Below are positions 1 through 64,000 of a DNA stretch of 64,000 nt, piece after piece. Origin of the DNA: Candidatus Saccharimonadota bacterium (GTDB lineage: Bacteria > Patescibacteriota > Saccharimonadia > Saccharimonadales > Saccharimonadaceae); the NCBI GenBank assembly GCA_017406405.1, contig JAFQYO010000014.1, positions 1-64,000 on the forward strand. Reading direction: 5' to 3'. The notes under the pieces were generated by a model. It had not been told where the DNA came from. It saw only the letters and a program-made list of their open reading frames with translations, and did not search any database. The first letter of the stretch is position 1. The number at the start of each line of letters is the position of its first letter. The translations under genes were made by a program, and so were the position numbers.

Positions 1-61
1 ACAGATATAAATCACCATTTAATTTCATCTTCGAACCTGAGTTTTCCACAGGTTCCCCTGT

Positions 62-138
62 TGGTGATCCGGGAGGGGCTCGAACCCTCGACACCAAGCT
101 TAAGAGGCTCGTGCTCTAACCAACTGAGCTACCGGACC
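62..138 (-). tRNA. tRNA-Lys (anticodon CTT), CCA encoded
   Basis: Read on the minus strand, the stretch folds as a complete cloverleaf: a 7-bp acceptor stem (GGTCCGG with CCGGATC, one G-T pair), a D arm around AGTTGGTTA, an anticodon loop CTCTTAA giving CTT, and a T arm with loop TTCGAGC. The 3' ACCA is encoded. A minus-strand -10 (TATAAT, 148-153, preceded by TGG) lies only 9 bases before the mature 5' end, so the primary transcript has almost no 5' leader. Confidence 0.95.
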
Positions 139-147
139 GACCTGAAC

Positions 148-153
148 ATTATA
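148..153 (-). promoter_or_regulatory. Extended -10 promoter of tRNA-Lys
   Basis: TATAAT on the minus strand preceded by TG-G, nine bases upstream of the tRNA. No clear -35 is visible. Confidence 0.6.
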
Positions 154-255
154 CCATACAACTCAAAAATGCGCCACCCTAGAAATCTTGCAGCTCGCCC
201 GAACTAGCTCTCCCCCTCATTAGCTCAATCCTAAAAAATGTAGTATAATATCCTC

Positions 256-1344
256 ATGAAAATTCGAGAAAACGTTAACCTTTCCGAACTTACAACTATG
301 CGTCTCGGTGGCCCGACCGACTTTTTGATAGAAATCGACACCCCCGAAGAAATCTCCGACGCCGTCGAATTTGCCGAAGAAAAAAACCTCCCCGTTTATT
401 TCCTCGGCGCCGGCGCGAACGTCATCGGCCTCGACGAAGGTTTCCCCGGCATCATCATTAAAAACAACATAAAAGGCTTCAAAATCCTCCGCGAGAACAA
501 AAACCAGCTCTTATTAAAAGTTGGTGGCGGAGAAATCTGGGACGACTTTGTTGAATTTGTCTCAAAAAAAGGCTATTCGGGAGTTGAGGCTATGTCAAAA
601 ATCCCCGGTACTGTCGGAGCTGCTCCCGTCCAAAACATCGGCGCCTACGGCCAAGAAGTCAAAGACACTCTCGTCTCCGTCGAAGCTTTCGACACTCTCA
701 TCGACGAATTTATCGAAATCCCCGCCTCGAAAATGGATTTCTCTTATCGTCATTCGATTTTCAACTCCGGAAAGGATAAAGGTCGCTATTTCATTTTAAC
801 CTGCACTTTTCGTCTCGATAAGAAAAATCCCGAACCGCCCTTCTACAAATCCCTCCAGTCCTACCTCGACGAACATAAAATCTCCGCCTATACCCCCGAA
901 ACGATTCGAGATGCCGTCTCGAATATCCGCGCCGAAAAACTCCCTGATCCAAAAAAAATCCCGTCCGCAGGCAGCTTCTTTAAAAACATTTATCTAGACG
1001 CCTCCTCCGCAAAACTCGCCGAAGAAAAAGGCGTCCCGATTCGCAAAACCGAAAAACTCGACGCTTCCGGGAAAAAATATATAGAATACAAAGTCAACAC
1101 CGGCTGGCTTCTTGAAAACGCCGGCCTGAAAGGAAAGACCTTCCACGGCTTCAAAGTCTCCGACAAAGCCGCCCTTATTCTTATCAACGAATCCGCAACT
1201 TCTTCAAAAGACCTCGAACTCGCAAAACAAGAAATCACCGACCAAGTTAAGAAAAAATTCGGTTTAACTCTCGAACAAGAACCTGTCGAAATCAAAGAAG
1301 AAAAACCCGAAACAAACAAGGTTCAAAAGGAGGATATTTCCTAG
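256..1344 (+). CDS. murB: UDP-N-acetylenolpyruvoylglucosamine reductase (MurB)
   Basis: Cytoplasmic FAD/NADPH enzyme that reduces UDP-GlcNAc-enolpyruvate to UDP-MurNAc in peptidoglycan synthesis. The FAD-binding loop GAGANVI is at about residues 50-57. YRHSIF carries the substrate-contacting Tyr-Arg of the E. coli-like type I enzymes. SAGSFFKN holds the proton-donating Ser, and LEQEPVEI holds the likely catalytic Glu. About 15 charged residues extend the C terminus. A perfect TATAAT (244-249) lies 6 bases before ATG, predicting a leaderless mRNA. The stop codon abuts the folD start, and the folD ribosome binding site lies inside the last murB codons, so the two form an operon. Confidence 0.95.
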   Translation: MKIRENVNLSELTTMRLGGPTDFLIEIDTPEEISDAVEFAEEKNLPVYFLGAGANVIGLDEGFPGIIIKNNIKGFKILRENKNQLLLKVGGGEIWDDFVEFVSKKGYSGVEAMSKIPGTVGAAPVQNIGAYGQEVKDTLVSVEAFDTLIDEFIEIPASKMDFSYRHSIFNSGKDKGRYFILTCTFRLDKKNPEPPFYKSLQSYLDEHKISAYTPETIRDAVSNIRAEKLPDPKKIPSAGSFFKNIYLDASSAKLAEEKGVPIRKTEKLDASGKKYIEYKVNTGWLLENAGLKGKTFHGFKVSDKAALILINESATSSKDLELAKQEITDQVKKKFGLTLEQEPVEIKEEKPETNKVQKEDIS

Positions 1345-2160
1345 ATGACAAAGCTTCTTGATGGTCGCGAACTTGCCGGCTTTATTAAAGAGCGCCAGTC
1401 TCGTGTCGCGAATTCTCTCCGCGCTCAAAATATCGTCCCAAAACTCCTCATTCTTCGCGATAATGATTCTCCCGTGATAGAAAAATACGTCTTACTCAAA
1501 CAGCGTTATGGCGAAGACATCGGTGTTGTTGTCGAAGACAAACTCGAAAAAGACGCAGAAAAACTCAAAAACCTCGTCTCTGAGGCAAATTCCGACCCTT
1601 CTGTTTCCGCAATTATCGTCCAACTCCCCTTAAAATCCTCCGCTGAAACCGACGCTGTTCTCGGCCTTATCGCCCCCGAAAAAGACGTCGACGGACTCTC
1701 GAAAGTTGGTAAATTTGACTCCGCGACCGCGACCGCAATAAACTGGCTACTTGCCGGCTATAATATCGACCTAAGCTCCTCAAAAATCGCCCTCGTTGGG
1801 CGCGGCCGTCTCGTCGGCGCCCCACTTGAAAAAATGTTTAAAAACTCTGGCTTTTCCGTCACGACTTTCGAAAAAGGTGATTCGCTATCCTCTTTGAATA
1901 CTTTCGATGTCATTATTTCCGCGACCGGCGTCCCTGGCCTGATTAAAAACGAGTTTATAAAACCCGGGGCTGTTGTTGTCGACGCTGGGACCGCCTCCGA
2001 AGACGGCGTCTTGAAAGGCGACCTCGAAGAATCGGTTCGTGAACGTTCCGACTTAAAAGCCCTGACCCCGAAATTTGGCGGCGTCGGCCCCATGACCGTC
2101 TCTGTCCTTTTTGAAAACGTTCTCTCTGCTGCCCAAAAATCCGCCCAAGAACCCAAATAA
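1345..2160 (+). CDS. folD: Bifunctional methylenetetrahydrofolate dehydrogenase / cyclohydrolase (FolD)
   Basis: Interconverts 5,10-methylene- and 10-formyl-tetrahydrofolate in the cytoplasm, supplying one-carbon units. Visible motifs are YVLLKQRYGEDIGV with the catalytic Lys, VQLPLK, PEKDVDGL, the dinucleotide loop VGRGRLVGAP (family form GRSxxVGxP, so the usual Ser is Gly here) and GGVGPMT. Length is 271 residues, slightly below the usual 280-300. AAAGGAGG at 1326-1333 places the start 11 bases downstream, directly after the murB stop, and supports coupled translation. Confidence 0.95.
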   Translation: MTKLLDGRELAGFIKERQSRVANSLRAQNIVPKLLILRDNDSPVIEKYVLLKQRYGEDIGVVVEDKLEKDAEKLKNLVSEANSDPSVSAIIVQLPLKSSAETDAVLGLIAPEKDVDGLSKVGKFDSATATAINWLLAGYNIDLSSSKIALVGRGRLVGAPLEKMFKNSGFSVTTFEKGDSLSSLNTFDVIISATGVPGLIKNEFIKPGAVVVDAGTASEDGVLKGDLEESVRERSDLKALTPKFGGVGPMTVSVLFENVLSAAQKSAQEPK

Positions 2161-2173
2161 TCATAAAAACCAT

Positions 2174-2214
2174 AACCTTAAAAATGTTGTCAAATTTACG
2201 CATTTTTTAAGGTT
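2174..2214. promoter_or_regulatory. Inverted repeat between folD and the VTC gene
   Basis: AACCTTAAAAATG (2174-2186) is mirrored by CATTTTTTAAGGTT (2201-2214) with one extra T and a 14-base loop. It ends 7 bases before the -10 of the next gene. It could be the folD terminator or an operator; there is no T tract after it, so I cannot decide. Confidence 0.4.
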
Positions 2215-2233
2215 TCTCGGCTATAATATAAGC

Positions 2234-3022
2234 ATGAACAACGACAAGATTGAACGAGTCGAAAAAAAATATCTACTCACAAAAGACGAAAAACGCCTTC
2301 TTTTGGAAGCGATAAGTTCGCACCTAGAAAAAGACGAATTTTTTTCCGAAGAAGTCTTGAGCTTATATTTCGATACAAAAAACAACGACTTCGCAATAAC
2401 CTCGATTGAACGTCCCGTTTTCCGCGAAAAACTTCGTGTTCGTTCTTATAATGTCCCGACCTTATCGTCGCCGGTTTTTCTAGAATTAAAGTCAAAACTG
2501 ACAAAGGGCCCCGCTAAAATCGGCAACAAACGCCGTCTCGTCATCAAGTTAAAAGACTTGTACGCTTTCCTTGACAAGAAAAAAAATCTTACCTCCATGT
2601 TCGAAAATCTTACTAAAACCAAAAAACAGACATCAGTCTCCCTTCCGAGCACGACCAACCAGCTTCAAATCGCCCGCGAACTCGACTACTTGTTTAATTA
2701 TTATGACCCCGTGCCAAAAGTCCTGATTTCCGCAAACCGCACCGCGTATAAAGGAAAAGAAAGAGATGATTTCCGTCTTACCTTTGACGAAAACCTCCGT
2801 TTCCGCAACAACGACCTGCGCCTAGAAAAGGGAAGTCACGGAGAAAAGTTTTTCTCTAGCCAGCCGGACGAAAATCGTTGTATAATAATGGAAGTAAAAA
2901 CCATGAACTCGATGCCTCTTTGGTTTGTCCGCGAATTATCTCTCCTGAAACTTTATCCCTCCCGCTTTTCGAAATACGGAAAAATATATCAAAAACTAAA
3001 CGAAAGGAATAAAAATGTTTAA
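2234..3022 (+). CDS. VTC-domain protein (polyphosphate polymerase-like)
   Basis: Matches the VTC domain family, whose yeast member Vtc4 makes polyphosphate from ATP inside a beta-barrel tunnel. The characteristic basic and acidic tunnel strands are recognisable: RVEKKYLL near the N terminus, YFDT, KLRVRSY, FLELKSK, ISANRTAY, TFDENLRFR and IIMEVKTM near the C terminus. Length is 262 residues with no membrane segment. I chose ATG 2234 because TATAAT (2222-2227) lies 6 bases before it; an upstream in-frame ATG lies inside folD. It overlaps the DUF4956 gene by 8 bases. Whether this copy is an active polymerase cannot be told from sequence. Confidence 0.85.
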   Translation: MNNDKIERVEKKYLLTKDEKRLLLEAISSHLEKDEFFSEEVLSLYFDTKNNDFAITSIERPVFREKLRVRSYNVPTLSSPVFLELKSKLTKGPAKIGNKRRLVIKLKDLYAFLDKKKNLTSMFENLTKTKKQTSVSLPSTTNQLQIARELDYLFNYYDPVPKVLISANRTAYKGKERDDFRLTFDENLRFRNNDLRLEKGSHGEKFFSSQPDENRCIIMEVKTMNSMPLWFVRELSLLKLYPSRFSKYGKIYQKLNERNKNV

Positions 3023-3686
3023 TAGCATCTTCGATACAACATCGTCGGCTCTTGACATAAAATCCATCTTGATTTGTTCCGGAGTCGCTCTTTTGCTCGG
3101 TCTCGTCATTGCCTTTACTCACATGAAGACCTCAAAAACCTCAAAAAACTTTCTGATTACTCTGACGATTCTTCCGCTCCTTGTCGAAGTCGTGATGATT
3201 ATGGTAAACGGCTCGCTCGGAACCTCGATTGCGATTCTTGGTGCGTTTTCTCTCATTCGCTTTCGTTCTATCGCCGGAAACTCGAAAGAAATCTCCTCCG
3301 TCTTCTTTGCCATGGCCATTGGTCTTGCGCTCGGTATGGGTCATGTTCTCTTTGCCGCCGTCATTACCGTTATCGTCATTCTCGTCATCATCATTCTCTC
3401 CCGAACGAGAGTTTTCGACCTTTCTTCTCAGCCCCAAACTCTCCTCATCACCGTCCCTGAAGACCTCGATTATACCGGCGCGTTTAAAGATGAGTTCAAA
3501 AAATTCACCTCTCGCGCTGAACTCGTCAGCTCAAAAACAACAAACATGGGAAGCCTTTACGAACTAACCTACGATGTAAACTTAAAGAGAAGTGCGAACG
3601 AAAAAGAGTTCCTCGACGCCCTTCGCGTAAAAAATTCAAACTTAAAAGTTCTCCTGTCGCACGTCTCAAAGGAAAACTTAATTTAA
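3015..3686 (+). CDS. DUF4956 integral membrane protein
   Basis: A 223-residue protein with about four hydrophobic helices in its first 135 residues and a soluble C-terminal domain of about 85 residues. The signature GAFSLIRFRS is characteristic of DUF4956, a family of unknown function often found beside VTC-domain genes. It starts inside the VTC gene and shares one base with the next gene, so all three are co-translated. A role in membrane-linked polyphosphate or envelope assembly is inference from this neighbourhood. Confidence 0.85.
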   Translation: MFNSIFDTTSSALDIKSILICSGVALLLGLVIAFTHMKTSKTSKNFLITLTILPLLVEVVMIMVNGSLGTSIAILGAFSLIRFRSIAGNSKEISSVFFAMAIGLALGMGHVLFAAVITVIVILVIIILSRTRVFDLSSQPQTLLITVPEDLDYTGAFKDEFKKFTSRAELVSSKTTNMGSLYELTYDVNLKRSANEKEFLDALRVKNSNLKVLLSHVSKENLI

Positions 3687-5179
3687 TGAACGAACCAGAA
3701 AAACCTCTAAACCCCTCAGGACTTAAAACCAACACCCCTTCTAAAAAGCCTACGACCCTTTCTGAGAAACCTGAAAAACCCTCCAGAAAGCTTCTAGAAA
3801 TTCTCACGCTCGTCTTTGTTCCTGTCGCGATAATCGTCGTCTGTCTCCTGTTTTTCAATAACAAAGACAACGGCTTAAAAAACAACATCGACGATTCTTC
3901 CGTCGCCTGGTCGACCTATGACGAACAAGAAATAACCCTTTCCGAATCTCTAGAAATCACAACTCCCGGAATTTACACTTTGACCGGCTCGCTTAGCGAC
4001 GGCATGATAGAAATCAACACTCCCGGAATCGTAAAATTAGTTTTAAACAACGCTTCAATTGTAAATTCTTCCGGCCCAGCAATTCTCGTCTCGGAAGCAG
4101 AGACCGTCTTTATCGAAACCGCCGAAGGAACAACAAATTATCTTTCTGATTCGACGAAATATAATCTCTCCGATGATGACATAAAAGCCACGCTTTTCTC
4201 TAAAGACGACCTCGTTCTCCAAGGTTCCGGGAAGCTTGTCGTGACCGGAAATTTTGAAGACGGAATAGTCAGTAAAGACGATTTAAAAATCACCTCCGGG
4301 ACTTACGAAATAAATTCAAAAGACGAAGGAATCCGTGGCCGCGATTCAGTTTATATCGCCGGCGGCACATTCGATATTGTTTCTGGTGGCGACGCCATAA
4401 AGTCAAACAATTCCGACGAAATCGGAAAGGGAACAGTTTTGATTGACAGCGGAGAAATTACGATTTCTGCTGGCGACGACGGGATTCATGCCGAATCTTC
4501 GACCGAAATAAACGGCGGAAAAATAGATATTAAAAAATCTTATGAAGGCATCGAAGGCTCGACCATAAAAATCACCGGCGGAGAAATCTCGGTTGTTTCC
4601 TCCGACGACGGCCTCAACGCCGCTGGCGGGAACGACAGTTCTTCTCCGAACACAAGAACTTACCAGTCCTCATCTTCAAACTACTGGATAGAAATAAACG
4701 GCGGGACAATTCACGTTGACTCCGCTGGCGATGGTATCGACTCGAACGGGTCTTTAACGATAAATGGTGGAACAGTTATTGTTGATGGCCCCGCAAACTC
4801 CGCGAACGGTGCTCTTGATTCTGAAACCGACGTCGTTTATAACGGCGGAACCATAATCGCCGTCGGCGCAAGTGGTATGGCAGTTGCTCCCGGAAATAAG
4901 TCCTCTGGCTACTCTATCTCCGCCTTCCTTGACAAAACCTATTCTGCCGGAACGACCATCTCCGTCAAAAACTCCGCTGGCGAGAACGTCCTGTCTTACG
5001 CCCCCATAAAATCCTTCTCTCATCTCTCCCTCTCCTCTCCCGAGTTTAAAGAAGGAGAAACCTACACGATTTTCCTCAACGATTCTGAATACGAATCTGT
5101 TACCCTTTCCGAAAAAACCACCCGTGTTGGCTTTTCTATCGAAGGCCAGATGATGCCTGGCGGCGGTTTCCGAAGATGA
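3686..5179 (+). CDS. Membrane-anchored beta-helix protein, Cthe_2159-type carbohydrate-binding domain
   Basis: A cytoplasmic Pro/Lys-rich N terminus of about 30 residues is followed by one membrane helix (about 33-56) and then a long extracellular parallel beta-helix with repeated turns of the form GGT/GGE-I-hydrophobic (IYIAGGTF, INGGTIHV, INGGTVIVDG). This matches the Cthe_2159 family, whose founding member binds cellulose and pectin. The C terminus ends in MMPGGGFRR, typical of the family. It overlaps DUF4956 by one base (TAATG). Likely a cell-surface glycan-binding protein; the ligand is unknown. Confidence 0.8.
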   Translation: MNEPEKPLNPSGLKTNTPSKKPTTLSEKPEKPSRKLLEILTLVFVPVAIIVVCLLFFNNKDNGLKNNIDDSSVAWSTYDEQEITLSESLEITTPGIYTLTGSLSDGMIEINTPGIVKLVLNNASIVNSSGPAILVSEAETVFIETAEGTTNYLSDSTKYNLSDDDIKATLFSKDDLVLQGSGKLVVTGNFEDGIVSKDDLKITSGTYEINSKDEGIRGRDSVYIAGGTFDIVSGGDAIKSNNSDEIGKGTVLIDSGEITISAGDDGIHAESSTEINGGKIDIKKSYEGIEGSTIKITGGEISVVSSDDGLNAAGGNDSSSPNTRTYQSSSSNYWIEINGGTIHVDSAGDGIDSNGSLTINGGTVIVDGPANSANGALDSETDVVYNGGTIIAVGASGMAVAPGNKSSGYSISAFLDKTYSAGTTISVKNSAGENVLSYAPIKSFSHLSLSSPEFKEGETYTIFLNDSEYESVTLSEKTTRVGFSIEGQMMPGGGFRR

Positions 5180-5192
5180 AACATAAGTTTTC

Positions 5193-5226
5193 TTGCAAAA
5201 TCCACTATATATTATATATATGGTAG
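5193..5226 (+). promoter_or_regulatory. Leaderless promoter of the serine recombinase gene
   Basis: TTGCAA (5193-5198), 16-base spacer, TATATA (5215-5220), then 6 bases to ATG at 5227. Confidence 0.55.
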
Positions 5227-6177
5227 ATGGAAGAAAAATATCATAAACGAAGAAAAATCCTCATTCTCGACCCTGTCGAGTCGCCCAGAAATGTTCTCGA
5301 GCGAGAAAAAAGAAGAACCCGCGTCGCCGCTTATGCTCGCGTTTCGACCGAACTCGATTCCCAGTCAAACAGTTATAGCGCGCAGACTTCTTATTATCTA
5401 AACTATATTTCGAACAACCCGGATTGGGAACTAGTCGAGATTTATTCCGACTCCGGTTTAACCGGAACAAATGTCAAAAAACGCAGCGGTTTCAGCCGCA
5501 TGATTGACGATGCTATGAACGGAAAAATCGATTTGATTTTAACAAAATCAATTTCTCGTTTTGCTCGCAACACTGTTGACGCTTTGACAGTGACACGCGA
5601 GCTAAAAACAAAGGGAATCGAAGTCTTTTTTGAGAAAGAAAATATCAGTTCTCTCGATTCGACCGCAGAACTAATTTTTACGATTATGTCTTCTATCGCT
5701 CAAGAAGAAAGTCGTTCAATTTCCGAGAACGTTCGTTGGGGAATTCAGCGCCGTATGGAGGCCGGAAAAATAGTCCTCCCTTATAAAAGTTTTTTAGGTT
5801 TCGATCGCGGCGAAGACGGTCTCCCGAAGATAAACGAAAGCGAAGCAAAGATTGTCCGCCGGATTTATGATGATTTTCTTTCCGGCGACACCTTTCGCGG
5901 TATTGCACGAAAACTCACCGAAGAAAAAATTCCTTCTCCGCGTCTAAAATCCAAATGGTCGCCAGAAACTATTCGCAGTATCCTCACAAACGAAAAATAC
6001 AAAGGCGATGCTCGTCTCGGAAAGACCTATACTGTCGATTTCCTCACTCATGAGGTCAGAAAGAACCACGGCGAGAGGAAACAATGGTATATAAGAGATT
6101 CTCACGACGCAATAGTCACGCCCCGGACTTTCTCAAAAGTCCAAACCGAAATTGCTCGTCGTCGCTCAGAAAAATAA
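5227..6177 (+). CDS. Serine recombinase, short form lacking the C-terminal coiled-coil and zinc ribbon
   Basis: Site-specific DNA recombinase of the resolvase/invertase family. The catalytic domain begins at about residue 32 with VAAYARVST (nucleophile Ser40), followed by DSGLTGT, ISRFARN and AQEESRSIS. The recombinase DNA-binding domain follows (about 185-290: GIARKLTEEKIPSP, WSPETIRSIL, YKGDA). At 316 residues it stops where large serine integrases (450-550) usually continue into a zinc ribbon and coiled coil, so it is either naturally short or C-terminally degraded. No partner integrase or clear att site is seen. The initiator ATG is placed by the promoter 6 bases upstream. Confidence 0.9.
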   Translation: MEEKYHKRRKILILDPVESPRNVLEREKRRTRVAAYARVSTELDSQSNSYSAQTSYYLNYISNNPDWELVEIYSDSGLTGTNVKKRSGFSRMIDDAMNGKIDLILTKSISRFARNTVDALTVTRELKTKGIEVFFEKENISSLDSTAELIFTIMSSIAQEESRSISENVRWGIQRRMEAGKIVLPYKSFLGFDRGEDGLPKINESEAKIVRRIYDDFLSGDTFRGIARKLTEEKIPSPRLKSKWSPETIRSILTNEKYKGDARLGKTYTVDFLTHEVRKNHGERKQWYIRDSHDAIVTPRTFSKVQTEIARRRSEK

Positions 6178-6320
6178 AAGAGTTCCCCGGGCGCCCAGGG
6201 AACTTCATCGGCGGTATCTTGGAAGTGTAGCCGATGTCGGGAAGAACTTGTATCAAACTCACAGTGATGTCTAAGATGTAGGTCAATACAAACTTAACAT
6301 GTTAATAATTGACCTTTGTA
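6174..6320 (-). ncRNA. Candidate structured small RNA, minus strand
   Basis: The 315-base gap 6178-6492 has no gene on the plus strand. On the minus strand it holds a near-consensus promoter (TTGACA-16-TATAAT) and, about 140 bases downstream, a GC-rich hairpin followed by CTTTTATTTT, a textbook intrinsic terminator. Between them no open reading frame of useful size exists. The RNA would form a GGTCAAT/ATTGACC hairpin at its 5' end, a CATCGGC/GCCGATG hairpin near the 3' end and then the terminator stem. It does not match the SRP, 6S, tmRNA or RNase P hallmarks I can recall. The rest of the gap (6361-6492) is the leader and promoter of the next gene. Confidence 0.6.
6181..6204 (-). terminator. 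Intrinsic terminator of the small-RNA candidate
   Basis: AGTTCCC pairs with GGGAACT and GG with CC around a short loop. On the minus strand the stem is followed by CTTTTATTTT (6171-6180). It also sits directly after the recombinase stop codon, but no T tract follows on the plus strand. Confidence 0.7.
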
Positions 6321-6326
6321 AATTTT

Positions 6327-6354
6327 ATTATACGCTTAAGTTTTTTATTGTCAA
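6327..6354 (-). promoter_or_regulatory. Strong sigma-70-type promoter of the small-RNA candidate
   Basis: Minus strand TTGACA (6349-6354), 16-base spacer, TATAAT (6327-6332); both hexamers are perfect. Confidence 0.7.
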
Positions 6355-6430
6355 TACCATTTATGCTTAAACAAACCTTTAACAGGGAGAGAGAAATGGA
6401 AAAAAACCTTTGTTTCTTTAATCCGTGTGT

Positions 6431-6486
6431 TATAATAAAATTACAGAAGTTCTAGTGTCAGCCTTAGACAATAAAAAAGGACACTA
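6431..6486 (+). promoter_or_regulatory. Extended -10 promoter and leader hairpin of the secreted-protein gene
   Basis: TATAAT (6431-6436) is preceded by TG-T. The leader contains TAGTGTC (6453-6459) and its exact complement GACACTA (6480-6486). The downstream arm overlaps the end of the AAAAAAGG ribosome binding site, so folding would partly mask it. Confidence 0.5.
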
Positions 6487-6492
6487 AAAACT

Positions 6493-7410
6493 ATGTCTAA
6501 AAAACTTATTGCTAGTGCCGGCGTCGTCGCCTCTCTAGCGGTCGCTCTCGCCCCGTTGGCAACCTTCGCGACAAACTCCTACTATCCTAATACTCATCAG
6601 GATAGATTGAGCGTTACGATTGAAGAGGTTTGTTCCTTCGGTCACACTTACGCTAATGGCGATGTCGTCCATCCCGGCTCTCATACCGACGGTACTGGCT
6701 TAGGTAGCCCGGCAGAAACCGGAACAGAAGCCAACACTCCAACTACTGGCATCAACGCCGGCAAAAGTTATGGTCATTGGATGACTGATGGTGTTGACGG
6801 AAACGACGACGGGGACTACGAAGATGATGGTGATACTGCCCCTGCAGCGCTTTCTGTCGCTACTGCCTACGACACGCAGGATACAACTTCTAATCCTAAT
6901 GTTCCGTCTGTTGCTCCTACTAACACAACAGTCCTAACGGACACCGCCTATGGCGTTATGGAGACCAACACGGTCAACAATACATTCGCAAAAACCACGC
7001 TCGCCATCATCTGTAACACTTCTAATGGCTACAAAATCATAGCTGAGCCTGACGCAAACCTCGTAAAGACTGCTAATACCGACCCAATCCCATTCGTCGG
7101 CAATAATGCTATGACGAGCGCAACAAGCTCCGCCTATAACTTCTATGCTACCGACACTACTACAACTGCCGACACGGACATTACGTCTGTAAATTCCGGT
7201 GTTTCTACTGCTGGTGCAGGCGGTGCAATTGAGGTCGCTAAGAATGCATACGGAACAGCTCTCGCTGATACCGGAATCATCGCAACTCAAAATGGTGCCA
7301 CTTCTACTCTTGGTGACCGTTTGACCATCACCTATGGTGTCGCTGTCGACGCTAATCAAGAAGCTGGTACTTACCAAGGCGTAATCACCTATACTCTCGT
7401 TCAACTTTAA
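6493..7410 (+). CDS. Secreted Thr/Ala-rich protein, pilin- or WxL-like beta-sandwich
   Basis: A clear signal peptide (hydrophobic core at about 8-25, cleavage near FAT) precedes a 275-residue exported region rich in Thr, Ala, Asn and Asp, with a long acidic low-complexity stretch (DGNDDGDYEDDGD). The end, EAGTYQGVITYTLVQL, is the closing beta-strand pattern seen in WxL-like and other Gram-positive surface proteins; the WxL motifs themselves are absent. Two Cys (in EEVCSF and IICNTS) could form a disulfide. Two more envelope genes follow, one WxL-interacting-protein-like, which suggests a surface complex. Family assignment is tentative. Confidence 0.6.
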   Translation: MSKKLIASAGVVASLAVALAPLATFATNSYYPNTHQDRLSVTIEEVCSFGHTYANGDVVHPGSHTDGTGLGSPAETGTEANTPTTGINAGKSYGHWMTDGVDGNDDGDYEDDGDTAPAALSVATAYDTQDTTSNPNVPSVAPTNTTVLTDTAYGVMETNTVNNTFAKTTLAIICNTSNGYKIIAEPDANLVKTANTDPIPFVGNNAMTSATSSAYNFYATDTTTTADTDITSVNSGVSTAGAGGAIEVAKNAYGTALADTGIIATQNGATSTLGDRLTITYGVAVDANQEAGTYQGVITYTLVQL

Positions 7411-7430
7411 TTATTAGAGTAGACCTGATA

Positions 7431-7455
7431 GAAATCCCCCGTAAAGGGGGATTTC
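7431..7455 (+). terminator. Hairpin between two envelope genes, weak terminator or attenuator
   Basis: GAAATCCCCC-GTAAA-GGGGGATTTC is a perfect 10-bp stem, but only TTTC and not a long T run follows, so partial read-through into the next gene is likely. Confidence 0.6.
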
Positions 7456-7480
7456 ATATAAGGTTCCAAAGGAGTAAAAA

Positions 7481-8119
7481 GTGGAAGAAAAACTGTACTT
7501 TAAACCCGTTAATCATAACAAAAAGAAGCAAGCAAGGCAAAGGGTGGATAAAAATGCCAACGACAAAAAACGCGTGGCGCCTAAGATTGTCTGCCTTTTG
7601 CTTTTTTTGCTCATCGTTATTGTTATTATTTGGCTACTGCGTGGAAAGACTACTACGCATGGTCATTATCCCGAAAACGTTAAGAATATATCACTCACTT
7701 GCGTTTCTGATACGCTCATTCCACCAAAGCTCAACAGTGCCGTTTCCGACAATAGAGAGATTAAAATAAATGCTGTTTTTCATGGTGCGGATGAACTAAG
7801 AAACATTTCACTTATCTATACATTAAATTGCAGTTCTTCAGACGAAGCGTACGGATACGAGGCTAAGTCTCACGCGGATTTCAACAAAGCATTAAGTGCT
7901 TCGGGATACGAAACAAACAAGTTCAAGAATAAATTCTCTCGTTACGACAACAAACTTATCATCAACCTTTCGGCTAATGGCAATGAAATCGATCAATTTT
8001 CAGCACCATATTTCATGCTAAGTATAAATGATAACGGCGAAATCGCAAAAACATTTGCTGAATTTAAAAATAATTACGAAACTCAAGGCTTCATTTGCGA
8101 ATCGACTACAAACAAATGA
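7481..8119 (+). CDS. Single-pass membrane protein of unknown function
   Basis: Not recognised. The first 32 residues are strongly basic and should be cytoplasmic. One membrane helix (about 35-54, LLLFLLIVIVIIWLL) follows, then about 155 outside residues containing three Cys (ISLTCVSD, LNCSSS, GFICES). The GTG start is chosen because AAAGGAG (7468-7474) lies 6 bases upstream. The region uses more A and T at third positions than the housekeeping genes around it. Its place between a secreted beta-protein and a DUF916-like protein suggests an envelope role. Confidence 0.7.
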   Translation: MEEKLYFKPVNHNKKKQARQRVDKNANDKKRVAPKIVCLLLFLLIVIVIIWLLRGKTTTHGHYPENVKNISLTCVSDTLIPPKLNSAVSDNREIKINAVFHGADELRNISLIYTLNCSSSDEAYGYEAKSHADFNKALSASGYETNKFKNKFSRYDNKLIINLSANGNEIDQFSAPYFMLSINDNGEIAKTFAEFKNNYETQGFICESTTNK

Positions 8120-8145
8120 GACGACAATAGTTTTTAAGGAGGTTC

Positions 8146-9075
8146 ATGAAACATTTTAACTATAAAGTTATTACAACACTTATATTCTCTGCGTTCTTTG
8201 CCTTATTTGGGATTAGGACACTGGCCTATGCGGAAGAAGAAGAAATATCATTTCAAGTTTCACCCATGAATCAACAAATCACGTTAACGCCAGGCGAACG
8301 GTATTACGGCACTTTTAAAGTGACGAGTTCAGTTGCTAATAAATATCCCTTTATCTACAAAACCGATATTCGCCCCTTCACAGTTAATGATAATTACGAC
8401 GTTGTCTACGAAAACAATGGCGATTACAATCAAATAGTTGATTGGATAACCATAGTGAACGGCACTGGCATTATCCAACCTAATAACACAGAAATAATTC
8501 AGTTCTATATAGACGTTCCAGAAAATGCCCCAGCCGGCGGTCAATACGCCATAATAAACGTTTCTTCTGACAATCAGGCGACGGCAGACGAAGGAATAAA
8601 CATTAAAGCCGAATACGCCATTGCGCATGTTATATACGCTGAAGTCGCCGGAGAAACTAAGCGTAGCGGCGACATTACTAAAGTTTCAGTCCCCAGTTTC
8701 TTATTCTCTGGAACTATTTCTGGTACTGCTAGCATAAAAAATACCGGCAATGTCCATTCTGACGCTTCTTACACTCTCCAGGTTTTTCCATTCTTTTCAA
8801 AAGAAGAAGTATTTAGCAACGAAGAAAATCCTAAAACAAATACAATTCTTCCGGAAGCGACAAGAACCACAACCGTAAATTGGCCAGAAACTCCGAAGAT
8901 TGGCATCTTCCACGTTATTTATAGTGTCGAATACGAAGGTGTCGAGTCAAAAGTCGATAAATACGTTATTGTCTGTCCTATCTGGCTTCTTATCGTTCTT
9001 CTAACTTGTCTCTTTGTCGTCATTTTCTCTATCATTTTCGGAAAAAAGAAAGAGAAAAAAGGAAAAAAGAACTAA
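8146..9075 (+). CDS. DUF916/WxL-interacting-protein-like membrane protein
   Basis: A signal peptide ends near AYAEEEE at residue 30. The exported part begins FQVSPMNQQITLTPGERY and continues with TDIRPF and VPENAPAGGQYAIINVS, the pattern of the DUF916 domain of WxL-interacting proteins, which bind WxL surface proteins and peptidoglycan in Gram-positives. A second beta domain (about 170-265) is followed by a membrane helix (about 276-298) and a Lys-rich tail facing the cytoplasm. TAAGGAGG (8135-8142) sets the start. Likely the anchoring partner of the secreted protein two genes upstream; the partnership is inference. Confidence 0.7.
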   Translation: MKHFNYKVITTLIFSAFFALFGIRTLAYAEEEEISFQVSPMNQQITLTPGERYYGTFKVTSSVANKYPFIYKTDIRPFTVNDNYDVVYENNGDYNQIVDWITIVNGTGIIQPNNTEIIQFYIDVPENAPAGGQYAIINVSSDNQATADEGINIKAEYAIAHVIYAEVAGETKRSGDITKVSVPSFLFSGTISGTASIKNTGNVHSDASYTLQVFPFFSKEEVFSNEENPKTNTILPEATRTTTVNWPETPKIGIFHVIYSVEYEGVESKVDKYVIVCPIWLLIVLLTCLFVVIFSIIFGKKKEKKGKKN

Positions 9076-9094
9076 ACCTAAAACCGACTAGCAT

Positions 9095-9122
9095 ATGAGG
9101 AAGCCGTTCTCGGCTTCCTCAT
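9095..9122 (+). terminator. Terminator hairpin ahead of tRNA-Arg
   Basis: A perfect 12-bp stem ATGAGGAAGCCG/CGGCTTCCTCAT with loop TTCT closes the envelope gene cluster. The next bases are already the extended -10 (TG-T-TATAAT, 9125-9130) of tRNA-Arg. Confidence 0.75.
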
Positions 9123-9139
9123 GTTATAATAAAACCGGC

Positions 9140-9215
9140 GCACCCGTAGCTCAGTGGATAGAGCACTGGTTTCCGGTACCAGGTGTCGTGGGTTCGACTC
9201 CCGCCGGGTGTACCA
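9140..9215 (+). tRNA. tRNA-Arg (anticodon CCG), CCA encoded
   Basis: Complete cloverleaf: acceptor GCACCCG/CGGGTGT, D loop AGTGGATA, anticodon loop TTCCGGT giving CCG, T loop TTCGACT, encoded ACCA. The -10 TATAAT (9125-9130, TG-extended) lies 9 bases upstream. The CCA ends at 9215 and the stop codon of the convergent ABC permease begins at 9216, with no gap. Confidence 0.95.
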
Positions 9216-10850
9216 TTATCCAGAAATTCTGCCGAACCACTCTCCCGCTTTCTTCCGAAGTCTTAGAACAAGAATAAACAACAACACAACAAAAATTCCA
9301 GTTATACTCCCAAGAATCAAAATCTTACTCATCTTAAACAGAAACATAACTCCGGCTATCCCCATCGTCACCCCGACCATCGCGAACGCAGAAACCGTTA
9401 AAACAAGCGTATTTCTACTTTGTTTAACAACTTCCGCATCGTTTTCTGCGTCCAGCATCGGGTTCTTCAAATCAACTAAAATCCCCCAAATCTGCATCGC
9501 GCTCGGAATCGTGATCGAACCGAGAAGAAGTAAAGCCGTCTCGACTATCCCGAACTTAAACCAAATTGCCGCGACTAAATCCCCGATTAAAACTGGCGGC
9601 AAAATTATCGTCAGCGCAGCAAAAACCTTTGCCTTGAGAATTGTTGTCGCCCTCACCGGCAAAGTCTTTAAGATATTTATTCTTTTCCCCTCTAAAGAAA
9701 TCATCGCTCCCGTTATAAAAGTCATCAACGTCATAAAACTCATCCATAAATACACTCCGACCGGCAACATCGCCTTCACTTCCGCAAAAGTTATCGCGCT
9801 ATCTTCGCTAAACAACCTCTCGAGGTCATTAAATTTCCAACAAATCGCCCCAATCCCGACCAAAAACATAATCAACCCAAACCCCGCGTTCGTTACAAAC
9901 ACCGTCGACCCAAAAAACCTGTTCAGTTCTTTTCTCATTAACGCAAAAACCGGCCTTCTTGCTTTAAATTCCTTCGCTTCGACCTTTCGCTTCACATTCT
10001 GAGAAATTTTCAGGCGCGAATTGACCTTGAAATAAACCAAGGAAATCAGAATCACGACTAGAACCGTCACTACGATATTTATCAGTACAAAAACTAGCAA
10101 CTCTCCTATTTTAAAATCCGTCGCCAATTTCATGTATGCTCCGGCTGGATAATAAAACTGCGCCACTCTCTCTCCTACTTCCGCATAAATATTGCCTAAA
10201 GCCTCTAAACCTTCATGAGTATGCGACATAAATGAAAGCCCAAACGACGCCGCCATTATCAACATAATCATCAAAAACGACAACAAAACTTTCACAAAAT
10301 TGTTTTTCTTAAATCTCGCAGAAAAACAAGCAATCGCCGTTCCGACCAAACAAGAAAACAAAATCGGAATTATCGGCATCAACACCAGAGTTACGAAGGA
10401 AACAAGATAGAACGTCGGCTCGACCGGGACTCTTATCGCATAAACCACCATCATCGGCGCTAAAAACAGGGAATTATACGCTAGCTCAAACAAATAAAAC
10501 TTCAGAAGTCTAAGCCAAATAATCTCTCTCCGCGAAATCGGTAGCGACAACAATAAATCATCGTCTTTACAGTTAAACAGAAGTGACTCGGATTTATAAA
10601 TCCCCTCAATAACGGTCAAAAGCGTCGCCGCGAGCACAAAAACCGCGAGCAAACTCGACTCACGCCCAGTTCCGTTTAATCCTTCTAGAATCCCGAGGAC
10701 ATAAAACCCGACAGAAAAAGCAATCAGCGCGCTTAAACCAACAACTAGCCCCGCCCCTGATTTTTCCTTTCCAGTCTTTCGCGTCCTGACCTTGAACAAA
10801 CTCATTCCTTCGGTTAAAGATGCCTTGAGCAATGTAAAAAACTTCCCCAT
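9216..10850 (-). CDS. ABC-2-type transporter permease, large membrane subunit
   Basis: A 544-residue integral membrane protein with about 12 hydrophobic helices arranged as two halves, separated by a charged cytoplasmic stretch around residues 260-300 (VKRKVEAKEFKARRP). This layout is that of the large exporter permeases found beside EcsA-like ATPases in low-GC Gram-positives. Its start overlaps the last base of the ATPase gene, so the two are translationally coupled. The exported substrate is unknown. The gene ends exactly against tRNA-Arg. Confidence 0.8.
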   Translation of the reverse strand: MGKFFTLLKASLTEGMSLFKVRTRKTGKEKSGAGLVVGLSALIAFSVGFYVLGILEGLNGTGRESSLLAVFVLAATLLTVIEGIYKSESLLFNCKDDDLLLSLPISRREIIWLRLLKFYLFELAYNSLFLAPMMVVYAIRVPVEPTFYLVSFVTLVLMPIIPILFSCLVGTAIACFSARFKKNNFVKVLLSFLMIMLIMAASFGLSFMSHTHEGLEALGNIYAEVGERVAQFYYPAGAYMKLATDFKIGELLVFVLINIVVTVLVVILISLVYFKVNSRLKISQNVKRKVEAKEFKARRPVFALMRKELNRFFGSTVFVTNAGFGLIMFLVGIGAICWKFNDLERLFSEDSAITFAEVKAMLPVGVYLWMSFMTLMTFITGAMISLEGKRINILKTLPVRATTILKAKVFAALTIILPPVLIGDLVAAIWFKFGIVETALLLLGSITIPSAMQIWGILVDLKNPMLDAENDAEVVKQSRNTLVLTVSAFAMVGVTMGIAGVMFLFKMSKILILGSITGIFVVLLFILVLRLRKKAGEWFGRISG

Positions 10851-11554
10851 TATCCCTCAAGCTCCAAGAAAACTTTTTCAAGTGATTTGTCGCCTTTTAC
10901 GCTTTTCATACTCCCGACTTTAACTAGCCTACCTTTCTTTACGATTGCGACTCTCGAGCACAGTTTCTCCGCGACATCAAGTATGTGCGTAGAAAAGAAA
11001 ATCGTCCCGCCTTTCTCCGCAATCTCTTTCATGACTTCCTTCATATCAAAAATCGCTTTCGGGTCGAGCCCAACAAACGGCTCGTCCATAACCAGAACTT
11101 TTGGTTCGTGTGCCAGCGCCGCAATCAGCGCGACCTTTTGTTTCATCCCGTGAGAAAACGAACTGATTTTGTTTTCGAGCACTTCGTCGAGCTCAAACAT
11201 TTTTGCGTATTTCTCGACGTTTTTCTTCCGCTTCTCCTCAGAAATTTCATACATATCGCAAATAAAGTTAATATAGTCTATCGCCTTCATGTTTTCATAA
11301 AGTTCGGGATTGTCCGGAACGTAAGCCATGATTTTTTTACATTCAATCGGCTGAGTTTTAATCGACTTCCCATCAATCTTTATCTCTCCCTCGTCGAATT
11401 CATGTATCCCTACAATCGCCTTTATCAACGTAGTTTTTCCCGCTCCGTTATGTCCGATAAAAGCGAAGATTTCGCCCGATTCGACCGTAAAAGAAACCTC
11501 ATCGAGCGCTTTCTTTTTTCCGTAACTTTTGCTCAAGTTTTTAATTTCTATCAT
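10850..11554 (-). CDS. ABC transporter ATP-binding protein (EcsA/Nod-type exporter)
   Basis: Cytoplasmic ATPase subunit of 234 residues. Walker A is GHNGAGKTT (about 34-42), the signature is FSHGMKQK in place of LSGGQ, Walker B is VLVMDEPFVGLD, and the switch His is in FFSTH. It pairs with the permease immediately downstream on the same strand. Minus-strand TATAAT (11561-11566) lies 6 bases before ATG, so the transcript should be leaderless. The nusA promoter begins a few bases away on the other strand. Confidence 0.92.
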   Translation of the reverse strand: MIEIKNLSKSYGKKKALDEVSFTVESGEIFAFIGHNGAGKTTLIKAIVGIHEFDEGEIKIDGKSIKTQPIECKKIMAYVPDNPELYENMKAIDYINFICDMYEISEEKRKKNVEKYAKMFELDEVLENKISSFSHGMKQKVALIAALAHEPKVLVMDEPFVGLDPKAIFDMKEVMKEIAEKGGTIFFSTHILDVAEKLCSRVAIVKKGRLVKVGSMKSVKGDKSLEKVFLELEG

Positions 11555-11571
11555 AACTTCATTATACTATA

Positions 11572-11638
11572 TTGACGAAAATTCTAACATGGGATATAAT
11601 ATATATTATATACAGATATCGTCCGGCCGAAAGGTCGG
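11572..11638 (+). promoter_or_regulatory. nusA promoter and leader hairpin
   Basis: TTGACG (11572-11577), 17-base spacer and TATAAT (11595-11600) form a consensus promoter. The leader carries CCGGCC-GAAA-GGTCGG (11623-11638), a 6-bp stem with a GNRA loop, well ahead of the ribosome binding site GAAAGG. nusA leaders are often autoregulated; that is inference here. Confidence 0.7.
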
Positions 11639-11682
11639 AAATTTTAGTATGAACTAATTTTAACTTTTATAGAAAGGAAAAC

Positions 11683-12795
11683 ATGGAAGGTCTCGATCTA
11701 AAACAAATGTCCGCGATGGTAAAAGTCATTGCTGAAGAAAAAAACCTCCCCGAAGAAACCGTCCTTGACGTAATTCAAATGGCGATTGCCGCCGCCTGGA
11801 GAAAAGACAACGGCGACAAAGATATGGACGTCCGCGCTGTTTTGAACGTCAACACTGGCGAAGCTGACGTTTTTGTCGCTCGAACGGTTATCGAAGATGG
11901 TTTAGCTTATAATCCCTCGACCGAAATCCCCGAATCCGAAGCAAAAGGGAAAAAAGTCGGCGACGTTGTTGAAGAAAAGCACAAAGTCGAGTCTTTCGGT
12001 CGCGTTGCTGCCCAGACCGCAAAGCAAGTTGTTGTCCAACGTCTTCGCGAAGCAGAGCGTGATGCGGTTCTCGCCATGTTTGAAGACAAAATCGGGACCG
12101 TTATGACCGGCATGGTTGCTCGCGTCGAAAGAAATATCGTTCGCATCGACCTCGGTCGTGCAACTGGAATTATGCCTCGCTCCGAACAAATCGACGGCGA
12201 ATACTATTCCGTCGGCTCCCGTATAAAAGTCTATTTAAAGGGAATCGAGCGCGACGAACGCGGCGCCCAGCTTCTTCTTTCTCGTGGTTGCGCCGAATTT
12301 GTCGAATACCTCTTCCGCCAAGAAGTCCCCGAAATTGAAAACGGAACCGTAGAAATCCGTGCTATTGCCCGTGAAGCCGGTCGTCGCACAAAAATTGCCG
12401 TCATGTCGACCATCCCCGGGATCGACCCGGTCGGAACATTCGTTGGTGGTCGTGGCGTCCGCGTCCAAGCCGTCATGAACGAAATTGGCGACCGTGAAAA
12501 AATCGACATTATCACCTGGAGCGACAATGCTTCCGAATATATCCGCGAAGCTCTTTCGCCGGCCGAAGTCGTGAAAGTTGAAATAAAAGGAAAAACCGCG
12601 AAAGTTTATGTGACCGAAGACCAACAATCCATCGCAATCGGTCGCCAGGGTCAAAACGTCCGCCTTGCCTCGAAATTAACCGGATTTGACCTCGATATTG
12701 AGCTTTCAAAAGCCCCCGAAAAGAAGAAAAAGACTAACGTCGAAGACTCCCTTCTTTCTGCGCTTGAAGAAACTACCGAAGAAGACAAAGAATAA
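11683..12795 (+). CDS. nusA: Transcription termination/antitermination factor NusA
   Basis: RNA polymerase-associated factor controlling pausing and termination. The N-terminal polymerase-binding domain spans about 1-125, the S1 domain about 130-200 (GTVMTGMVARVERNIVRIDL) and two KH domains about 205-345 (GVRVQAVMNEI, then IAIGRQGQNVRLA with the GxxG loop). It ends with a short charged tail and lacks the C-terminal acidic repeats of E. coli NusA, as expected outside Proteobacteria. GAAAGG sets the start. No rimP or infB neighbour follows. Confidence 0.95.
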   Translation: MEGLDLKQMSAMVKVIAEEKNLPEETVLDVIQMAIAAAWRKDNGDKDMDVRAVLNVNTGEADVFVARTVIEDGLAYNPSTEIPESEAKGKKVGDVVEEKHKVESFGRVAAQTAKQVVVQRLREAERDAVLAMFEDKIGTVMTGMVARVERNIVRIDLGRATGIMPRSEQIDGEYYSVGSRIKVYLKGIERDERGAQLLLSRGCAEFVEYLFRQEVPEIENGTVEIRAIAREAGRRTKIAVMSTIPGIDPVGTFVGGRGVRVQAVMNEIGDREKIDIITWSDNASEYIREALSPAEVVKVEIKGKTAKVYVTEDQQSIAIGRQGQNVRLASKLTGFDLDIELSKAPEKKKKTNVEDSLLSALEETTEEDKE

Positions 12796-12820
12796 AAACC
12801 CTATCCCGTTCGTATTTTTC

Positions 12821-12849
12821 TTGACAAATCTTAAAAACTTTTATAAAAT
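12821..12849 (+). promoter_or_regulatory. RNase J gene promoter
   Basis: TTGACA (12821-12826), 17-base spacer, TAAAAT (12844-12849). A leader of about 50 bases with AAAAAGGAAAA precedes the start. Confidence 0.65.
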
Positions 12850-12906
12850 AGAGTTACTAATTTCACTTGTTTTTAACAATTTCTATTCATTATAAAAAGG
12901 AAAAAT

Positions 12907-15075
12907 ATGAACCAAAAAGAACAAGAGCGTCGCGCACGCCTGTTAAAACAGGGAGCTGAACGTCTCCCAGACATCAAAAAGCGCTTTGAAGAGGCCCAAA
13001 AGCGAAACTTTAACTCAAATTTTGCCGCTGGAGGGAAAGATGAAAATTTAGTGCGGTCCCACGGCTCTTCGAAAAAAAATAGCTCAAATGCCTCGAAAAA
13101 GGCCTCAAACGCGAAATCCTCCTCAAAAAAGGGTTCAAAATCCGCAAAAACCCCTAAACCCGCGAAAAAGCCGACTGAGGCGGAAAAGCGCAAGGTGAAT
13201 CTTTCTGTTTCGACTAGAAAAGGCGAAATGGTTCACCATCAAAAGATGCTGTCTCAAGACGTAAACGCTCAAGCGACCCAACACATCATCGGTATCCCTG
13301 TCAACAAATCCCGTTATAACGGCTATAACGGCCAGCAAGTTACGAACTCCCTCCTCAAATCCGCCCGCCCCGATCCCGAAGCTGTCCGGATTATCCCTAT
13401 CGGCGGTCTCGGCGAGATTGGAATCGGAAAAAACATGACCGTCATCGAATACAAAAACGAAATGATTGTTATCGACATGGGAGTTCTCTTTGCTGACGGC
13501 GATTATCCCGGCGTAAACTATCTTATCCCCGACATAAAATACCTAGAAGATAACAAAAACAACATAAAGGCGATTTGTTTCACTCACGCTCACCTCGACC
13601 ACATCGGCGCCTGTCGTCATCTCCTCCCGAAGTTCAATCCCCTAACGCCGATTTATGGAACCGAATTTACTCTCGGAATGATAAAAAAACAAATGTCCGA
13701 GCTTTCCGAAGTTTCGGATTTGAACTATATTTCCGTCGATCCGTTCAAACACGAAAAAATCTCCGTCTCTGAACATCTTTCCGTAGAATTTATTCATACT
13801 CTCCACTCTATCCCCGGGAACACCGCTATCGTTGTCCGCACCCCGAACGGCGTGATTTATCTCTCTGGTGACTGGCGTCACGAAGCAAACCCCGTCGGGA
13901 TTCAAACCGACTACGAGCGCATCGACGAAATCGTAAAAAACGAGGGAATTACCCTCATGTTGAACGAATCGACAAATATTGACTCCCCCGGAAAGCATCC
14001 TCATTCCGAATTTGATGTTGGCGAAAACCTCGGGAAAGTCATGGATAACTACGCTTCTGGCCGTGTCATTGTTTCCTGCTTCTCATCTCAAATCGGTCGT
14101 ATCGAACTCATCTTAAAAGAAGCCGCCGCTCGCGGCAGAAAAGTTGCCTTTTCCGGCTTCTCGATGATAAACAACGTCGAAGTCGCTCTTCGCGCCCACT
14201 CGATAAAGGTCCCGAAAGATACGATTATGAAAATGGAAGACATTATAAAACTCCCTGATGAGCGTATCACGATTGTCTGTACCGGCTCCCAGGGCGAGCT
14301 TAATGCCGTCTTAAACCGAATGATTACCGGTTCTCATAAATTCATTAAAATCAAGCCGACCGACACTATTGTTTTCTCATCAAACCCGATTCCCGGGAAC
14401 GAGCCCCACGTTGTTTCAACCGTTGGTGGTCTCCTTCGCGAAGGTGCAACTGTCATCCAAAATGGAAAAACCCATATCACAAACCTCGGCCCGCTCCATC
14501 TTTCCGGACACGCTTATTATGAGGACCACGTCGAATTTGTTACCCGCCTAAATCCGAAAAACTACATACCTTACCACGGCGAATTTTATATGCTCGAACA
14601 TAACGCCGAAATGGCAGAGAACGTCATCGGAATCCCCCGAGACCGTATTGTCCTCGCCGACAACGGCGACGTTGTCGAATTAAGAAAAGACCAGACGATT
14701 CACAAAAACGGCCGTATTCCTGTCGGCAATAAACTATATGACGACGCAGACCAACCTGTCCATGAAGCCGTCGTAAAAGACCGGATTCATATCTCTCGCG
14801 AAGGAATTTTCGTGATTGTTCTGACCCTCTCGAAAAAAACCGGCCGCCTCGTAAAAACTCCCGACATTGTTTCTCGAGCCTTCATTTATCTCGACAACTC
14901 TGAAGAGCTGATTGGAAAGATTCGTCATTATCTCCGCGCAAAAACCGACAAGTCGATTTCTACCGACCCCGAGCTAAAGGTTCTTAAAGAAGAAATTAAA
15001 GAAGATATTACTCATATTCTCTTCGACGCGACCGGCCACACCCCGATTGTTATTCCTGTCATTAACAAAGTTTAA
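12907..15075 (+). CDS. rnj: Ribonuclease J with long basic N-terminal extension
   Basis: Metallo-beta-lactamase/beta-CASP ribonuclease that acts in mRNA decay and rRNA maturation by endonuclease and 5'-3' exonuclease activity. The core starts near residue 160 (IIPIGGLGEIG). The zinc motif THAHLDHIG gives H227, H229, D231 and H232; CTGSQGEL and SGHAYYEDH mark the beta-CASP region. At 722 residues it exceeds the usual 550-560 because of about 160 leading residues, of which 45-95 are almost only Ser, Lys, Ala and Asn. Such extensions in other phyla bind RNA or protein partners; the role here is unknown. Confidence 0.93.
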   Translation: MNQKEQERRARLLKQGAERLPDIKKRFEEAQKRNFNSNFAAGGKDENLVRSHGSSKKNSSNASKKASNAKSSSKKGSKSAKTPKPAKKPTEAEKRKVNLSVSTRKGEMVHHQKMLSQDVNAQATQHIIGIPVNKSRYNGYNGQQVTNSLLKSARPDPEAVRIIPIGGLGEIGIGKNMTVIEYKNEMIVIDMGVLFADGDYPGVNYLIPDIKYLEDNKNNIKAICFTHAHLDHIGACRHLLPKFNPLTPIYGTEFTLGMIKKQMSELSEVSDLNYISVDPFKHEKISVSEHLSVEFIHTLHSIPGNTAIVVRTPNGVIYLSGDWRHEANPVGIQTDYERIDEIVKNEGITLMLNESTNIDSPGKHPHSEFDVGENLGKVMDNYASGRVIVSCFSSQIGRIELILKEAAARGRKVAFSGFSMINNVEVALRAHSIKVPKDTIMKMEDIIKLPDERITIVCTGSQGELNAVLNRMITGSHKFIKIKPTDTIVFSSNPIPGNEPHVVSTVGGLLREGATVIQNGKTHITNLGPLHLSGHAYYEDHVEFVTRLNPKNYIPYHGEFYMLEHNAEMAENVIGIPRDRIVLADNGDVVELRKDQTIHKNGRIPVGNKLYDDADQPVHEAVVKDRIHISREGIFVIVLTLSKKTGRLVKTPDIVSRAFIYLDNSEELIGKIRHYLRAKTDKSISTDPELKVLKEEIKEDITHILFDATGHTPIVIPVINKV

Positions 15076-15114
15076 AAACATAAGTTTTTTCTAGAAATTT
15101 AAGCATTTCCGTTA

Positions 15115-15143
15115 TATAATATATATAATATATAAACAAGGAA
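15115..15143 (+). promoter_or_regulatory. Tandem TATAAT elements before the beta-helix gene
   Basis: Two perfect TATAAT hexamers (15115-15120 and 15124-15129) lie 9 bases apart. The ribosome binding site AAGGAAT is at 15138-15143, 7 bases before ATG. Confidence 0.5.
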
Positions 15144-15150
15144 TAGCTAA

Positions 15151-16827
15151 ATGGCACTTCTAGATAAACCTTCCGAAGCTGCCCCGGATAAACCTACTGG
15201 GAACAGCCCCGGAGACATGAACAAATCAGCTTCTAACATTATTTATTCTGGTGCGACAGAACTATCGACCAACGCTTCGTTCGACGGCGAATCTTTCTCG
15301 TCTTCAGACGGCGGAGAAAACGCCCTCCTTATTACGGGTGGAGAAATCTCTCTGTCGAATGTCTCCATTAACAAAACCGGTGGAGAATCTGGAGAAGATT
15401 CTGATTTTTACGGAACAAACGCCGCCGTTCTCGTCACGGGCGGTTCCGCAAACATAAAAGGCGGGACGATTACGACCGCTGGTGCTCATGCGAACGCTCT
15501 ATTCGCTTATGGTGATGGTGTGATTGACGCCCTAGACACAAAAATCACAACTTCCGGCGACAACTCCGGCGGTATCATGGTGACTGGCGGCGGAACGTTT
15601 GCGGCCGAGAACTTGGCCGTCTCGACCTCCGGAAATTCCTCCGCGGCGATTCGTTCCGATCGCGGTGGTGGAGAAATAACCATCGAAGGCGGAGACTACA
15701 AGACCTCCGGCGTCGGCTCCCCTGTTGTCTACTCGACTGCCGATATTTATATTCAAAACGGCGCTCATCTCACCTCCACTTCCTCCGAAGGAATCGTCAT
15801 CGAAGGTTCGAACAGAGTTTCGCTTGAAGACACGACTTTAACCGCGACGAACAACTCCCTTAACGGAAATTCAGAAACATACAAATCCATTTTCATCTAC
15901 CAAAGCATGTCTGGCGACGCCGAAGAAGGTGTCGGGACTTTCTCCGCTGACCGTTCTCTTATCACGACGAACAAAGGCGACACATTTTTCATCACAAACA
16001 CAACCGCCGAAATCAATTTATCCGAGAACAAATTCGTAAATTCTGATGCTGATTCCGCCTTTCTTCGCGCGGGAGCTGGAAAGTGGGGAACGGCTGGCGC
16101 AAACGGCGGAAAGGTAAAGCTTGGCCTTTCCGAACAAGTCGTTGAAGGCGATATCGTCCTCGACGAAGTTTCGAGCCTGTCTTTCGAAATGCTAAACGAG
16201 AGCTTCTACAAAGGAAAAATAAATTCCACAAACTCCTCGGATTCGGTTATTCTCGCCCTCGACGAGTCTTCGACTTTCGTTTTGACGGGAGACACTTATC
16301 TTACCTCCCTTAAAAACATCGACGCCGACAATACGAACATTTATTCAAACGGCTTCAAGCTCTTCGTCAACGGTATCGAAGCTCGCATAAACACAGCTGA
16401 AGCTCCTGCTGTCCCGGAAGTAAACTTAACTGTCGCCGAATATACGGCCACAGGCACCATTTCCGACGCCATACTCGTCGCCCCCGCCGAAAAATGTCTC
16501 GGAATGCTTAACGGAAAGTGTACAGACACAGAAAACCTGATACCGCTTTGTGTTGGCGCTGGTTCGATTCTGCTTATCATCGTCTGTATTATTATTCTCA
16601 TTGCCCGCGGGAAAAAGAAAGGAAAAGTCCCTCCCGTCTCCCCCGAAACTACCCCTTCCGAAAATCCTTTCCGCGATAAAGTTTCTCCTCTCCCGACCCC
16701 CAAGACTCCGGAAAACGAGCCCCAAAAGACCCCAGCGTCTTCTGAGCCGACGAATTCTCCGGACTCTAAACCCGAGCCGGAAACTCCGACTCATTCTGAG
16801 CCAGAATCTCCAGATTTCCTGAAATAA
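15151..16827 (+). CDS. Beta-helix surface protein with C-terminal membrane anchor
   Basis: The first 430 residues form a right-handed beta-helix with many GG-turn repeats (LLITGGEI, AVLVTGGSANI, IMVTGGGTF, SAAIRSDRGGGEI, NKGDTFFITNTTAEI), a pattern shared by a family of Gram-positive adhesin-like proteins. A Cys-containing stretch (CLGMLNGKC) is followed by one membrane helix at about 470-492 and a 65-residue cytoplasmic tail rich in Pro, Glu, Ser and Thr. No N-terminal signal peptide is present, which is odd for a protein that should face outward. No earlier start fits, because the promoter and ribosome binding site lie directly upstream. Confidence 0.75.
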   Translation: MALLDKPSEAAPDKPTGNSPGDMNKSASNIIYSGATELSTNASFDGESFSSSDGGENALLITGGEISLSNVSINKTGGESGEDSDFYGTNAAVLVTGGSANIKGGTITTAGAHANALFAYGDGVIDALDTKITTSGDNSGGIMVTGGGTFAAENLAVSTSGNSSAAIRSDRGGGEITIEGGDYKTSGVGSPVVYSTADIYIQNGAHLTSTSSEGIVIEGSNRVSLEDTTLTATNNSLNGNSETYKSIFIYQSMSGDAEEGVGTFSADRSLITTNKGDTFFITNTTAEINLSENKFVNSDADSAFLRAGAGKWGTAGANGGKVKLGLSEQVVEGDIVLDEVSSLSFEMLNESFYKGKINSTNSSDSVILALDESSTFVLTGDTYLTSLKNIDADNTNIYSNGFKLFVNGIEARINTAEAPAVPEVNLTVAEYTATGTISDAILVAPAEKCLGMLNGKCTDTENLIPLCVGAGSILLIIVCIIILIARGKKKGKVPPVSPETTPSENPFRDKVSPLPTPKTPENEPQKTPASSEPTNSPDSKPEPETPTHSEPESPDFLK

Positions 16828-16859
16828 AATAACCCCCTCTCCGGAGGGGTTATTTTTTT
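16828..16859. terminator. Bidirectional terminator between convergent genes
   Basis: AATAACCCC (16828-16836) pairs with GGGGTTATT (16846-16854), followed by a T run on the plus strand. The minus-strand gene ends inside it at 16850. Confidence 0.8.
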
Positions 16860-17545
16860 AGTTGTTTTATTTTCTTTTTTATTTCTTTTTGTTTCTTCTT
16901 GACGACTTTTTGTGCTTTCTTTATCTTTCTTTCCGCTGCATTTTTCCCAGTCACAAGTTTCAGAATCATATTTCTCGCCAATCTTTTTATCTCGTTTGTC
17001 TGGTCTCCGCTCTTAAGTCTAAGTCGGACATCACGTTTAACTCGCACCACGACCCAAACCGAAGCGATTGTATCTATGAGAAAGAGTGCGGTCAGAATAA
17101 ACGCGACAATATTCTCGTATCTTCCAAGCATCCCAACAAGCTTGACGACATTCGGATGAATCTGTTTAACTATTAAACACCCCGCGATCCCGAATAAAAG
17201 ACTGTTTTGAAGACAAATTCTCCCGTTTAAGTTGAACTTCGTATCGTTTGTATAGTCCCACCATTTTATCCCAAACAACTTCTCGAGAACCCAGCTCGTA
17301 AAATACTCGATTAACGAACAAAGCCCCATCGAAACAAAAAACGTCATGATTAAATTATCTTTTACTGGTTCCGTCGCAAAATTTACCGCGAGCATCGCAA
17401 ATCCATAAATCGGCAGAATCGGCCCAAATAAAAACCCGCGGATTACCAATTTTTTCTCAATAATCGAACAATAAATTTCCTCCGCTACGAATCCAATAAA
17501 CGAATAAATAAAGAAATAAATTATAAAAGGAATAACCTTTTCCAT
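16850..17545 (-). CDS. CmpB-type putative ABC transporter membrane protein (PF06541-like)
   Basis: A 231-residue membrane protein with about five helices in residues 1-165 and a highly basic C-terminal tail (about 175-231, mostly Lys, with coiled-coil character). FIGFVAEEIYCSIIEKK followed by RGFLFGPILPIYG is the signature of the CmpB/PF06541 family, called a type IV ABC transporter component but with no proven function. Minus-strand TATAAT (17552-17557, TG-A extended) lies 6 bases before ATG. The Lys tail could bind acidic lipids or nucleic acid. Confidence 0.75.
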   Translation of the reverse strand: MEKVIPFIIYFFIYSFIGFVAEEIYCSIIEKKLVIRGFLFGPILPIYGFAMLAVNFATEPVKDNLIMTFFVSMGLCSLIEYFTSWVLEKLFGIKWWDYTNDTKFNLNGRICLQNSLLFGIAGCLIVKQIHPNVVKLVGMLGRYENIVAFILTALFLIDTIASVWVVVRVKRDVRLRLKSGDQTNEIKRLARNMILKLVTGKNAAERKIKKAQKVVKKKQKEIKKKIKQLKK

Positions 17546-17603
17546 AAAAGAATTATATCACAACCACTTAATTATTTAAGAAAATAATATATAATATATA
17601 TAT

Positions 17604-17690
17604 CCCCGGGTGGCGGAATTGGCAGACGCGCTAGCTTCAGGTGCTAGTTTGATTTATCAAGTGCAGGTTCAACCCCTGTCCCGGGGACCA
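17604..17690 (+). tRNA. tRNA-Leu (anticodon CAG), CCA encoded
   Basis: Class II tRNA: acceptor CCCCGGG/CCCGGGG, anticodon stem CTAGC/GCTAG with loop TTCAGGT giving CAG, a long variable arm with TTGA/TCAA, T loop TTCAACC and encoded ACCA. TATAAT (17590-17595) is 8 bases upstream. Confidence 0.95.
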
Positions 17691-17747
17691 TATTCTCCGC
17701 AAGTTCTGCGGATTTTTTATTTTAAAAACTTATGGTATTATGAAAAT

Positions 17748-19001
17748 ATGAAAATAAACGACATTGATTTAGATTATACTTTAGCTTCCGAAATCCTCGA
17801 GGACATAAAAGAAGATCCAATGGGGGATTGGTTCTCCCTCCCGGACAACTTCCCGGATTCCGAACTCGAAAAAATAAAGACCGTTGCCGAGCGAGTCCGA
17901 AAAAACTCCGACTTTCTAGTTTGCATCGGGATTGGCGGTTCTTATCTTGGCGCCCGCGCCGTTTACGAAGCTCTCGATTGCGCTGATGACGACGAAAAAA
18001 AGACAAAACTCCTTTTCGCCGGAAACAATCTTTCCTCGCGAGAATTGAAAAAACTCATAAAAAAGCTTGATGGAAAAGATTTCTCCCTTAATATCATTTC
18101 AAAATCCGGGACGACCCTTGAACCAGCAATTGCGTTTAGAATCTTGAAAGCTGAACTCATAAAACGTTATGGCGCCGAGGAGGCGAAATCGAGAATTATC
18201 GCCACGACCGATCCGGAACAAGGCGCCTTGCGCGAAGAGTCCGAAAAAAATGGTTACGAAACGTTTGACGTCCCTCTCGGAATTGGTGGCCGTTATTCCG
18301 TCCTTTCTCCAGTCGGACTTTTCCCGCTCGCCGTCGCCGGAGTGAACATCGACGCTTTGCTTGCCGGCGCCCGCGAGTGTAAGGAGACTCAAACCTCTCC
18401 AGATTCGCTCGAAGATTCAATGCTAATTTCCTATGCTTTCTCTCGTTTCTATCTTTATGACGAATGTGGCTGCGATACAGAAATTCTCGCCTCGTTTGAG
18501 CCAAGCTTGTTATATTTTAACGAATGGTGGAAACAACTATTTGGCGAGTCTGAAGGAAAAAACAAACAAGGCATTTTCCCTGCCTCAGTAATATACTCGA
18601 CCGACCTCCATTCTCTCGGTCAATTTCTTCAAGAAGGTCGTCGCAATATCTTTGAAACTTTCTTAAAATTCTCCCCCGAAAAATTTCCGCTTGTCGTCCC
18701 CGAACAAAAAGATTCGACCGACGGTCTTGAATATCTTTCGGGCGTCTCTCTCCCCGAAATTTCCGAAAAGGCTTGCGAAGCGACAATCCGCGCCCATGAC
18801 GCTGGCGGAATATCGACCTTCGAAATTGAAGTTCTCGACTCTGACTCCGAGTTCGGGATTTCCGAGCGTTCTCTCGGCTTCTTAATTTTCTTCTTCGAAA
18901 CCGCCTGCGCAATTTCCGCTCTTCTCCACGGAGTCGATCCATTTAACCAACCCGGTGTCGAAAAATACAAAAAAGAAATGTATAAACTTTTAGGGAGATA
19001 A
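17748..19001 (+). CDS. pgi: Glucose-6-phosphate isomerase
   Basis: Cytoplasmic aldose-ketose isomerase linking glucose 6-phosphate and fructose 6-phosphate. Visible motifs are CIGIGGSYLGARA, the phosphate-binding ISKSGTTLEP, GGRYSVLSPVGLFP and GVEKYKKEMY with the catalytic Lys. Length is 417 residues, slightly short of the 430-450 of Gram-positive enzymes. I place the start at ATG 17748: TATTAT (17736-17741, TG-G extended) is 6 bases upstream, and longer in-frame extensions would run through tRNA-Leu. The carbamate kinase gene follows after one base. Confidence 0.95.
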   Translation: MKINDIDLDYTLASEILEDIKEDPMGDWFSLPDNFPDSELEKIKTVAERVRKNSDFLVCIGIGGSYLGARAVYEALDCADDDEKKTKLLFAGNNLSSRELKKLIKKLDGKDFSLNIISKSGTTLEPAIAFRILKAELIKRYGAEEAKSRIIATTDPEQGALREESEKNGYETFDVPLGIGGRYSVLSPVGLFPLAVAGVNIDALLAGARECKETQTSPDSLEDSMLISYAFSRFYLYDECGCDTEILASFEPSLLYFNEWWKQLFGESEGKNKQGIFPASVIYSTDLHSLGQFLQEGRRNIFETFLKFSPEKFPLVVPEQKDSTDGLEYLSGVSLPEISEKACEATIRAHDAGGISTFEIEVLDSDSEFGISERSLGFLIFFFETACAISALLHGVDPFNQPGVEKYKKEMYKLLGR

Positions 19002-19002
19002 T

Positions 19003-19944
19003 ATGCCAAAAAAACGTGTCGTTATTGCACTCGGCGGGAACGCTCTTCAAAAATCCGGAGAAGTCTCCGCTGAGTCTCAAAAATCCGTCGCGAAACAAGT
19101 CGGCGCTCTCATCGCGAAACTGTCTTCGAAATATGACATTGTGGTCGCGCATGGGAACGGTCCCCAAGTTGGGAACATTCTTATTCACGAAGAACAAGCC
19201 GCTTCTAAAGACGCTCCCGCTATGCCTCTCGAAACTGCGGTTGCTATGTCTCAAGGTCAAATTGGATATTGGCTCGCCCAGTCTATTTTGAACGCATTTT
19301 CGAAAGAAGGAAAAACTAAAAAGGTTGCGACCGTTATCACTCAAGTCGAGGTCGACAAAACCGACCCTGCGTTCAAAAACCCGACAAAGCCGGTCGGCCA
19401 ATTCTACACCGAAAAAGAAGCCTTAAAACTCGCAAAAGAAAAAGGCTGGATAGTAAAAGAAGACTCCGGTCGTGGATGGCGTCGTGTCGTCCCTTCGCCA
19501 AAACCAAAGGGAATTGTCGAAAAACGCGAAATAATCGATTTAATAAAATCCGGCGCAATCGTTATTGCCGCTGGCGGCGGCGGCGTTCCGGTTTATCGCA
19601 CAAAAATCCTCCGGACTTTGAAGGGAATTGACGCCGTGATTGACAAAGATTTTGCCGCCGAAAAACTCGCTGAACTGATAAAAGCTGATATTTTTCTCTC
19701 CGTAACCGCCGTTGACAACGCTTTTTTGAACTTTGGAAAACCCGACCAAGTCGCTCTAAAAAACCTCACTCCGAAAGAAGCCGAGTATTATTCTCGTCAG
19801 GGCTTTTTCAAAGCCGGCTCAATGCTCCCGAAAGTTCTCGCGACGACCGAATTTGCTGAAAAAGGAAAAATTGGAATTATCTGCTCTCTTAAAAACTTAG
19901 AAGAAGCTTTAAAACTAAAAAGCGGAACAATTATTGCAAAATGA
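19003..19944 (+). CDS. arcC: Carbamate kinase
   Basis: Transfers phosphate from carbamoyl phosphate to ADP, releasing carbamate (then CO2 and NH3), and is the ATP-yielding last step of agmatine breakdown. The amino-acid-kinase fold is evident from VVIALGGNAL at the N terminus, VVAHGNGPQVGN, RRVVPSPKP and AAGGGGVPV. The start is one base after the pgi stop with AGGGAG in front, so it is co-transcribed with pgi. The next three genes complete the agmatine pathway, which argues against an anabolic role. Confidence 0.95.
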   Translation: MPKKRVVIALGGNALQKSGEVSAESQKSVAKQVGALIAKLSSKYDIVVAHGNGPQVGNILIHEEQAASKDAPAMPLETAVAMSQGQIGYWLAQSILNAFSKEGKTKKVATVITQVEVDKTDPAFKNPTKPVGQFYTEKEALKLAKEKGWIVKEDSGRGWRRVVPSPKPKGIVEKREIIDLIKSGAIVIAAGGGGVPVYRTKILRTLKGIDAVIDKDFAAEKLAELIKADIFLSVTAVDNAFLNFGKPDQVALKNLTPKEAEYYSRQGFFKAGSMLPKVLATTEFAEKGKIGIICSLKNLEEALKLKSGTIIAK

Positions 19945-19956
19945 TTATGCTTTTTG

Positions 19957-19962
19957 TATAAT
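19957..19962 (+). promoter_or_regulatory. Internal leaderless promoter of ptcA
   Basis: TATAAT lies 7 bases before the ptcA ATG, in the 25-base gap after arcC. The downstream pathway genes could therefore be expressed without pgi-arcC. Confidence 0.55.
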
Positions 19963-19969
19963 CAGAAAT

Positions 19970-20989
19970 ATGGATATTTATCAACTAACAAATAAATCTC
20001 CGTCGCGAAAAGATTTTCTTGACACGACTGATTTTGACCAAGCCGAAATTCTCGACATCGTCAAAACCGCCGTCATTGTTCGAGACTACATAAAATCCGG
20101 CGGAACTCTTGATACTTTGTATCATAAAAACCTCGCGATGCTTTTCGAGCAAAAGTCGACGAGGACGCGCGTCTCTTTTGAAGTCGCTATGTCCCAGCTC
20201 GGCGGTCACGCTCTAAACCTCGCTCCCGGCGCGATTCAACTCGGCGCCCACGAAACAATCGAGGACACAGCTCAGGTTCTCGGTCGCATGTGCGATATGA
20301 TTATGTCTCGCGTTGACCGTCACGAGTCGATTCTTGCTCTCGCGAAATACGCGAAAGTCCCCGTTATAAACGGTATGTCCGATTATAATCACCCGACTCA
20401 AGAAATCGGTGACATCATCACCATCCTCGACAACTTGCCTGCCGACCGAAAGTGGAACGACGTAAAAGTCGTCTTTGTCGGCGACTGCACCCAAGTCTGC
20501 GCTTCGCTCATGATGATTACCACGAAACTCGGCATGAACTATGTTCATTACGGCCCGGAGGGGAAGCTTCTTTCCGAAGAATACCAAAAAATCGGTCGCG
20601 AAAATTGCGAAAAATACGGCGGCTCCGTCACAGTTACGTCCGACCGTGAAGCTCTAAAAGGTGCTGATTTTGTCTACACAGACGTTTGGTATGGACTTTA
20701 TGACAAGGAAACGCCGAAAGAAGTTTATATGAAAGATTTCTATCCGACTTTCCAAGTCAACGATGACCTCATGAACGCGACCGAAAACGAAAACGTAAAA
20801 TTCATGCACTGTCTCCCGGCGAACCGTGGTGAAGAAGTAACGGATTCCGTTATGGACGGAGAAAAATCCGTTTGCTTTGACCAAGCGGAAAATCGTTTGA
20901 CCGCTCAGCGCGGACTTTGCTTATATTTTGGCGGCGTTGCGCAAGCCACGCTTGATGAAATAAAATCTAAAAAGGAGGGCAACAACTAA
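19970..20989 (+). CDS. ptcA: Putrescine carbamoyltransferase
   Basis: Phosphorolyses N-carbamoylputrescine to putrescine and carbamoyl phosphate. The carbamoyl-phosphate site is STRTRVSFE, and HPTQE and HCLPANRG are the other carbamoyltransferase hallmarks. I call putrescine rather than ornithine transferase because of TDVWYGLYDKE and ENRLTAQRGL, which resemble the Enterococcus enzyme, and because agmatine deiminase and its antiporter follow. The start is set by TATAAT 7 bases upstream; an earlier in-frame ATG overlaps arcC. The antiporter gene follows within 2 bases. Confidence 0.9.
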   Translation: MDIYQLTNKSPSRKDFLDTTDFDQAEILDIVKTAVIVRDYIKSGGTLDTLYHKNLAMLFEQKSTRTRVSFEVAMSQLGGHALNLAPGAIQLGAHETIEDTAQVLGRMCDMIMSRVDRHESILALAKYAKVPVINGMSDYNHPTQEIGDIITILDNLPADRKWNDVKVVFVGDCTQVCASLMMITTKLGMNYVHYGPEGKLLSEEYQKIGRENCEKYGGSVTVTSDREALKGADFVYTDVWYGLYDKETPKEVYMKDFYPTFQVNDDLMNATENENVKFMHCLPANRGEEVTDSVMDGEKSVCFDQAENRLTAQRGLCLYFGGVAQATLDEIKSKKEGNN

Positions 20990-20990
20990 A

Positions 20991-22445
20991 ATGCCAACTA
21001 AAAAACCTAAATTCAGGCTGTTTAGCGCCGTACTCGCGACAGTCTGTATCGTTCTCGTGATTGACGCCGTCGCGCCGACCGCCGCAATCGGGAACTCTCA
21101 GTACGCGTGGTGGATAATCATGATTCTCGGCTTCTTTATCCCATACGCTTTAATATCCGCCGAGCTCGGGACGCAATACCCTTCTGAAGGTGGTATGTAT
21201 ACCTGGGTCAAAAAAGCCCTCGGAAAGAAATGGGCTGGCCGTGTTGCCTGGTTTTATTGGGTAAACTTCCCGCTTTGGATTGCTTCTCTCGCTGACCTCG
21301 CGACGACGCTTCTTATGACCATCCTCGGCATGGAGCCGACAATTGTCACAGCGCTCGTGATTGAGCTCGGCTATATCGCCCTGATTACGATTCTGGGACA
21401 ACTTCGCATCTCCCAGTCCGCATGGGTTGCAAACCTCGGCGCCATTGTGAAGTTCATCACCCTCGCCGGCATTGGCGCTCTCGGGATTTATGTCTTCGCG
21501 AAACACGGTTCTGCAAACCCGATTGAGTCGTTCCATGATCTCTTGCCGCTCGTATCTGCGGAAGGTGGGATTGACTGGACTGGCGTCAGCTTTGTCTCTC
21601 TTATTATCTTTAATATGCTCGGCTTTGAAGTTGTCGGAACCTTCATCGACGACATGGACAAACCTAAAAAACAAATCCCTCAAGCGATTATTCTCGGTGC
21701 AGTTTTGATTGCTCTCTTCTATATTCTCCCGAGCTTTGGCATCGGCGTCGCTGTTCCTGTTGAAGAAATCGCCACTAACTCTGGTCTTCTCGACTCTTAT
21801 CAAATCTTGCTCGAGACTGTCGGTCTTTCAGCGAGTGCAATTAGCGCAGTTATCACTGTTGTCGCTTGTTTCTTCCTCTATACTCTTGTTGCAAACATCT
21901 CTTCCTGGCAGTTCGGCGTTTACTCCGTTACGGCCTATGCTGCTAAGGACGGAATTTTCCCGAAATCCTGGGCAAAAACAAACAAAAACGGTGTCGCGAC
22001 AACAGTTTCTATGTGGACAAGCATCGTCGCCGCCGTCCTGTCTGTCGCCGGCATTATCCTTGCTTATGTCTTCCCGGATTTTGAAGTCCTTAATAACATG
22101 TTCTGGGCATTCTTCGATTTGTCGCTCTTCTGTCTCCTTATCGGCTATATTCCGATGTTCTTTGCCTTTATGAAGCTACATAAAAAAGGAGTCCAAGACA
22201 AAAACGGTTATTGGATTAACGCTGGTTCGATTCTTTGTGGAATTATGGGCATTATTCCCGTTATCATGCTTATTATCTCCCTCTTCTTCACCCTTATTCC
22301 TGAATTTAGCATCGAAGCCATCATGGACAACATGACCCTTATCATAAGCTCCGTTGTCTGTGTCATAATCGGTGAAGTCTTGGTTATGAACATGACTCGA
22401 AAAGACAACGCAAGAAAGGCTCTTCGTCGTGCGAATCGTAGATAG
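20991..22445 (+). CDS. aguD: Agmatine/putrescine antiporter (APC superfamily)
   Basis: A 484-residue transporter with about 12 membrane helices and the APC-type start (ILGFFIPYALISAELGTQYP, with helix 1 broken near IGNSQYAW). It would import agmatine and export putrescine, feeding the pathway without net energy cost. An AAAGGAGGGC ribosome binding site lies in the last codons of ptcA. It overlaps agmatine deiminase by 17 bases. The substrate is assigned from context; a general amino-acid permease cannot be excluded by sequence alone. Confidence 0.85.
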   Translation: MPTKKPKFRLFSAVLATVCIVLVIDAVAPTAAIGNSQYAWWIIMILGFFIPYALISAELGTQYPSEGGMYTWVKKALGKKWAGRVAWFYWVNFPLWIASLADLATTLLMTILGMEPTIVTALVIELGYIALITILGQLRISQSAWVANLGAIVKFITLAGIGALGIYVFAKHGSANPIESFHDLLPLVSAEGGIDWTGVSFVSLIIFNMLGFEVVGTFIDDMDKPKKQIPQAIILGAVLIALFYILPSFGIGVAVPVEEIATNSGLLDSYQILLETVGLSASAISAVITVVACFFLYTLVANISSWQFGVYSVTAYAAKDGIFPKSWAKTNKNGVATTVSMWTSIVAAVLSVAGIILAYVFPDFEVLNNMFWAFFDLSLFCLLIGYIPMFFAFMKLHKKGVQDKNGYWINAGSILCGIMGIIPVIMLIISLFFTLIPEFSIEAIMDNMTLIISSVVCVIIGEVLVMNMTRKDNARKALRRANRR

Positions 22446-23526
22446 AACCCCTAAACAAGACGGCTTTTATATGCCGTCGGAACTTAGCGAGCACTCGGCT
22501 ACCTATCTCCTTTGGCCTGAACGCCCCGACAACTGGCGGGGCGGGGCCAAACCGGCCCAAGCTGCCTTTAAGAAGGTCGTCGAAACAATCGCAAAATACG
22601 AACCAGTTGTTCTCGGCGTAAATGAGTCCCAATACCTCCATGTTCTCGGAATGAACATGAAAAACGTTCATGTTGTAGAAATCTCAAACAACGACTCATG
22701 GATTCGTGATACTGGCCCGACCTTCGTTATAAACGGGAAAGGCGATATTCGCGGAGTCGACTGGGAATTTAACGGTTATGGCGGATTAGTCAACGGGATT
22801 TACTTCCCCTGGGACTATGACGACCAAATCGCCTCTAAGGTCTGCGGAATCGAAGGTGTTGATCGCTATCGCGCTGAGGGCTTCGTTCTAGAAGGTGGCT
22901 CGGTTCATTCCGACGGCGAAGGCACTCTTCTTGTGACGGAGGAAACCTGCCTCGACAAGGGAAGAAACCCCGACCTGAAAAAAGAAGAAATCGAAAAATT
23001 CCTTCTCGATTATTGTGGCGCCGAAAAAGTCCTCTGGCTCCCGTTTGGAGTTTATAAAGACGAAGACACAAACGGTCATATCGACAACATCTGCCAGTTT
23101 GTCGCCCCCGGAAAGGTTGTGCTTGCCTGGGAAGACGATGAAAAAGACCCTCAACACGAGCGCTCAAAGGCCGATTTAGAATACCTTGAATCCGTGACCG
23201 ACGCAAAGGGCCGGAAACTTGAAGTGATAAAAATCCACGTCCCGAACCCGATTACAATTTCTAAGGAAGAGGCCGAAGGCGTCGATTCTGTCGAAGGGAC
23301 ATATCCTCGGATTGAAGGCGATCGTCTCCCTGCGAGTTACATAAACTACTATAACTGCAACGGAGCTGTCATCCTCCCCGTCTTTAACGACGAACACGAC
23401 CAAGCCGCAATAAACATTCTTCAAGAATGTTTCCCAGAAAAAGTAATCGAGCCTATTTATGCTCGAGAAATTCTATTAGGTGGCGGAAATATCCACTGCA
23501 TTACGCAACAAGTCCCGCTTGCTTAG
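22429..23526 (+). CDS. aguA: Agmatine deiminase
   Basis: Hydrolyses agmatine to N-carbamoylputrescine and ammonia. The guanidino-modifying fold is shown by WPERPDNWR near the N terminus, NDSWIRDTGPTFV, EGGSVHSDGEGT, NGHIDNICQF and the C-terminal GGGNIHCITQQ with the catalytic Cys357. It begins with GTG inside the antiporter gene, with AAGAAAGG about 10 bases upstream. The next ATG would remove conserved residues. A terminator follows at once, so this is the last gene of the pathway operon. Confidence 0.95.
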   Translation: MRIVDRTPKQDGFYMPSELSEHSATYLLWPERPDNWRGGAKPAQAAFKKVVETIAKYEPVVLGVNESQYLHVLGMNMKNVHVVEISNNDSWIRDTGPTFVINGKGDIRGVDWEFNGYGGLVNGIYFPWDYDDQIASKVCGIEGVDRYRAEGFVLEGGSVHSDGEGTLLVTEETCLDKGRNPDLKKEEIEKFLLDYCGAEKVLWLPFGVYKDEDTNGHIDNICQFVAPGKVVLAWEDDEKDPQHERSKADLEYLESVTDAKGRKLEVIKIHVPNPITISKEEAEGVDSVEGTYPRIEGDRLPASYINYYNCNGAVILPVFNDEHDQAAINILQECFPEKVIEPIYAREILLGGGNIHCITQQVPLA

Positions 23527-23531
23527 AAAAA

Positions 23532-23557
23532 TACCCCCGAAAGGGGGTTATTTTTTT
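23532..23557 (+). terminator. Terminator of the agmatine operon
   Basis: ACCCCC-GAAA-GGGGGTTA hairpin followed by seven Ts (23551-23557). Confidence 0.9.
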
Positions 23558-23600
23558 ATAACGTTCATGCTAAAATAAAAAAGTAACAATAGAATTAGAC

Positions 23601-25133
23601 ATGAAAACCCCCTACGTCTCGAAAGAAAACTCAACAACTTCCTTAAAACAAAAATCCGCTTCTTTGTTGTCGCGAGTTTTCTCTCGTCGAACGAAAAGAG
23701 GGGATACGCTTATCGAAGTCATGTTCGCTGTCGGCGTGTTCGGGATGGTTGCTGTCGGTGCGATTGGAATCATGAACCGCGGTCTCTACGGCGCTCAAGA
23801 AAACCTCGAGGTAACCATGGCTCGTTCCGAAATCGACACCCAGGCTGAAGCTCTCCGCTTTATCCACGATGCTTACATCTCGAACTCTGGCAACAAAAAC
23901 AGTCCTTACGCCATTCTTTGGGAAAAAATCGCCAGCAACGCCTACAATCCCTCTCTCGGTGGAGGCAGCAACAGTCTTCCTGCGAACTTCTATTCTTCAT
24001 ATAGTGACGAAGAGTCTTATACCGACCGTTCCTGCGCCGATATCTACGCCGCAGAAACCTCGAGCATCCCGGCCAACGCTTTCGTCTTAAACCCTCGTCT
24101 TCTCGGCACAAAGGAACTAGAAAACGCTTATCAAACGGATTCGAGCCTGTCTGATGTGCTCGTCACCGCCTCGAACGGAAAACTGACCGAGACCCCGACT
24201 TATCCTCGTCTTCTTTACTCTAAGGGCGACGTCTCCGAAGATGACGAAACCCTGTCTGATGTCGATACGAATTCCGGCTTGAACCGTCTCTACGAAAACA
24301 GCGAATTCGACTCCGCCCAAGGAATTTGGGTGACCGGCGTCGCCTCTGGTCAAGGCATTTCCTGTGGGACCGGCGAAGGAAGCTATCGCCCGGATTATTA
24401 CGATTTTTATATCCGTACATGCTGGAACTCCCCCGACGGAAAGGCGACCGCAAATACAGTCTCCTCGACCATCCGTCTCTTTAACCCCGACCAAATCAAC
24501 ATCTCAAAAGCCACCGACTTTATCTCCGAACCCCCGAGTCTTTACTTTGTTTTGACCTGGACAGAAAGTCGGCAACTCGATGTTGACTCGCATCTTGAAG
24601 GAAAAAACGAAAACGGAAACGACTTTCATGTTTCTTATGTAAATAAGAAAGCAGGAAGAACTTTTACGAACAGCTTAGGGCAAGAAGTAAACACCTTCTC
24701 CCTAGACATTGATTCTGTTAGTTCACGAGATTACAAAACATCAAGTGACGAATATTGCTCGAGCTATAATTGCGGCGACGGTAAAATAGAAGTTATTACT
24801 TTTCGAAAAATTTTCCCAGGCGATTACGAATATTATGCTCGTAACTTTACTGATGGGGGCCTACCATATAACACAGGAGGACGAACCGCCGACGTAAAAG
24901 TTCGAGTATTCTACGGATACGGTGACCTTGGTGTTGGTCAATGGCCCAAAGACAAGGCTCCGTTGGCGACATTCACTAGTACATCTGACCAAATCAACAT
25001 CAACCTAAAAGTCATTGATCGCACCCATATCCAAATCAACGGCACAGATTATTATTTCGATACTCAAGAAATCCTTAACGAAAAAATCGACGAGAATGCC
25101 GGCGCTGGGAATTGTGTCCGCGCGACAATTTAG
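23601..25133 (+). CDS. Large type IV prepilin-like protein
   Basis: A basic leader of 34 residues ends in RRTKRG, followed by DTLIEVMFAVGVFGMV: the prepilin peptidase site G34/D35, with the conserved Glu at +5 (E39) and a hydrophobic helix. The remaining 450 residues are large for a pilin and contain several Cys (RSCADIY, GISCGTG, RTCWNSP, CSSYNCGDG), likely disulfide-bonded in an exported domain. It could be a minor pilin or tip adhesin of a type IV pilus, used by Saccharibacteria for twitching and host contact. No pilus assembly genes lie nearby. TAAAAT (23571-23576, TG-C extended) is the likely -10. Confidence 0.8.
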   Translation: MKTPYVSKENSTTSLKQKSASLLSRVFSRRTKRGDTLIEVMFAVGVFGMVAVGAIGIMNRGLYGAQENLEVTMARSEIDTQAEALRFIHDAYISNSGNKNSPYAILWEKIASNAYNPSLGGGSNSLPANFYSSYSDEESYTDRSCADIYAAETSSIPANAFVLNPRLLGTKELENAYQTDSSLSDVLVTASNGKLTETPTYPRLLYSKGDVSEDDETLSDVDTNSGLNRLYENSEFDSAQGIWVTGVASGQGISCGTGEGSYRPDYYDFYIRTCWNSPDGKATANTVSSTIRLFNPDQINISKATDFISEPPSLYFVLTWTESRQLDVDSHLEGKNENGNDFHVSYVNKKAGRTFTNSLGQEVNTFSLDIDSVSSRDYKTSSDEYCSSYNCGDGKIEVITFRKIFPGDYEYYARNFTDGGLPYNTGGRTADVKVRVFYGYGDLGVGQWPKDKAPLATFTSTSDQININLKVIDRTHIQINGTDYYFDTQEILNEKIDENAGAGNCVRATI

Positions 25134-25148
25134 TGTTATAATATCCTT

Positions 25149-26783
25149 ATGAATAAGCTCGATTTTAAAGGCCCGGTTGTTTTAGCTATCCTCGACGGAG
25201 TTGGCCTTGCTCCGAACGGCCCCGGGAACGCCCTCTCGCTTGCGCACACCGAGTTTCTCGATCGCGCTCTAAAAAACTATCTAAACATCCCGCTCGAAGC
25301 CTCCGGCGAAGCCGTCGGAATTTTAAAAGGCGACATGGGAAATTCCGAGGTCGGCCATAACGCTCTCGGTTCGGGCCAAATCGTTAAACAAGGAATCGCC
25401 CAAGTCGAAGAATACTTCACGACCGGAAAAATCTATAAATCAGAAACCTGGCAAAAACTCATCGAAAATGTCGTAAAAAACTCCGGGACAAATAAAAAGA
25501 CCTTACATTTCTCCGGGATTTTTTCTGACGGGAATGTCCATAGTTCCATCTCTCACCTCGAAAAAATGATTGCCGAAGCCGATCGAGAAGGCGTCGAAAA
25601 AATCCGGGTCCATCTTGTTCTTGATGGTCGCGACGTTCCGCCCCAAAGTGAGCCGAAATACATCAACCGCCTCGAAAAATTCTTAGAACCCTTCCTTAAA
25701 AAAGGCCGTGATTATAAAATCGCTTCCGGTGCCGGGCGAATGGTCGCTGTCGCTGACCGCTACGAGGCTGACTGGAACGTCGTAAAACTTGGCTGGGACA
25801 TGATTGTCCATGGCGTCGCCGAGCACAAATTCAAGAATGCGGCCGAAGCGATTAAATACTTCCGCGACAAAGACCCTTCCGCTCAGGACCAATATCTCCC
25901 GCCTTTTGTTATTGTTGACGAAACCGGCTCTCCAATTGGGCGCGTCGAAGAAGGCGACTCGTTTATTTATTTCGATTTTCGTGCTGACCGCGCAATCGAA
26001 ATCGCTATGGCCTTCACCTACAACGACTTCCCGTATTTCGACCGTAGTCGCGATAACCGCGCGCTTTCGAACGGAAACACTTGCCCGAAAGTCTGCTTTG
26101 CTGGCATGACCGAGTATAATTCCGACACTCATGTCCCGGCGCTCACCCTCGTTCCGCCGATTACGATTTCCGAAACCTTAAACGACTTTCTCGGCGAAAA
26201 ACAGATTTCCCAGCTTGCTATTTCTGAAACCGTTAAATTTGGCCATATCACTTATTATTTCAACGGAAATTCCTACGAACGTGCCCCTCTCGAAGAACAT
26301 ATAAAAATAGAGTCAGACACTCTTCCGTTCGACACTCGCCCTTGGATGAAATCCGCCGAAATCACCGACGCCTGTTTAGAAAACATTGAGAAGTATAAAT
26401 TCATCCGCCTTAATTATCCCGGCGGAGATATGGTCGGCCATTTTGCAGAAATCGAACCGACGATTTCCGCCCTCGAGGCGATTGACTTATCGCTCGCCCG
26501 AATCGCGAAGAAGGTCGATGAACTCGGCGGAATTCTCCTCATTACTGGCGACCATGGCAACGCCGAAGAACTTCTCGACTCAGAAGGAAACCCGAAAACT
26601 TCCCACTCCTTGAACAAGGTTCCGTTTGTTTTTTACGACAACACAACCAACCGCGAGCTTTATGCTCCTAACAATTCCGTAGAAAATCCGGGCCTAGCGA
26701 ATGCCGCCGCGACCATAGCGACCCTGCTCGGCCTTTCCGATATTCCGAACGCCTGGTGCGACTCCCTGATTTCCGTGAAATAA
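25149..26783 (+). CDS. gpmI: 2,3-bisphosphoglycerate-independent phosphoglycerate mutase
   Basis: Interconverts 3- and 2-phosphoglycerate with two Mn ions. The N-terminal metal motif is AILDGVG. The nucleophile Ser is in GNSEVGHNALGSG; LDGRDVPP and FFDFRADRA-type motifs (YFDFRADRAIEIA) follow, with TGDHGNAEE and SHSLNKVPF near the C terminus. The length of 544 residues is slightly above normal. TATAAT (25137-25142, TG-T extended) is 6 bases before ATG, predicting leaderless mRNA. It belongs with pgk and pyk elsewhere in the window as lower glycolysis. Confidence 0.95.
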   Translation: MNKLDFKGPVVLAILDGVGLAPNGPGNALSLAHTEFLDRALKNYLNIPLEASGEAVGILKGDMGNSEVGHNALGSGQIVKQGIAQVEEYFTTGKIYKSETWQKLIENVVKNSGTNKKTLHFSGIFSDGNVHSSISHLEKMIAEADREGVEKIRVHLVLDGRDVPPQSEPKYINRLEKFLEPFLKKGRDYKIASGAGRMVAVADRYEADWNVVKLGWDMIVHGVAEHKFKNAAEAIKYFRDKDPSAQDQYLPPFVIVDETGSPIGRVEEGDSFIYFDFRADRAIEIAMAFTYNDFPYFDRSRDNRALSNGNTCPKVCFAGMTEYNSDTHVPALTLVPPITISETLNDFLGEKQISQLAISETVKFGHITYYFNGNSYERAPLEEHIKIESDTLPFDTRPWMKSAEITDACLENIEKYKFIRLNYPGGDMVGHFAEIEPTISALEAIDLSLARIAKKVDELGGILLITGDHGNAEELLDSEGNPKTSHSLNKVPFVFYDNTTNRELYAPNNSVENPGLANAAATIATLLGLSDIPNAWCDSLISVK

Positions 26784-26798
26784 GCTATAATATAGAGT

Positions 26799-27479
26799 AT
26801 GGAATTTATCATTCTCCTCATTTCGACAATCATCACCGCCTTTTTGTCGCTTGTTGGCGGTTTTCTCCTTCTTGGAAAGTCAAAACTGGCAGGCTTCTTG
26901 AACAAAATCGGAAAGCCTTTCGCTGCGCTTGTCCTGAGTTATTGTGTTTTCTTTGATTTGATTCCAGAAAGCCTTGAGGACGGCTCTCTTCCGCTTTGGG
27001 AAGTTATCGTTTTAACATTCATCGGGCTTTCAGTTTGTTTCTTGATAAACTACCTCGTGAAAAACTTCCACGAACACGGCGAAGAAAAAGAGCTGAAAAC
27101 AAAATCCGAGGCTTATTCTATGCTTGTTGTCGATTCACTTCATACGATTACCGACGGCCTGGTTATCGGTGTTACCTTCGCGACTTCGCTCGGAACCGGA
27201 CTTTTAGCTTGTGTCTCGACCGCCGCTCATGAAGTTCCTCAAGAAATTGGCGATTTCGGGATCATGATTCGTTCAAAAATCCCCAAACGCCGAATTTTAA
27301 AACTCCAAATCGCCTCCGCACTTTTGCTTGTTCCTTCCGCGCTCGTGAGTTTCTTCATCGGCGAAAGTCTTATCGACTCACTTCCTCCCTTGTTGGCGTT
27401 GATTGCGGGTTCATTTCTATATATTGCGCTCCGAGAAATTTTTGCTATGATAAAAGAAGTTAAACAAAAAAGGAAATAA
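26799..27479 (+). CDS. ZIP-family metal transporter
   Basis: A 226-residue membrane protein with about 7-8 helices. HTITDGLVIG (helix 4) and AAHEVPQEIGD (helix 5) are the metal-coordinating motifs of ZIP transporters, which bring Zn, Fe or Mn into the cytoplasm. A His/Glu/Lys-rich cytoplasmic loop (FHEHGEEKELK) lies before helix 4. TATAAT (26786-26791) is 7 bases upstream of the start. galU follows after 2 bases, with its ribosome binding site inside the end of this gene. Confidence 0.9.
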   Translation: MEFIILLISTIITAFLSLVGGFLLLGKSKLAGFLNKIGKPFAALVLSYCVFFDLIPESLEDGSLPLWEVIVLTFIGLSVCFLINYLVKNFHEHGEEKELKTKSEAYSMLVVDSLHTITDGLVIGVTFATSLGTGLLACVSTAAHEVPQEIGDFGIMIRSKIPKRRILKLQIASALLLVPSALVSFFIGESLIDSLPPLLALIAGSFLYIALREIFAMIKEVKQKRK

Positions 27480-27481
27480 TC

Positions 27482-28318
27482 ATGCCTATCACGAAAGCTA
27501 TTATTCCGGTCGCGGGATGGGGAACTCGCCGTCTTCCTATTACAAAAATCATCGAAAAATCTATGCTCCCGGTCGGGAATCGCCCGCTTGTTGATTATTC
27601 TGTCCAAGAACTTATTTCCGCCGGCGTGACCGATATTTATATGGTCATTTCGAACGTCGAGCCCTGCCAAGTTCGCGAGTTTTATAAAGACAACCTCGCG
27701 TTAAACCTCTATCTCGAAGCTCGCGGAAAAGATGACCGCCTAAAACTCGCAAAAACCCTTCCCGAAAACGTAACTATCCACTACGTTTCCCAAGATCCTT
27801 CCGCAAAATACGGCACCGCCGTCCCGGTCGCGATGGCTGTTGAAGAATATAGAATCAACGAACCCGTTTTTGTTTATATGGGCGACGATTTTATTTGGAA
27901 CCCTAACGGCGAAAGTGCCGCCGAATCCTTAAAAAAGGCCCAAAAATCCCCCTCCGATTCCGTCCTTCTTGGCGTGACAAAGCCCGAATCTGCGCTTCTT
28001 AATGGTGGCGCTTTGACAATCGAGGACGAAAAAATCGTTAAGATTACTGAAAAACCGACCCCCTCCGAGGTCACCGGCCTTGCCAGCGTCAGCAAATACA
28101 TCATCTCTCCCGAACTTCTCCAAGAAATTGTAGAATATGTCAAAACCCACGATTTTGGCCCCCAAGACCAAGAATACATGATTACCGATCCCTTCGCCTC
28201 CTTTATTAAAAAAGGCGGGATTATTCGCGCCGCAAAAACCGAAGGCGAATATCTCGACGGTGGCTCGCTCGAAGGTTGGGTTCACGCGAATAACGTCGTC
28301 TGTGGAGCAGAAAACTAA
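27482..28318 (+). CDS. galU: UTP-glucose-1-phosphate uridylyltransferase family protein
   Basis: Nucleotidyltransferase making UDP-glucose or a related sugar nucleotide for envelope glycans. IPVAGWGTRRLPITK is the nucleotide-binding signature of GalU enzymes, KSMLPVGNRPLVDY follows, and GDDFI carries the metal-binding Asp. The length of 278 residues is close to the family. The start has AAGGAAA in front. The same skeleton serves dTDP-glucose and other pyrophosphorylases, so the sugar is not certain. Confidence 0.88.
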   Translation: MPITKAIIPVAGWGTRRLPITKIIEKSMLPVGNRPLVDYSVQELISAGVTDIYMVISNVEPCQVREFYKDNLALNLYLEARGKDDRLKLAKTLPENVTIHYVSQDPSAKYGTAVPVAMAVEEYRINEPVFVYMGDDFIWNPNGESAAESLKKAQKSPSDSVLLGVTKPESALLNGGALTIEDEKIVKITEKPTPSEVTGLASVSKYIISPELLQEIVEYVKTHDFGPQDQEYMITDPFASFIKKGGIIRAAKTEGEYLDGGSLEGWVHANNVVCGAEN

Positions 28319-28320
28319 AC

Positions 28321-29679
28321 ATGGCGAAACCTCGCGCCGAATTTACTTGTTCGAGCTGCGGTATGACTTTCTCGAAATGGTCGGGAAAGTGCTCGAACTG
28401 TGGCGAGTGGAACACAATAACCGAAACGCTTTCTGCCGAATCTGCCGCTTCGGTCGGGAAAAACGCCCTCTCGAAGAGTCGGATTTCCGGGAAACGTCTC
28501 GAATACGTCAGCTTAAAATCCATTGCCCCCTCTGAGTCGAAGCTACGTTTAAAAACCGGCTTTCCGGATTTGAACAACGTTCTCGGCGGTGGAATCTTAA
28601 AAGGGTCAGTTATCCTTCTGACTGGCCAACCCGGAATCGGAAAATCGACTCTCCTCATGCAAATTTGTGCAGAAATCGCTAAATTCCGCCCAGTTCTCTA
28701 TATCTCCGGAGAGGAATCGGCCGGCCAGGTCAAACTTCGTGCCGAACGTCTCGGTGCCGATTCAGAAAAGCTTTCCTTCGCCTCCTCGACGTCCGGAAAC
28801 GATATCGCAAAAACAATCGAATCCGGCGATTTTGATTTTGTTGTCGTTGATTCAATTCAAACCCTCTCTATCTCCGAAATAGCTTCTGCTCCTGGTGGCG
28901 TTTCTCAAGTTACTAATTGCGGAAACCTCATTATTCGCGCAGCGAAAGCCTCCGATACCTCCGTTGTTATTGTCGGTCATGTTACGAAGGAAGGCACGCT
29001 CGCTGGTCCGAAAGTCCTCGAGCATCTCGTTGATGTTGTTGTCAATTTCGAAGGTGACCGCTATGGTGGGTTCAAAACCGTCCGCGCGATCAAAAACCGT
29101 TTCGGCTCGACCTCCGAAGTTGCAATTTTTGAAATGGTCGAATCTGGTTTGAAAGAAGTAAAAAATCCTTCTGCCGCCCTTCTCGCCGAACGCCAAAACA
29201 CCGACGGTTCGATTATTCTCGCGACTCTTGAGGGTTCGCGTCCGATACTCGTCGAGATTCAGGCTCTCGCCTCGAAGACTAATTTTGGCTATCCAAATCG
29301 CACCGCCTCTGGCTATGATTTAAATCGCCTAAAACTTCTTATCGCCGTTCTTGAACGCCGAACAAAACTAAATCTCTACGACAAAGACATTTTTATTAAC
29401 GTCGTCGGAGGGATAAAACTCAACGACTCTGGCGCCGACCTTGCGATTTGTCTAGCTATCGCTTCTGCTGTTGCAAAACGAAAACTAAACGAAGATTACG
29501 TCGTATTCGGCGAGGTCGGGCTCGGCGGGGAAATTCGTTCCGCTTTTCGTCCCGACCAGCGAATCGCTGAAGCAAAAAAGCTCGGCTTCTCTCACGCAAT
29601 CGCTCCCCGAACCTGTAAAGACAAATTCGTTATTCCCGTCCGTGACCTCCGCCAAACCTTAATCGAGCACATAAAATAA
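28321..29679 (+). CDS. radA: DNA repair protein RadA
   Basis: RecA-like branch-migration ATPase. The N terminus has a four-Cys zinc finger (CSSCGMTF and CSNCGEW). Walker A is GQPGIGKST (about 98-106), the RadA-specific KNRFG motif is present, and the C-terminal third is Lon-protease-like (about 340-452) without a catalytic Ser. The start is 2 bases after galU. The stop overlaps the ruvC start by one base, forming a recombination-repair block. Confidence 0.95.
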   Translation: MAKPRAEFTCSSCGMTFSKWSGKCSNCGEWNTITETLSAESAASVGKNALSKSRISGKRLEYVSLKSIAPSESKLRLKTGFPDLNNVLGGGILKGSVILLTGQPGIGKSTLLMQICAEIAKFRPVLYISGEESAGQVKLRAERLGADSEKLSFASSTSGNDIAKTIESGDFDFVVVDSIQTLSISEIASAPGGVSQVTNCGNLIIRAAKASDTSVVIVGHVTKEGTLAGPKVLEHLVDVVVNFEGDRYGGFKTVRAIKNRFGSTSEVAIFEMVESGLKEVKNPSAALLAERQNTDGSIILATLEGSRPILVEIQALASKTNFGYPNRTASGYDLNRLKLLIAVLERRTKLNLYDKDIFINVVGGIKLNDSGADLAICLAIASAVAKRKLNEDYVVFGEVGLGGEIRSAFRPDQRIAEAKKLGFSHAIAPRTCKDKFVIPVRDLRQTLIEHIK

Positions 29680-30185
29680 TGAGAATTCTCGGTGTCGATC
29701 CGGGGACTGGGATTTGTGGTTTCGGAGTTATCGAAGTCCCAAAACGCGGCCAGCTTCGTCTGCTCGATTCTGGGGTTATCTCTACCCCTCCCCATACCCC
29801 TCTCCCTGAACGCCTCCTCGACATTTTTAATTCACTTCATGATATTATTTCCGAAGATAAACCCGACTGTATCTCGATAGAAAAACTCTTCTTCATGCAA
29901 AATATCACCACCGGCATCTCTGTTGCTGAAGCTCGCGGAGTTGTTTTGCTTGTTGCTGGCCAGGAACGTCTTCCGATTTACGAATATTCGCCAAACGAGA
30001 TAAAAAAGGCGATGACCGGCTATGGCCATGCCGACAAAAAACAGATGCAGGAAATGGTCCGCCTCCATCTTAAACTCGAGAAGATTATCAAGCCCGATGA
30101 CGCTTCTGACGCCGTCGCGGCCGCGATTGTCCATTCCATGTTTGCTAAAAACGGCGACACCGAACATGAAACGCGATATAATTAA
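29679..30185 (+). CDS. ruvC: Crossover junction endodeoxyribonuclease RuvC
   Basis: Resolves Holliday junctions. Catalytic carboxylates are seen in LGVDPGTG (first Asp), SIEKLFF (Glu) and DDASDAVAAAI (C-terminal pair). The length of 168 residues is typical. ATG overlaps the radA stop (TAATG). The promoter of ruvA lies inside its last codons. Confidence 0.95.
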   Translation: MRILGVDPGTGICGFGVIEVPKRGQLRLLDSGVISTPPHTPLPERLLDIFNSLHDIISEDKPDCISIEKLFFMQNITTGISVAEARGVVLLVAGQERLPIYEYSPNEIKKAMTGYGHADKKQMQEMVRLHLKLEKIIKPDDASDAVAAAIVHSMFAKNGDTEHETRYN

Positions 30186-30188
30186 CCT

Positions 30189-30764
30189 ATGATTTCTCAC
30201 ATAAAAGGTATTCTCGAAGAAAAATTTGCTAACTCTGTTATTGTTGACGTTTCTGGTGTCGGCTACGAAATTACCGTCCCCAGTCTTGACTTTGAGTCGG
30301 TAAACCTCGGCGACGAAGTAAAATTTTATACTTTTCATAAAGTTTCAGAAACCGACGAAGCTCTCTTTGGCTTCCTTTCTCTCGCCGCAAAAAAACTGTT
30401 TGAGCTTCTTATTTCCGTAAACGGTGTCGGCCCAAAAGCCGCCGTTTCGATTCTCTCGCTCGCTTCTCCCGAAGAAGTTCGAAACGCCATCGCAAACGCC
30501 GATTCCGTCTTCGTCTCGAAGGCGCCCGGAGTAGGGAAGAAATCCGCTGAACGGATAATTGTCGACCTTCGCGACAAAGTAGGTATCCCTTCTCGCTATG
30601 GCGCGACCGTCATAAATACCCCCGGAAAACCAAACGAAACCGACGAAGCTCTCGACGCTCTAATCGCTCTCGGTTTTCCGCTTAAAGAAGCGACCGCCGC
30701 TCTCGAAAATGTCGACCCGACTCTCCCCGTTGACGAGAGAATCAGACTTGCATTAAAGAAGTAA
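30189..30764 (+). CDS. ruvA: Holliday junction branch migration protein RuvA
   Basis: DNA-binding tetramer that loads RuvB. The N-terminal OB fold (about 1-62) is followed by two helix-hairpin-helix motifs (VNGVGPKAA and APGVGKKSAERI) and the small RuvB-binding domain (about 145-191, EALDALIALGF). TATAAT (30177-30182), 6 bases before ATG, gives it a private leaderless promoter inside ruvC. ruvB is not in the window. Confidence 0.95.
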   Translation: MISHIKGILEEKFANSVIVDVSGVGYEITVPSLDFESVNLGDEVKFYTFHKVSETDEALFGFLSLAAKKLFELLISVNGVGPKAAVSILSLASPEEVRNAIANADSVFVSKAPGVGKKSAERIIVDLRDKVGIPSRYGATVINTPGKPNETDEALDALIALGFPLKEATAALENVDPTLPVDERIRLALKK

Positions 30765-30776
30765 ATGTGATAAAAT
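30748..30776 (+). promoter_or_regulatory. rplS promoter
   Basis: TTGCAT (30748-30753), 17-base spacer, TG-A-TAAAAT (30771-30776). The leader carries AAAGG at 30795-30799, 6 bases before ATG. Confidence 0.6.
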
Positions 30777-30805
30777 GTCCCTAATTGTCTAAATAAAGGT
30801 TAAAA

Positions 30806-31276
30806 ATGAGTTTTTCTATTCTACAAAAAATTGGTGAAGACCAGAAAAAGAAAGCTGTCGTCGACGTCCGCTCTGGCGACACCGTAAAAGTCACCCAAAA
30901 AATCAAAGAAGGCGACAAATTCCGTCTCCAGGTTTTCGAAGGCGTCGTTGTTCGCGTCGAACGAAAAGAGTCTCATACCGCTCGCATCGTTGTCCGAAAA
31001 ATCGCTTCTGGTGTTGGCGTCGAAAAATCTTTCCTTCTTCATTCTCCGCTCGTCGAAAAAGTCGAAGTCGTAAAACGCGCTAAAGTCCGCCGCAACAACC
31101 TTTCCTACCTCCGCGAACGCTCCGGAAAATCCGCTCGTCTTGCTGCGAAAGATTTCGACCGCGCCGCTGTGAACTCTCTTAAAGAAGCTGAAGAAGTCCT
31201 CGAAGCCGAGAAAAACACCGAAGAAACTCAAGAAGAAGCTCGAAACCCAAAAGGTCCCGCCGAGCCTGAAGAATAG
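30806..31276 (+). CDS. rplS: Large ribosomal subunit protein bL19 with acidic tail
   Basis: Ribosomal protein at the subunit interface. The first 115 residues are a normal bL19 (RSGDTVKV, VFEGVVV, GVGVEKSFLLHSP, VRRNNLSYLRERSGKSARL). The extra 40 residues are rich in Glu and Ala and end in PAEPEE, an acidic extension absent from most bL19 proteins. It has its own promoter and stands alone, without the usual trmD or rimM neighbours. Confidence 0.95.
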   Translation: MSFSILQKIGEDQKKKAVVDVRSGDTVKVTQKIKEGDKFRLQVFEGVVVRVERKESHTARIVVRKIASGVGVEKSFLLHSPLVEKVEVVKRAKVRRNNLSYLRERSGKSARLAAKDFDRAAVNSLKEAEEVLEAEKNTEETQEEARNPKGPAEPEE

Positions 31277-31286
31277 ACCCCTCCTA

Positions 31287-32390
31287 CTAAACCTCTCCCT
31301 CGACAACAAGTTGATGTATCATAAAAATCCGATGAGAAAGATCTTTGACGATTGTTGTGCTATTTGAGCGCCATCCTTCCGTCGACAACATCACGACCGC
31401 ATAAGGACTATCCGCAAATATAATCCCAACTTCGTGATAATTGTTCCCGTACAACCCGTTTTTATACATATGTACCGGGCTCCCAGAAAAACTTAAATTA
31501 TCCCAAAAATTGTTGATAAAATACAACCGTAGTTCTTCGCCATGTGGACTATTATTTATGAGCTCCCAGAGATGCTTCCACTCTGCAAGCTGGTCTTCGA
31601 CCGTTGTATCGCAAAAATAATAAGTACCTCCGTATAATTCTGACCCCTTCAGATGTTTTTTCATCCCGATTTGCTCCCCATATCTTCTTAAATTCTCTAT
31701 TCCAAATCTCTGGACAAGCGCGATATGTGCTGAATTGTCGCTATAAGTAATCGCTCGTCTAACCAGCGCTCGGCTCGTCGCATCAACATCTCCGGTTTCG
31801 AAAGCATACATTGCATCCGCCGTCTTCACTAAACTCGCCCCATAATAAACTTTTTCCCCCTGGAACATATAAGTCCGCCCTGTTTGAAAATTATAATATC
31901 CGAAACTAATATCCCACCCATTATTTTTTATATATGCTTCGAGTTCCTCGAAATTCTTCGTTGGCGTTGACTGGAAGGTGTACCACGTCTTATAAACAAA
32001 CACGAGCCGTGTTGTTTCGGCTAAATTTCCCGCTTCGTCTCTTACGGAGTATTTCAACTTATAAACTCCCGCTCGATTCGTATCGACCTCGCCCGAAGTT
32101 TCGACTTTCTCGGTTAGTTCTCCGTCGACATCATCTCTTGCCGTAAAACCCGGCTCGAAGAAGCTCCGCCCCTCAAAAAGTCCGATCTCTGCGTCTCCCT
32201 CGAGCACAATTTCCGGCGGAGTCGTGTCTGGGGCGACTTCAGCTTCCACGGCCACGTCAATTTCTAGCGCGCTCCGCTTTTCTTCGCCAGAAGTCTTTAT
32301 TCCTGAAAGAATAAATAGCCCTACTCCGAACAGGAGAAAATCAACAAAAATCATTCCCCCGGTTGCTAAAAGAATTGTCCGTTTTTTCAC
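31287..32390 (-). CDS. Membrane-anchored serine beta-lactamase-fold protein with DUF5011-type domain
   Basis: A single N-terminal membrane helix (about 7-30) is followed by a beta-sandwich at about 55-133 (DTTPPEIVLEG, GVYKLKYSVRDEAGN) of the DUF5011/Ig-like type and a penicillin-recognising hydrolase domain. SLVK (S186, K189) and SDN (217-219) are intact; KNG stands where KTG is usual. It resembles class A-like serine hydrolases that may process cell-wall peptides rather than destroy antibiotics. The start is GTG, with TG-G-TATAAT at 32414-32419 upstream. It converges on rplS with a 10-base gap and no hairpin. Confidence 0.8.
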   Translation of the reverse strand: MKKRTILLATGGMIFVDFLLFGVGLFILSGIKTSGEEKRSALEIDVAVEAEVAPDTTPPEIVLEGDAEIGLFEGRSFFEPGFTARDDVDGELTEKVETSGEVDTNRAGVYKLKYSVRDEAGNLAETTRLVFVYKTWYTFQSTPTKNFEELEAYIKNNGWDISFGYYNFQTGRTYMFQGEKVYYGASLVKTADAMYAFETGDVDATSRALVRRAITYSDNSAHIALVQRFGIENLRRYGEQIGMKKHLKGSELYGGTYYFCDTTVEDQLAEWKHLWELINNSPHGEELRLYFINNFWDNLSFSGSPVHMYKNGLYGNNYHEVGIIFADSPYAVVMLSTEGWRSNSTTIVKDLSHRIFMIHQLVVEGEV

Positions 32391-32462
32391 AATAACCCTA
32401 AAACCTTATGCTTATTATACCAAATTTCTCCCAAACTCAGAAAAGTTTCGTATAATTTCTAT

Positions 32463-33452
32463 ATGAAATCCATTCTCGGCATCGACGAAGTTGGTCGCGG
32501 ACCTTGGGCCGGACCGCTCGTAATCGGGGCTTGTATTCTTCCTCGCGAAACAGATGATTCTTTGTCGTCGTGGACCGATGCGTTGACCGACTCAAAAAAG
32601 CTCTCGAAGAAAAAACGCGAAGAACTTTCCGATTTAGTTTTGAAAAACGCCCTAGCGACTGGTCTTGGTTGGGTCTCGAGCCATGAGCTTGACGGGCTCG
32701 GCCTCTCGGGCGCCCTAAAACTCGCCGCTCGTCGCGCCGTATCCGAGATTAAACTGAAGAAAGTCCCTTTTTCTGAAATCGTTATCGACGGAACCGTTAA
32801 TTTCCTCGCAGACACTTCTCTAGAAAACTACGTCTCGACTCTCAAAAAAGCCGATTTGCTCGTCAAAGAAGTTTCCGCCGCTTCAATTATCGCAAAAGTT
32901 GCTCGCGATACCTATATGGAATCTCTCTCGGACATTTATCCGGATTACGGTTTCGAAAAACATGTTGGTTATGGTACTTCCGCGCATAAATCCGCCCTTG
33001 AACGCTTAGGCCCTTGCCCCGAACATCGTCTTAGCTTTCGCCCAATCCAAAAACTGGTTGATGGTACCGAAAAATCCTCTTCTTCTCCGTCTAAAAAATC
33101 CCCGACCACAAAACAACTCGGCGACCATGCCGAATCTATTGTTGCTGATTTTCTTGTCAAAAACGGTCACACTCTCGTCGCCAGAAACCACAAGACCCGG
33201 TTTTACGAAATCGACATTATCTCGACTAAATCTGACAAAATTTATTTCACAGAAGTAAAATACCGTAAGGAATCCTATCGCGGCTCTCCATTTTCTATGA
33301 TTACCGAAGAAAAACAGTCCCAAATGACCTTCGCCGCCGAATCTTTCTTAAAGTTTTCTCCAATCTTAAAGGAAAACTTTTCGCCCCTTCTCGCCGTCGC
33401 CTCTGTTTCGGGCCCCGATTTTCATTTTGACGACTGGTTTCCGCTCTCATAA
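32463..33452 (+). CDS. rnhB: Ribonuclease HII fused to a YraN (UPF0102) nuclease-like domain
   Basis: Residues 1-198 are RNase HII, which removes ribonucleotides from DNA: GIDEVGRGPWAG with the catalytic Asp-Glu, LTDSKKL, and SIIAKVARDTYM with GYGTSAHKSAL. A Ser/Lys/Pro linker (about 200-218) leads to a YraN domain (about 219-329: GDHAESIVADFL, FYEIDIIS, YFTEVKYRK), a predicted PD-(D/E)XK nuclease with the E-D-EVK residues intact. The two genes are usually separate neighbours, so the fusion is notable. TATAAT (32451-32456) lies 6 bases before ATG. Confidence 0.93.
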   Translation: MKSILGIDEVGRGPWAGPLVIGACILPRETDDSLSSWTDALTDSKKLSKKKREELSDLVLKNALATGLGWVSSHELDGLGLSGALKLAARRAVSEIKLKKVPFSEIVIDGTVNFLADTSLENYVSTLKKADLLVKEVSAASIIAKVARDTYMESLSDIYPDYGFEKHVGYGTSAHKSALERLGPCPEHRLSFRPIQKLVDGTEKSSSSPSKKSPTTKQLGDHAESIVADFLVKNGHTLVARNHKTRFYEIDIISTKSDKIYFTEVKYRKESYRGSPFSMITEEKQSQMTFAAESFLKFSPILKENFSPLLAVASVSGPDFHFDDWFPLS

Positions 33453-33473
33453 AAACCGCCCCTTGCGGAGCGG
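33451..33473 (-). terminator. Terminator of the small membrane-protein gene
   Basis: Minus-strand CCGCTCC-GCAA-GGGGCGG hairpin followed by TTTTTAT, abutting the rnhB stop codon. Confidence 0.8.
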
Positions 33474-33488
33474 AAAGTTTTCGAAAAA

Positions 33489-33779
33489 CTACAGGTTCAT
33501 TTCTAGGAGAAAAGGCCAAATGAATTTGATGGCGAGTGCGATTGTTATAGCTATAAGAGTAAATCCGAAGAGCATGAGGAAAGAGCCAAGTAAAATCCTC
33601 ACTAAATCATAAGCCTTTTTACCTCTCTCGCCATCTTCCTCTAATATGCTCTTGAGGTCGTTAGACATCAGGTTAGAAAAGAATAAGAGCATAACCCCGC
33701 ACCCGCCTAGATATAGACCAATTATCCCTAAAAACAAAACGATAAAGAACATCAGTACCGACAAGATTGCTTCTTCCAT
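33489..33779 (-). CDS. Small two-helix membrane protein of unknown function
   Basis: Not recognised. In 96 residues there are two hydrophobic helices (about 5-32 and 62-90) joined by a charged loop (EEDGERGKKAYD). The gene has a full set of signals: AAGAGGAGGGG before the ATG, a consensus promoter on the minus strand (33819-33847) and its own terminator. The promoter stands back to back with the NrdR-box promoter of the next gene. Confidence 0.75.
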   Translation of the reverse strand: MEEAILSVLMFFIVLFLGIIGLYLGGCGVMLLFFSNLMSNDLKSILEEDGERGKKAYDLVRILLGSFLMLFGFTLIAITIALAIKFIWPFLLEMNL

Positions 33780-33818
33780 AACCCCTCCTCTTGAAGAACT
33801 ACTCTGGACTATATTTTT

Positions 33819-33847
33819 ATTATATCAAAAATTCCTAAAATTGTCAA
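33819..33847 (-). promoter_or_regulatory. Promoter of the small membrane-protein gene
   Basis: Minus-strand TTGACA (33842-33847), 17-base spacer, TG-A-TATAAT (33819-33824). NrdR-like box 1 begins 13 bases upstream of this -35. Confidence 0.7.
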
Positions 33848-33860
33848 GTTATATTAAAAA

Positions 33861-33908
33861 ACACTATATATAGCGTATTTTTCTATTGACAAACACTATA
33901 TATAGCGT
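33861..33908 (+). promoter_or_regulatory. Twin NrdR-box-like operators
   Basis: ACACTATATATAGCGT occurs twice without a single difference, at 33861-33876 and 33893-33908. Centres are 32 bp apart (about three helical turns). This fits the NrdR box, a 16-bp near-palindrome of form ACACwATATwTwGTGT that occurs in pairs 31-32 bp apart upstream of ribonucleotide reductase genes. Box 2 fills the spacer of the promoter at 33886-33915, so a bound repressor would block RNA polymerase. Confidence 0.8.
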
Positions 33909-33915
33909 ATATAAT
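33886..33915 (+). promoter_or_regulatory. NrdR-controlled promoter
   Basis: TTGACA (33886-33891), 18-base spacer, TATAAT (33910-33915). A leader of about 45 bases with AAAAAGGAAAAA precedes the start at 33969. Confidence 0.8.
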
Positions 33916-33968
33916 CAAAGCATAACCATTTTATAGAAGTCTAAAACAACTCAAAAAGGAAAAATGTC

Positions 33969-34415
33969 ATGAAATACATTGTTTATTTTCAGCCCTCAGA
34001 TTTAGAAAAATTTGACCTTACTCGTTATAAAAAGTCCCTAAACTCTTATGCAAACATCCCCGATGGCGCGATCGAAACCGCCCTAAAAAATCTCGACCCT
34101 TATGAGATGCCTCATGTCTCCCTTCTCGTCCGCACGGGCGTTTCTCTCATCGAAAAATACGCCGACGAAGCTTCCGCAAAAAAATACTATGACGACCATA
34201 AACAATATTTTGGCGAAAAATTTGAACGCCTCCGCCGAATCACCGGTTATCTCGTCGGTACTCTCGATCGCTGGAATGATGGAAAGAAAGCTGAAGAGCG
34301 CGAACGTGTAAAACACTCTGTGAACTCCTGTGTTGACGACCTCGTTCGCGACGCCCGCCTTCAAGACCAGATGCTTGCCCGAAACGCCGCCTACGCCGGA
34401 AAAATCTCCGAATAG
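33969..34415 (+). CDS. NrdD-like glycyl-radical-motif protein (stand-alone)
   Basis: A 148-residue soluble protein. Residues 89-116 (RRITGYL, RWNDGKKAEE, RVKH) line up with the C-terminal end of anaerobic ribonucleotide reductase NrdD: E. coli has RRVCGYL with radical Gly681, then FNAGKQEE and RVKH. Gly93 would be the radical glycine. The ten-stranded barrel, active-site Cys and zinc-binding Cys of NrdD are all absent; the only Cys is residue 121. The N-terminal 85 residues are not recognised. Control by twin NrdR boxes supports a role in deoxyribonucleotide supply. It might be a separate radical-carrying subunit, a spare part, or a regulator; automatic annotation may simply call it an anaerobic reductase. 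Confidence 0.7.
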   Translation: MKYIVYFQPSDLEKFDLTRYKKSLNSYANIPDGAIETALKNLDPYEMPHVSLLVRTGVSLIEKYADEASAKKYYDDHKQYFGEKFERLRRITGYLVGTLDRWNDGKKAEERERVKHSVNSCVDDLVRDARLQDQMLARNAAYAGKISE

Positions 34416-34464
34416 CTCCGCATAAATCTCCTAAACGAGATTTTGAATATGCTATAATAACTTT

Positions 34465-35217
34465 ATGAAACCAAAAAAAGCTTTTATTCTTAGCGGAATT
34501 TTTCTCGCTATCGCAGTTGTCTTTAGCGTCGTTGTTAGCCGTGTTAATGTTCGTCCTGTGGAGATGGAGTCCGACTGCCCTTCTTCCGAGATTTCAGACA
34601 ACGATTCTTCCTGCACCGAAGAAGAGACAAAGCCTGTTGGTCTTGCGACCCTGAACGAATCCGTCCGTTCATTATTCTCCTACGATAAAAACGGCATCAA
34701 CCAATTTTGGTACAAATTCACGAATATTTCCGGCGCCTTCTGCGTCCTTCCGGCTGTTTATTTCGGCTGTCTCGGGCTTTATGAAGTTGTAAAGAGAAAA
34801 AGCCTTAAAAAAGTCGATCTCGAGCTGAAGCTCCTCGCCGTTTTTTATATTGTTGTCGTCGCTGTATATTTCATTTTCGATCATCTGATTATCGTCAACT
34901 ACCGCCCGACCTCCCCTCTCGAGCCTTCTTATCCGTCGTCTCATACTCTCTTCGCAATCACGATTTGCGGAAGCGCGATTCTTATCCTTCGTCGCCTCTA
35001 TAAAAACAAAAAATCCGCCACTCTTGCGAGAATGTTTTTAGCAGTGCTTATAATCGCCACGGTTTTTGGTCGCCTTCTCGCTGGTGTGCACTGGTACACG
35101 GACATACTCGGCGGAATTTTCATCTCGATTTTTCTCCTCTCTGCCTTTTATACTGCTCTCGTTTCCCTTGAACCTAAAAATAAACCCGCGAACTCTACCC
35201 CTCTAGCCAAATCATAG
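34465..35217 (+). CDS. PAP2-family membrane phosphatase
   Basis: A 250-residue membrane protein with a signal-anchor helix (about 7-27), an acidic outside loop with two Cys, and four to five further helices. YRPTSP, PSSHTLF and GRLLAGVHWYTDILGG are the three PAP2 phosphatase motifs with catalytic His residues facing outward. Likely substrates are undecaprenyl pyrophosphate or phosphatidate; sequence does not decide. TG-C-TATAAT (34453-34458) is 6 bases before ATG. Confidence 0.88.
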   Translation: MKPKKAFILSGIFLAIAVVFSVVVSRVNVRPVEMESDCPSSEISDNDSSCTEEETKPVGLATLNESVRSLFSYDKNGINQFWYKFTNISGAFCVLPAVYFGCLGLYEVVKRKSLKKVDLELKLLAVFYIVVVAVYFIFDHLIIVNYRPTSPLEPSYPSSHTLFAITICGSAILILRRLYKNKKSATLARMFLAVLIIATVFGRLLAGVHWYTDILGGIFISIFLLSAFYTALVSLEPKNKPANSTPLAKS

Positions 35218-35238
35218 TTTTTGTTATATAATATATTC

Positions 35239-36549
35239 ATGAAATCCATAGACGATCTTGAATGTTATGTCATTTGCCGCATGTATGCCGGCGGATACAT
35301 CAGTAACACTAATATCGGCCATGAAGTCATAAACCTTTTCTCCGCCGACAACGGTCATAACTACATTTACGTCACTGACGATGGTCTCGTCAACCCAAAA
35401 TACAACAAAAAGGTCAAAGGTGTGATTCTCACCCGTATTTCTGATTCGATTCATAAACTAGAAGTTCTTGGTATTGCGAAACTTGATGAAACTTCTCAGA
35501 TTTCCTTCAAGTCAAACAAGTTAAAACGTCCCGACCGACTCGAAGAACAAAATCGTATTGTTGATGAGTTTCTAGCGAAGGAATCCGTGAACTATGGCGG
35601 AGTTCCTGTCGAAAAACTCTTCAATAAAAATATCTTTCGTGGCAAGGAAGAAGACTATCACCTCATTACCTTCCGCGCTAAAGAATTCTTACTCCCCTAC
35701 CAGTCCGAAGACAAAAAGGTTTATATTTGCGACAAAAAATATACGGAACAATCTTCCTGTAATCTTTCCGAGATTATTTTTCCGAGCGAAAAGCTAAAAC
35801 GCTATATCGACAACGAAGACTTCCCCGAAGACTTCAAAAAAATCACCGAACTGATAAATGACGAAACACTCTGGGATAAATCCCGCAAGTGCGAAAAGTT
35901 AAAATATGTCGGAAAAGAATTGAAAGAAGACAGTTCATTTAATTATCTCGACATCATCGGCAAACAAGACGACGAAAATGTTTTTTCAAATCTAATATCC
36001 TACTTTCTCGGCAACGACCAAAAGCTTTTTGTTCAGTTTTGTAAAGAAGTCTTAGATATCCCCGATTTCAGCGCCGACGCCAAAATCGAACGCGAAAAAT
36101 CCGCAAACCGTTCTCGTATGGACCTTTATTTCACCGACGAAAAATACGCCGTTGTAATAGAAAATAAGATTAAATCCGAGATAAACAGCATCAACGAGCG
36201 CCATAGTTTTAACGGCGACCTTGTCCAGTCTCAACTCGCAGATTATTATAACTACGTCGAAAAAACCGCGAAAGACCGCGTCCGTAAATACTTTATCTTA
36301 ATGCCGAATTATCACCAAATCGACATCTCGAAATACAAACACAGCAAATCGTACAAAAAAATCTACTACGATCAACTTCTCAAATTCTTCAACAAACACA
36401 GCTACGCCAACAAAGATGAAGAAAAATACTACGAAGATTTTAAGAAAGCCCTTCTTCGCCACGCCGAGAACTATTATGACGACCAATACTTAATTATGAA
36501 GCGTCGTTTCCTTCGCAAAATCCAAGAATACCACCGGAAGAAAGACTAA
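35239..36549 (+). CDS. PD-(D/E)XK nuclease-family protein
   Basis: A 436-residue soluble protein. The C-terminal half carries a restriction-like nuclease core: ENVFSNLISYFLG, then RMDLYF (Asp at about 294) and AVVIENKIKSE (Glu-X-Lys at about 307-309), as in the PDDEXK_4 family. The N-terminal 250 residues include a possible winged-helix region at about 20-90 and are otherwise unknown. No methylase lies nearby. It could be a defence or DNA-processing nuclease. The start is fixed by TATAAT (35227-35232), 6 bases upstream. Confidence 0.75.
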   Translation: MKSIDDLECYVICRMYAGGYISNTNIGHEVINLFSADNGHNYIYVTDDGLVNPKYNKKVKGVILTRISDSIHKLEVLGIAKLDETSQISFKSNKLKRPDRLEEQNRIVDEFLAKESVNYGGVPVEKLFNKNIFRGKEEDYHLITFRAKEFLLPYQSEDKKVYICDKKYTEQSSCNLSEIIFPSEKLKRYIDNEDFPEDFKKITELINDETLWDKSRKCEKLKYVGKELKEDSSFNYLDIIGKQDDENVFSNLISYFLGNDQKLFVQFCKEVLDIPDFSADAKIEREKSANRSRMDLYFTDEKYAVVIENKIKSEINSINERHSFNGDLVQSQLADYYNYVEKTAKDRVRKYFILMPNYHQIDISKYKHSKSYKKIYYDQLLKFFNKHSYANKDEEKYYEDFKKALLRHAENYYDDQYLIMKRRFLRKIQEYHRKKD

Positions 36550-36579
36550 ACTTCCTAGAATATTATATAAAAAATATGC

Positions 36580-36585
36580 TATAAT
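36580..36585 (+). promoter_or_regulatory. ychF extended -10
   Basis: TATAAT preceded by TG-C; the predicted leader is about 20 bases and contains GAAAGG. Confidence 0.55.
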
Positions 36586-36608
36586 AACAGATAGAATTTA
36601 ACGAAAGG

Positions 36609-37604
36609 TTGGCTATCAACTTAAAAATCGGCATCGTTGGCCTCCCGAACGTCGGGAAATCTACTTTATTTAACGCTCTAACTAACGCTGGCGCTCTTGC
36701 CGCGAATTATCCTTTTGCGACCATCGAGCCAAACGTCGGAATTGTTCCGGTCCCTGATGATCGCCTCGAACGTCTCGGGAAAATCTACGAAACCAACAAA
36801 CTCGTCCCCGCGACTGTCGAATTTGTCGATATTGCCGGGCTTGTCGCTGGCGCTTCAAAAGGCGAAGGCCTTGGGAACAAATTCCTTGCTCATATCCGCG
36901 AATGTCACGCAATCTGCCATGTTGTCCGCGCCTTTAAAAACGACGATATCGTCCGCGCTGACTCAAAACCTGAAGATGACATCTTAAAACAAGCAAAAGA
37001 CGACATCGACATTATCAACCTCGAGCTTGAACTTGCCGACGAAGAAACAAAAGAAAAGATTTCCGCAAAACGAAAAAAAGATCCGGCCGACGAGCATATT
37101 CCTTTCCTGACCGAAAAACCCGTAATTTATATGTTCAACATCGACGAATCCGGCTTGACTGACGATTCTCTAAAAACCTCTCTGAAAAATCTCGTCGCTC
37201 CTGCGCGCGCCGTCTTCGTCAACGCAAAACTCGAAGAAGAAATGTCTGGCATGTCTCGCGACGAGCGCAGGGAATTCCTTGCTTCTTACGGCGTAAAAAA
37301 CGACGCCCTTGAAGAACTAATCGAAGCTGCCTACGACACTCTCGGTCTCCAAAGCTTTCTGACCGCCGGGAAAAAGGAATGTCGCGCCTGGACCATCAAA
37401 AAGGGCGCCACAGCCCCAGAAGCCGCCGGCACCATCCATACCGATTTCGAGCGTGGCTTTATTGCCGCTCAAATCTGTAACTACTCCGACCTCGTTCGTC
37501 TCGGAAGCGAAAAAGCCGTCCGCGAAGCCGGTCTCATGAGAACCGAAGGAAAAACTTACAAAATGCAAGACGGCGACGTTGTCGAGTTTAAATTCAACGT
37601 CTAA
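36609..37604 (+). CDS. ychF: Redox-regulated ATPase YchF (Obg-like)
   Basis: Ribosome-associated P-loop ATPase. GLPNVGKSTLFNAL is the G1 motif; DIAGLVAGASKGEGLGN is G3, and a non-G4 motif (NIDES) explains the ATP preference. The C-terminal TGS-like domain ends in MQDGDVVEFKFNV. The length of 331 residues is shorter than the usual 363. The start is uncertain. TTG at 36609 directly touches the AAAGG ribosome binding site, whereas ATC at 36615 has ideal spacing and gives the usual N terminus (x-NLKIGIVG). I give the TTG coordinate. Confidence 0.92.
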   Translation: MAINLKIGIVGLPNVGKSTLFNALTNAGALAANYPFATIEPNVGIVPVPDDRLERLGKIYETNKLVPATVEFVDIAGLVAGASKGEGLGNKFLAHIRECHAICHVVRAFKNDDIVRADSKPEDDILKQAKDDIDIINLELELADEETKEKISAKRKKDPADEHIPFLTEKPVIYMFNIDESGLTDDSLKTSLKNLVAPARAVFVNAKLEEEMSGMSRDERREFLASYGVKNDALEELIEAAYDTLGLQSFLTAGKKECRAWTIKKGATAPEAAGTIHTDFERGFIAAQICNYSDLVRLGSEKAVREAGLMRTEGKTYKMQDGDVVEFKFNV

Positions 37605-37608
37605 ACGC

Positions 37609-37637
37609 TTGACTTTTTCTAGAATCTGTGGTACGAT
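37609..37637 (+). promoter_or_regulatory. Promoter of a small unknown gene
   Basis: TTGACT (37609-37614), 17-base spacer, TACGAT (37632-37637). The leader of about 70 bases contains CTTCGA/TCGAAG and the start-codon hairpin listed next. Confidence 0.55.
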
Positions 37638-37698
37638 AGAGAATAAGGCTTCGACCTGATTTTTTCGAAGGTTAGCACCTTAGAGAAAACAAAATGGA

Positions 37699-37727
37699 AA
37701 GGAGGTGATAGGTTTGCCTAACCTATC
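37699..37727 (+). promoter_or_regulatory. Perfect Shine-Dalgarno and hairpin over the TTG start codon
   Basis: AAGGAGGTGAT is the full anti-16S complement. GATAGGTT (37707-37714) pairs exactly with AACCTATC (37720-37727) around the loop TGCCT, trapping the TTG start and the tail of the binding site. Confidence 0.6.
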
Positions 37728-38109
37728 AGATTCGAAAATCCACAGAGTCGCAGATGGACGTCGTGCTGCTTCCGATTCGGAACAACCCGCTCACATCAAA
37801 ATCGCGAGGATTTTCGACGCTATTTATCAAAACGGTAAAGGCGATCCGAGACAGGCTTTAGACGCCTTTAAAGAGCTTCACCCTGATACGGCTTATCTAG
37901 TAAGCATAAAAGCTCTTGAGGTGATTTCCCGTCTAGGCAACCGCGCCCTTCTTCTCGAGTTTTATCAATATTGTTTTTCGCTCCCGATTTTTAACCACTT
38001 CGAGAACGACAATACGATGCTACGAAATCTCGAGTCGACCGGCTTTGCGGTCGAATACAAAAACCACAAGCCTCTTCGTGTTATTGACACGAAGATTTCG
38101 GAACTATAA
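37714..38109 (+). CDS. Small protein of unknown function, TTG start
   Basis: Not recognised. A 131-residue soluble, mildly basic protein, probably mostly helical (ARIFDAIYQNG, ALDAFKELHP, ALLLEFYQYCFSL), with possible helix-repeat character. It has no membrane segment. I choose TTG 37714 because the perfect ribosome binding site ends 6-8 bases before it; a GTG at 37705 lies inside that site. It has its own promoter and terminator, so it is a single-gene unit. Confidence 0.7.
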   Translation: MPNLSDSKIHRVADGRRAASDSEQPAHIKIARIFDAIYQNGKGDPRQALDAFKELHPDTAYLVSIKALEVISRLGNRALLLEFYQYCFSLPIFNHFENDNTMLRNLESTGFAVEYKNHKPLRVIDTKISEL

Positions 38110-38132
38110 ACCATTTCTTTTCTCCCTTTTGG

Positions 38133-38155
38133 AACCCCTCTTCGGAGGGGTTTTT
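38133..38155 (+). terminator. Terminator with UUCG loop
   Basis: AACCCCTC-TTCG-GAGGGGTT followed by TTT. Confidence 0.9.
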
Positions 38156-38172
38156 CATGCTAAAATAAGTTT

Positions 38173-38424
38173 ATGAATCATAATTTAAAAATTCACGGCA
38201 TCTACAAACATTTTAAAGGCGATTTATATATCTTAGAAGACGTCGCTATCCATAGCGAAACTGGCGAGCGACTTGTTATTTATCGCGGGCTTTACGGAGA
38301 TACTCCGCTTTATGCGCGCCCTTTTGATCTCTTTTTCTCTGAAGTTGACCACAAAAAATACCCTAAAGTCTCACAAACATATCGTTTCGAACTTCAGGAT
38401 ATCGAATCTAAAAATACGAAATAA
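38173..38424 (+). CDS. DUF1653 family protein
   Basis: An 83-residue protein matching the small beta-rich DUF1653 family of unknown function: [28 protein letters not shown] and [10 protein letters not shown] follow the family order. TG-C-TAAAAT (38161-38166) is 6 bases before ATG, so the message should be leaderless. Convergent with tRNA-Glu, 3 bases away. Confidence 0.85.
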
Positions 38425-38427
38425 AAT

Positions 38428-38502
38428 TGGTGATCTCTGGGAGAGTCGAACTCCCATTGACGGGATGAAAACCCGTTGTACTAACCGTTATACTAAGAGA
38501 CC
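38428..38502 (-). tRNA. tRNA-Glu (anticodon TTC), CCA encoded
   Basis: Minus-strand cloverleaf: acceptor GGTCTCT/AGAGATC, anticodon stem ACGGG/CCCGT with loop TTTTCAT giving TTC, T stem GGGAG/CTCCC, encoded ACCA. TG-G-TATAAT (38513-38518, minus strand) lies 10 bases upstream. Confidence 0.95.
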
Positions 38503-38525
38503 AACACCTTTTATTATACCAAACT

Positions 38526-39014
38526 TCAGTCTTCTTGACAAGAATATTTATACTCTACGGTATAATCCTTCACGCCATACGGATAAACCGGGAAAAACTG
38601 AGCCGTCGTTGTGTTTTTATCGCAGTTAAAATCCTTTGTGGCGAAGTATTTTTTATAAGCTTGATTTTTCCCATTTTGATATAATAATAATTGTCTCAAG
38701 GTTACCGGCTGAAGCCCGGTTTCTTCAAAAGTCTTCATCTTCGTATCGAACACACTCTCGTCAATCGTCTCGATAAACCTGCCATAATAGTATTCTTCGT
38801 AGTATTCTTTCGCCAGTTTCTCGAACTTTCGATGCGCAATCGCCTCTGAATTAAAAAAAGTCGTCAAGATTATTGTAAAAATTACCATTAAAGACGAAAC
38901 AACCACCCCGATAATCGCCACCCTTCGCGCAACTAAAGAACCATTTCGGCGCCTGATTGACGACCCCATTCTCACGTCTAGCTTCGATGTATTTTTCGTC
39001 TTCTTTTTTCGCAT
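38526..39014 (-). CDS. Single-pass membrane protein of unknown function
   Basis: Not recognised. A basic cytoplasmic N terminus (about 1-30) is followed by one membrane helix (about 31-54) and a 108-residue outside domain rich in Tyr, Lys and Glu (FEKLAKEYYEEYYYG). Two Cys (FNCDK and YSCQED at the end) may bond. On the minus strand TG-T-TAAAAT (39021-39026) is 6 bases before ATG, predicting leaderless translation. The size and layout resemble the other single-helix envelope proteins in this window. Confidence 0.7.
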   Translation of the reverse strand: MRKKKTKNTSKLDVRMGSSIRRRNGSLVARRVAIIGVVVSSLMVIFTIILTTFFNSEAIAHRKFEKLAKEYYEEYYYGRFIETIDESVFDTKMKTFEETGLQPVTLRQLLLYQNGKNQAYKKYFATKDFNCDKNTTTAQFFPVYPYGVKDYTVEYKYSCQED

Positions 39015-39071
39015 AATGTAATTTTAACATAATCGTTGTAGAAAATCCATCTTTTATGATAAGATAAAGAT

Positions 39072-40502
39072 ATGAGCAAACTTTTCAAACGTACTAAAAT
39101 CCTAGCGACAATCGGTCCCGCCGTAATGTCTGAAGAAGCTGTGACCGAATTGATTATGGCTGGCGTAAATGGCTGCCGGTTGAACTTTTCTCATGGAAAT
39201 TATCTAGAACGTGACGAGCAAATTGCCTGGATCCGTGGCGCCGCCGCAAAAAAGGGTCGTTCTGTCTCTATTCTTCAAGATCTTCAAGGCCCGAAAATTC
39301 GACTTGGCGAGCTGAAAGGGAATCATCTCGACCTCAAATCCGGTGATGAGCTCATTCTCGATTCCGCCCTCGAGACTCATAATGGCGGAAAAACTATCCC
39401 CGTCCAATACAATCTCGCCGAAAAGACAAAAGTCGGCGAGCCCCTCTTTATGTTCGACGGAAAAATAAAATCCGAAGTCATCGAAATCGTCTCAAAAACC
39501 GCAATAAAAGTAAAAGTTCTAAACGACGGTTTTATTATGTCAAAAAAGGGCCTAAACCTCCCCGACACAGATTTTGGTGGCGATATTATTACCGAAAAAG
39601 ACATGGCCGACATCGAATTCGGCGCTTCGCGTGATTTTGACTATGTTGCTCTCTCCTTTGTTCAGAACGCCGGAGACATAGACAAACTCCGTCAAATCCT
39701 CCTTTCCCACGGTTCTTCGGCCCAAATTATCGCTAAAATTGAAACCAAAAAGGCGATCGAAACCGACGAAACTCTCGAAGCAATCGTCGAAGCCTCCGAT
39801 GGCATTATGGTCGCTCGTGGAGATATGGCCGTCGAAGCTGGCGCCGAAGTTGTCCCAATTATCCAGCGCAAGCTAATTGCCCTCTGCCGAAAGCACTCAA
39901 AGCTCTGTATCGTTGCGACCCAGATGATGGGCTCGATGGTCGATAACCCCGAACCTTCTCGTGCAGAAGTTTCCGACGTCGCGAACGCTGTCATCCAGGG
40001 CGCTGACGCCGTTATGCTCTCTGATGAAACAGCAAACGGGAAATATCCGCTCGAAGCCGTGAAGGAAATGAAAAAAGTCATCCTCTATACTCAGAATCAC
40101 TCTAAAATTCTCCCCGTTGAAGTCGACCCGACTGGGGTTTCTATGACATACGACGCAATTTCTTCCGCCGTTGCTCGTCTTGCCGAAAAAATCAACGCCG
40201 ACGTAATCATCTGTCAAACCGCCTCTGGTGCGACCGCCGCCGCGATGGCCGCCGAACGCCCGAACGTCCCGATTATCTCCGTAACCCCGAATTCCCGCGT
40301 CGCCTCTCAGCTCGCTCTGACTTACGCAAACGCCGCTTTCGTTCGCCCATATTCTGAAGATTTTGGAGTTGATCTCGCCCGTGAGCTTAAAAATTCCGGT
40401 TATTTGAAACCAAACGACGACAAGGAGGAGCTTCTTGCTGTCGTCATTTCTGGCGACCTCCGAAGGCGTGGGACCGATACTATTAAAATCCGTTACATCT
40501 AG
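39072..40502 (+). CDS. pyk: Pyruvate kinase
   Basis: Final ATP-making step of glycolysis. Motifs are NFSHGNY, LQDLQGPKIRLG, DFDYVALSFVQ, IAKIETKKAIE with the catalytic Lys, MVARGDMAVEAG and ATQMMGSM. A 476-residue form with A, B and C domains and no extra phosphohistidine domain. TG-A-TAAGAT (39060-39065) is 6 bases before ATG. pgk follows after 23 bases. Confidence 0.95.
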   Translation: MSKLFKRTKILATIGPAVMSEEAVTELIMAGVNGCRLNFSHGNYLERDEQIAWIRGAAAKKGRSVSILQDLQGPKIRLGELKGNHLDLKSGDELILDSALETHNGGKTIPVQYNLAEKTKVGEPLFMFDGKIKSEVIEIVSKTAIKVKVLNDGFIMSKKGLNLPDTDFGGDIITEKDMADIEFGASRDFDYVALSFVQNAGDIDKLRQILLSHGSSAQIIAKIETKKAIETDETLEAIVEASDGIMVARGDMAVEAGAEVVPIIQRKLIALCRKHSKLCIVATQMMGSMVDNPEPSRAEVSDVANAVIQGADAVMLSDETANGKYPLEAVKEMKKVILYTQNHSKILPVEVDPTGVSMTYDAISSAVARLAEKINADVIICQTASGATAAAMAAERPNVPIISVTPNSRVASQLALTYANAAFVRPYSEDFGVDLARELKNSGYLKPNDDKEELLAVVISGDLRRRGTDTIKIRYI

Positions 40503-40525
40503 TAAAATTCAGAAAAGGTACAGTT

Positions 40526-41620
40526 ATGGAAGATAAATTAACAATCAAAGACGCTAAACTAAGAAACCAAATCATTTTAGTCCGCACCGATTACAACGTC
40601 CCTCTCGAAAACGGCGAAATCGTCTCAGATTTCCGGATTCGTGCCTCTCTCCCGACAATCAACTTCCTTCGTGAAAAGGGCGCAAAAAAGATTATTCTCA
40701 TTTCTCATCTCGGTCGCCCCGAAGGAAAAAAGGACAAATCCCTCTCCCTGAAGCCCGTCGCTCTTAAACTTGCCGAACTTCTCCCCGGCGTCCCAGTTGA
40801 ATTTGTTGATGATGTCTCTGGTCCGGATGTCGAAGCCGCCGTCTCTGGCCTTAAGAAAGGTGGCGTTCTCCTTCTCGAAAACCTTCGATTCTTTCCTGGC
40901 GAAGAAAAAAATTCCGAAGATTTCATCCGCGAGATAATCGACACAACCGGCGCTACCGTCTATGTCCAAGATGGATTTGCTGTTATTCACCGCGCCCACG
41001 CCTCGACTTCCGCTGTCTCGAAGCAGCTCCCCGTTTATGCGGGGCTTCTCCTAGAAAAAGAAATCTCCGCTCTCGAAAGCTTGAAAAATCCTAAAAAACC
41101 CCTTATGTTGATGCTTGGCGGCGCAAAAGTCGCCGATAAAACTCCTCTTATCGAAGCATTCAAAAACCTCGCCGACCATATTTGCGTCGGGGGAAAACTC
41201 GCCGCTGGCGGCCTTCCGAAAGAAATCCTCGAAGACCCTGCCCTGAAAGAAAAGCTTTATGTCGCAGAAGATTTTGACACCGACGGAGAAGGGAACAAGC
41301 TTGACTGTGGTCCTCTCTCGACAAACAAATTCGTCGAAATTGCTAAAAACAGTAAAACCGTCATCTGGAATGGCCTCCTCGGAAAGGCTGAAGACCCAGC
41401 TTTCGCTACTTCTTCGACGATTTTCCTAAAAACCCTCGGCGAGTCCCCCGAAATAACCTCGATTATTCTCGGCGGCGACACGACCGGTTTCGCCGAAGAG
41501 CTGATGCGCAAGGACAAAAAGCTAGAATTTGACTTACTGAGCACTGGCGGTGGCGCGTCGTTAGAATTCTTGTCCGGAAAATCTTTGCCCGGGCTAGAAA
41601 ACATCGAAAACAAGAATTAA
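40526..41620 (+). CDS. pgk: Phosphoglycerate kinase
   Basis: Makes ATP from 1,3-bisphosphoglycerate. RTDYNVPLENG, SHLGRPEGKKD, LLENLRFFPGE, LGGAKVADKTPLI and the C-terminal GGGASLEFL are all present. At 364 residues it is shorter than the usual 390-415. GAAAAGG lies ahead of the start. Forms a likely operon with pyk. Confidence 0.95.
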   Translation: MEDKLTIKDAKLRNQIILVRTDYNVPLENGEIVSDFRIRASLPTINFLREKGAKKIILISHLGRPEGKKDKSLSLKPVALKLAELLPGVPVEFVDDVSGPDVEAAVSGLKKGGVLLLENLRFFPGEEKNSEDFIREIIDTTGATVYVQDGFAVIHRAHASTSAVSKQLPVYAGLLLEKEISALESLKNPKKPLMLMLGGAKVADKTPLIEAFKNLADHICVGGKLAAGGLPKEILEDPALKEKLYVAEDFDTDGEGNKLDCGPLSTNKFVEIAKNSKTVIWNGLLGKAEDPAFATSSTIFLKTLGESPEITSIILGGDTTGFAEELMRKDKKLEFDLLSTGGGASLEFLSGKSLPGLENIENKN

Positions 41621-41640
41621 AAAAGGCCCCCTCGGGGGCC
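41619..41640 (-). terminator. Terminator of the convergent small gene
   Basis: GGCCCC-CTCG-GGGGCC; on the minus strand a run of six Ts follows. It also sits right after pgk but has no T run on that strand. Confidence 0.8.
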
Positions 41641-41647
41641 AATAAGT

Positions 41648-41956
41648 TTAGGCTTTGAATTCTCCTCTGGCGGTATTCGCCTTGTATTTCACGTTCTTCA
41701 CGATCTGTCTCGGGGACAGGTTTCTCGCAGACTCAGAACCGCTGAAATTGTCGATGTTTATGAGCTCCATTTCGAACACGAAATCGTGTCCACTGCCGTC
41801 CGTGAAATCCTTCACGACCGCGTTAATATAAAACATTATCAAATTTTCATCCGTAACGCCGAATTGCACGACCTTGCCATCTTTGAAAGATGCATACAAT
41901 CCATCTCTAGCCGGACCAGTCACAATGCTGAACTGATGCTGTTTTCCGTGCTCCAT
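41648..41956 (-). CDS. Small protein of unknown function
   Basis: Not recognised. A 102-residue soluble protein, beta-rich in its first 70 residues (FSIVTGPARDGLYASF, VVQFGVTDENLIMFYI) with a basic end. I choose the ATG at 41956 because AAGGAG (41965-41970) lies 8-9 bases upstream; longer in-frame starts lack a binding site. A consensus promoter (42008-42036) and a terminator make it a single-gene unit. Confidence 0.65.
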   Translation of the reverse strand: MEHGKQHQFSIVTGPARDGLYASFKDGKVVQFGVTDENLIMFYINAVVKDFTDGSGHDFVFEMELINIDNFSGSESARNLSPRQIVKNVKYKANTARGEFKA

Positions 41957-42007
41957 AAGACACGCTCCTTTCATCAAAACCAAAACTGTAAGGTACTCTA
42001 TCCTTTC

Positions 42008-42036
42008 ATTATAGCACAAATTACGAAAAAAGTCAA
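42008..42036 (-). promoter_or_regulatory. Promoter of the small gene
   Basis: Minus-strand TTGACT (42031-42036), 17-base spacer, TG-C-TATAAT (42008-42013). The leader is about 45 bases. Confidence 0.7.
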
Positions 42037-42079
42037 TTCTCACCCTAAAATCTCTCTTTTCAACTCCTATTTTTTATGC

Positions 42080-42085
42080 TAAAAT
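42080..42085 (+). promoter_or_regulatory. fusA extended -10
   Basis: TG-C-TAAAAT; a leader of about 48 bases with AAGGAAAAAA leads to the fusA start. Confidence 0.5.
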
Positions 42086-42138
42086 TAAGAGCGAACTTTT
42101 ATTTTAATGTCTAAAAATTTTAATAACTAAGGAAAAAA

Positions 42139-44241
42139 ATGGCAAACCCTGTCAAAGACCTATCAAAATTCCGCAATATTGGCATTATTGCTCATATCGA
42201 CGCCGGAAAAACCACAACTTCCGAGGCGATTCTCTATCGCACCGGCCTGAAACATAAAATCGACCTTGTCAAGGGCGATACTGGTGGCGCTACCACCGAC
42301 TGGATGGAGCAGGAAAAAGAACGTGGTATTACGATTACTTCCGCCGCCGTTACCGCTTATTGGAAAGGCCATAAAATCAACATCATTGACACTCCGGGCC
42401 ACATTGACTTCACCGCCGAAGTCGAACGCTCCCTTCGTGTTCTCGATGGCGCTGTTGTCGTCTTTGACGGCAAAATGGGCGTCGAGGCTCAGTCCGAGAC
42501 CGTCTGGCGTCAAGCCACGAAATACGGCGTTCCTCGTATCTGTTTCGTCAACAAAATCAACCAAATCGGTGGTGACTTCTATAAATCCCTCGATTCTATT
42601 CATAAACGCCTCTCGAAAAACGCCGTCGCCATCCATCTCCCGATCGGTTTCGAAAAAGACATCTGTGGTGTCGTCGATCTCGTCGATATGAAAGCTTACA
42701 CCTATAAAGACTATGCCGACCACGAACTCACCGTTGGCGAAATCCCTGAAGACATGAAGGAAAAGGCGAAAAACGCTCGTGCTGTTCTCGTCGAAGAAGC
42801 TGTCTCTGCTGACGAAGCCTTAATGGAAAAGTTCTTTGAAGGTGGCGAAGAAGCTATCTCTGTTGACGAACTAAAATCCGCCCTCAGAAAACGTGTTCTT
42901 GATGGTGATTTCTATCTTGTTACCGGTGGTGATGGTCGTGGCGTGATTGTTGAGAAAGTTCTTGACCTCGTTGCTGATTATCTTCCGTCTCCGCTCGACC
43001 GCGACGAAGGCCAAACCGTCGGTGTCGACCCGAAATCCGGCAACGAAGTCATCCGCAAAGCCGACGATTCCGAGCCTTTAACAGCTCTCGCCTTCAAGAT
43101 TGCAACCGACCCCTTTGTCGGGAAACTGATTTTCATCCGCGTTTATGCTGGAAAACTCGAATCAGGCTCTTATATCTTAAACGCTACGACCGGGAACAAA
43201 GAACGCGTCGGCCGTATCGTCCGTATGTTTGCCGACAAACGTGAAGAAATCTCCGAAGTTGGCGCTGGCGATATCGCCGCTGTCGTTGGTCTAAAAGACA
43301 CCACGACCGGAACAACCATCTGTGATCCAGCTCATCCGATTCGCCTCGAATCTATTGAATTCCCCGACCCGCCAGTCTCAATCGCCGTCGAACCAAAAAC
43401 CAAATCCGACCAAGAAAAAATGGCTCTCGGTCTCTCTAAACTCGCCGAGGAAGACCCGACCTTCCGCGTCCACACCGACGAAGAAACCGGCCAAACCATT
43501 ATCTCCGGCATGGGCGAACTTCACCTCGAGATTATTATTGACCGCTTGAAAAAAGAACATAACGTCGAAGCTAACACCGGTGCGCCTCAAGTCGCCTACC
43601 GCGAAACTATTCGTGGTACCGCCGAAGCGCAAGGAAAACACATCAAACAATCTGGTGGTCGTGGCCAATACGGTGACGTTTGGATTAAATTTGAACCGAA
43701 CGAACCCGGAAAAGGTTTTGAGTTTATCGACATGATTAAAGGCGGCGTCGTTCCTCAAGAATACCGCAAGCCAGTCCAACAAGGTGTCGAAGAAACCTTG
43801 AACGGTGGCGTTATCGCTGGCTATCCGGTTGTCGACATAAAAGCCACTCTCTATGATGGTTCTTATCATGATGTCGACTCCTCTGAGCTCGCCTTTAAAC
43901 TCGCTGGTTCTCTTGCAACCCGTGAAGGTATCAAAAAAGCTTCGCCGGTTCTTCTCGAACCCGTCATGAAGCTCGAAATCACCACCCCTGAAGAATTCAT
44001 GGGCGACGTTATCGGCGATATTAACTCTCGCCGAGGCCGTATCGACGAAATGGAAGACCTCGCTGGCGGAACAAAGGTAATCCGCGCCTTCTGTCCGCTC
44101 GCAAACCTCTTTGGTTATACCTCCGACCTCCGTTCTATGTCTCAAGGTCGCGCCGCGTCCTCGATGGAGCTCTTTGCTTACGAAGAAGTCCCACCAAATG
44201 TCGCTCAAGAAATCATTGAGAAGCGCAATTCGAAAGAATAG
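42139..44241 (+). CDS. fusA: Elongation factor G
   Basis: Ribosomal translocase GTPase. G1 [13 protein letters not shown], switch [10 protein letters not shown] and NKINQIGGD are present, with domains II-V through [14 protein letters not shown]. The length of 700 residues is normal. The str-operon partners rpsL and rpsG are absent; two unknown genes and then tuf follow. Confidence 0.97.
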
Positions 44242-44249
44242 CAATACTA

Positions 44250-44315
44250 TTGACAAAAAATCAAGCTTGTGCTATAATGTACCTATGTGATGAGCTTCGG
44301 CTCACCTATAGGTAC
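44250..44315 (+). promoter_or_regulatory. Consensus promoter with dyad symmetry at the transcription start
   Basis: TTGACA (44250-44255), 17-base spacer, TG-C-TATAAT (44273-44278). A long imperfect inverted repeat with a TTCG loop, GTACCTAT at 44279 to ATAGGTAC ending at 44315, spans the predicted start site and is followed by ATTTATTTTT. It could act as an operator, or, as RNA, as an attenuator. Confidence 0.6.
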
Positions 44316-44349
44316 ATTTATTTTTCGGATAGATTGAGGAGGAAGAAAG

Positions 44350-44655
44350 ATGTTGGAACTGGCTTACATTAACGAAGACGGAATTATTGTCGATCCCTTA
44401 GGAAAAATCGTCGAGCGCGCTAAAAAGGACGCGCAAGAGATTCTTGAAAAAGGTCATGCAGGAGGTTTTATCTGCGATCGTCGTAAGAATGTTTTGAAAC
44501 AATCATATAACGACGAGACCGGAAAGGAGCTCTATGAGCTGTATTGCGAACTGCTCGATGAACAGGTGACAAACGCGCGGGGCCTGAAGAAAGGCACCTA
44601 CGCCGCCGCTTATTTCTCGTCCTGGGAAGCGAAACCTGAGAAGCTTTTGATTTGA
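44350..44655 (+). CDS. Small protein of unknown function
   Basis: Not recognised. A 101-residue soluble protein with a central helical segment (IVERAKKDAQEILEK) and two Cys (FICDRR, LYCELL). GAGGAGG lies 6-7 bases before ATG. It shares the strong upstream promoter with the next gene, 33 bases downstream. Confidence 0.65.
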   Translation: MLELAYINEDGIIVDPLGKIVERAKKDAQEILEKGHAGGFICDRRKNVLKQSYNDETGKELYELYCELLDEQVTNARGLKKGTYAAAYFSSWEAKPEKLLI

Positions 44656-44688
44656 TTGTGTTTTGTAAAATGAAGGAGGTCAAAGAAG

Positions 44689-45228
44689 ATGTTTACATAC
44701 GCAACCGACGATAATGGAAGTAGCATTAAAGGAGAAAAAACAACTTCAACCTACACATGGGTTTGGAAGACAAAGATTGACGAAGTCAGCGGTGACATAA
44801 CAGTTAAGCTGATTCAGCGTCATCCTTCTACCGCTCCCATGGAGTATGAATTCCTGTTTGAAAGCAGAACTATCAAAAACTTGCTTCAGACAGAATGGAA
44901 GCTCGGCCGGTTCGAATTGCCGAGAAAGTTATCTGCGACTTCCCGTTTGATCGGCTTGGCTACTAAACAAGCTCTGATTGAGGCTTGCGCAGATGAACAA
45001 TCTTTCCGGCCGAAGGATAAAGGCCACAGCGGCTTCCTCCAGGAACAAGGCTCCCGAGTCGTTCTTAATAAGCGTTATATATCAACAATAACGTATATTG
45101 CCCGGTTTAAGGCAATTTGGGCGGCTATGAGTTGTTTCGGTCGCTATGATTTCTATTACGGTGGCCGTAACTTCGATTATGGACAGATTATCTGTCCGGT
45201 CTATTTCGGAGCATCCCCTGTCGATTGA
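44689..45228 (+). CDS. Protein of unknown function
   Basis: Not recognised. A 179-residue soluble protein, basic overall, with many aromatic residues near the end (YDFYYGGRNFDYG). Codon use (TTG, AAG, GGC) differs somewhat from the neighbouring housekeeping genes. AAGGAGGTCA lies about 8 bases upstream. Its stop codon lies within the terminator stem. Confidence 0.65.
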   Translation: MFTYATDDNGSSIKGEKTTSTYTWVWKTKIDEVSGDITVKLIQRHPSTAPMEYEFLFESRTIKNLLQTEWKLGRFELPRKLSATSRLIGLATKQALIEACADEQSFRPKDKGHSGFLQEQGSRVVLNKRYISTITYIARFKAIWAAMSCFGRYDFYYGGRNFDYGQIICPVYFGASPVD

Positions 45229-45246
45229 CAGGGGATTTTTTATTTT
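45213..45246 (+). terminator. Strong terminator
   Basis: ATCCCCTGTC-GATT-GACAGGGGAT followed by TTTTTA. Confidence 0.9.
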
Positions 45247-45252
45247 TAACTC

Positions 45253-45281
45253 TTTACATTAGCAAAAAAATATAATAAAAT
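45253..45281 (+). promoter_or_regulatory. tuf promoter
   Basis: TTTACA (45253-45258), 17-base spacer, TAAAAT (45276-45281). A leader of about 65 bases ends in AAAAAAGGAGAAA. Confidence 0.55.
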
Positions 45282-45354
45282 ATCAAGGTAGAGTCTCGGA
45301 GCTGGTTTTTATTAGTGCTCTTGAGAATTATAATAAAAAAGGAGAAACTAAAGA

Positions 45355-46539
45355 ATGGCAAATTTTGACCGTTCCAAGCCCCACATTAACGTCGGCACTA
45401 TGGGCCACGTTGACCACGGGAAAACCACCCTCACTGCTGCTATTACCGCAGTTCTAGCAAAAAAGCTTCCTTCTGAAGTTAACAAACCTGTTGCTTACGA
45501 CCAGATTGACAACGCTCCTGAAGAGAAAGCTCGTGGTATCACCATCGCGACTTCCCACCAAGAGTACGAATCTGATAAGCGCCACTACGCCCACGTCGAT
45601 ATGCCGGGCCACGCCGACTACATTAAAAACATGATTACCGGTGCTGCGCAAGTTGACGGCGCGATTCTCGTCGTCGCTGCGAACGATGGTCCGCTTCCGC
45701 AAACTCGCGAACACGTCCTTCTTGCTCACCAAGTTAACGTCCCGAAGATTATCGTCTTCTTGAACAAAATGGACCTTGCTGACCCCGAACTCGTCGAACT
45801 CGTCGAGATGGATGTCCGTGAGCTCTTGAACAAATACGGTTTCGACGGCGATAACGCCCCAATCATTAAGGGCTCCGCAACGAAAGCTCTCGAAGGCGAC
45901 GCCGAAAACGAACAAGCTATCATGGATCTCGTCAAAGCTATGGACGAATACTTTGATATTCCTGAACACGACCTCGACAAACCTTTCCTCATGCCTATCG
46001 AAGACGTCTTCTCGATCAAAGGCCGTGGTACTGTCGCTACTGGTCGTATCGAGCAAGGTGTTGTCCACCTAAACGACGAAGTTGAAATCGTTGGCTTGAA
46101 AGAAACCCAGAAATCTGTTGTTACTGGTATCGAAGCCTTCCACAAAACTCTCGACCAAGGTCAAGCTGGCGATAACGCCGGACTTCTCCTCCGTGGTATC
46201 GAGCGCGAACAAATCGAACGCGGTCAAGTTATCGCTGCCCCCGGCACGATTACTCCTCATACCGAATTCGAGGCTCAGGTTTACATCCTTAAGAAAGAAG
46301 AAGGCGGCCGCCATACTCCTTTCGCAAAGGGTTACAAGCCTCAGTTCTACTTCCGCACGACCGACGTAACCGGCGAAGTCGAACTTCCTGCCGACAAAGA
46401 AATCGTCATGCCAGGCGACCAAGTTACCTTTACTGTGAAACTTCTCGCCCCTGTCGCTATGAACGAACAAGATCGTTTCGCTATCCGTGAAGGTGGCAAA
46501 ACTGTCGGTTCTGGTGTCATCACAAAAGTCATCAAATAA
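45355..46539 (+). CDS. tuf: Elongation factor Tu
   Basis: Delivers aminoacyl-tRNA to the ribosome. [29 protein letters not shown] and NKMDLADP are the GTP-binding motifs; domains II and III run to [11 protein letters not shown]. The length of 394 residues is typical. It has its own promoter, leader and terminator. Confidence 0.98.
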
Positions 46540-46558
46540 CACTTTTCCGCGAAAACTT

Positions 46559-46585
46559 AAATCCCCTCGAAAGAGGGGATTTTTA
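46559..46585 (+). terminator. tuf terminator
   Basis: ATCCCCTC-GAAA-GAGGGGAT followed by TTTTTA. Confidence 0.9.
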
Positions 46586-46604
46586 TAGCGATTTTTCTTG
46601 AAAA

Positions 46605-46631
46605 TTAGCACTCAAGCCTTGACAGTGCTAA
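46605..46631 (+). promoter_or_regulatory. CIRCE operator (HrcA site)
   Basis: TTAGCACTC (46605-46613), exactly nine spacer bases, CAGTGCTAA (46623-46631). The consensus is TTAGCACTC-N9-GAGTGCTAA, so one base differs. It overlaps the -35 of clpC, as expected for repression by HrcA with release on heat stress. hrcA is not in the window. Confidence 0.93.
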
Positions 46632-46648
46632 TTTGTCTTTGTTATAAT
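46619..46648 (+). promoter_or_regulatory. clpC promoter
   Basis: TTGACA (46619-46624), 18-base spacer, TG-T-TATAAT (46643-46648), then 6 bases to ATG at 46655. Confidence 0.85.
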
Positions 46649-46654
46649 GTCTTT

Positions 46655-49138
46655 ATGAAAGATGAATTTTCCGAAATAATGAACCAACTCTCCGAAAACG
46701 CCCGTTTCGCGATTCAAAAAGCTGATTATTATTCAAAACGCTATAACAACGGTTTTATGGGGACCGAGTATCTTCTTCTAGGTATCCTCGCTCAAGACAC
46801 TTCCGAAGGCGCTCGTCTCCTCTCTGCTCGAAATATCTCCCTCGATGATCTCGAAAAGGCCCTTGATAAGACCCCGGTCGATGCTCCGAACGAAGGCATG
46901 ATGGCGATGATGTCTCTTTCCGAATCTGCGGTTTTGACTTTGCGCATGGCGCACAATTTCGCCGTCGAATCCGGCCTCGAAACAATCGGAACCGAACATA
47001 TCCTCTACGCAATCATAAACCAAGGAAACTCAAACGCCGCGAACATGTTAAAAAATGCTGGTATTGACCTTGATGAACTTGCCGACGAAATCGAAGAACT
47101 TTCCGAAAAAAATGCCGAAAAACTAAAAAACGCAAAAGAAAAAGAAAAATATTCCCGAAAAACCCCGCTCCGCTGGTTGAGTCGTTTTGGCGAAGATTTG
47201 ACCGAACTAGCAAAGAACGAAAAACTCGACAACGTAATTGGTCGCGACCGCGAAATCGAACGCGTAATCACCATTCTCTCTCGCCGAACAAAATCAAACC
47301 CGGTTTTGATTGGCGAAGCGGGTGTCGGAAAAACCGCCATTGTCGAAGGTCTTGCGGAACGAATCGCTAAAAACGCCGTTCCGTCTTCCTTGATTGGGAA
47401 ACATATTTACCAAGTTGACCTTTCCTCGCTCCTTGCTGGGACTAAATTCCGTGGCGAATTCGAAGAAAGAATAAAGGGGATTATCGACGAAGCCGTTTCT
47501 AATAAATCCGTAATTTTATTTATCGACGAGCTTCACCTTCTATCTGGCGCCGGTTCTTCTGAAGGAACAATGGATGCCGCAAACATCTTGAAACCGGCCC
47601 TCGCTCGCGGAAGTCTTCATCTTATCGGCGCGACGACTCTTGATGAATATCGAAAGGGAATCGAAAAAGACAAGGCCCTTTCTCGTCGTTTCCAGACTGT
47701 CCTTGTTGAGGAACCTTCTCCCCTAATTACCTTACGAATCATGAAGGGAATTAAGTCTCACTACGAAAAACACCATGGCGTCCAAATCCCTGACGACATT
47801 CTCGAAACCGCAATCACGATGTCAAGCCGCTATATAAACGACCGCTTTCTCCCTGACAAGGCGATTGATGTAATCGACGAAGCTTCCGCTATCGCAAAAG
47901 TTGAAGCCGACAAAAAAGGTGGTGGTGAACTGAAAAAACTTAAAATCGAGCACAAATCCCTCGAAGAAAAAATGTCCGTAGCCGCCGAAAAAGGCAACTA
48001 CGAAAAAGCCGCCGAATATAAAACTCAGGCCTCAAAGCTCGAAAAAGAAATTAAAACCCTCGAAAAAAAGGGAATTAAAGAAGAAAACGTTCCGGTCTTG
48101 ACCGAAGAAAACCTTGCGACTGCCGTCTCCTTAAAAACCGGTATTCCCGTTTCTAAGGTCCACGGCAATGAAATGGAGCTTCTTTCTCATCTCGAAGACC
48201 ATCTAAAGAAATCCGTTATTGGCCAAGAAGAAGCGATTAAATCCGTCTCGAAAGCGATTCGACGCGGTCGTTCCGGAATCGGAAACCCTTCCCGTCCGAT
48301 TGGCTCCTTCCTCTTCATGGGCCCGACTGGTGTCGGTAAAACCGAACTTGCTCGCGTAATCGCCCGCGAAGTTTTCGGGGGAGAAAATGCTTTGATAAAA
48401 ATCGACATGTCTGAATTTGGCGAAAAACATAACATTTCTCGGCTTGTCGGTGCACCAGCTGGTTATATCGGCTATGACGACGGCGGAAAATTGACAGAAT
48501 CTGTTCGCCGCCGTCCGTATTCCGTCGTTCTTTTCGACGAAATCGAAAAAGCTCACCCCGACGTCTTTAATATGCTCCTCCAAATCCTCGAAGACGGCGT
48601 TCTGACCGACGGCCAGGGAACAAAAGTAAAGTTCAACAACACGATTATTATTCTCACCTCAAATCTCGGCGCAAACGAAGCCTACCGTGAAGACACCTTC
48701 GGGTTTAACGACCGAAAAGCCGGGAAAAAGACGAAAAAAGAACTCGAGCGCGAATATGAAGAGTCAAAAACTTACGCGATGCGCGCGCTAAAGAAAACAA
48801 TGCGCCCCGAGCTCATAAACCGTCTTGATTCAATTCTCGTTTTCCGCGCTCTGACCGAAAAAGACGTCGACAAGATTTTCGACAACCTCATTTCCGACCT
48901 GAAAAAACGCCTCGGCTCGAAAAACCTTGGCTTGAAAATTGACGAAAAAGTCAAACGCCGGATTATCGAACTCGGCTATGACCCGAAAAACGGCGCTCGT
49001 CCTCTTCGCCGCGCGATCGAAGACAATCTCGAGTCTCTTCTCTCCGAATCTATTATTGACGGGAACCTTAAAAAAGGCGACGTTGCCGTTGTGACTTACG
49101 TGAAAGAAAAATTCAAAATAGGAGTCGAGCATGCCTAA
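46655..49138 (+). CDS. clpC: ATP-dependent Clp protease ATP-binding subunit ClpC
   Basis: Hexameric AAA+ unfoldase feeding ClpP. The N-domain (about 1-145) is followed by the first ATPase domain with Walker [11 protein letters not shown], a UVR-containing middle region (about 410-460, [10 protein letters not shown]) and the second ATPase domain with [10 protein letters not shown] and [16 protein letters not shown]. Length is 827 residues. The start at 46655 is set by the promoter; a longer in-frame ATG at 46598 would place CIRCE inside the gene. The metallopeptidase gene overlaps its end by 8 bases, and clpP follows that. Confidence 0.95.
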
Positions 49139-50102
49139 AAAATCAAAACTTCCACTTATTGTATTTCTTGTTATTTTGACGGGCCTCGCCGGATTTGCGT
49201 TCTCGAAACGCGCTTTGATTTCCGATTATCTTGCCGCCACAGCCTATTCGCCGACTTCGGAAATGATAAAAATCCGCTCTAGTCTCGGCCTGACTAACCG
49301 TGGAACTTTGATTTTTAACGCAACCCACCCAAGACTCGACTCTCGCGACGAATTCAATTTCGATTGCGATTCGTCCGACCCCGACATCGCCGTCTATGGC
49401 TGCTATACTTCCGACCGAATTTATATATATAATATAGACAATCCCGAACTTTCTGGTTTTCGCGAAGCAACGACCGCCCACGAACTCCTCCACGCCGTTT
49501 GGTATCGCCTCCCACTTTCCGAAAAAAATAACCTCATCCCCCTTCTAGAAACCGTTTATTCCGAGAACAAATCGCTCCTCGAAGAAGATTTGGAAAACTA
49601 TCCCGACTCCGAGCGAATCGACGAATTATATGTTCGTGCAGCGACCCAGATAAAATCCCTTCCCGCCGAGCTCGAGGCGCATTATTCGAAAATCTTCTCC
49701 GACCAAGATAGAATCGTCGATTTCTACCTCTCTTATATCGCTCCGTTCGAAGAACTCGAGAAAAAAATCGAATCTCTCGGCGCTGAACTCGAATCAGAAA
49801 AAGCCATAATCGACCAAAAAACCGCCGAATATGAATCCCGCTCCGATATTTTTAATCGCGAAGTTGACGAATTTAATTCATGCGCCGAGACCGCCGGCTG
49901 TTTCTCTTCGAATTACGAATTCAACCTTCGTCGAAACGAACTCCTAAACACCGCTTCCGACCTCGACGCGCTCTACGCCGAGCTAGGAAACTTAATCGAC
50001 GCATACAACATAAAAATCGACGAATACAACTCGAACATTCTTCATAACAACACCCTCCAAAATCTCGTCAACTCAAATTCAAAACCCGAAGACCTAAATT
50101 AA
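49131..50102 (+). CDS. Membrane-anchored HExxH metallopeptidase-like protein with coiled coil
   Basis: A Lys-rich start and one membrane helix (about 8-25) lead to an outside domain with [14 protein letters not shown], a zincin motif HELLH (H117, E118, H121). The third ligand may be a downstream acidic residue (ELYVRAATQ, about 170). Residues 205-320 are predicted coiled coil, interrupted by a two-Cys loop (SCAETAGCF). Likely an extracytoplasmic protease or peptidoglycan-associated protein. It is translationally coupled to clpC (8-base overlap) and lies before clpP, hinting at envelope stress control. Confidence 0.75.
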
Positions 50103-50128
50103 AAATCTTACTAGAAAGAAAGGAAAAC

Positions 50129-50749
50129 ATGACCTTAAGTTCTAAAAACTTACTAAAACCTAATTCCGCGAACGATTATCTTGTTCCGACCGTCGTCGAA
50201 GAAACATCTCGCGGTGAACGCGCCTATGATATCTATTCTCGACTTTTGAACGACCGAATTGTTTTTCTCGGCGAAGATGTGAACTCTCACACTGCCAACC
50301 TTGTCGTCGCCCAACTCCTGTTTCTTGCTCACGAAGACCCGAAAAAACCGATAAAACTCTATATCAACTCTCCCGGCGGCTCAGTCTATGACGGTCTCGC
50401 CATTATCGACACGATGAACTATGTCGAGCCGGACGTCGAAACTATTGGCATCGGCCTCCAAGCCTCGATGGGCGCGATGCTTCTTTCTTCCGGCGCAAAG
50501 GGCCATCGTTATTGTCTCGAAAATTCCCGTATTATGATTCATCAACCATCTTCCGGTACCGAAGGAAAAATCACCGACCAAGAAATTATGCTAAAAGAAG
50601 GGATTTTTCTAAAGAAACGTCTCGCCGAGATTTTTGCAAAAAACACCGGCAAAGATTTGAAACAAGTCGAAAAAGATATGGATCGCGACAACTGGATGTC
50701 CGCCGAAGAAGCCTTATCCTACGGCATCATCGACAAAATCATCAAATAG
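50129..50749 (+). CDS. clpP: ATP-dependent Clp protease proteolytic subunit
   Basis: Barrel-shaped serine peptidase. [25 protein letters not shown] with catalytic Ser113 and MIHQPSSG with His138 are intact. The 206-residue form has a typical N-terminal loop region ([13 protein letters not shown]). AGAAAGG lies before the start. It works with ClpC encoded two genes upstream. Confidence 0.96.
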
Positions 50750-50754
50750 GTGTT

Positions 50755-51558
50755 TTAGAAAGTATTATTCATGAATTCGCAACCCAATCTTGGGGAGTAA
50801 TTACAGACTTGCTCGTCTCGATAATAATAATCGAAGCTGTTCAGGACAGAGGGAATGATTGTCTCGACTTCTTTTCCTGAAACAGAAATACGAATATCTG
50901 TGTACTTATCTTCTAAATCGTTTATGCCTAATTCTTTTTCTGAGCTTATATCATAATAGTATGCTCCAATATTCGTGTATCCAGTTGCGCGATAAGATTG
51001 TACGCGTGTTCCGATAATAAGATATAAGATATTATCTCGCTCTAACGTATCGTATGTTACCGAAACAGAACATGGTCCTTTACATTTCCAATTATTGCTG
51101 TCTTCGCTAGCATACCCACTATAAGTATCGGATATTTTTTGATTAATTTGATTAGCGCCCTCAGTATCTAGATTGATTTTAGGAATACGAACCTTACTTG
51201 TAATAGTTTCTGGCTCTCCGTCCATTCGTTCAGTATCTGCCGGCCACGGGATTGATTTCTCTTCATTCAGTGCATCGCTGACTAACCCAGAGCTAGTTTC
51301 CTGCTGGGTCTCGTCAGTCTCAACTTTTTTCGATGAGCTACTCAACGTCGATACTTTTTGTTCTAGTTTATCAACCTGGCTTTCAAGATCAGATATGGAC
51401 AAGTTCTTGTCACGAATACTAAAGAATTCAAAGATACTAAACCCAACTCCTCCAGCCGCTATTATTGCAACAAGAACTATAACAATATACAACCCAACGC
51501 GTTTTTTAGGTTTAGCACTTTCGTCCGTTGTTGGCGTAATAGGCGCGTTTGTATTCAT
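50755..51558 (-). CDS. Membrane-anchored protein with DUF4163/PdaC-like outer domain
   Basis: A Pro/Thr/Lys-rich cytoplasmic N terminus is followed by one membrane helix (about 21-46) and a short coiled coil (about 55-80, DLESQVDKLEQKVSTL). The outer domain (about 115-267) resembles the PdaC/DUF4163 module: KVRIPKINLD, SVSVTYDTLE and GAYYYDISSEKEL. That module often precedes polysaccharide deacetylase or DUF3298 domains; here it is alone. The minus-strand -10 is TG-C-TATACT (51593-51598), and AAAAAGGAAAA is the binding site. Confidence 0.65.
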   Translation of the reverse strand: MNTNAPITPTTDESAKPKKRVGLYIVIVLVAIIAAGGVGFSIFEFFSIRDKNLSISDLESQVDKLEQKVSTLSSSSKKVETDETQQETSSGLVSDALNEEKSIPWPADTERMDGEPETITSKVRIPKINLDTEGANQINQKISDTYSGYASEDSNNWKCKGPCSVSVTYDTLERDNILYLIIGTRVQSYRATGYTNIGAYYYDISSEKELGINDLEDKYTDIRISVSGKEVETIIPSVLNSFDYYYRDEQVCNYSPRLGCEFMNNTF

Positions 51559-51685
51559 CTTTATTTTCCTTTTTTAATACGATTATGTTTTTAGTATAGC
51601 ACACAAGACCGAAGTTTCTAAAATAATACTCAAGCACCACTCATTACGTTCTGTTTCGACTCGGTTTTATGCTATAATAAAACTA

Positions 51686-51877
51686 ATGACAACTACGGCA
51701 ATAACAACTACAAAATCCGCAAGACGCACTAGAAAGTCTGGAAAAAAGACTCCACTTTCTATGAATATAAAATCGCGCGAGGAATTATTGTTTTTCATAA
51801 AAGTCGGGAAAAAGCTTAACGAAAAAAATAAAAAACGTCTCACGAGTAGTGAAATCCGGACTCTCTTGGAGATTTAA
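51686..51877 (+). CDS. Putative antitoxin of a ParE-type toxin-antitoxin pair
   Basis: A 63-residue strongly basic protein. Residues 1-25 are mostly Thr, Lys and Arg and likely disordered; MNIKSREELLFFIKVGKK and SSEIRTLLEI look like helices. It is called antitoxin only from position: its stop overlaps the toxin start by one base (TAATG). TG-C-TATAAT (51673-51678) is 7 bases before ATG. A basic antitoxin is unusual, since most toxin-binding tails are acidic. Confidence 0.6.
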   Translation: MTTTAITTTKSARRTRKSGKKTPLSMNIKSREELLFFIKVGKKLNEKNKKRLTSSEIRTLLEI

Positions 51878-52185
51878 TGAAGACTTACAAGGTGGTTTAT
51901 GCGCCTCACTTTATAGAGAGTCTTTTAGAAATCAAATCCTACCTATCTGAAGAAAACCCAATCGCCGCAAGAATTTTAATCGACGGTATTTTAAAACGTT
52001 GCGATTCCTTTTCTCTGTTTCCAAAAGAAGGCAAACTTCGCCCAGAACTAGGAGCTCGCCTTCGCTCGATTCACTACGGTCATTTTTCGATTCTATATAC
52101 GGTAAACGACAAAGCTGAGATAGTAGAGTTTAAACATATCTTTCGCTCATCTCGCAATATTGATATCCTTCTCAAAGACAATTAA
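51877..52185 (+). CDS. RelE/ParE-family toxin
   Basis: A 102-residue protein with the ParE layout: two leading helices (FIESLLEIKSYLSEENPIAA), then a beta sheet (LRSIHYGHFSILYTV, IVEFKHIFRSSRNI). ParE toxins poison gyrase and RelE toxins cut mRNA at the ribosome; sequence alone favours the ParE side through the helical hairpin, with modest confidence. Co-translated with the gene before it. Confidence 0.85.
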   Translation: MKTYKVVYAPHFIESLLEIKSYLSEENPIAARILIDGILKRCDSFSLFPKEGKLRPELGARLRSIHYGHFSILYTVNDKAEIVEFKHIFRSSRNIDILLKDN

Positions 52186-52211
52186 TCCTACACCTGTGTT
52201 ATAATTTACCT

Positions 52212-52895
52212 ATGAATTTGGAGGTAAATGGTATTCTTGTTGCGGCGCACGAAATGAAAGCGCCTCTCGCGCTCATGCGCCAACTTGCCCTCTGTCTCGA
52301 CCCCGAAGACCCGAACGAAGTTCGCGAATATCAACAACGACTTATCTCCGTTTCTGAACGAACCTTGAAGCAAGTTTCTGATCTCTCAAAAGCCGCTCGT
52401 CTCGAAGATGGTCTGTTCGAGATGGAGCCGGTCGCCGTCAGAAATGTTTGTGACGAAGTTGAGTCCGAGCTGAACTCTCTGTTCCGCCTAAACTCGAAAA
52501 AACTTGAACTAAAATACACGAACAAATCTCGCCTCGTCATCGCAAATCACGATTTACTTTACTCAATAATTTACAATTTCTGCGTCAACGCAATAAAATA
52601 TTCAACCGCCAACAGTATTTCTCGTCTTGTCGTCAAAGATCAAAAAGGCCATGTCCGAGTTTCTGTTCGCGATTTTGGTCCCGCTCTTCCAACCAAAATC
52701 TATAAAAAACTCGCCACGAACTCTCTGAATGCTCCCGTCGACATTTCTTTTCGTCCCGATTCTTCCGGCCTCGGACTCTTTATTGCGACAAAATTCGCGA
52801 ATTTTATGCATGCTAATATTGGCGCCATCCGCCATCGCGACGGCACGAGTTTTTACGTCGAACTACCAATTTCTAACCAAGCGAGTTTGTTCTAA
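52212..52895 (+). CDS. Soluble minimal histidine kinase without sensor domain
   Basis: A 227-residue cytoplasmic kinase. The dimerisation-phosphorylation helix begins almost at once: AAHEMKAPL with phospho-acceptor His13. The catalytic domain has the N box FCVNAIKYS, G1 VRDFGPAL and G2 SGLGLFIATKFA. There is no membrane helix, PAS, HAMP or other input domain, so the signal must reach it through a partner protein. TG-T-TATAAT (52200-52205) is 6 bases before ATG. It overlaps the response regulator by one base. Confidence 0.9.
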   Translation: MNLEVNGILVAAHEMKAPLALMRQLALCLDPEDPNEVREYQQRLISVSERTLKQVSDLSKAARLEDGLFEMEPVAVRNVCDEVESELNSLFRLNSKKLELKYTNKSRLVIANHDLLYSIIYNFCVNAIKYSTANSISRLVVKDQKGHVRVSVRDFGPALPTKIYKKLATNSLNAPVDISFRPDSSGLGLFIATKFANFMHANIGAIRHRDGTSFYVELPISNQASLF

Positions 52896-53332
52896 TGACC
52901 TCAGGAAAAGTTACAAAAACCGAACAAAACCAGAACGAATTTCGAGCGCGTTCTGAATTTCCGACAAAATCCCCGATTTTTATTATCGATGATGATGAAA
53001 TGTTCGCAGATTGTATCAAAAAGACAATCAAAAAAGTCGATAAAAACCTCGAAGTAATAATGTTTAAAAACATTATTGATGCGATGAACTCGCTCGACGA
53101 AAATCTGCCGAGTTTAATCTTCCTTGATATTCTTCTCCCCGGTCCGGACGGTTTTACTTTTTTAAACGAAATAATGTCTTATCCCGACACCTCAAAAATC
53201 CCCATAATCCTTATCACGAGCTTAAATCTCGAAAAGTTTGATTTGAAAGTTTACGGAATAAAAGGTATACTAAAAAAAGATAAAATGAAACCCGAAGAAA
53301 TAAAGGTCTATGTCGAACGATATACGAACTAA
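52895..53332 (+). CDS. Receiver-only response regulator
   Basis: A 145-residue protein with an unstructured N terminus of about 25 residues and one receiver domain: acidic pocket IIDDDE (32-35), phospho-acceptor Asp78 in FLDILLPGPDG, the Thr in LITS and the conserved Lys in ILKKDK. No output domain follows. Its phosphorylated form must act by protein contact, as CheY or Spo0F do. Starts on the kinase stop (TAATG), and its last 23 bases are also the start of recO. Confidence 0.9.
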   Translation: MTSGKVTKTEQNQNEFRARSEFPTKSPIFIIDDDEMFADCIKKTIKKVDKNLEVIMFKNIIDAMNSLDENLPSLIFLDILLPGPDGFTFLNEIMSYPDTSKIPIILITSLNLEKFDLKVYGIKGILKKDKMKPEEIKVYVERYTN

Positions 53333-53987
53333 AGCCATTGTTCTTCGACGGACGAATTTTGGCGAAGCCGACCGCATTATCACCTTCTTGACCGAGAAGG
53401 GAATTATCTCCGCTATCGCGAAAGGCGTACGAAAGGAAAAGTCAAAGCTCGCTGGCGGTGTCGAGCTTTTTTGCCTCTCGGAAATCACCGTCCATGAAGG
53501 TCTCAACAACAAACTTAGCATCTTAACTTCCGCAAAAATGCTCGAACATTATCAAAACATCGTTTATAAACTCCCCGAACTCGAACTTGCTTCTTTTATC
53601 ATGAAAAAAATCGGTTCCGTCGCCGAAACGACTTCGGGCCCTGAATATTTCGACTTATTAAAACAAATTCTTGCCGCTCTGAACGCCGGCGTAAACCCCG
53701 AACTCGTCGAAGCTTGGTTCTGGTTCAACTTCGCAAAAACTGGTGGCGAGCAAGTAAACCTGATAAAGGACGTCGCCGGGAACAAACTCGACCCGTTCCG
53801 GATTTATGTCTGGGACTCGACTGAATCTGCTTTGAGAGAACAAATGGGCGGGAATGTTGGCTCCGAAGAAATAAAACTCATGCGCCTCATGCTAAGCTCC
53901 GATCTTAAAACCGTCTCTCGCGTCAACAATATCGCCCCGAAACTCCCGACTATTCTCTATATCGGGAAAATGGTCAACAAACAATAG
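53310..53987 (+). CDS. recO: DNA repair protein RecO
   Basis: Mediator that loads RecA onto SSB-coated DNA. The OB fold begins KAIVLRRTNFGEADRIITFLTE; the helical domain includes AEVTSG-like and AKTGGEQVN segments. The length of 225 residues is close to the family. There is no CxxC zinc pair as in some RecO. The start lies inside the response regulator gene, with AAAGG 3-4 bases before ATG, so its translation depends on the two-component pair. Confidence 0.88.
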   Translation: MSNDIRTKAIVLRRTNFGEADRIITFLTEKGIISAIAKGVRKEKSKLAGGVELFCLSEITVHEGLNNKLSILTSAKMLEHYQNIVYKLPELELASFIMKKIGSVAETTSGPEYFDLLKQILAALNAGVNPELVEAWFWFNFAKTGGEQVNLIKDVAGNKLDPFRIYVWDSTESALREQMGGNVGSEEIKLMRLMLSSDLKTVSRVNNIAPKLPTILYIGKMVNKQ

Positions 53988-54013
53988 CCTCTATAAAAAT
54001 CCTGAAAATAATA

Positions 54014-54019
54014 TATAAT
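54014..54019 (+). promoter_or_regulatory. Leaderless glyS promoter
   Basis: TATAAT 6 bases before ATG in an AT tract (54004-54027) identical over 24 bases to the tRNA-Leu promoter tract at 17580-17603. Confidence 0.6.
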
Positions 54020-54025
54020 ATATAT

Positions 54026-55393
54026 ATGTCAAAAATGGATAATATTGTAAGCCTTTGTAAACGCCGCGGTTTTATCTTCCCCGGGTCTGATGTTTATGGA
54101 GGTTTTGCCGGGACTTGGGACTTCGGCCCTCTCGGCGTAATGTTGAAGAAAAACTTAACCGACCTTTGGTGGAATTTCTGGGTCGAAAAACGCGACGATA
54201 TGTTTGGTGTCGACGCAGCGATTTTGATGAACCCGAGGACTTGGGTTGCTTCCGGCCACACCGCGACTTTTGCTGACCCGCTCGTCGAATGTAAAGCCTG
54301 CCACGGTCGTTTTCGTGCTGACAAAATCGCCGACGGCATTTCCGAATCCGTCACGACCGAAGAGTTCAAAGCTTTAAACGTAAAATGCCCGACTTGTGGG
54401 AAAACCGACTGGGGTCCGATTCGGAAGTTTAATATGATGTTTGAGACTCATGTCGGCGCCGTTCTCCCTGAAGACGCAAACGGAACAAAAGAAGAACAAG
54501 AACTCTCGAAACGCTCAGTTGCTTACCTTCGTCCCGAAACCGCCCAAGGAATCTTCACAAATTACAAAAACGTTGTCGACACTCTCTATCCCGACCTCCC
54601 TTTCGGTCTCGCTCAACAGGGAAAGGCCTTCCGAAACGAAATCTCTCCTCGCGACTTTATCCTTCGCGACCGAGAATGTTCCCAAATGGAAATCGAATAC
54701 TTTATAAATCCAAAAGATTGGGAGTCCGAATTCGAAAAACTTTTAAAGGAAACACATTATTTCCTCGAAGAAAAAATCGGTTTGAACGCCTCCGATTTGG
54801 AAGATTTAGAAGTTGCCCCCGCCGACCGCGCCCACTACTCAAAACGCACCATCGACGTCATGTTCAACTATCCAAACGGCGAAGAAGAACTGATGGGAAT
54901 TGCATATCGAACTGATTTTGATTTGAAAAACATCGAGCGCGAATCCGGAAAGTCGATGGAATATCGCGATAAAGTTACAAACGAGTCTTTTGTTCCACAC
55001 GTTATCGAGCCCTCGATTGGTGTAGAACGACTGATTCTCGCTATTCTCTCAACGGCCTATGTCGAAGAGCCTGTTGAAGGAAAAGACGAAACTCGAACCG
55101 TTTTAAAACTCCCCGAATCTCTTGCTCCGTACAAATTCTGCGTGTCTCCGCTTCTAAAAAACAAACCCGAGCTCGTAGAGAAAGCTCGCGAGGTTTACGA
55201 CCTACTGAAAGAAAAATACACTTTCGTCACCTGGGACGATTCCGGCAATATCGGAAAACGCTACCGAAAGCAAGACGAAATCGGGACCCCAAAATGTGTC
55301 GTGGTCGACTTTGACTCGCTCGAAGACGGAACCGTCACTGTTCGCGATCGCGACACCACCGCCCAAATCCGTCTTAAACCCGAAGAACTATAG
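54026..55393 (+). CDS. glyQS: Glycyl-tRNA synthetase (homodimeric class II)
   Basis: Charges tRNA-Gly. CKRRGFIFPGSDVYGG marks the N terminus, a CKAC/CPTC zinc-like insertion lies at about 90-130, and motif 2 (RNEISPRDFILRDRECSQMEIEYF) and motif 3 (GVERLILAILS) are intact. The C-terminal anticodon-binding domain includes GNIGKRYRKQDEIGTP. The length of 455 residues is that of the alpha2 type. A bidirectional terminator separates it from ppa. Confidence 0.96.
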   Translation: MSKMDNIVSLCKRRGFIFPGSDVYGGFAGTWDFGPLGVMLKKNLTDLWWNFWVEKRDDMFGVDAAILMNPRTWVASGHTATFADPLVECKACHGRFRADKIADGISESVTTEEFKALNVKCPTCGKTDWGPIRKFNMMFETHVGAVLPEDANGTKEEQELSKRSVAYLRPETAQGIFTNYKNVVDTLYPDLPFGLAQQGKAFRNEISPRDFILRDRECSQMEIEYFINPKDWESEFEKLLKETHYFLEEKIGLNASDLEDLEVAPADRAHYSKRTIDVMFNYPNGEEELMGIAYRTDFDLKNIERESGKSMEYRDKVTNESFVPHVIEPSIGVERLILAILSTAYVEEPVEGKDETRTVLKLPESLAPYKFCVSPLLKNKPELVEKAREVYDLLKEKYTFVTWDDSGNIGKRYRKQDEIGTPKCVVVDFDSLEDGTVTVRDRDTTAQIRLKPEEL

Positions 55394-55440
55394 AATCATA
55401 TCTAACATTCCCGGCTTCAGTTGCCTCGCAACTCAACAAA

Positions 55441-55468
55441 AATCGGAGAGCCTTAAAACTCTCCGATT
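55441..55468. terminator. Bidirectional terminator between glyQS and ppa
   Basis: AATCGGAGAG (55441-55450) pairs exactly with CTCTCCGATT (55459-55468). On the minus strand TTTTTG follows. Confidence 0.85.
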
Positions 55469-55483
55469 ATTTATAAGCTTAAA

Positions 55484-56125
55484 CTAGTTTGTCGCTTCCT
55501 TAAACGCCTTTTTCGCGGCATCGATTCCGTTTTTTAACGCTTCTTTTGCATCATCGACCGTTTCGTCGAATTCTTTTTTAAGCTTTACTTCCGGATGGGC
55601 TTCGACATATCTCGCAATCGAATCTTCGATTACTTTCTTCGCCGTTTTAACGTCAGCAAACTCCTTGACTTCTGTTGTCCCGGGCTTCTTCAAATCTTTA
55701 TAATGATTGAAATGGAACCGAATCTGCTCGATTAACTGTTTTGGCAAATCCTCGAGGGTTTTATATTTATCGCCATTATTTCTATCGTCCTCTGGAACGA
55801 CGATGATTTTGTCATCAACTTCTCCACCGTCGACGAATTTCATCACGCCTAAAATCCTCGCCTTAAGCCAAATTCCGGTCGTCAAAGGTTGGTCCGTAAT
55901 CACGAGCGCATCAAGTTCATCTCCGTCTTCGTCAATCGTTCTCGGGATAAATCCATAGTTACAAGGCTTCGCGAACGCAATCGGCTCAACTCGGTCGAGC
56001 ATAAAACAAGCATGCTCTCTGTCCCACTCGATTTTATGATTCGAGCCAGTCGGGATTTCGATAACGACATTTACCAGTCCTTTCTGATAATCGCCGGTTT
56101 CTAGAACTTTATTAAAATCAGCCAT
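55484..56125 (-). CDS. ppa: Inorganic pyrophosphatase with C-terminal extension
   Basis: Hydrolyses pyrophosphate and so drives biosynthesis. EIPTGSNHKIEWD, the metal motif DEDGDELDALV and VDDKIIVVPEDD identify family I. The core ends near residue 165; about 48 extra residues form a charged helix (EFDETVDDAKEALKNGI). The minus-strand binding site is GAGGAAAA and the -10 TATAAT is at 56158-56163. Confidence 0.95.
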   Translation of the reverse strand: MADFNKVLETGDYQKGLVNVVIEIPTGSNHKIEWDREHACFMLDRVEPIAFAKPCNYGFIPRTIDEDGDELDALVITDQPLTTGIWLKARILGVMKFVDGGEVDDKIIVVPEDDRNNGDKYKTLEDLPKQLIEQIRFHFNHYKDLKKPGTTEVKEFADVKTAKKVIEDSIARYVEAHPEVKLKKEFDETVDDAKEALKNGIDAAKKAFKEATN

Positions 56126-56175
56126 AATTTTCCTCGCTTAAGTTATATATAATATATATTATACTTCATTCTAAC

Positions 56176-57357
56176 CTAGGCGTCAAAAATCTTTTCGTTT
56201 TTGATTTCGTCCGGAAGATAATTCTTATCAAGATGGAATCCGGCTTCCCACTTTTGCCCCTCTCCAAACCCGAGTTCTTTCATTAACTTTGTCGGCGCAT
56301 TCCTGAGCCAGGTCGGAACCGGCAATCCCATCGTTTTCTTCGCGAGACTCTGTGCCGCATACCATGCATTTGCCGAATCTCGATTCTTTTTCGATTTTGC
56401 TAACGCAACCGTCGTATGAGCTAGAATCAAACCTGATTCAGGCATCCCAACTCTCTCGACCGCTTGAAAGCAGGCAGTCGCAAGACTTAAAGCTCCGTTC
56501 CCGGCTAACCCAATATCCTCGCTTGCAAAAATCACCATTCTTCGCGCGATAAACTTTGGGTCTTCACCTGCTTCAACCATTCTCGCAAGATAATAAAGCG
56601 CCGCATCAACGTCGCTTCCCCTCATCGACTTAATAAATGCAGAAATATTATCATAGTGGTTGTCGCCTTTCTTGTCATACCCAGGTACTTTTTTCCCAGC
56701 CGCAGTTTTTACAACTTCAGCATCAATTTTATCCTTTGCTAAAGACAATGCCAGCTCGAGGTCGCCGAGCGCGCTTCTTGCATCTCCTCCCGAAAGCTCA
56801 GCAAGATAATCGACTCCGTCTTCAGTCAACTTCTCCGAAAACCCTTCTTTTTCTCCAGCTCGACGAATTACCTGTTTTATTGCGTCTTTCGAAAGTGGAG
56901 AAACAACAACGACTCTACTTCGCGATAAAAGTGGCGAAATGACTTCAAAACTCGGATTCTCTGTCGTTGCCCCGATTAAAATTATCAGTCCTGACTCAAC
57001 ATGCGGCAAAAATGCGTCTTGCTGGGCTTTATTAAACCTGTGAATTTCGTCCACAAACAAAACCGTTCGAGTTTGAAGATTCCAGTTTACCTTTGCTCGT
57101 TCGACAACTCGCTCGATATCTTTTTTCCCGCTCGTAACCGCAGAAATTTCGACAAAATCCGCATTATATTCTTTTGCGAGTATTTTCGCCATGGTTGTCT
57201 TGCCGGTTCCCGGCGGCCCCCAAAATATCAGATTGACTGGTTCTCGTTTTTTCACGATTTCAGTCAAAATTTTTCCATCGCCAATAATCTCGTCTTGTCC
57301 GATTACGTCTTCGAGACTTTGCGGTCTCATTCTTTCCGCCAAAGGCACTCTACTCAT
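56176..57357 (-). CDS. rarA: Replication-associated recombination protein A (RarA/MgsA)
   Basis: AAA+ ATPase acting at stalled replication forks. LAERMRPQSLEDVIGQ opens the protein; Walker A is GPPGTGKTTMAK, Walker B LFVDEIHRFNKAQQDAFLP, sensor 1 GATTENPSFEV, and the C-terminal domain has GLPVPTWLRNAPTKLMKELGFG. I use the ATG at 57357 because minus-strand TG-T-TATTAT (57364-57369) lies 6 bases upstream and the protein then begins MSRVPLAERM; an in-frame ATG 6 codons earlier overlaps that promoter. Confidence 0.95.
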   Translation of the reverse strand: MSRVPLAERMRPQSLEDVIGQDEIIGDGKILTEIVKKREPVNLIFWGPPGTGKTTMAKILAKEYNADFVEISAVTSGKKDIERVVERAKVNWNLQTRTVLFVDEIHRFNKAQQDAFLPHVESGLIILIGATTENPSFEVISPLLSRSRVVVVSPLSKDAIKQVIRRAGEKEGFSEKLTEDGVDYLAELSGGDARSALGDLELALSLAKDKIDAEVVKTAAGKKVPGYDKKGDNHYDNISAFIKSMRGSDVDAALYYLARMVEAGEDPKFIARRMVIFASEDIGLAGNGALSLATACFQAVERVGMPESGLILAHTTVALAKSKKNRDSANAWYAAQSLAKKTMGLPVPTWLRNAPTKLMKELGFGEGQKWEAGFHLDKNYLPDEIKNEKIFDA

Positions 57358-57395
57358 ATAAAAATAATAACACATTTTTAGGGTTTTTAAAAGCG

Positions 57396-57424
57396 TTGAC
57401 GTTCATTTTAAACTTTAGTAAAAT
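57396..57424 (+). promoter_or_regulatory. Promoter of the giant surface-protein gene
   Basis: TTGACG (57396-57401), 17-base spacer, TAAAAT (57419-57424). A 20-base leader carries TTGGAGGATTT. Confidence 0.65.
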
Positions 57425-57451
57425 GGTTTTGTGGAGTATTTTGGAGGATTT

Positions 57452-60400
57452 ATGCGAACAAAACTTAAAACCTTTTTATTAGCAATTTTAGCAGTCGCCT
57501 TAATTATCGGCTCTCTTTTTGTTTTTAAGAAACGCCCTTCCGCCGCTTCTTATAGCTATTATGAGTCGCTAAAAATCGCCCCCTCCTCCTTGAACGGAAA
57601 CTCCATTTGGGGCGCCAGCGAGTCATATGACACCGTTGTTGCCGCGAAAGGCCTCGATGCATGGGCCGCTTTCTACTCTGCCTCCCGGAAAACTTCCGGC
57701 GGGCTCGGGACCTCAGGTGCCTTGACAATTAACGGTGTTCCTTATCAACTCGGCTGGACCGGAACCAGCAACTACGACGGCAACGACACAATCCGCCTCT
57801 ATTCCGGCCACACCGAAACAACGATAAACCTAGACACAATTGGCGCTTATGAACAGCTTTATGTCCTCGGAACTGCCGGTGGCCCTGGCGAAGGTAACTA
57901 CGCAAATTTCGCCGTCCGTGTGAACTACACCGATGGCTCCTATGATGGAACCGACTATCGTCTTTACGACTGGTACGATAGCACTCCTGTCTCTGGCGTC
58001 TATAAATGGCCGAATCTCGCCCGTCGCCTTGTCGTTTCGAACGGCTCGGGCCGCACCCCGTCTTACGAATATGAAGGAACGACGACCGGCGCTCCTTACC
58101 TCCAGTCCGCAACAATCCGAGTCGACTCGAAAAAGCTCGTCCGCTCTATCGACTTAGTCCTGACCGGAGAAAACGACAGCTCTAATATCGACGGTATATA
58201 TTGCGGAATTTACGCGATAACCGGAATGGTTAATGTCTCCGCCCCGGACCCCGTCGAAACCATCTACGTTAGAGATATTACCGAAACGACCGCTCACATC
58301 TATTGGGACTCCGTCCCAAGAGCGACGAGCTATCGCCTCGATATCGCGACCGACCCAGATTTTAAAAATATCTTGCCCGGCTACAATAACTTACAAGTAA
58401 GAGACACGAGTCTAACCGCCGAAGGCTTGAACGGTGACACCGTCTATTACACCCGCGTTCGTGCGGAAAATTCCGAAGGCCAAAGCATCAGCAGCAACGT
58501 CGCCGATTTTAGAACCGCGAACGAAACTGTCCCTCCGGAAGTTACCTTAAGTGGGAAACCAAACATTATCCAAATCAGCGATCAGTTGGTTATTACCGCC
58601 GTTGACGCGAGTGGTGTAAAAAACATTGAAGAATCGCTTGATGGCGGCGAAACTTGGACTGTTATCGCCGAGACCGACCGTGCCGACCGCGAAGTGACAG
58701 AAAACGCGACATATTGTTATCGCGCGACTGATGTCTATGACAACGTAAGTGAAAAAAGCTGCATAACTTATTCAAGTCTAGACACGAAAAAACCTGTAAT
58801 TCGCGTCAACACAAACGGTTATGAAGAAGGAACCTGGACAAAAGACCCGATAACATTAACCCTCGAAACTCTGACTATTAACGTCGGCGAAACGAGATAT
58901 TATTATTCCACTGACGCTGAAAACTGGAACACATATACCGATGGCGTAATCTTTAACGGCGAAACCACGACCGACGGAATCACTTATTACTTTAAAGCAA
59001 TAAGCGAAGCTGGGATTGAAAGCGACGTTGTTAGTGCGTTCTTGAAAAAAGATAATACCGCCCCGACCGGAGAGATTACGAGCGAAGAAAACTCCTGGAA
59101 CGAATTCTTAAACACGGTTACCTTCGGTCTATTCTTTAATAAAACCGTTGATTTTGAAGTCGAAGCGACTGATAGTCTTTCTGGCATCGACAAGGTAGAA
59201 TATCTCGTTTCCGAAGAAGTCTTCTCGACAAAAGAGGAAGCAGAAACCGCCTCTGGCTGGAAAGATGTTTCCGGAGCCGTCTCCGTCGATCCCGAAAAAG
59301 ATTTTGTTCTTTATTATAAATTAACCGATAAAGTCGGCAACGTCAGCGTCATTAACTCCGACGGAGTCGTCCTTGACACGACAAAGGCCCTGATAAAAGG
59401 CTATGCCAGCCCCGAAAACATCTATGAACTCGAAAACGAGAAAACCTATTATCTCACCAGTGCGGTTCTCGTGACAGACAACAAAGCTCTCGAAGAAATA
59501 AAGATAAACGGTGTTTCTGTTCCTCTCTCCGAGACAAATATCATCTCATTAAACGGTGCCGAAGACGGCGTGTATCATCTCGAAGCAAAGGACAAAGCTG
59601 GAAATGTTAGTGAAATCACAATAAACCTCGCGAGCATCAGCGACCTTGAACTTGATATAAACGAGGACAACTATAAAACCGATGACAAAGCTGATTTAGA
59701 GACTACGATTGAAAAACTTGAAGAAATCGCATCAGAAGAGGGCGCTCACGCTTCTGAAGAAGAACTGTCTGTTATAGACGATATGATTGAAAAATACGAA
59801 GACCTCGTCGATAAGATTGAAAGCCTCGAAGCCGAAATAAAAGATGAAGTCGATCGTGGGGAAGAAATTCCTGATATCGACCACGTAACCTCCGACGACC
59901 GCGAAACCATCATCGACCTCATCGAAGACATAAAAACCACGCTGGAAGAAGACGGGACTCATCTCACCCTTGAGGAAAACAATGACCTCCTTACCGAAAA
60001 AATCGAACTCGAAGAAAAACTAAACCGAATCGACGAAGTTCTTGAAAAAGAAGAAGAACTCGAAATCTTAAACGACACCGATGTCGAAATCATTAAAACA
60101 AGCGACAGAGAAGAACTCGAAGAGTTGTTAGAAACTGCGAACGAGCTTCTATCGGGAGACAATTTAACCGACGGCGAGCGCGAGGAAGTTGAGGCCGAGA
60201 AAGAAAAAATCGAGGAACTCCTAAACCGAATCGACGAAGCCGAAGCCGCAGAACACACCGAAAACATCGAAAAAGTCGACCCTCTCCTTCCGGACGACTA
60301 CACGAGAGATGACAAGGAAGACCTCGAAAACGCTCTCGAAGACCTCGAAAACGCGCTAGAAAACTACAATAACAACTACACCGACGATGAACGCGATGGC

Positions 60401-62521
60401 ATCATTGAAAAAATCGAAGAGATAATGAACGCCCTCGACGACATCGCTCGCCAAGAAGAGGAAGAACTTCACCAGACAACCTTCCCGACAATCTCCGTAA
60501 CTTCCGAAACCGGGAAATGGATTATCTCTGATGTTGCAAGGATTACCGCCGAAGATAGATTTGGTGTCTCAGAAATTTCCGTTTCGAGCGACGGCGGAGA
60601 AACCTGGGAAAAGCTTTCCGAAACTGATTCTGCCCTATATGACGTTCTCGAAAACGGAACATATATCTTCCGCGCTACAAACTCCTTTGGGAACACCGCT
60701 GAACAAGTCGTCGTCTATCATAATATCGACCCGATAAGACCCATTGTCGAGATAAACAGCTATGGCTATGAACTTGGAACTTGGACAAACGAACCTGTCG
60801 TCTTGACTGCCGAAAATGTTGCGAATAACCTCAGCCCCGTTTCGCTTTATTTCCGTGAAGCCGGGAACGAGGAATGGGAGCCGTATCTCGGTGCAACTAT
60901 GATTTCTGAAGATACCGACGAAAAAACTTTCGAATACAAAGCCGTTTCCGCCGCCGGATTAGAAAGCGAAATTGCTGATGCCGAAGTGAAAAAAGATTCC
61001 GTCTCTCCGTCTGGCGAAATCTCGTCCGAAGAAAAACAAGTTTCCGTTTTCTTGAACAACATCACCTTCGGACTATTATTCAATGAGACTAGGGCTTACT
61101 CCGTCGAAGCAAGCGATGATCGCTCTGGCGTCGATAAAATCGAATACCTTATTTCTGAAACCGAGCTAGAAAGCGAAGATTTAAAAAACCAAACTTGGAC
61201 AGAAACCTCCGGCGAAGTCTCAGTCAACCCTGAAGAAACCACCTATATTTATTACAGAATTACCGATCGCGCTGGAAATGTCGCCGTCGTAAACTCCGAT
61301 GGAATCGTTTTCGAAATCCCCGGGAAGAATTCCGCCGAAGTAACTATCGAAGATTCCGAAACCGGACTTAAAACAATAGTGCTTAGCTCCGGAGAAGTCA
61401 GAATCATCGACGGTCTAGAAACAAAGACAATCGAAGATTACGAAGAGCTTGAAGACGCAAAGTCCGTGCTCGAAGAATACGAAAACGAACACCCTTCGGA
61501 ACTCGTCGAAGAAATTATAAATAACTACACAGAAACCTTAGAAGAAATCGAAGAAGCCGAAGAACGCTTTGTAATTATTGTTGAGTCCTACGAGACCCTC
61601 CCTGATAACGACCATGTTACATCTGATGACGAAGAAAAAATAAAAGACATTCTCGAGGCGATTGATGTCATTAAAGAAGAAAACTATAATCACCTGACCG
61701 AAGAAGAGAAAAGAATTCTCGAAGAAATTCTGGGCAGCTTGCGAGAAAAACTAGCCATCATCGAAGAGATTCAAGAGAGACTCGAAGAAGTTGACGAAGG
61801 CGTCAATAATTATACGGAAGAAACCGTTACTATTGAAGATATCGACGAACTTGAAGACCTTCGTGAAGAAATTGAGGAGTTATTAGGCGACGATAACGTT
61901 TCCGAATCCGAAAAAGAACATCTCGAAGAACTTCTGGACAAAATCAACGAACTTGAACAACGCGCGAAAGATGCCGAAGAAGCTCTCGAAAAGGCCAAAG
62001 AAAACGATAAAGCCGTCAATATTACCCCCGAAAACGTCCGTCCCGAAGACCAAACTACGCTCGAAGACGCGGCCCAAGGTTATGCTGAGGCTCTCGGTGT
62101 GTTTGACGGAAACTTCTCCTTGAGTGATTTGTTCGACATCAACAGTCGCATCTCTATTATCAACTCTGCGCTCGACATTCTTGACCAAGTTGCTGAATTC
62201 GAAAACATGGTTTCTCGCCTCCCAAATCCCGAAGAAATAAACTTCGGCTCTCGCGTCGCTGTTAAAGCCGCCCAAATCGCCTATAACGAGCTTTCTGAAT
62301 ACGGCCGCTCTCTCGTTGGACCGAGCCTAATGGCTAAATACAAAGCCGTTATAGAAGCCTACCGTGCTTTCCTTGAAGGCTCTCCGCTTCTCTACGCTTT
62401 TGAAACACTTGATGTTTTCTGGTGGGGACTTTCGACCTTCTTTATCGTTGGTGTATTTGTTATAATTGCAAAAAGAACCCATAAACGCTACGCCGAAAAC
62501 TTAGACGACGACCGGTTCTAG
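57452..62521 (+). CDS. Giant membrane-anchored adhesin-like protein with duplicated Ig/helical modules
   Basis: A 1,689-residue surface protein, the largest gene here. After a signal or anchor helix (about 5-27) comes a lectin-like domain (about 30-260) and a fibronectin III domain (about 265-360, [20 protein letters not shown]). A composite module of Ig-like beta domains plus an acidic helical bundle then occurs twice, at about 360-1005 and 1010-1525; HVTSDD and SDGVV/SDGIV mark equivalent points. A membrane helix (about 1653-1675) and a short charged tail end it. The helical parts are rich in Glu, Asp and Lys. A stalk-like adhesin for host-cell contact is inference. The start uses GGAGG 5 bases before ATG. 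Confidence 0.8.
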
Positions 62522-62550
62522 TTACTAACTACATCCCGAAAAGGAGTTTT

Positions 62551-63771
62551 ATGCCCGAAATAAAATGCCCAAATTGCGGTAAGGCTTTTACTATCGACGA
62601 AACAAGTTACGCAGATATCTCGCGCCAAATCCGCGATGCCGAGTTTAACAAAGATTTAGAGTCTCGCTTACATTCTCTCGAAGAAATGAACAAGCTAAAG
62701 GCCGAACAGAGCTTGAATTCTGCGCGCTCCGAATATCTAAAGCTAAAAACCGAAAAAGAAGCAGAAATCTCCGAACTAAAGCTAAAACTAAAAGCTATCG
62801 AGGATAAGGCCGAGACCGAAAAGTCTCTCGCCGTTTCGACTGCGACTTCTCGACTCGAAAAGTCTCTCGCCGAGCTAAAAAGCGAGTTAAAACTTAAAGA
62901 ATCCGAATCAAAAACAAAAGAAATTTCAACGCGCGACAAATACGAATCCGCCCTAAAGCTAAAAGACGAAGAAATCGACCGTCTAAAAGACTTAAAGGCA
63001 AAGCTATCTACAAAGATGGTCGGAGAAACCCTTGAACAACATTGCGAAAATGAGTTTAACCGTCTCCGGCCGACCGCATTCCCAATGGCCTACTTCGAAA
63101 AAGACAACGCCGTCTCGAAATCTTCCGGCTCGAAAGGGGATTTCATTTTTCGTGACTATGATAGCGACGGTGTCGAGATTATTTCGATTATGTTCGAAAT
63201 GAAAAACGAGAATGAAACAACCGCAACAAAACACAAAAACGAAGATTTCTTTAAAGAACTTGACAAAGACCGTCGCGAGAAAAAATGCGAATATGCGGTT
63301 CTCGTCAGCCTCCTCGAGTCTGATTCAGAACTTTATAACTCTGGCATAGTTGATGTTTCTTATCGCTACAAAAAAATGTATGTAATCCGCCCTCAGTTTT
63401 TTATCCCGATTATCACGCTCTTGCGGAATGCCGCTCTAAACTCCCTAAAATACAAACACGAGCTAATCGAAATAAAAAACCAAAATCTCGATATATCCCA
63501 TTTTGAAGAAGATATGAACGCCTTTAAAGTTGCTTTTGCGAGAAACTATCGTCTCGCCTCGGACAAGTTTAAAACTGCGATTGAAGAAATCGACAAAACA
63601 ATCGACCACCTCCAAAAAACAAAAGAGGCTCTTCTTTCGAGCGAAAACAACCTTCGCCTCGCGAACAACAAAGCCGACGATCTCTCAATAAAAAAACTCG
63701 TTCGGAAAAACCCAACCATGGCAAAAAAGTTTGCCGAACTAGAATCCGGGGAAAACACTAAAGAAATATAA
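62551..63771 (+). CDS. DUF2130 protein (zinc finger, coiled coil, nuclease-like core)
   Basis: A 406-residue soluble protein. An N-terminal zinc-ribbon half ([10 protein letters not shown]) is followed by a coiled coil at about 25-150 (long runs of Lys, Glu and Leu) and a DUF2130 domain at about 155-340: [22 protein letters not shown] and [23 protein letters not shown]2130 is a predicted PD-(D/E)XK-like fold of unknown role; D..EMK are its likely active residues. AAAGGAG lies ahead of ATG. Confidence 0.85.
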
Positions 63772-63899
63772 AACCGAACGTCAAATTGCCTCGTGCACAG
63801 AGATAAATTTCTGTTTATCGTATTATTATTTTATAATAACCGAACAAACCTAACAGAGAAAACCATAAAGTGTATAATAAAAACCAGAAAAAATCAATA

Positions 63900-63927
63900 T
63901 TGACGGCAAATATGCTTGTGATAAAAT
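63900..63927 (+). promoter_or_regulatory. Promoter ahead of the possible tmRNA
   Basis: TTGACG (63900-63905), 16-base spacer, TG-A-TAAAAT (63922-63927). Confidence 0.55.
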
Positions 63928-63935
63928 AAAAATAA

Positions 63936-64000
63936 GAAATTCAGGCGGATTCGACGTTGAGAGGCGTCTGAGTTTCAGAGGTGGGAATGTGTGAGTTATT
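63936..64000 (+). ncRNA. ssrA: Possible tmRNA (SsrA) 5' end, cut by the window edge
   Basis: Downstream of the promoter at 63900-63927 and without any reading frame, the sequence contains GGATTCGACG (63947-63956), the conserved 5' element of tmRNA just after the acceptor strand. A start a little upstream would give the usual distance. The partner 3' half and the tag codons lie beyond the window, so the call rests on one motif. The gap 63772-63899 otherwise holds only AT-rich sequence with a short TTATTA/TAATAA hairpin. Confidence 0.5.

Follow-up and report, generated by a model that had tools for sequence, protein, structure and literature searches.

We identified, in a 64-kb stretch of DNA from a Candidatus Saccharibacteria genome (hereafter the window; genome G000), a short promoter segment that is, on comparative evidence, almost certainly inverted by a serine recombinase. 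It lies between the genes of a secreted-protein operon and a small RNA (sRNA) that likely acts as a trans-acting antisense RNA on an unlinked paralogue of the first operon gene. The initial annotation of this region had proposed an unannotated structured sRNA on the minus strand. That proposal was right, since the sRNA is a conserved unit without a counterpart in Rfam, yet it is the smaller half of the whole finding: its context had been missed, namely that the sRNA promoter is located on an invertible segment shared with a secreted-protein gene.

The comparison of the switch was based on eight complete loci, including six in the orientation of the window (state A: the window, G022, G163, G031 C1, G031 C2, and G029) and two in the opposite orientation (state B: G060 and G017). 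Homologues of the sRNA were found in 8 of 174 congeneric genomes, and the switch module was found in only a handful among these 174. Relatives with the motif of the first promoter (P1, described below) are represented in the named collection by Candidatus Saccharibacteria bins that come from the intestines of goats and sheep, and the window genome is a member of this ruminant-gut clade of Candidatus Saccharibacteria. A scan of IMG/VR for the P1 motif gave no match.

The invertible promoter segment and the adjacent recombinase

The whole switch occupies window positions 6281-6486 and consists of the divergent promoters P1 and P2 between two 34-bp sites. Locus comparison delimits the left recombination site (GGTCAAT..ATTGACC, 6281-6314), with core TG at 6300-6301, and the right recombination site (GTGTC-N9-CA-N9-GACAC, 6453-6486), with core CA at 6469-6470. 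The invertible segment itself (6300-6470) measures 169 bp from core to core, and 168-181 bp in relatives. In the window, P1 (TTGACA-16-TATAAT, 6327-6354, minus strand) faces the sRNA, and P2, an extended -10 promoter (TGTTATAAT, 6428-6436, plus strand) whose position is kept in relatives, faces the operon starting at 6493 with a gene of the MSKK family. In G060 and G017, the two promoters are exchanged, so that P1 is directed to the MSKK gene and P2 to the sRNA body. When the segments of these state-B loci were aligned with those of state A, the reversed alignments scored 74-146 versus 23-42 for the direct ones, and the flanks kept their orientation.

The right site of the state-A loci has the form GTGTC-N9-XX-N9-GACAC (with the inner arm GTGTT in G031 C1), and the left site has the form ..ACA-XX-N6-ATTGACC, with one or two variant bases in G022, G163, and G017. 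Each site in state A is a palindrome of its own type, and the sites in state B are hybrids. Serine integrases recombine attB with attP to yield attL and attR. In all eight loci, the left and right cores are reverse complements of each other, and the two core types co-vary between the sites: TG/CA in the window, G022, G163, and G017, and TA/TA in both loci of G031, G029, and G060. Dealing the types at random would give this matching with a probability of 1/70, relatedness being ignored. In addition, a precise excision scar is present in G060 (G060:C16:25400-25640, locus L125), where the sRNA half and the gene half are joined at the core, the promoter segment is gone, and the MSKK gene is apparently promoterless. 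Such a loss would be expected where the core is a palindromic TA, which allows deletion as well.

The A and B orientations come from different species, each represented by one assembly, and thus could in principle reflect an interspecies exchange of promoters by ordinary rearrangement rather than by site-specific inversion. We consider such an exchange highly improbable, however, as the breakpoints fall at the identical core dinucleotide in every locus, the cores covary, and a serine recombinase is encoded next to the switch.

This recombinase (5227-6177, plus strand; 316 aa) contains the Resolvase (PF00239, 1.9e-33) and Recombinase (PF07508, 6.5e-25) domains of Pfam and the catalytic serine motif YARVST. 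It is the only PF00239 protein detected in the 698-kb assembly and adjoins the switch; the recombinase gene is likewise adjacent to the switch in G009, G022, and G163. The protein has no zinc ribbon and no coiled coil and ends just after the recombinase domain, as in five of six switch loci (the window, G009, G022, G163, and G017); a zinc ribbon is kept in G060. By its domain content it is a truncated large serine recombinase and the putative inverter of the segment. The coiled coil of serine integrases enforces a one-way reaction, and its loss would therefore fit a two-way invertase. No PF00239 proteins were found in the G031 and G029 assemblies, so the switches there may be locked. The G031 assembly, which is 92% complete, has two intact state-A switch loci (L042 and L043) and no detectable serine recombinase.

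Two further features of the switch loci were observed. The motif TTAACAGGGGTA is conserved between P1 and P2 in all switch loci (window 6379-6391) and is possibly a site for a regulator or an accessory protein. In G017:C27 (L041, 8535-9800), two MSKK genes flank one switch, and the leader of the left one is a 12-bp palindrome of the same type as the right site (TTTTGTGTGTCC..GGACACACAAAA), perhaps marking a further recombination site or a reserve gene.

The operon facing P2 starts with the switch-controlled secreted protein of the MSKK family (6493-7410, plus strand), for which a beta-sandwich is predicted (structure model with pLDDT 59.5; its matches to fimbrial adhesins are weak and non-significant). 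It is followed by a membrane-anchored protein that is conserved in the paralogous operons (7481-8119, plus strand) and by a second secreted protein (8146-9075, plus strand), whose paralogues match the WxL-interacting domain PF06030 weakly, at E values of 0.0021-0.016 that fall short of the Pfam cut-off (0.0021 for the G022 paralogue), and show no WxL match. None of the genes in the 6493-9075 operon resembles a regulator. A DNA search revealed that the first 45-75 bases of the sRNA unit recur in relatives before genes for secreted proteins whose sequence begins with MSKKLIAGAGVVASLAVALAPLATFA, and P1 in relatives also directly drives MSKK genes. Most genomes compared have at least one switchless MSKK operon directly under a P1-like promoter, which we call solo. 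In the window genome, the start of the solo operon lies beyond the window at C12:82081, at a distance of 75 kb from the switch, and the solo leader is located at about G000:C12 82037-82120; a search for a solo paralogue in G009 found none. A second family of secreted proteins (MVK..) has the same P1-like promoter, the leader AAAAGGTCATAAATA, and no switch (L051 in G000:C5, L007, L013, and L014).

The sRNA unit and its fold

In its present orientation (state A), the sRNA is predicted to span 6171-6319 on the minus strand, with ends that follow from its promoter and terminator. The perfect TTGACA (6354) and TATAAT (ending at 6327) separated by 16 bp, as noted in the initial annotation, were borne out: five perfect promoters were observed on both strands of the window versus 0.025 expected under a first-order Markov model, which indicates that such sites are real promoters here. 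The GC-rich hairpin with a T tract that had been taken as the end of the RNA also holds as an intrinsic terminator (6171-6204, minus strand), with a stem of 10 pairs (6 of them G-C, 6204-6181) followed by the U tract CTTTTATTTT; the stem is kept in relatives in a quite different sequence. The resulting length is about 148 nt. The earlier statement that this interval lacks an open frame needs correction, since there is a 56-codon TTG frame (6286-6116, minus strand). This frame crosses the terminator; we rejected it as a small coding ORF, as it is not conserved in relatives.

The RNA from 6320 to 6172 folds with -41.1 kcal/mol (z = -3.65), and none of 200 shuffled sequences folds equally well. 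At least two more internal hairpins had been noted. The outer pairing of GGTCAAT with ATTGACC is in fact the left recombination site, whereas the hairpin CAUCGGC-loop(UUCCAARAUACC)-GCCGAUG (6206-6236, minus strand) covaries across relatives, a comparison that had been suggested as a check. Its CAUCGG/CCGAUG stem is completely paired in 8 of 8 sequences, two of the seven pairs are changed on both sides in a compensatory manner, and the covariation score was reached by 4 of 500 shuffles. The RNA was described as unlike SRP, 6S, RNase P, or tmRNA, and this agrees with strict and lax Rfam scans, in which no match reached the gathering score and those below it were meaningless matches to eukaryotic families or IsrM.

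The sRNA unit, comprising promoter, body, hairpin, and terminator, recurs in relatives. Conservation within the sRNA is highest in the hairpin and its loop. This would be expected of a stand-alone structured RNA, for example a protein-binding one, with the conserved UUCCAAAAUACC loop as its working part and no relation to the switch. However, the hairpin is absent from G163 and G029, where the promoter, sites, and terminator are kept, and the unit was found only beside switch sites or the excision scar, with the exception of one weak match (G031:C2:2569). We thus regard a stand-alone function as improbable.

Three other promoter regions of the window have distinct arrangements. Divergent perfect promoters overlie two operator-like copies of AAACACTATATATAGCGTAT at 33840-33990, before an ORF at about 33965. 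At 44250-44350, a short leader that contains a strong hairpin (GUACCUAU..AUAGGUAC) lies between a perfect promoter and a gene at 44350. A CIRCE-like inverted repeat (TTAGCACTC..GTGCTAA, 46606-46632) covers a perfect promoter that precedes a ClpC-like gene.

Complementarity of the sRNA to the unlinked paralogue and to its own switch

The sRNA had been described as antisense to nothing, which is true in cis; in trans, however, it is complementary to the leader and the start of the solo paralogue. Segment 1 of the sRNA, together with the outer half of the left site (6280-6299, minus strand), has its complement in the 5' leader of the unlinked MSKK gene and matches the solo mRNA of its own genome, as exemplified by GGTCAAACAAAAATTTAACA versus GGTCAAACAAAATTTAACA in G022. 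Segment 2 (CUUAGACAUCA, 6265-6275, minus strand) is complementary to the start codon (AUGUCUAA) of this paralogue and matches the start-codon region of the solo gene in its own genome. We calculated duplex energies for the sRNA body with the solo leaders and found that they favour the own genome (permutation fraction 0.0012), as does the solo start region alone (0.0012), whereas no own-genome preference is seen for the start region of the adjacent switch gene (0.80-0.85); these permutation tests ignore shared ancestry and include seven rows, with two loci from one genome.

From the sRNA segments with AUGUCC, we predicted for G163 and G009 a solo gene that begins with ATGTCC and not with ATGTCT; the solo gene of G163 does so, while its switch gene has ATGTCT. 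Against a background of the start regions of 51 window genes, the solo starts of the window genome and G017 rank first. The start-codon pairing is weak in G031C2 and G060, where 25 and 11 of the 51 background genes, respectively, do better. Compared with the mRNA, the order of segments 1 and 2 is swapped, which precludes a single continuous duplex; in co-folds, the accessibilities do not show the solo start to be cleanly occluded.

The sequence GGTCAAT..AACA is shared between the outer half of the left site and the solo leaders, and these could be homologous DNA. A real switch might then be accompanied by an ‘sRNA’ that is only the run-off transcript of P1 in its off orientation, with a terminator that shields the convergent recombinase gene and a complementarity that stems from the shared ancestry of leaders and sites. 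The fact that off-facing promoters require a terminator, as well as the poor conservation of the sRNA between its elements, would agree with this explanation. On the other hand, in the TG-core species the solo leaders have not kept a TG/CA core at the matching place, which speaks against a match that stems from recombination-site function. The complement of the start codon lies in the opposite order and tracks the C/T variant of the solo gene rather than that of the neighbouring gene, the sRNA hairpin covaries, and two sRNA loci have remained intact in G031 although a PF00239 protein was not detected there. Weighing these observations, we find the run-off explanation rather unlikely and consider it likely, given the genome-specific complementarity, that the sRNA is a trans-acting antisense RNA on the unlinked MSKK paralogue.

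A third segment of the sRNA (6239-6264, minus strand) is complementary to the leader of the P2 transcript, with a permutation fraction of 0.0008 for own-genome pairing. It complements the P2 leader of the same locus in full length (-27.4 kcal/mol in G031C2 and -22 in G163). The differences in this segment are GU-compatible in 17 cases and incompatible in 8, so that the directional GU test, tried as a proof of RNA-level selection, turned out only suggestive.

Inversion changes the 5' ends of both RNAs. In state A, the switch mRNA begins with the P2 leader and has its Shine-Dalgarno sequence inside the GUGUC/GACAC hairpin of the right site, and in 7 of 7 comparisons this sequence is less accessible than it is in state B. 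In state B, the P2 leader is carried by the sRNA itself and is predicted to fold onto segment 3. The predicted binding of the sRNA to the solo mRNA is stronger in state A than in state B in six of seven loci; in the window, the two states bind the solo mRNA equally (-15.2 and -15.7). It is a tentative but reasonable possibility that the inversion, through the swap of the 5' leader, also toggles the sRNA between active and self-sequestered folds and thus makes it an RNA counterpart of Hin/FljA.

The pairing of the sRNA with the switch mRNA itself could also be read as mutual exclusion in the manner of Salmonella Hin/FljA, where in state A the switch operon would be expressed from P2, the sRNA would silence the paralogue, and segment 3 would open the Shine-Dalgarno hairpin. 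The full-length complementarity of segment 3 to the hairpin-forming P2 leader points in this direction, as do the predicted binding of the state-A switch mRNA by the state-A sRNA at -8.8 to -17.3 kcal/mol, compared with -0.6 to -4.2 kcal/mol in state B, and the co-fold of G163, in which the Shine-Dalgarno sequence is freed. In most co-folds, however, the state-A sRNA covers the start codon of the switch gene and the Shine-Dalgarno sequence is not freed, and we did not retain an opening of this sequence by sRNA pairing. Moreover, P2 is without a good -35 element, so the switch gene is probably expressed at a low level in state A. Mutual exclusion therefore appears doubtful to us; the logic would become of the Hin/FljA type if P2 were strong or if the pairing freed the Shine-Dalgarno sequence.

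Proposed mechanism and relation to known systems

We propose, as the probable overall model, that a single flip sets one surface-protein operon in cis and, via the antisense RNA, its paralogue in trans. The recombinase at 5227-6177 would invert the 169-bp segment between sites with matched core dinucleotides. In state A, the strong promoter P1 would produce the leftward sRNA, and P2 the rightward mRNA of the MSKK operon with its Shine-Dalgarno sequence in a hairpin. Segment 1 would pair with the solo 5' leader and segment 2 with the solo ribosome-binding and start region, where UUAGACAU of the sRNA is the predicted pairing partner of AUGUCUAA. The active sRNA would in this way repress the unlinked paralogue and damp the P2 message. 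In state B, the MSKK operon would be transcribed from P1 with an open leader, and the sRNA body from P2; the P2 leader would fold onto segment 3, the sRNA would be weakened, the paralogue would be free, and the switch operon would be on. Transcription, repression, and the direction of the wiring are what we infer from the sequences.

Invertible promoters and serine invertases as such are already known. In the Hin / fljBA-fliC system of Salmonella, the promoter is invertible, and FljA represses a paralogous surface gene in trans (PMC10399903). The likeness lies in a serine recombinase that flips a promoter and in a trans repressor of the switch locus that acts on an unlinked paralogous surface-protein gene. 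In contrast to Hin/FljA, the predicted trans regulator here is an RNA instead of a protein, two promoters swap their outputs, a truncated large serine recombinase takes the place of the small Hin-type invertase, and no Fis-type enhancer was identified. In the invertons of gut Bacteroidales and C. difficile, a short promoter segment bounded by inverted sites similarly precedes surface-protein genes; the present switch differs in its serine-recombinase sites, which are palindromic in the parental form and hybrid in the product form, and in the use of both promoters, with the off-facing one predicted to make a conserved antisense RNA. Like the attP/attB and attL/attR sites of serine integrases, its sites are symmetric in state A and hybrid in state B and have an identical central dinucleotide. 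Unlike those integrases, it serves inversion and not integration, and in five of six loci its protein has nothing beyond the recombinase domain.

Among trans-encoded antisense sRNAs, PapR of uropathogenic E. coli blocks translation initiation (PMC4546395). With sRNAs of this type, the RNA described here has in common its own promoter and terminator and a predicted pairing to the mRNA start of a surface-structure gene. It differs in an orientation-dependent 5' end that would swap its own fold and in a promoter that flips between the sRNA and a homologous gene. Our search of the openly licensed literature found no account of Saccharibacteria or Patescibacteria that vary phase through DNA inversion, and none of an invertible promoter from which a trans-acting antisense RNA to a paralogue is made; a 2025 review of phase variation does not mention sRNA or antisense (PMC11868660).

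If the proposed model is true, the reduced-genome, host-attached Saccharibacteria would have a switch for their surface proteins in which an RNA performs the role that FljA has in Salmonella. The surface variation of these uncultured bacteria would then be directly testable from existing metagenome reads.
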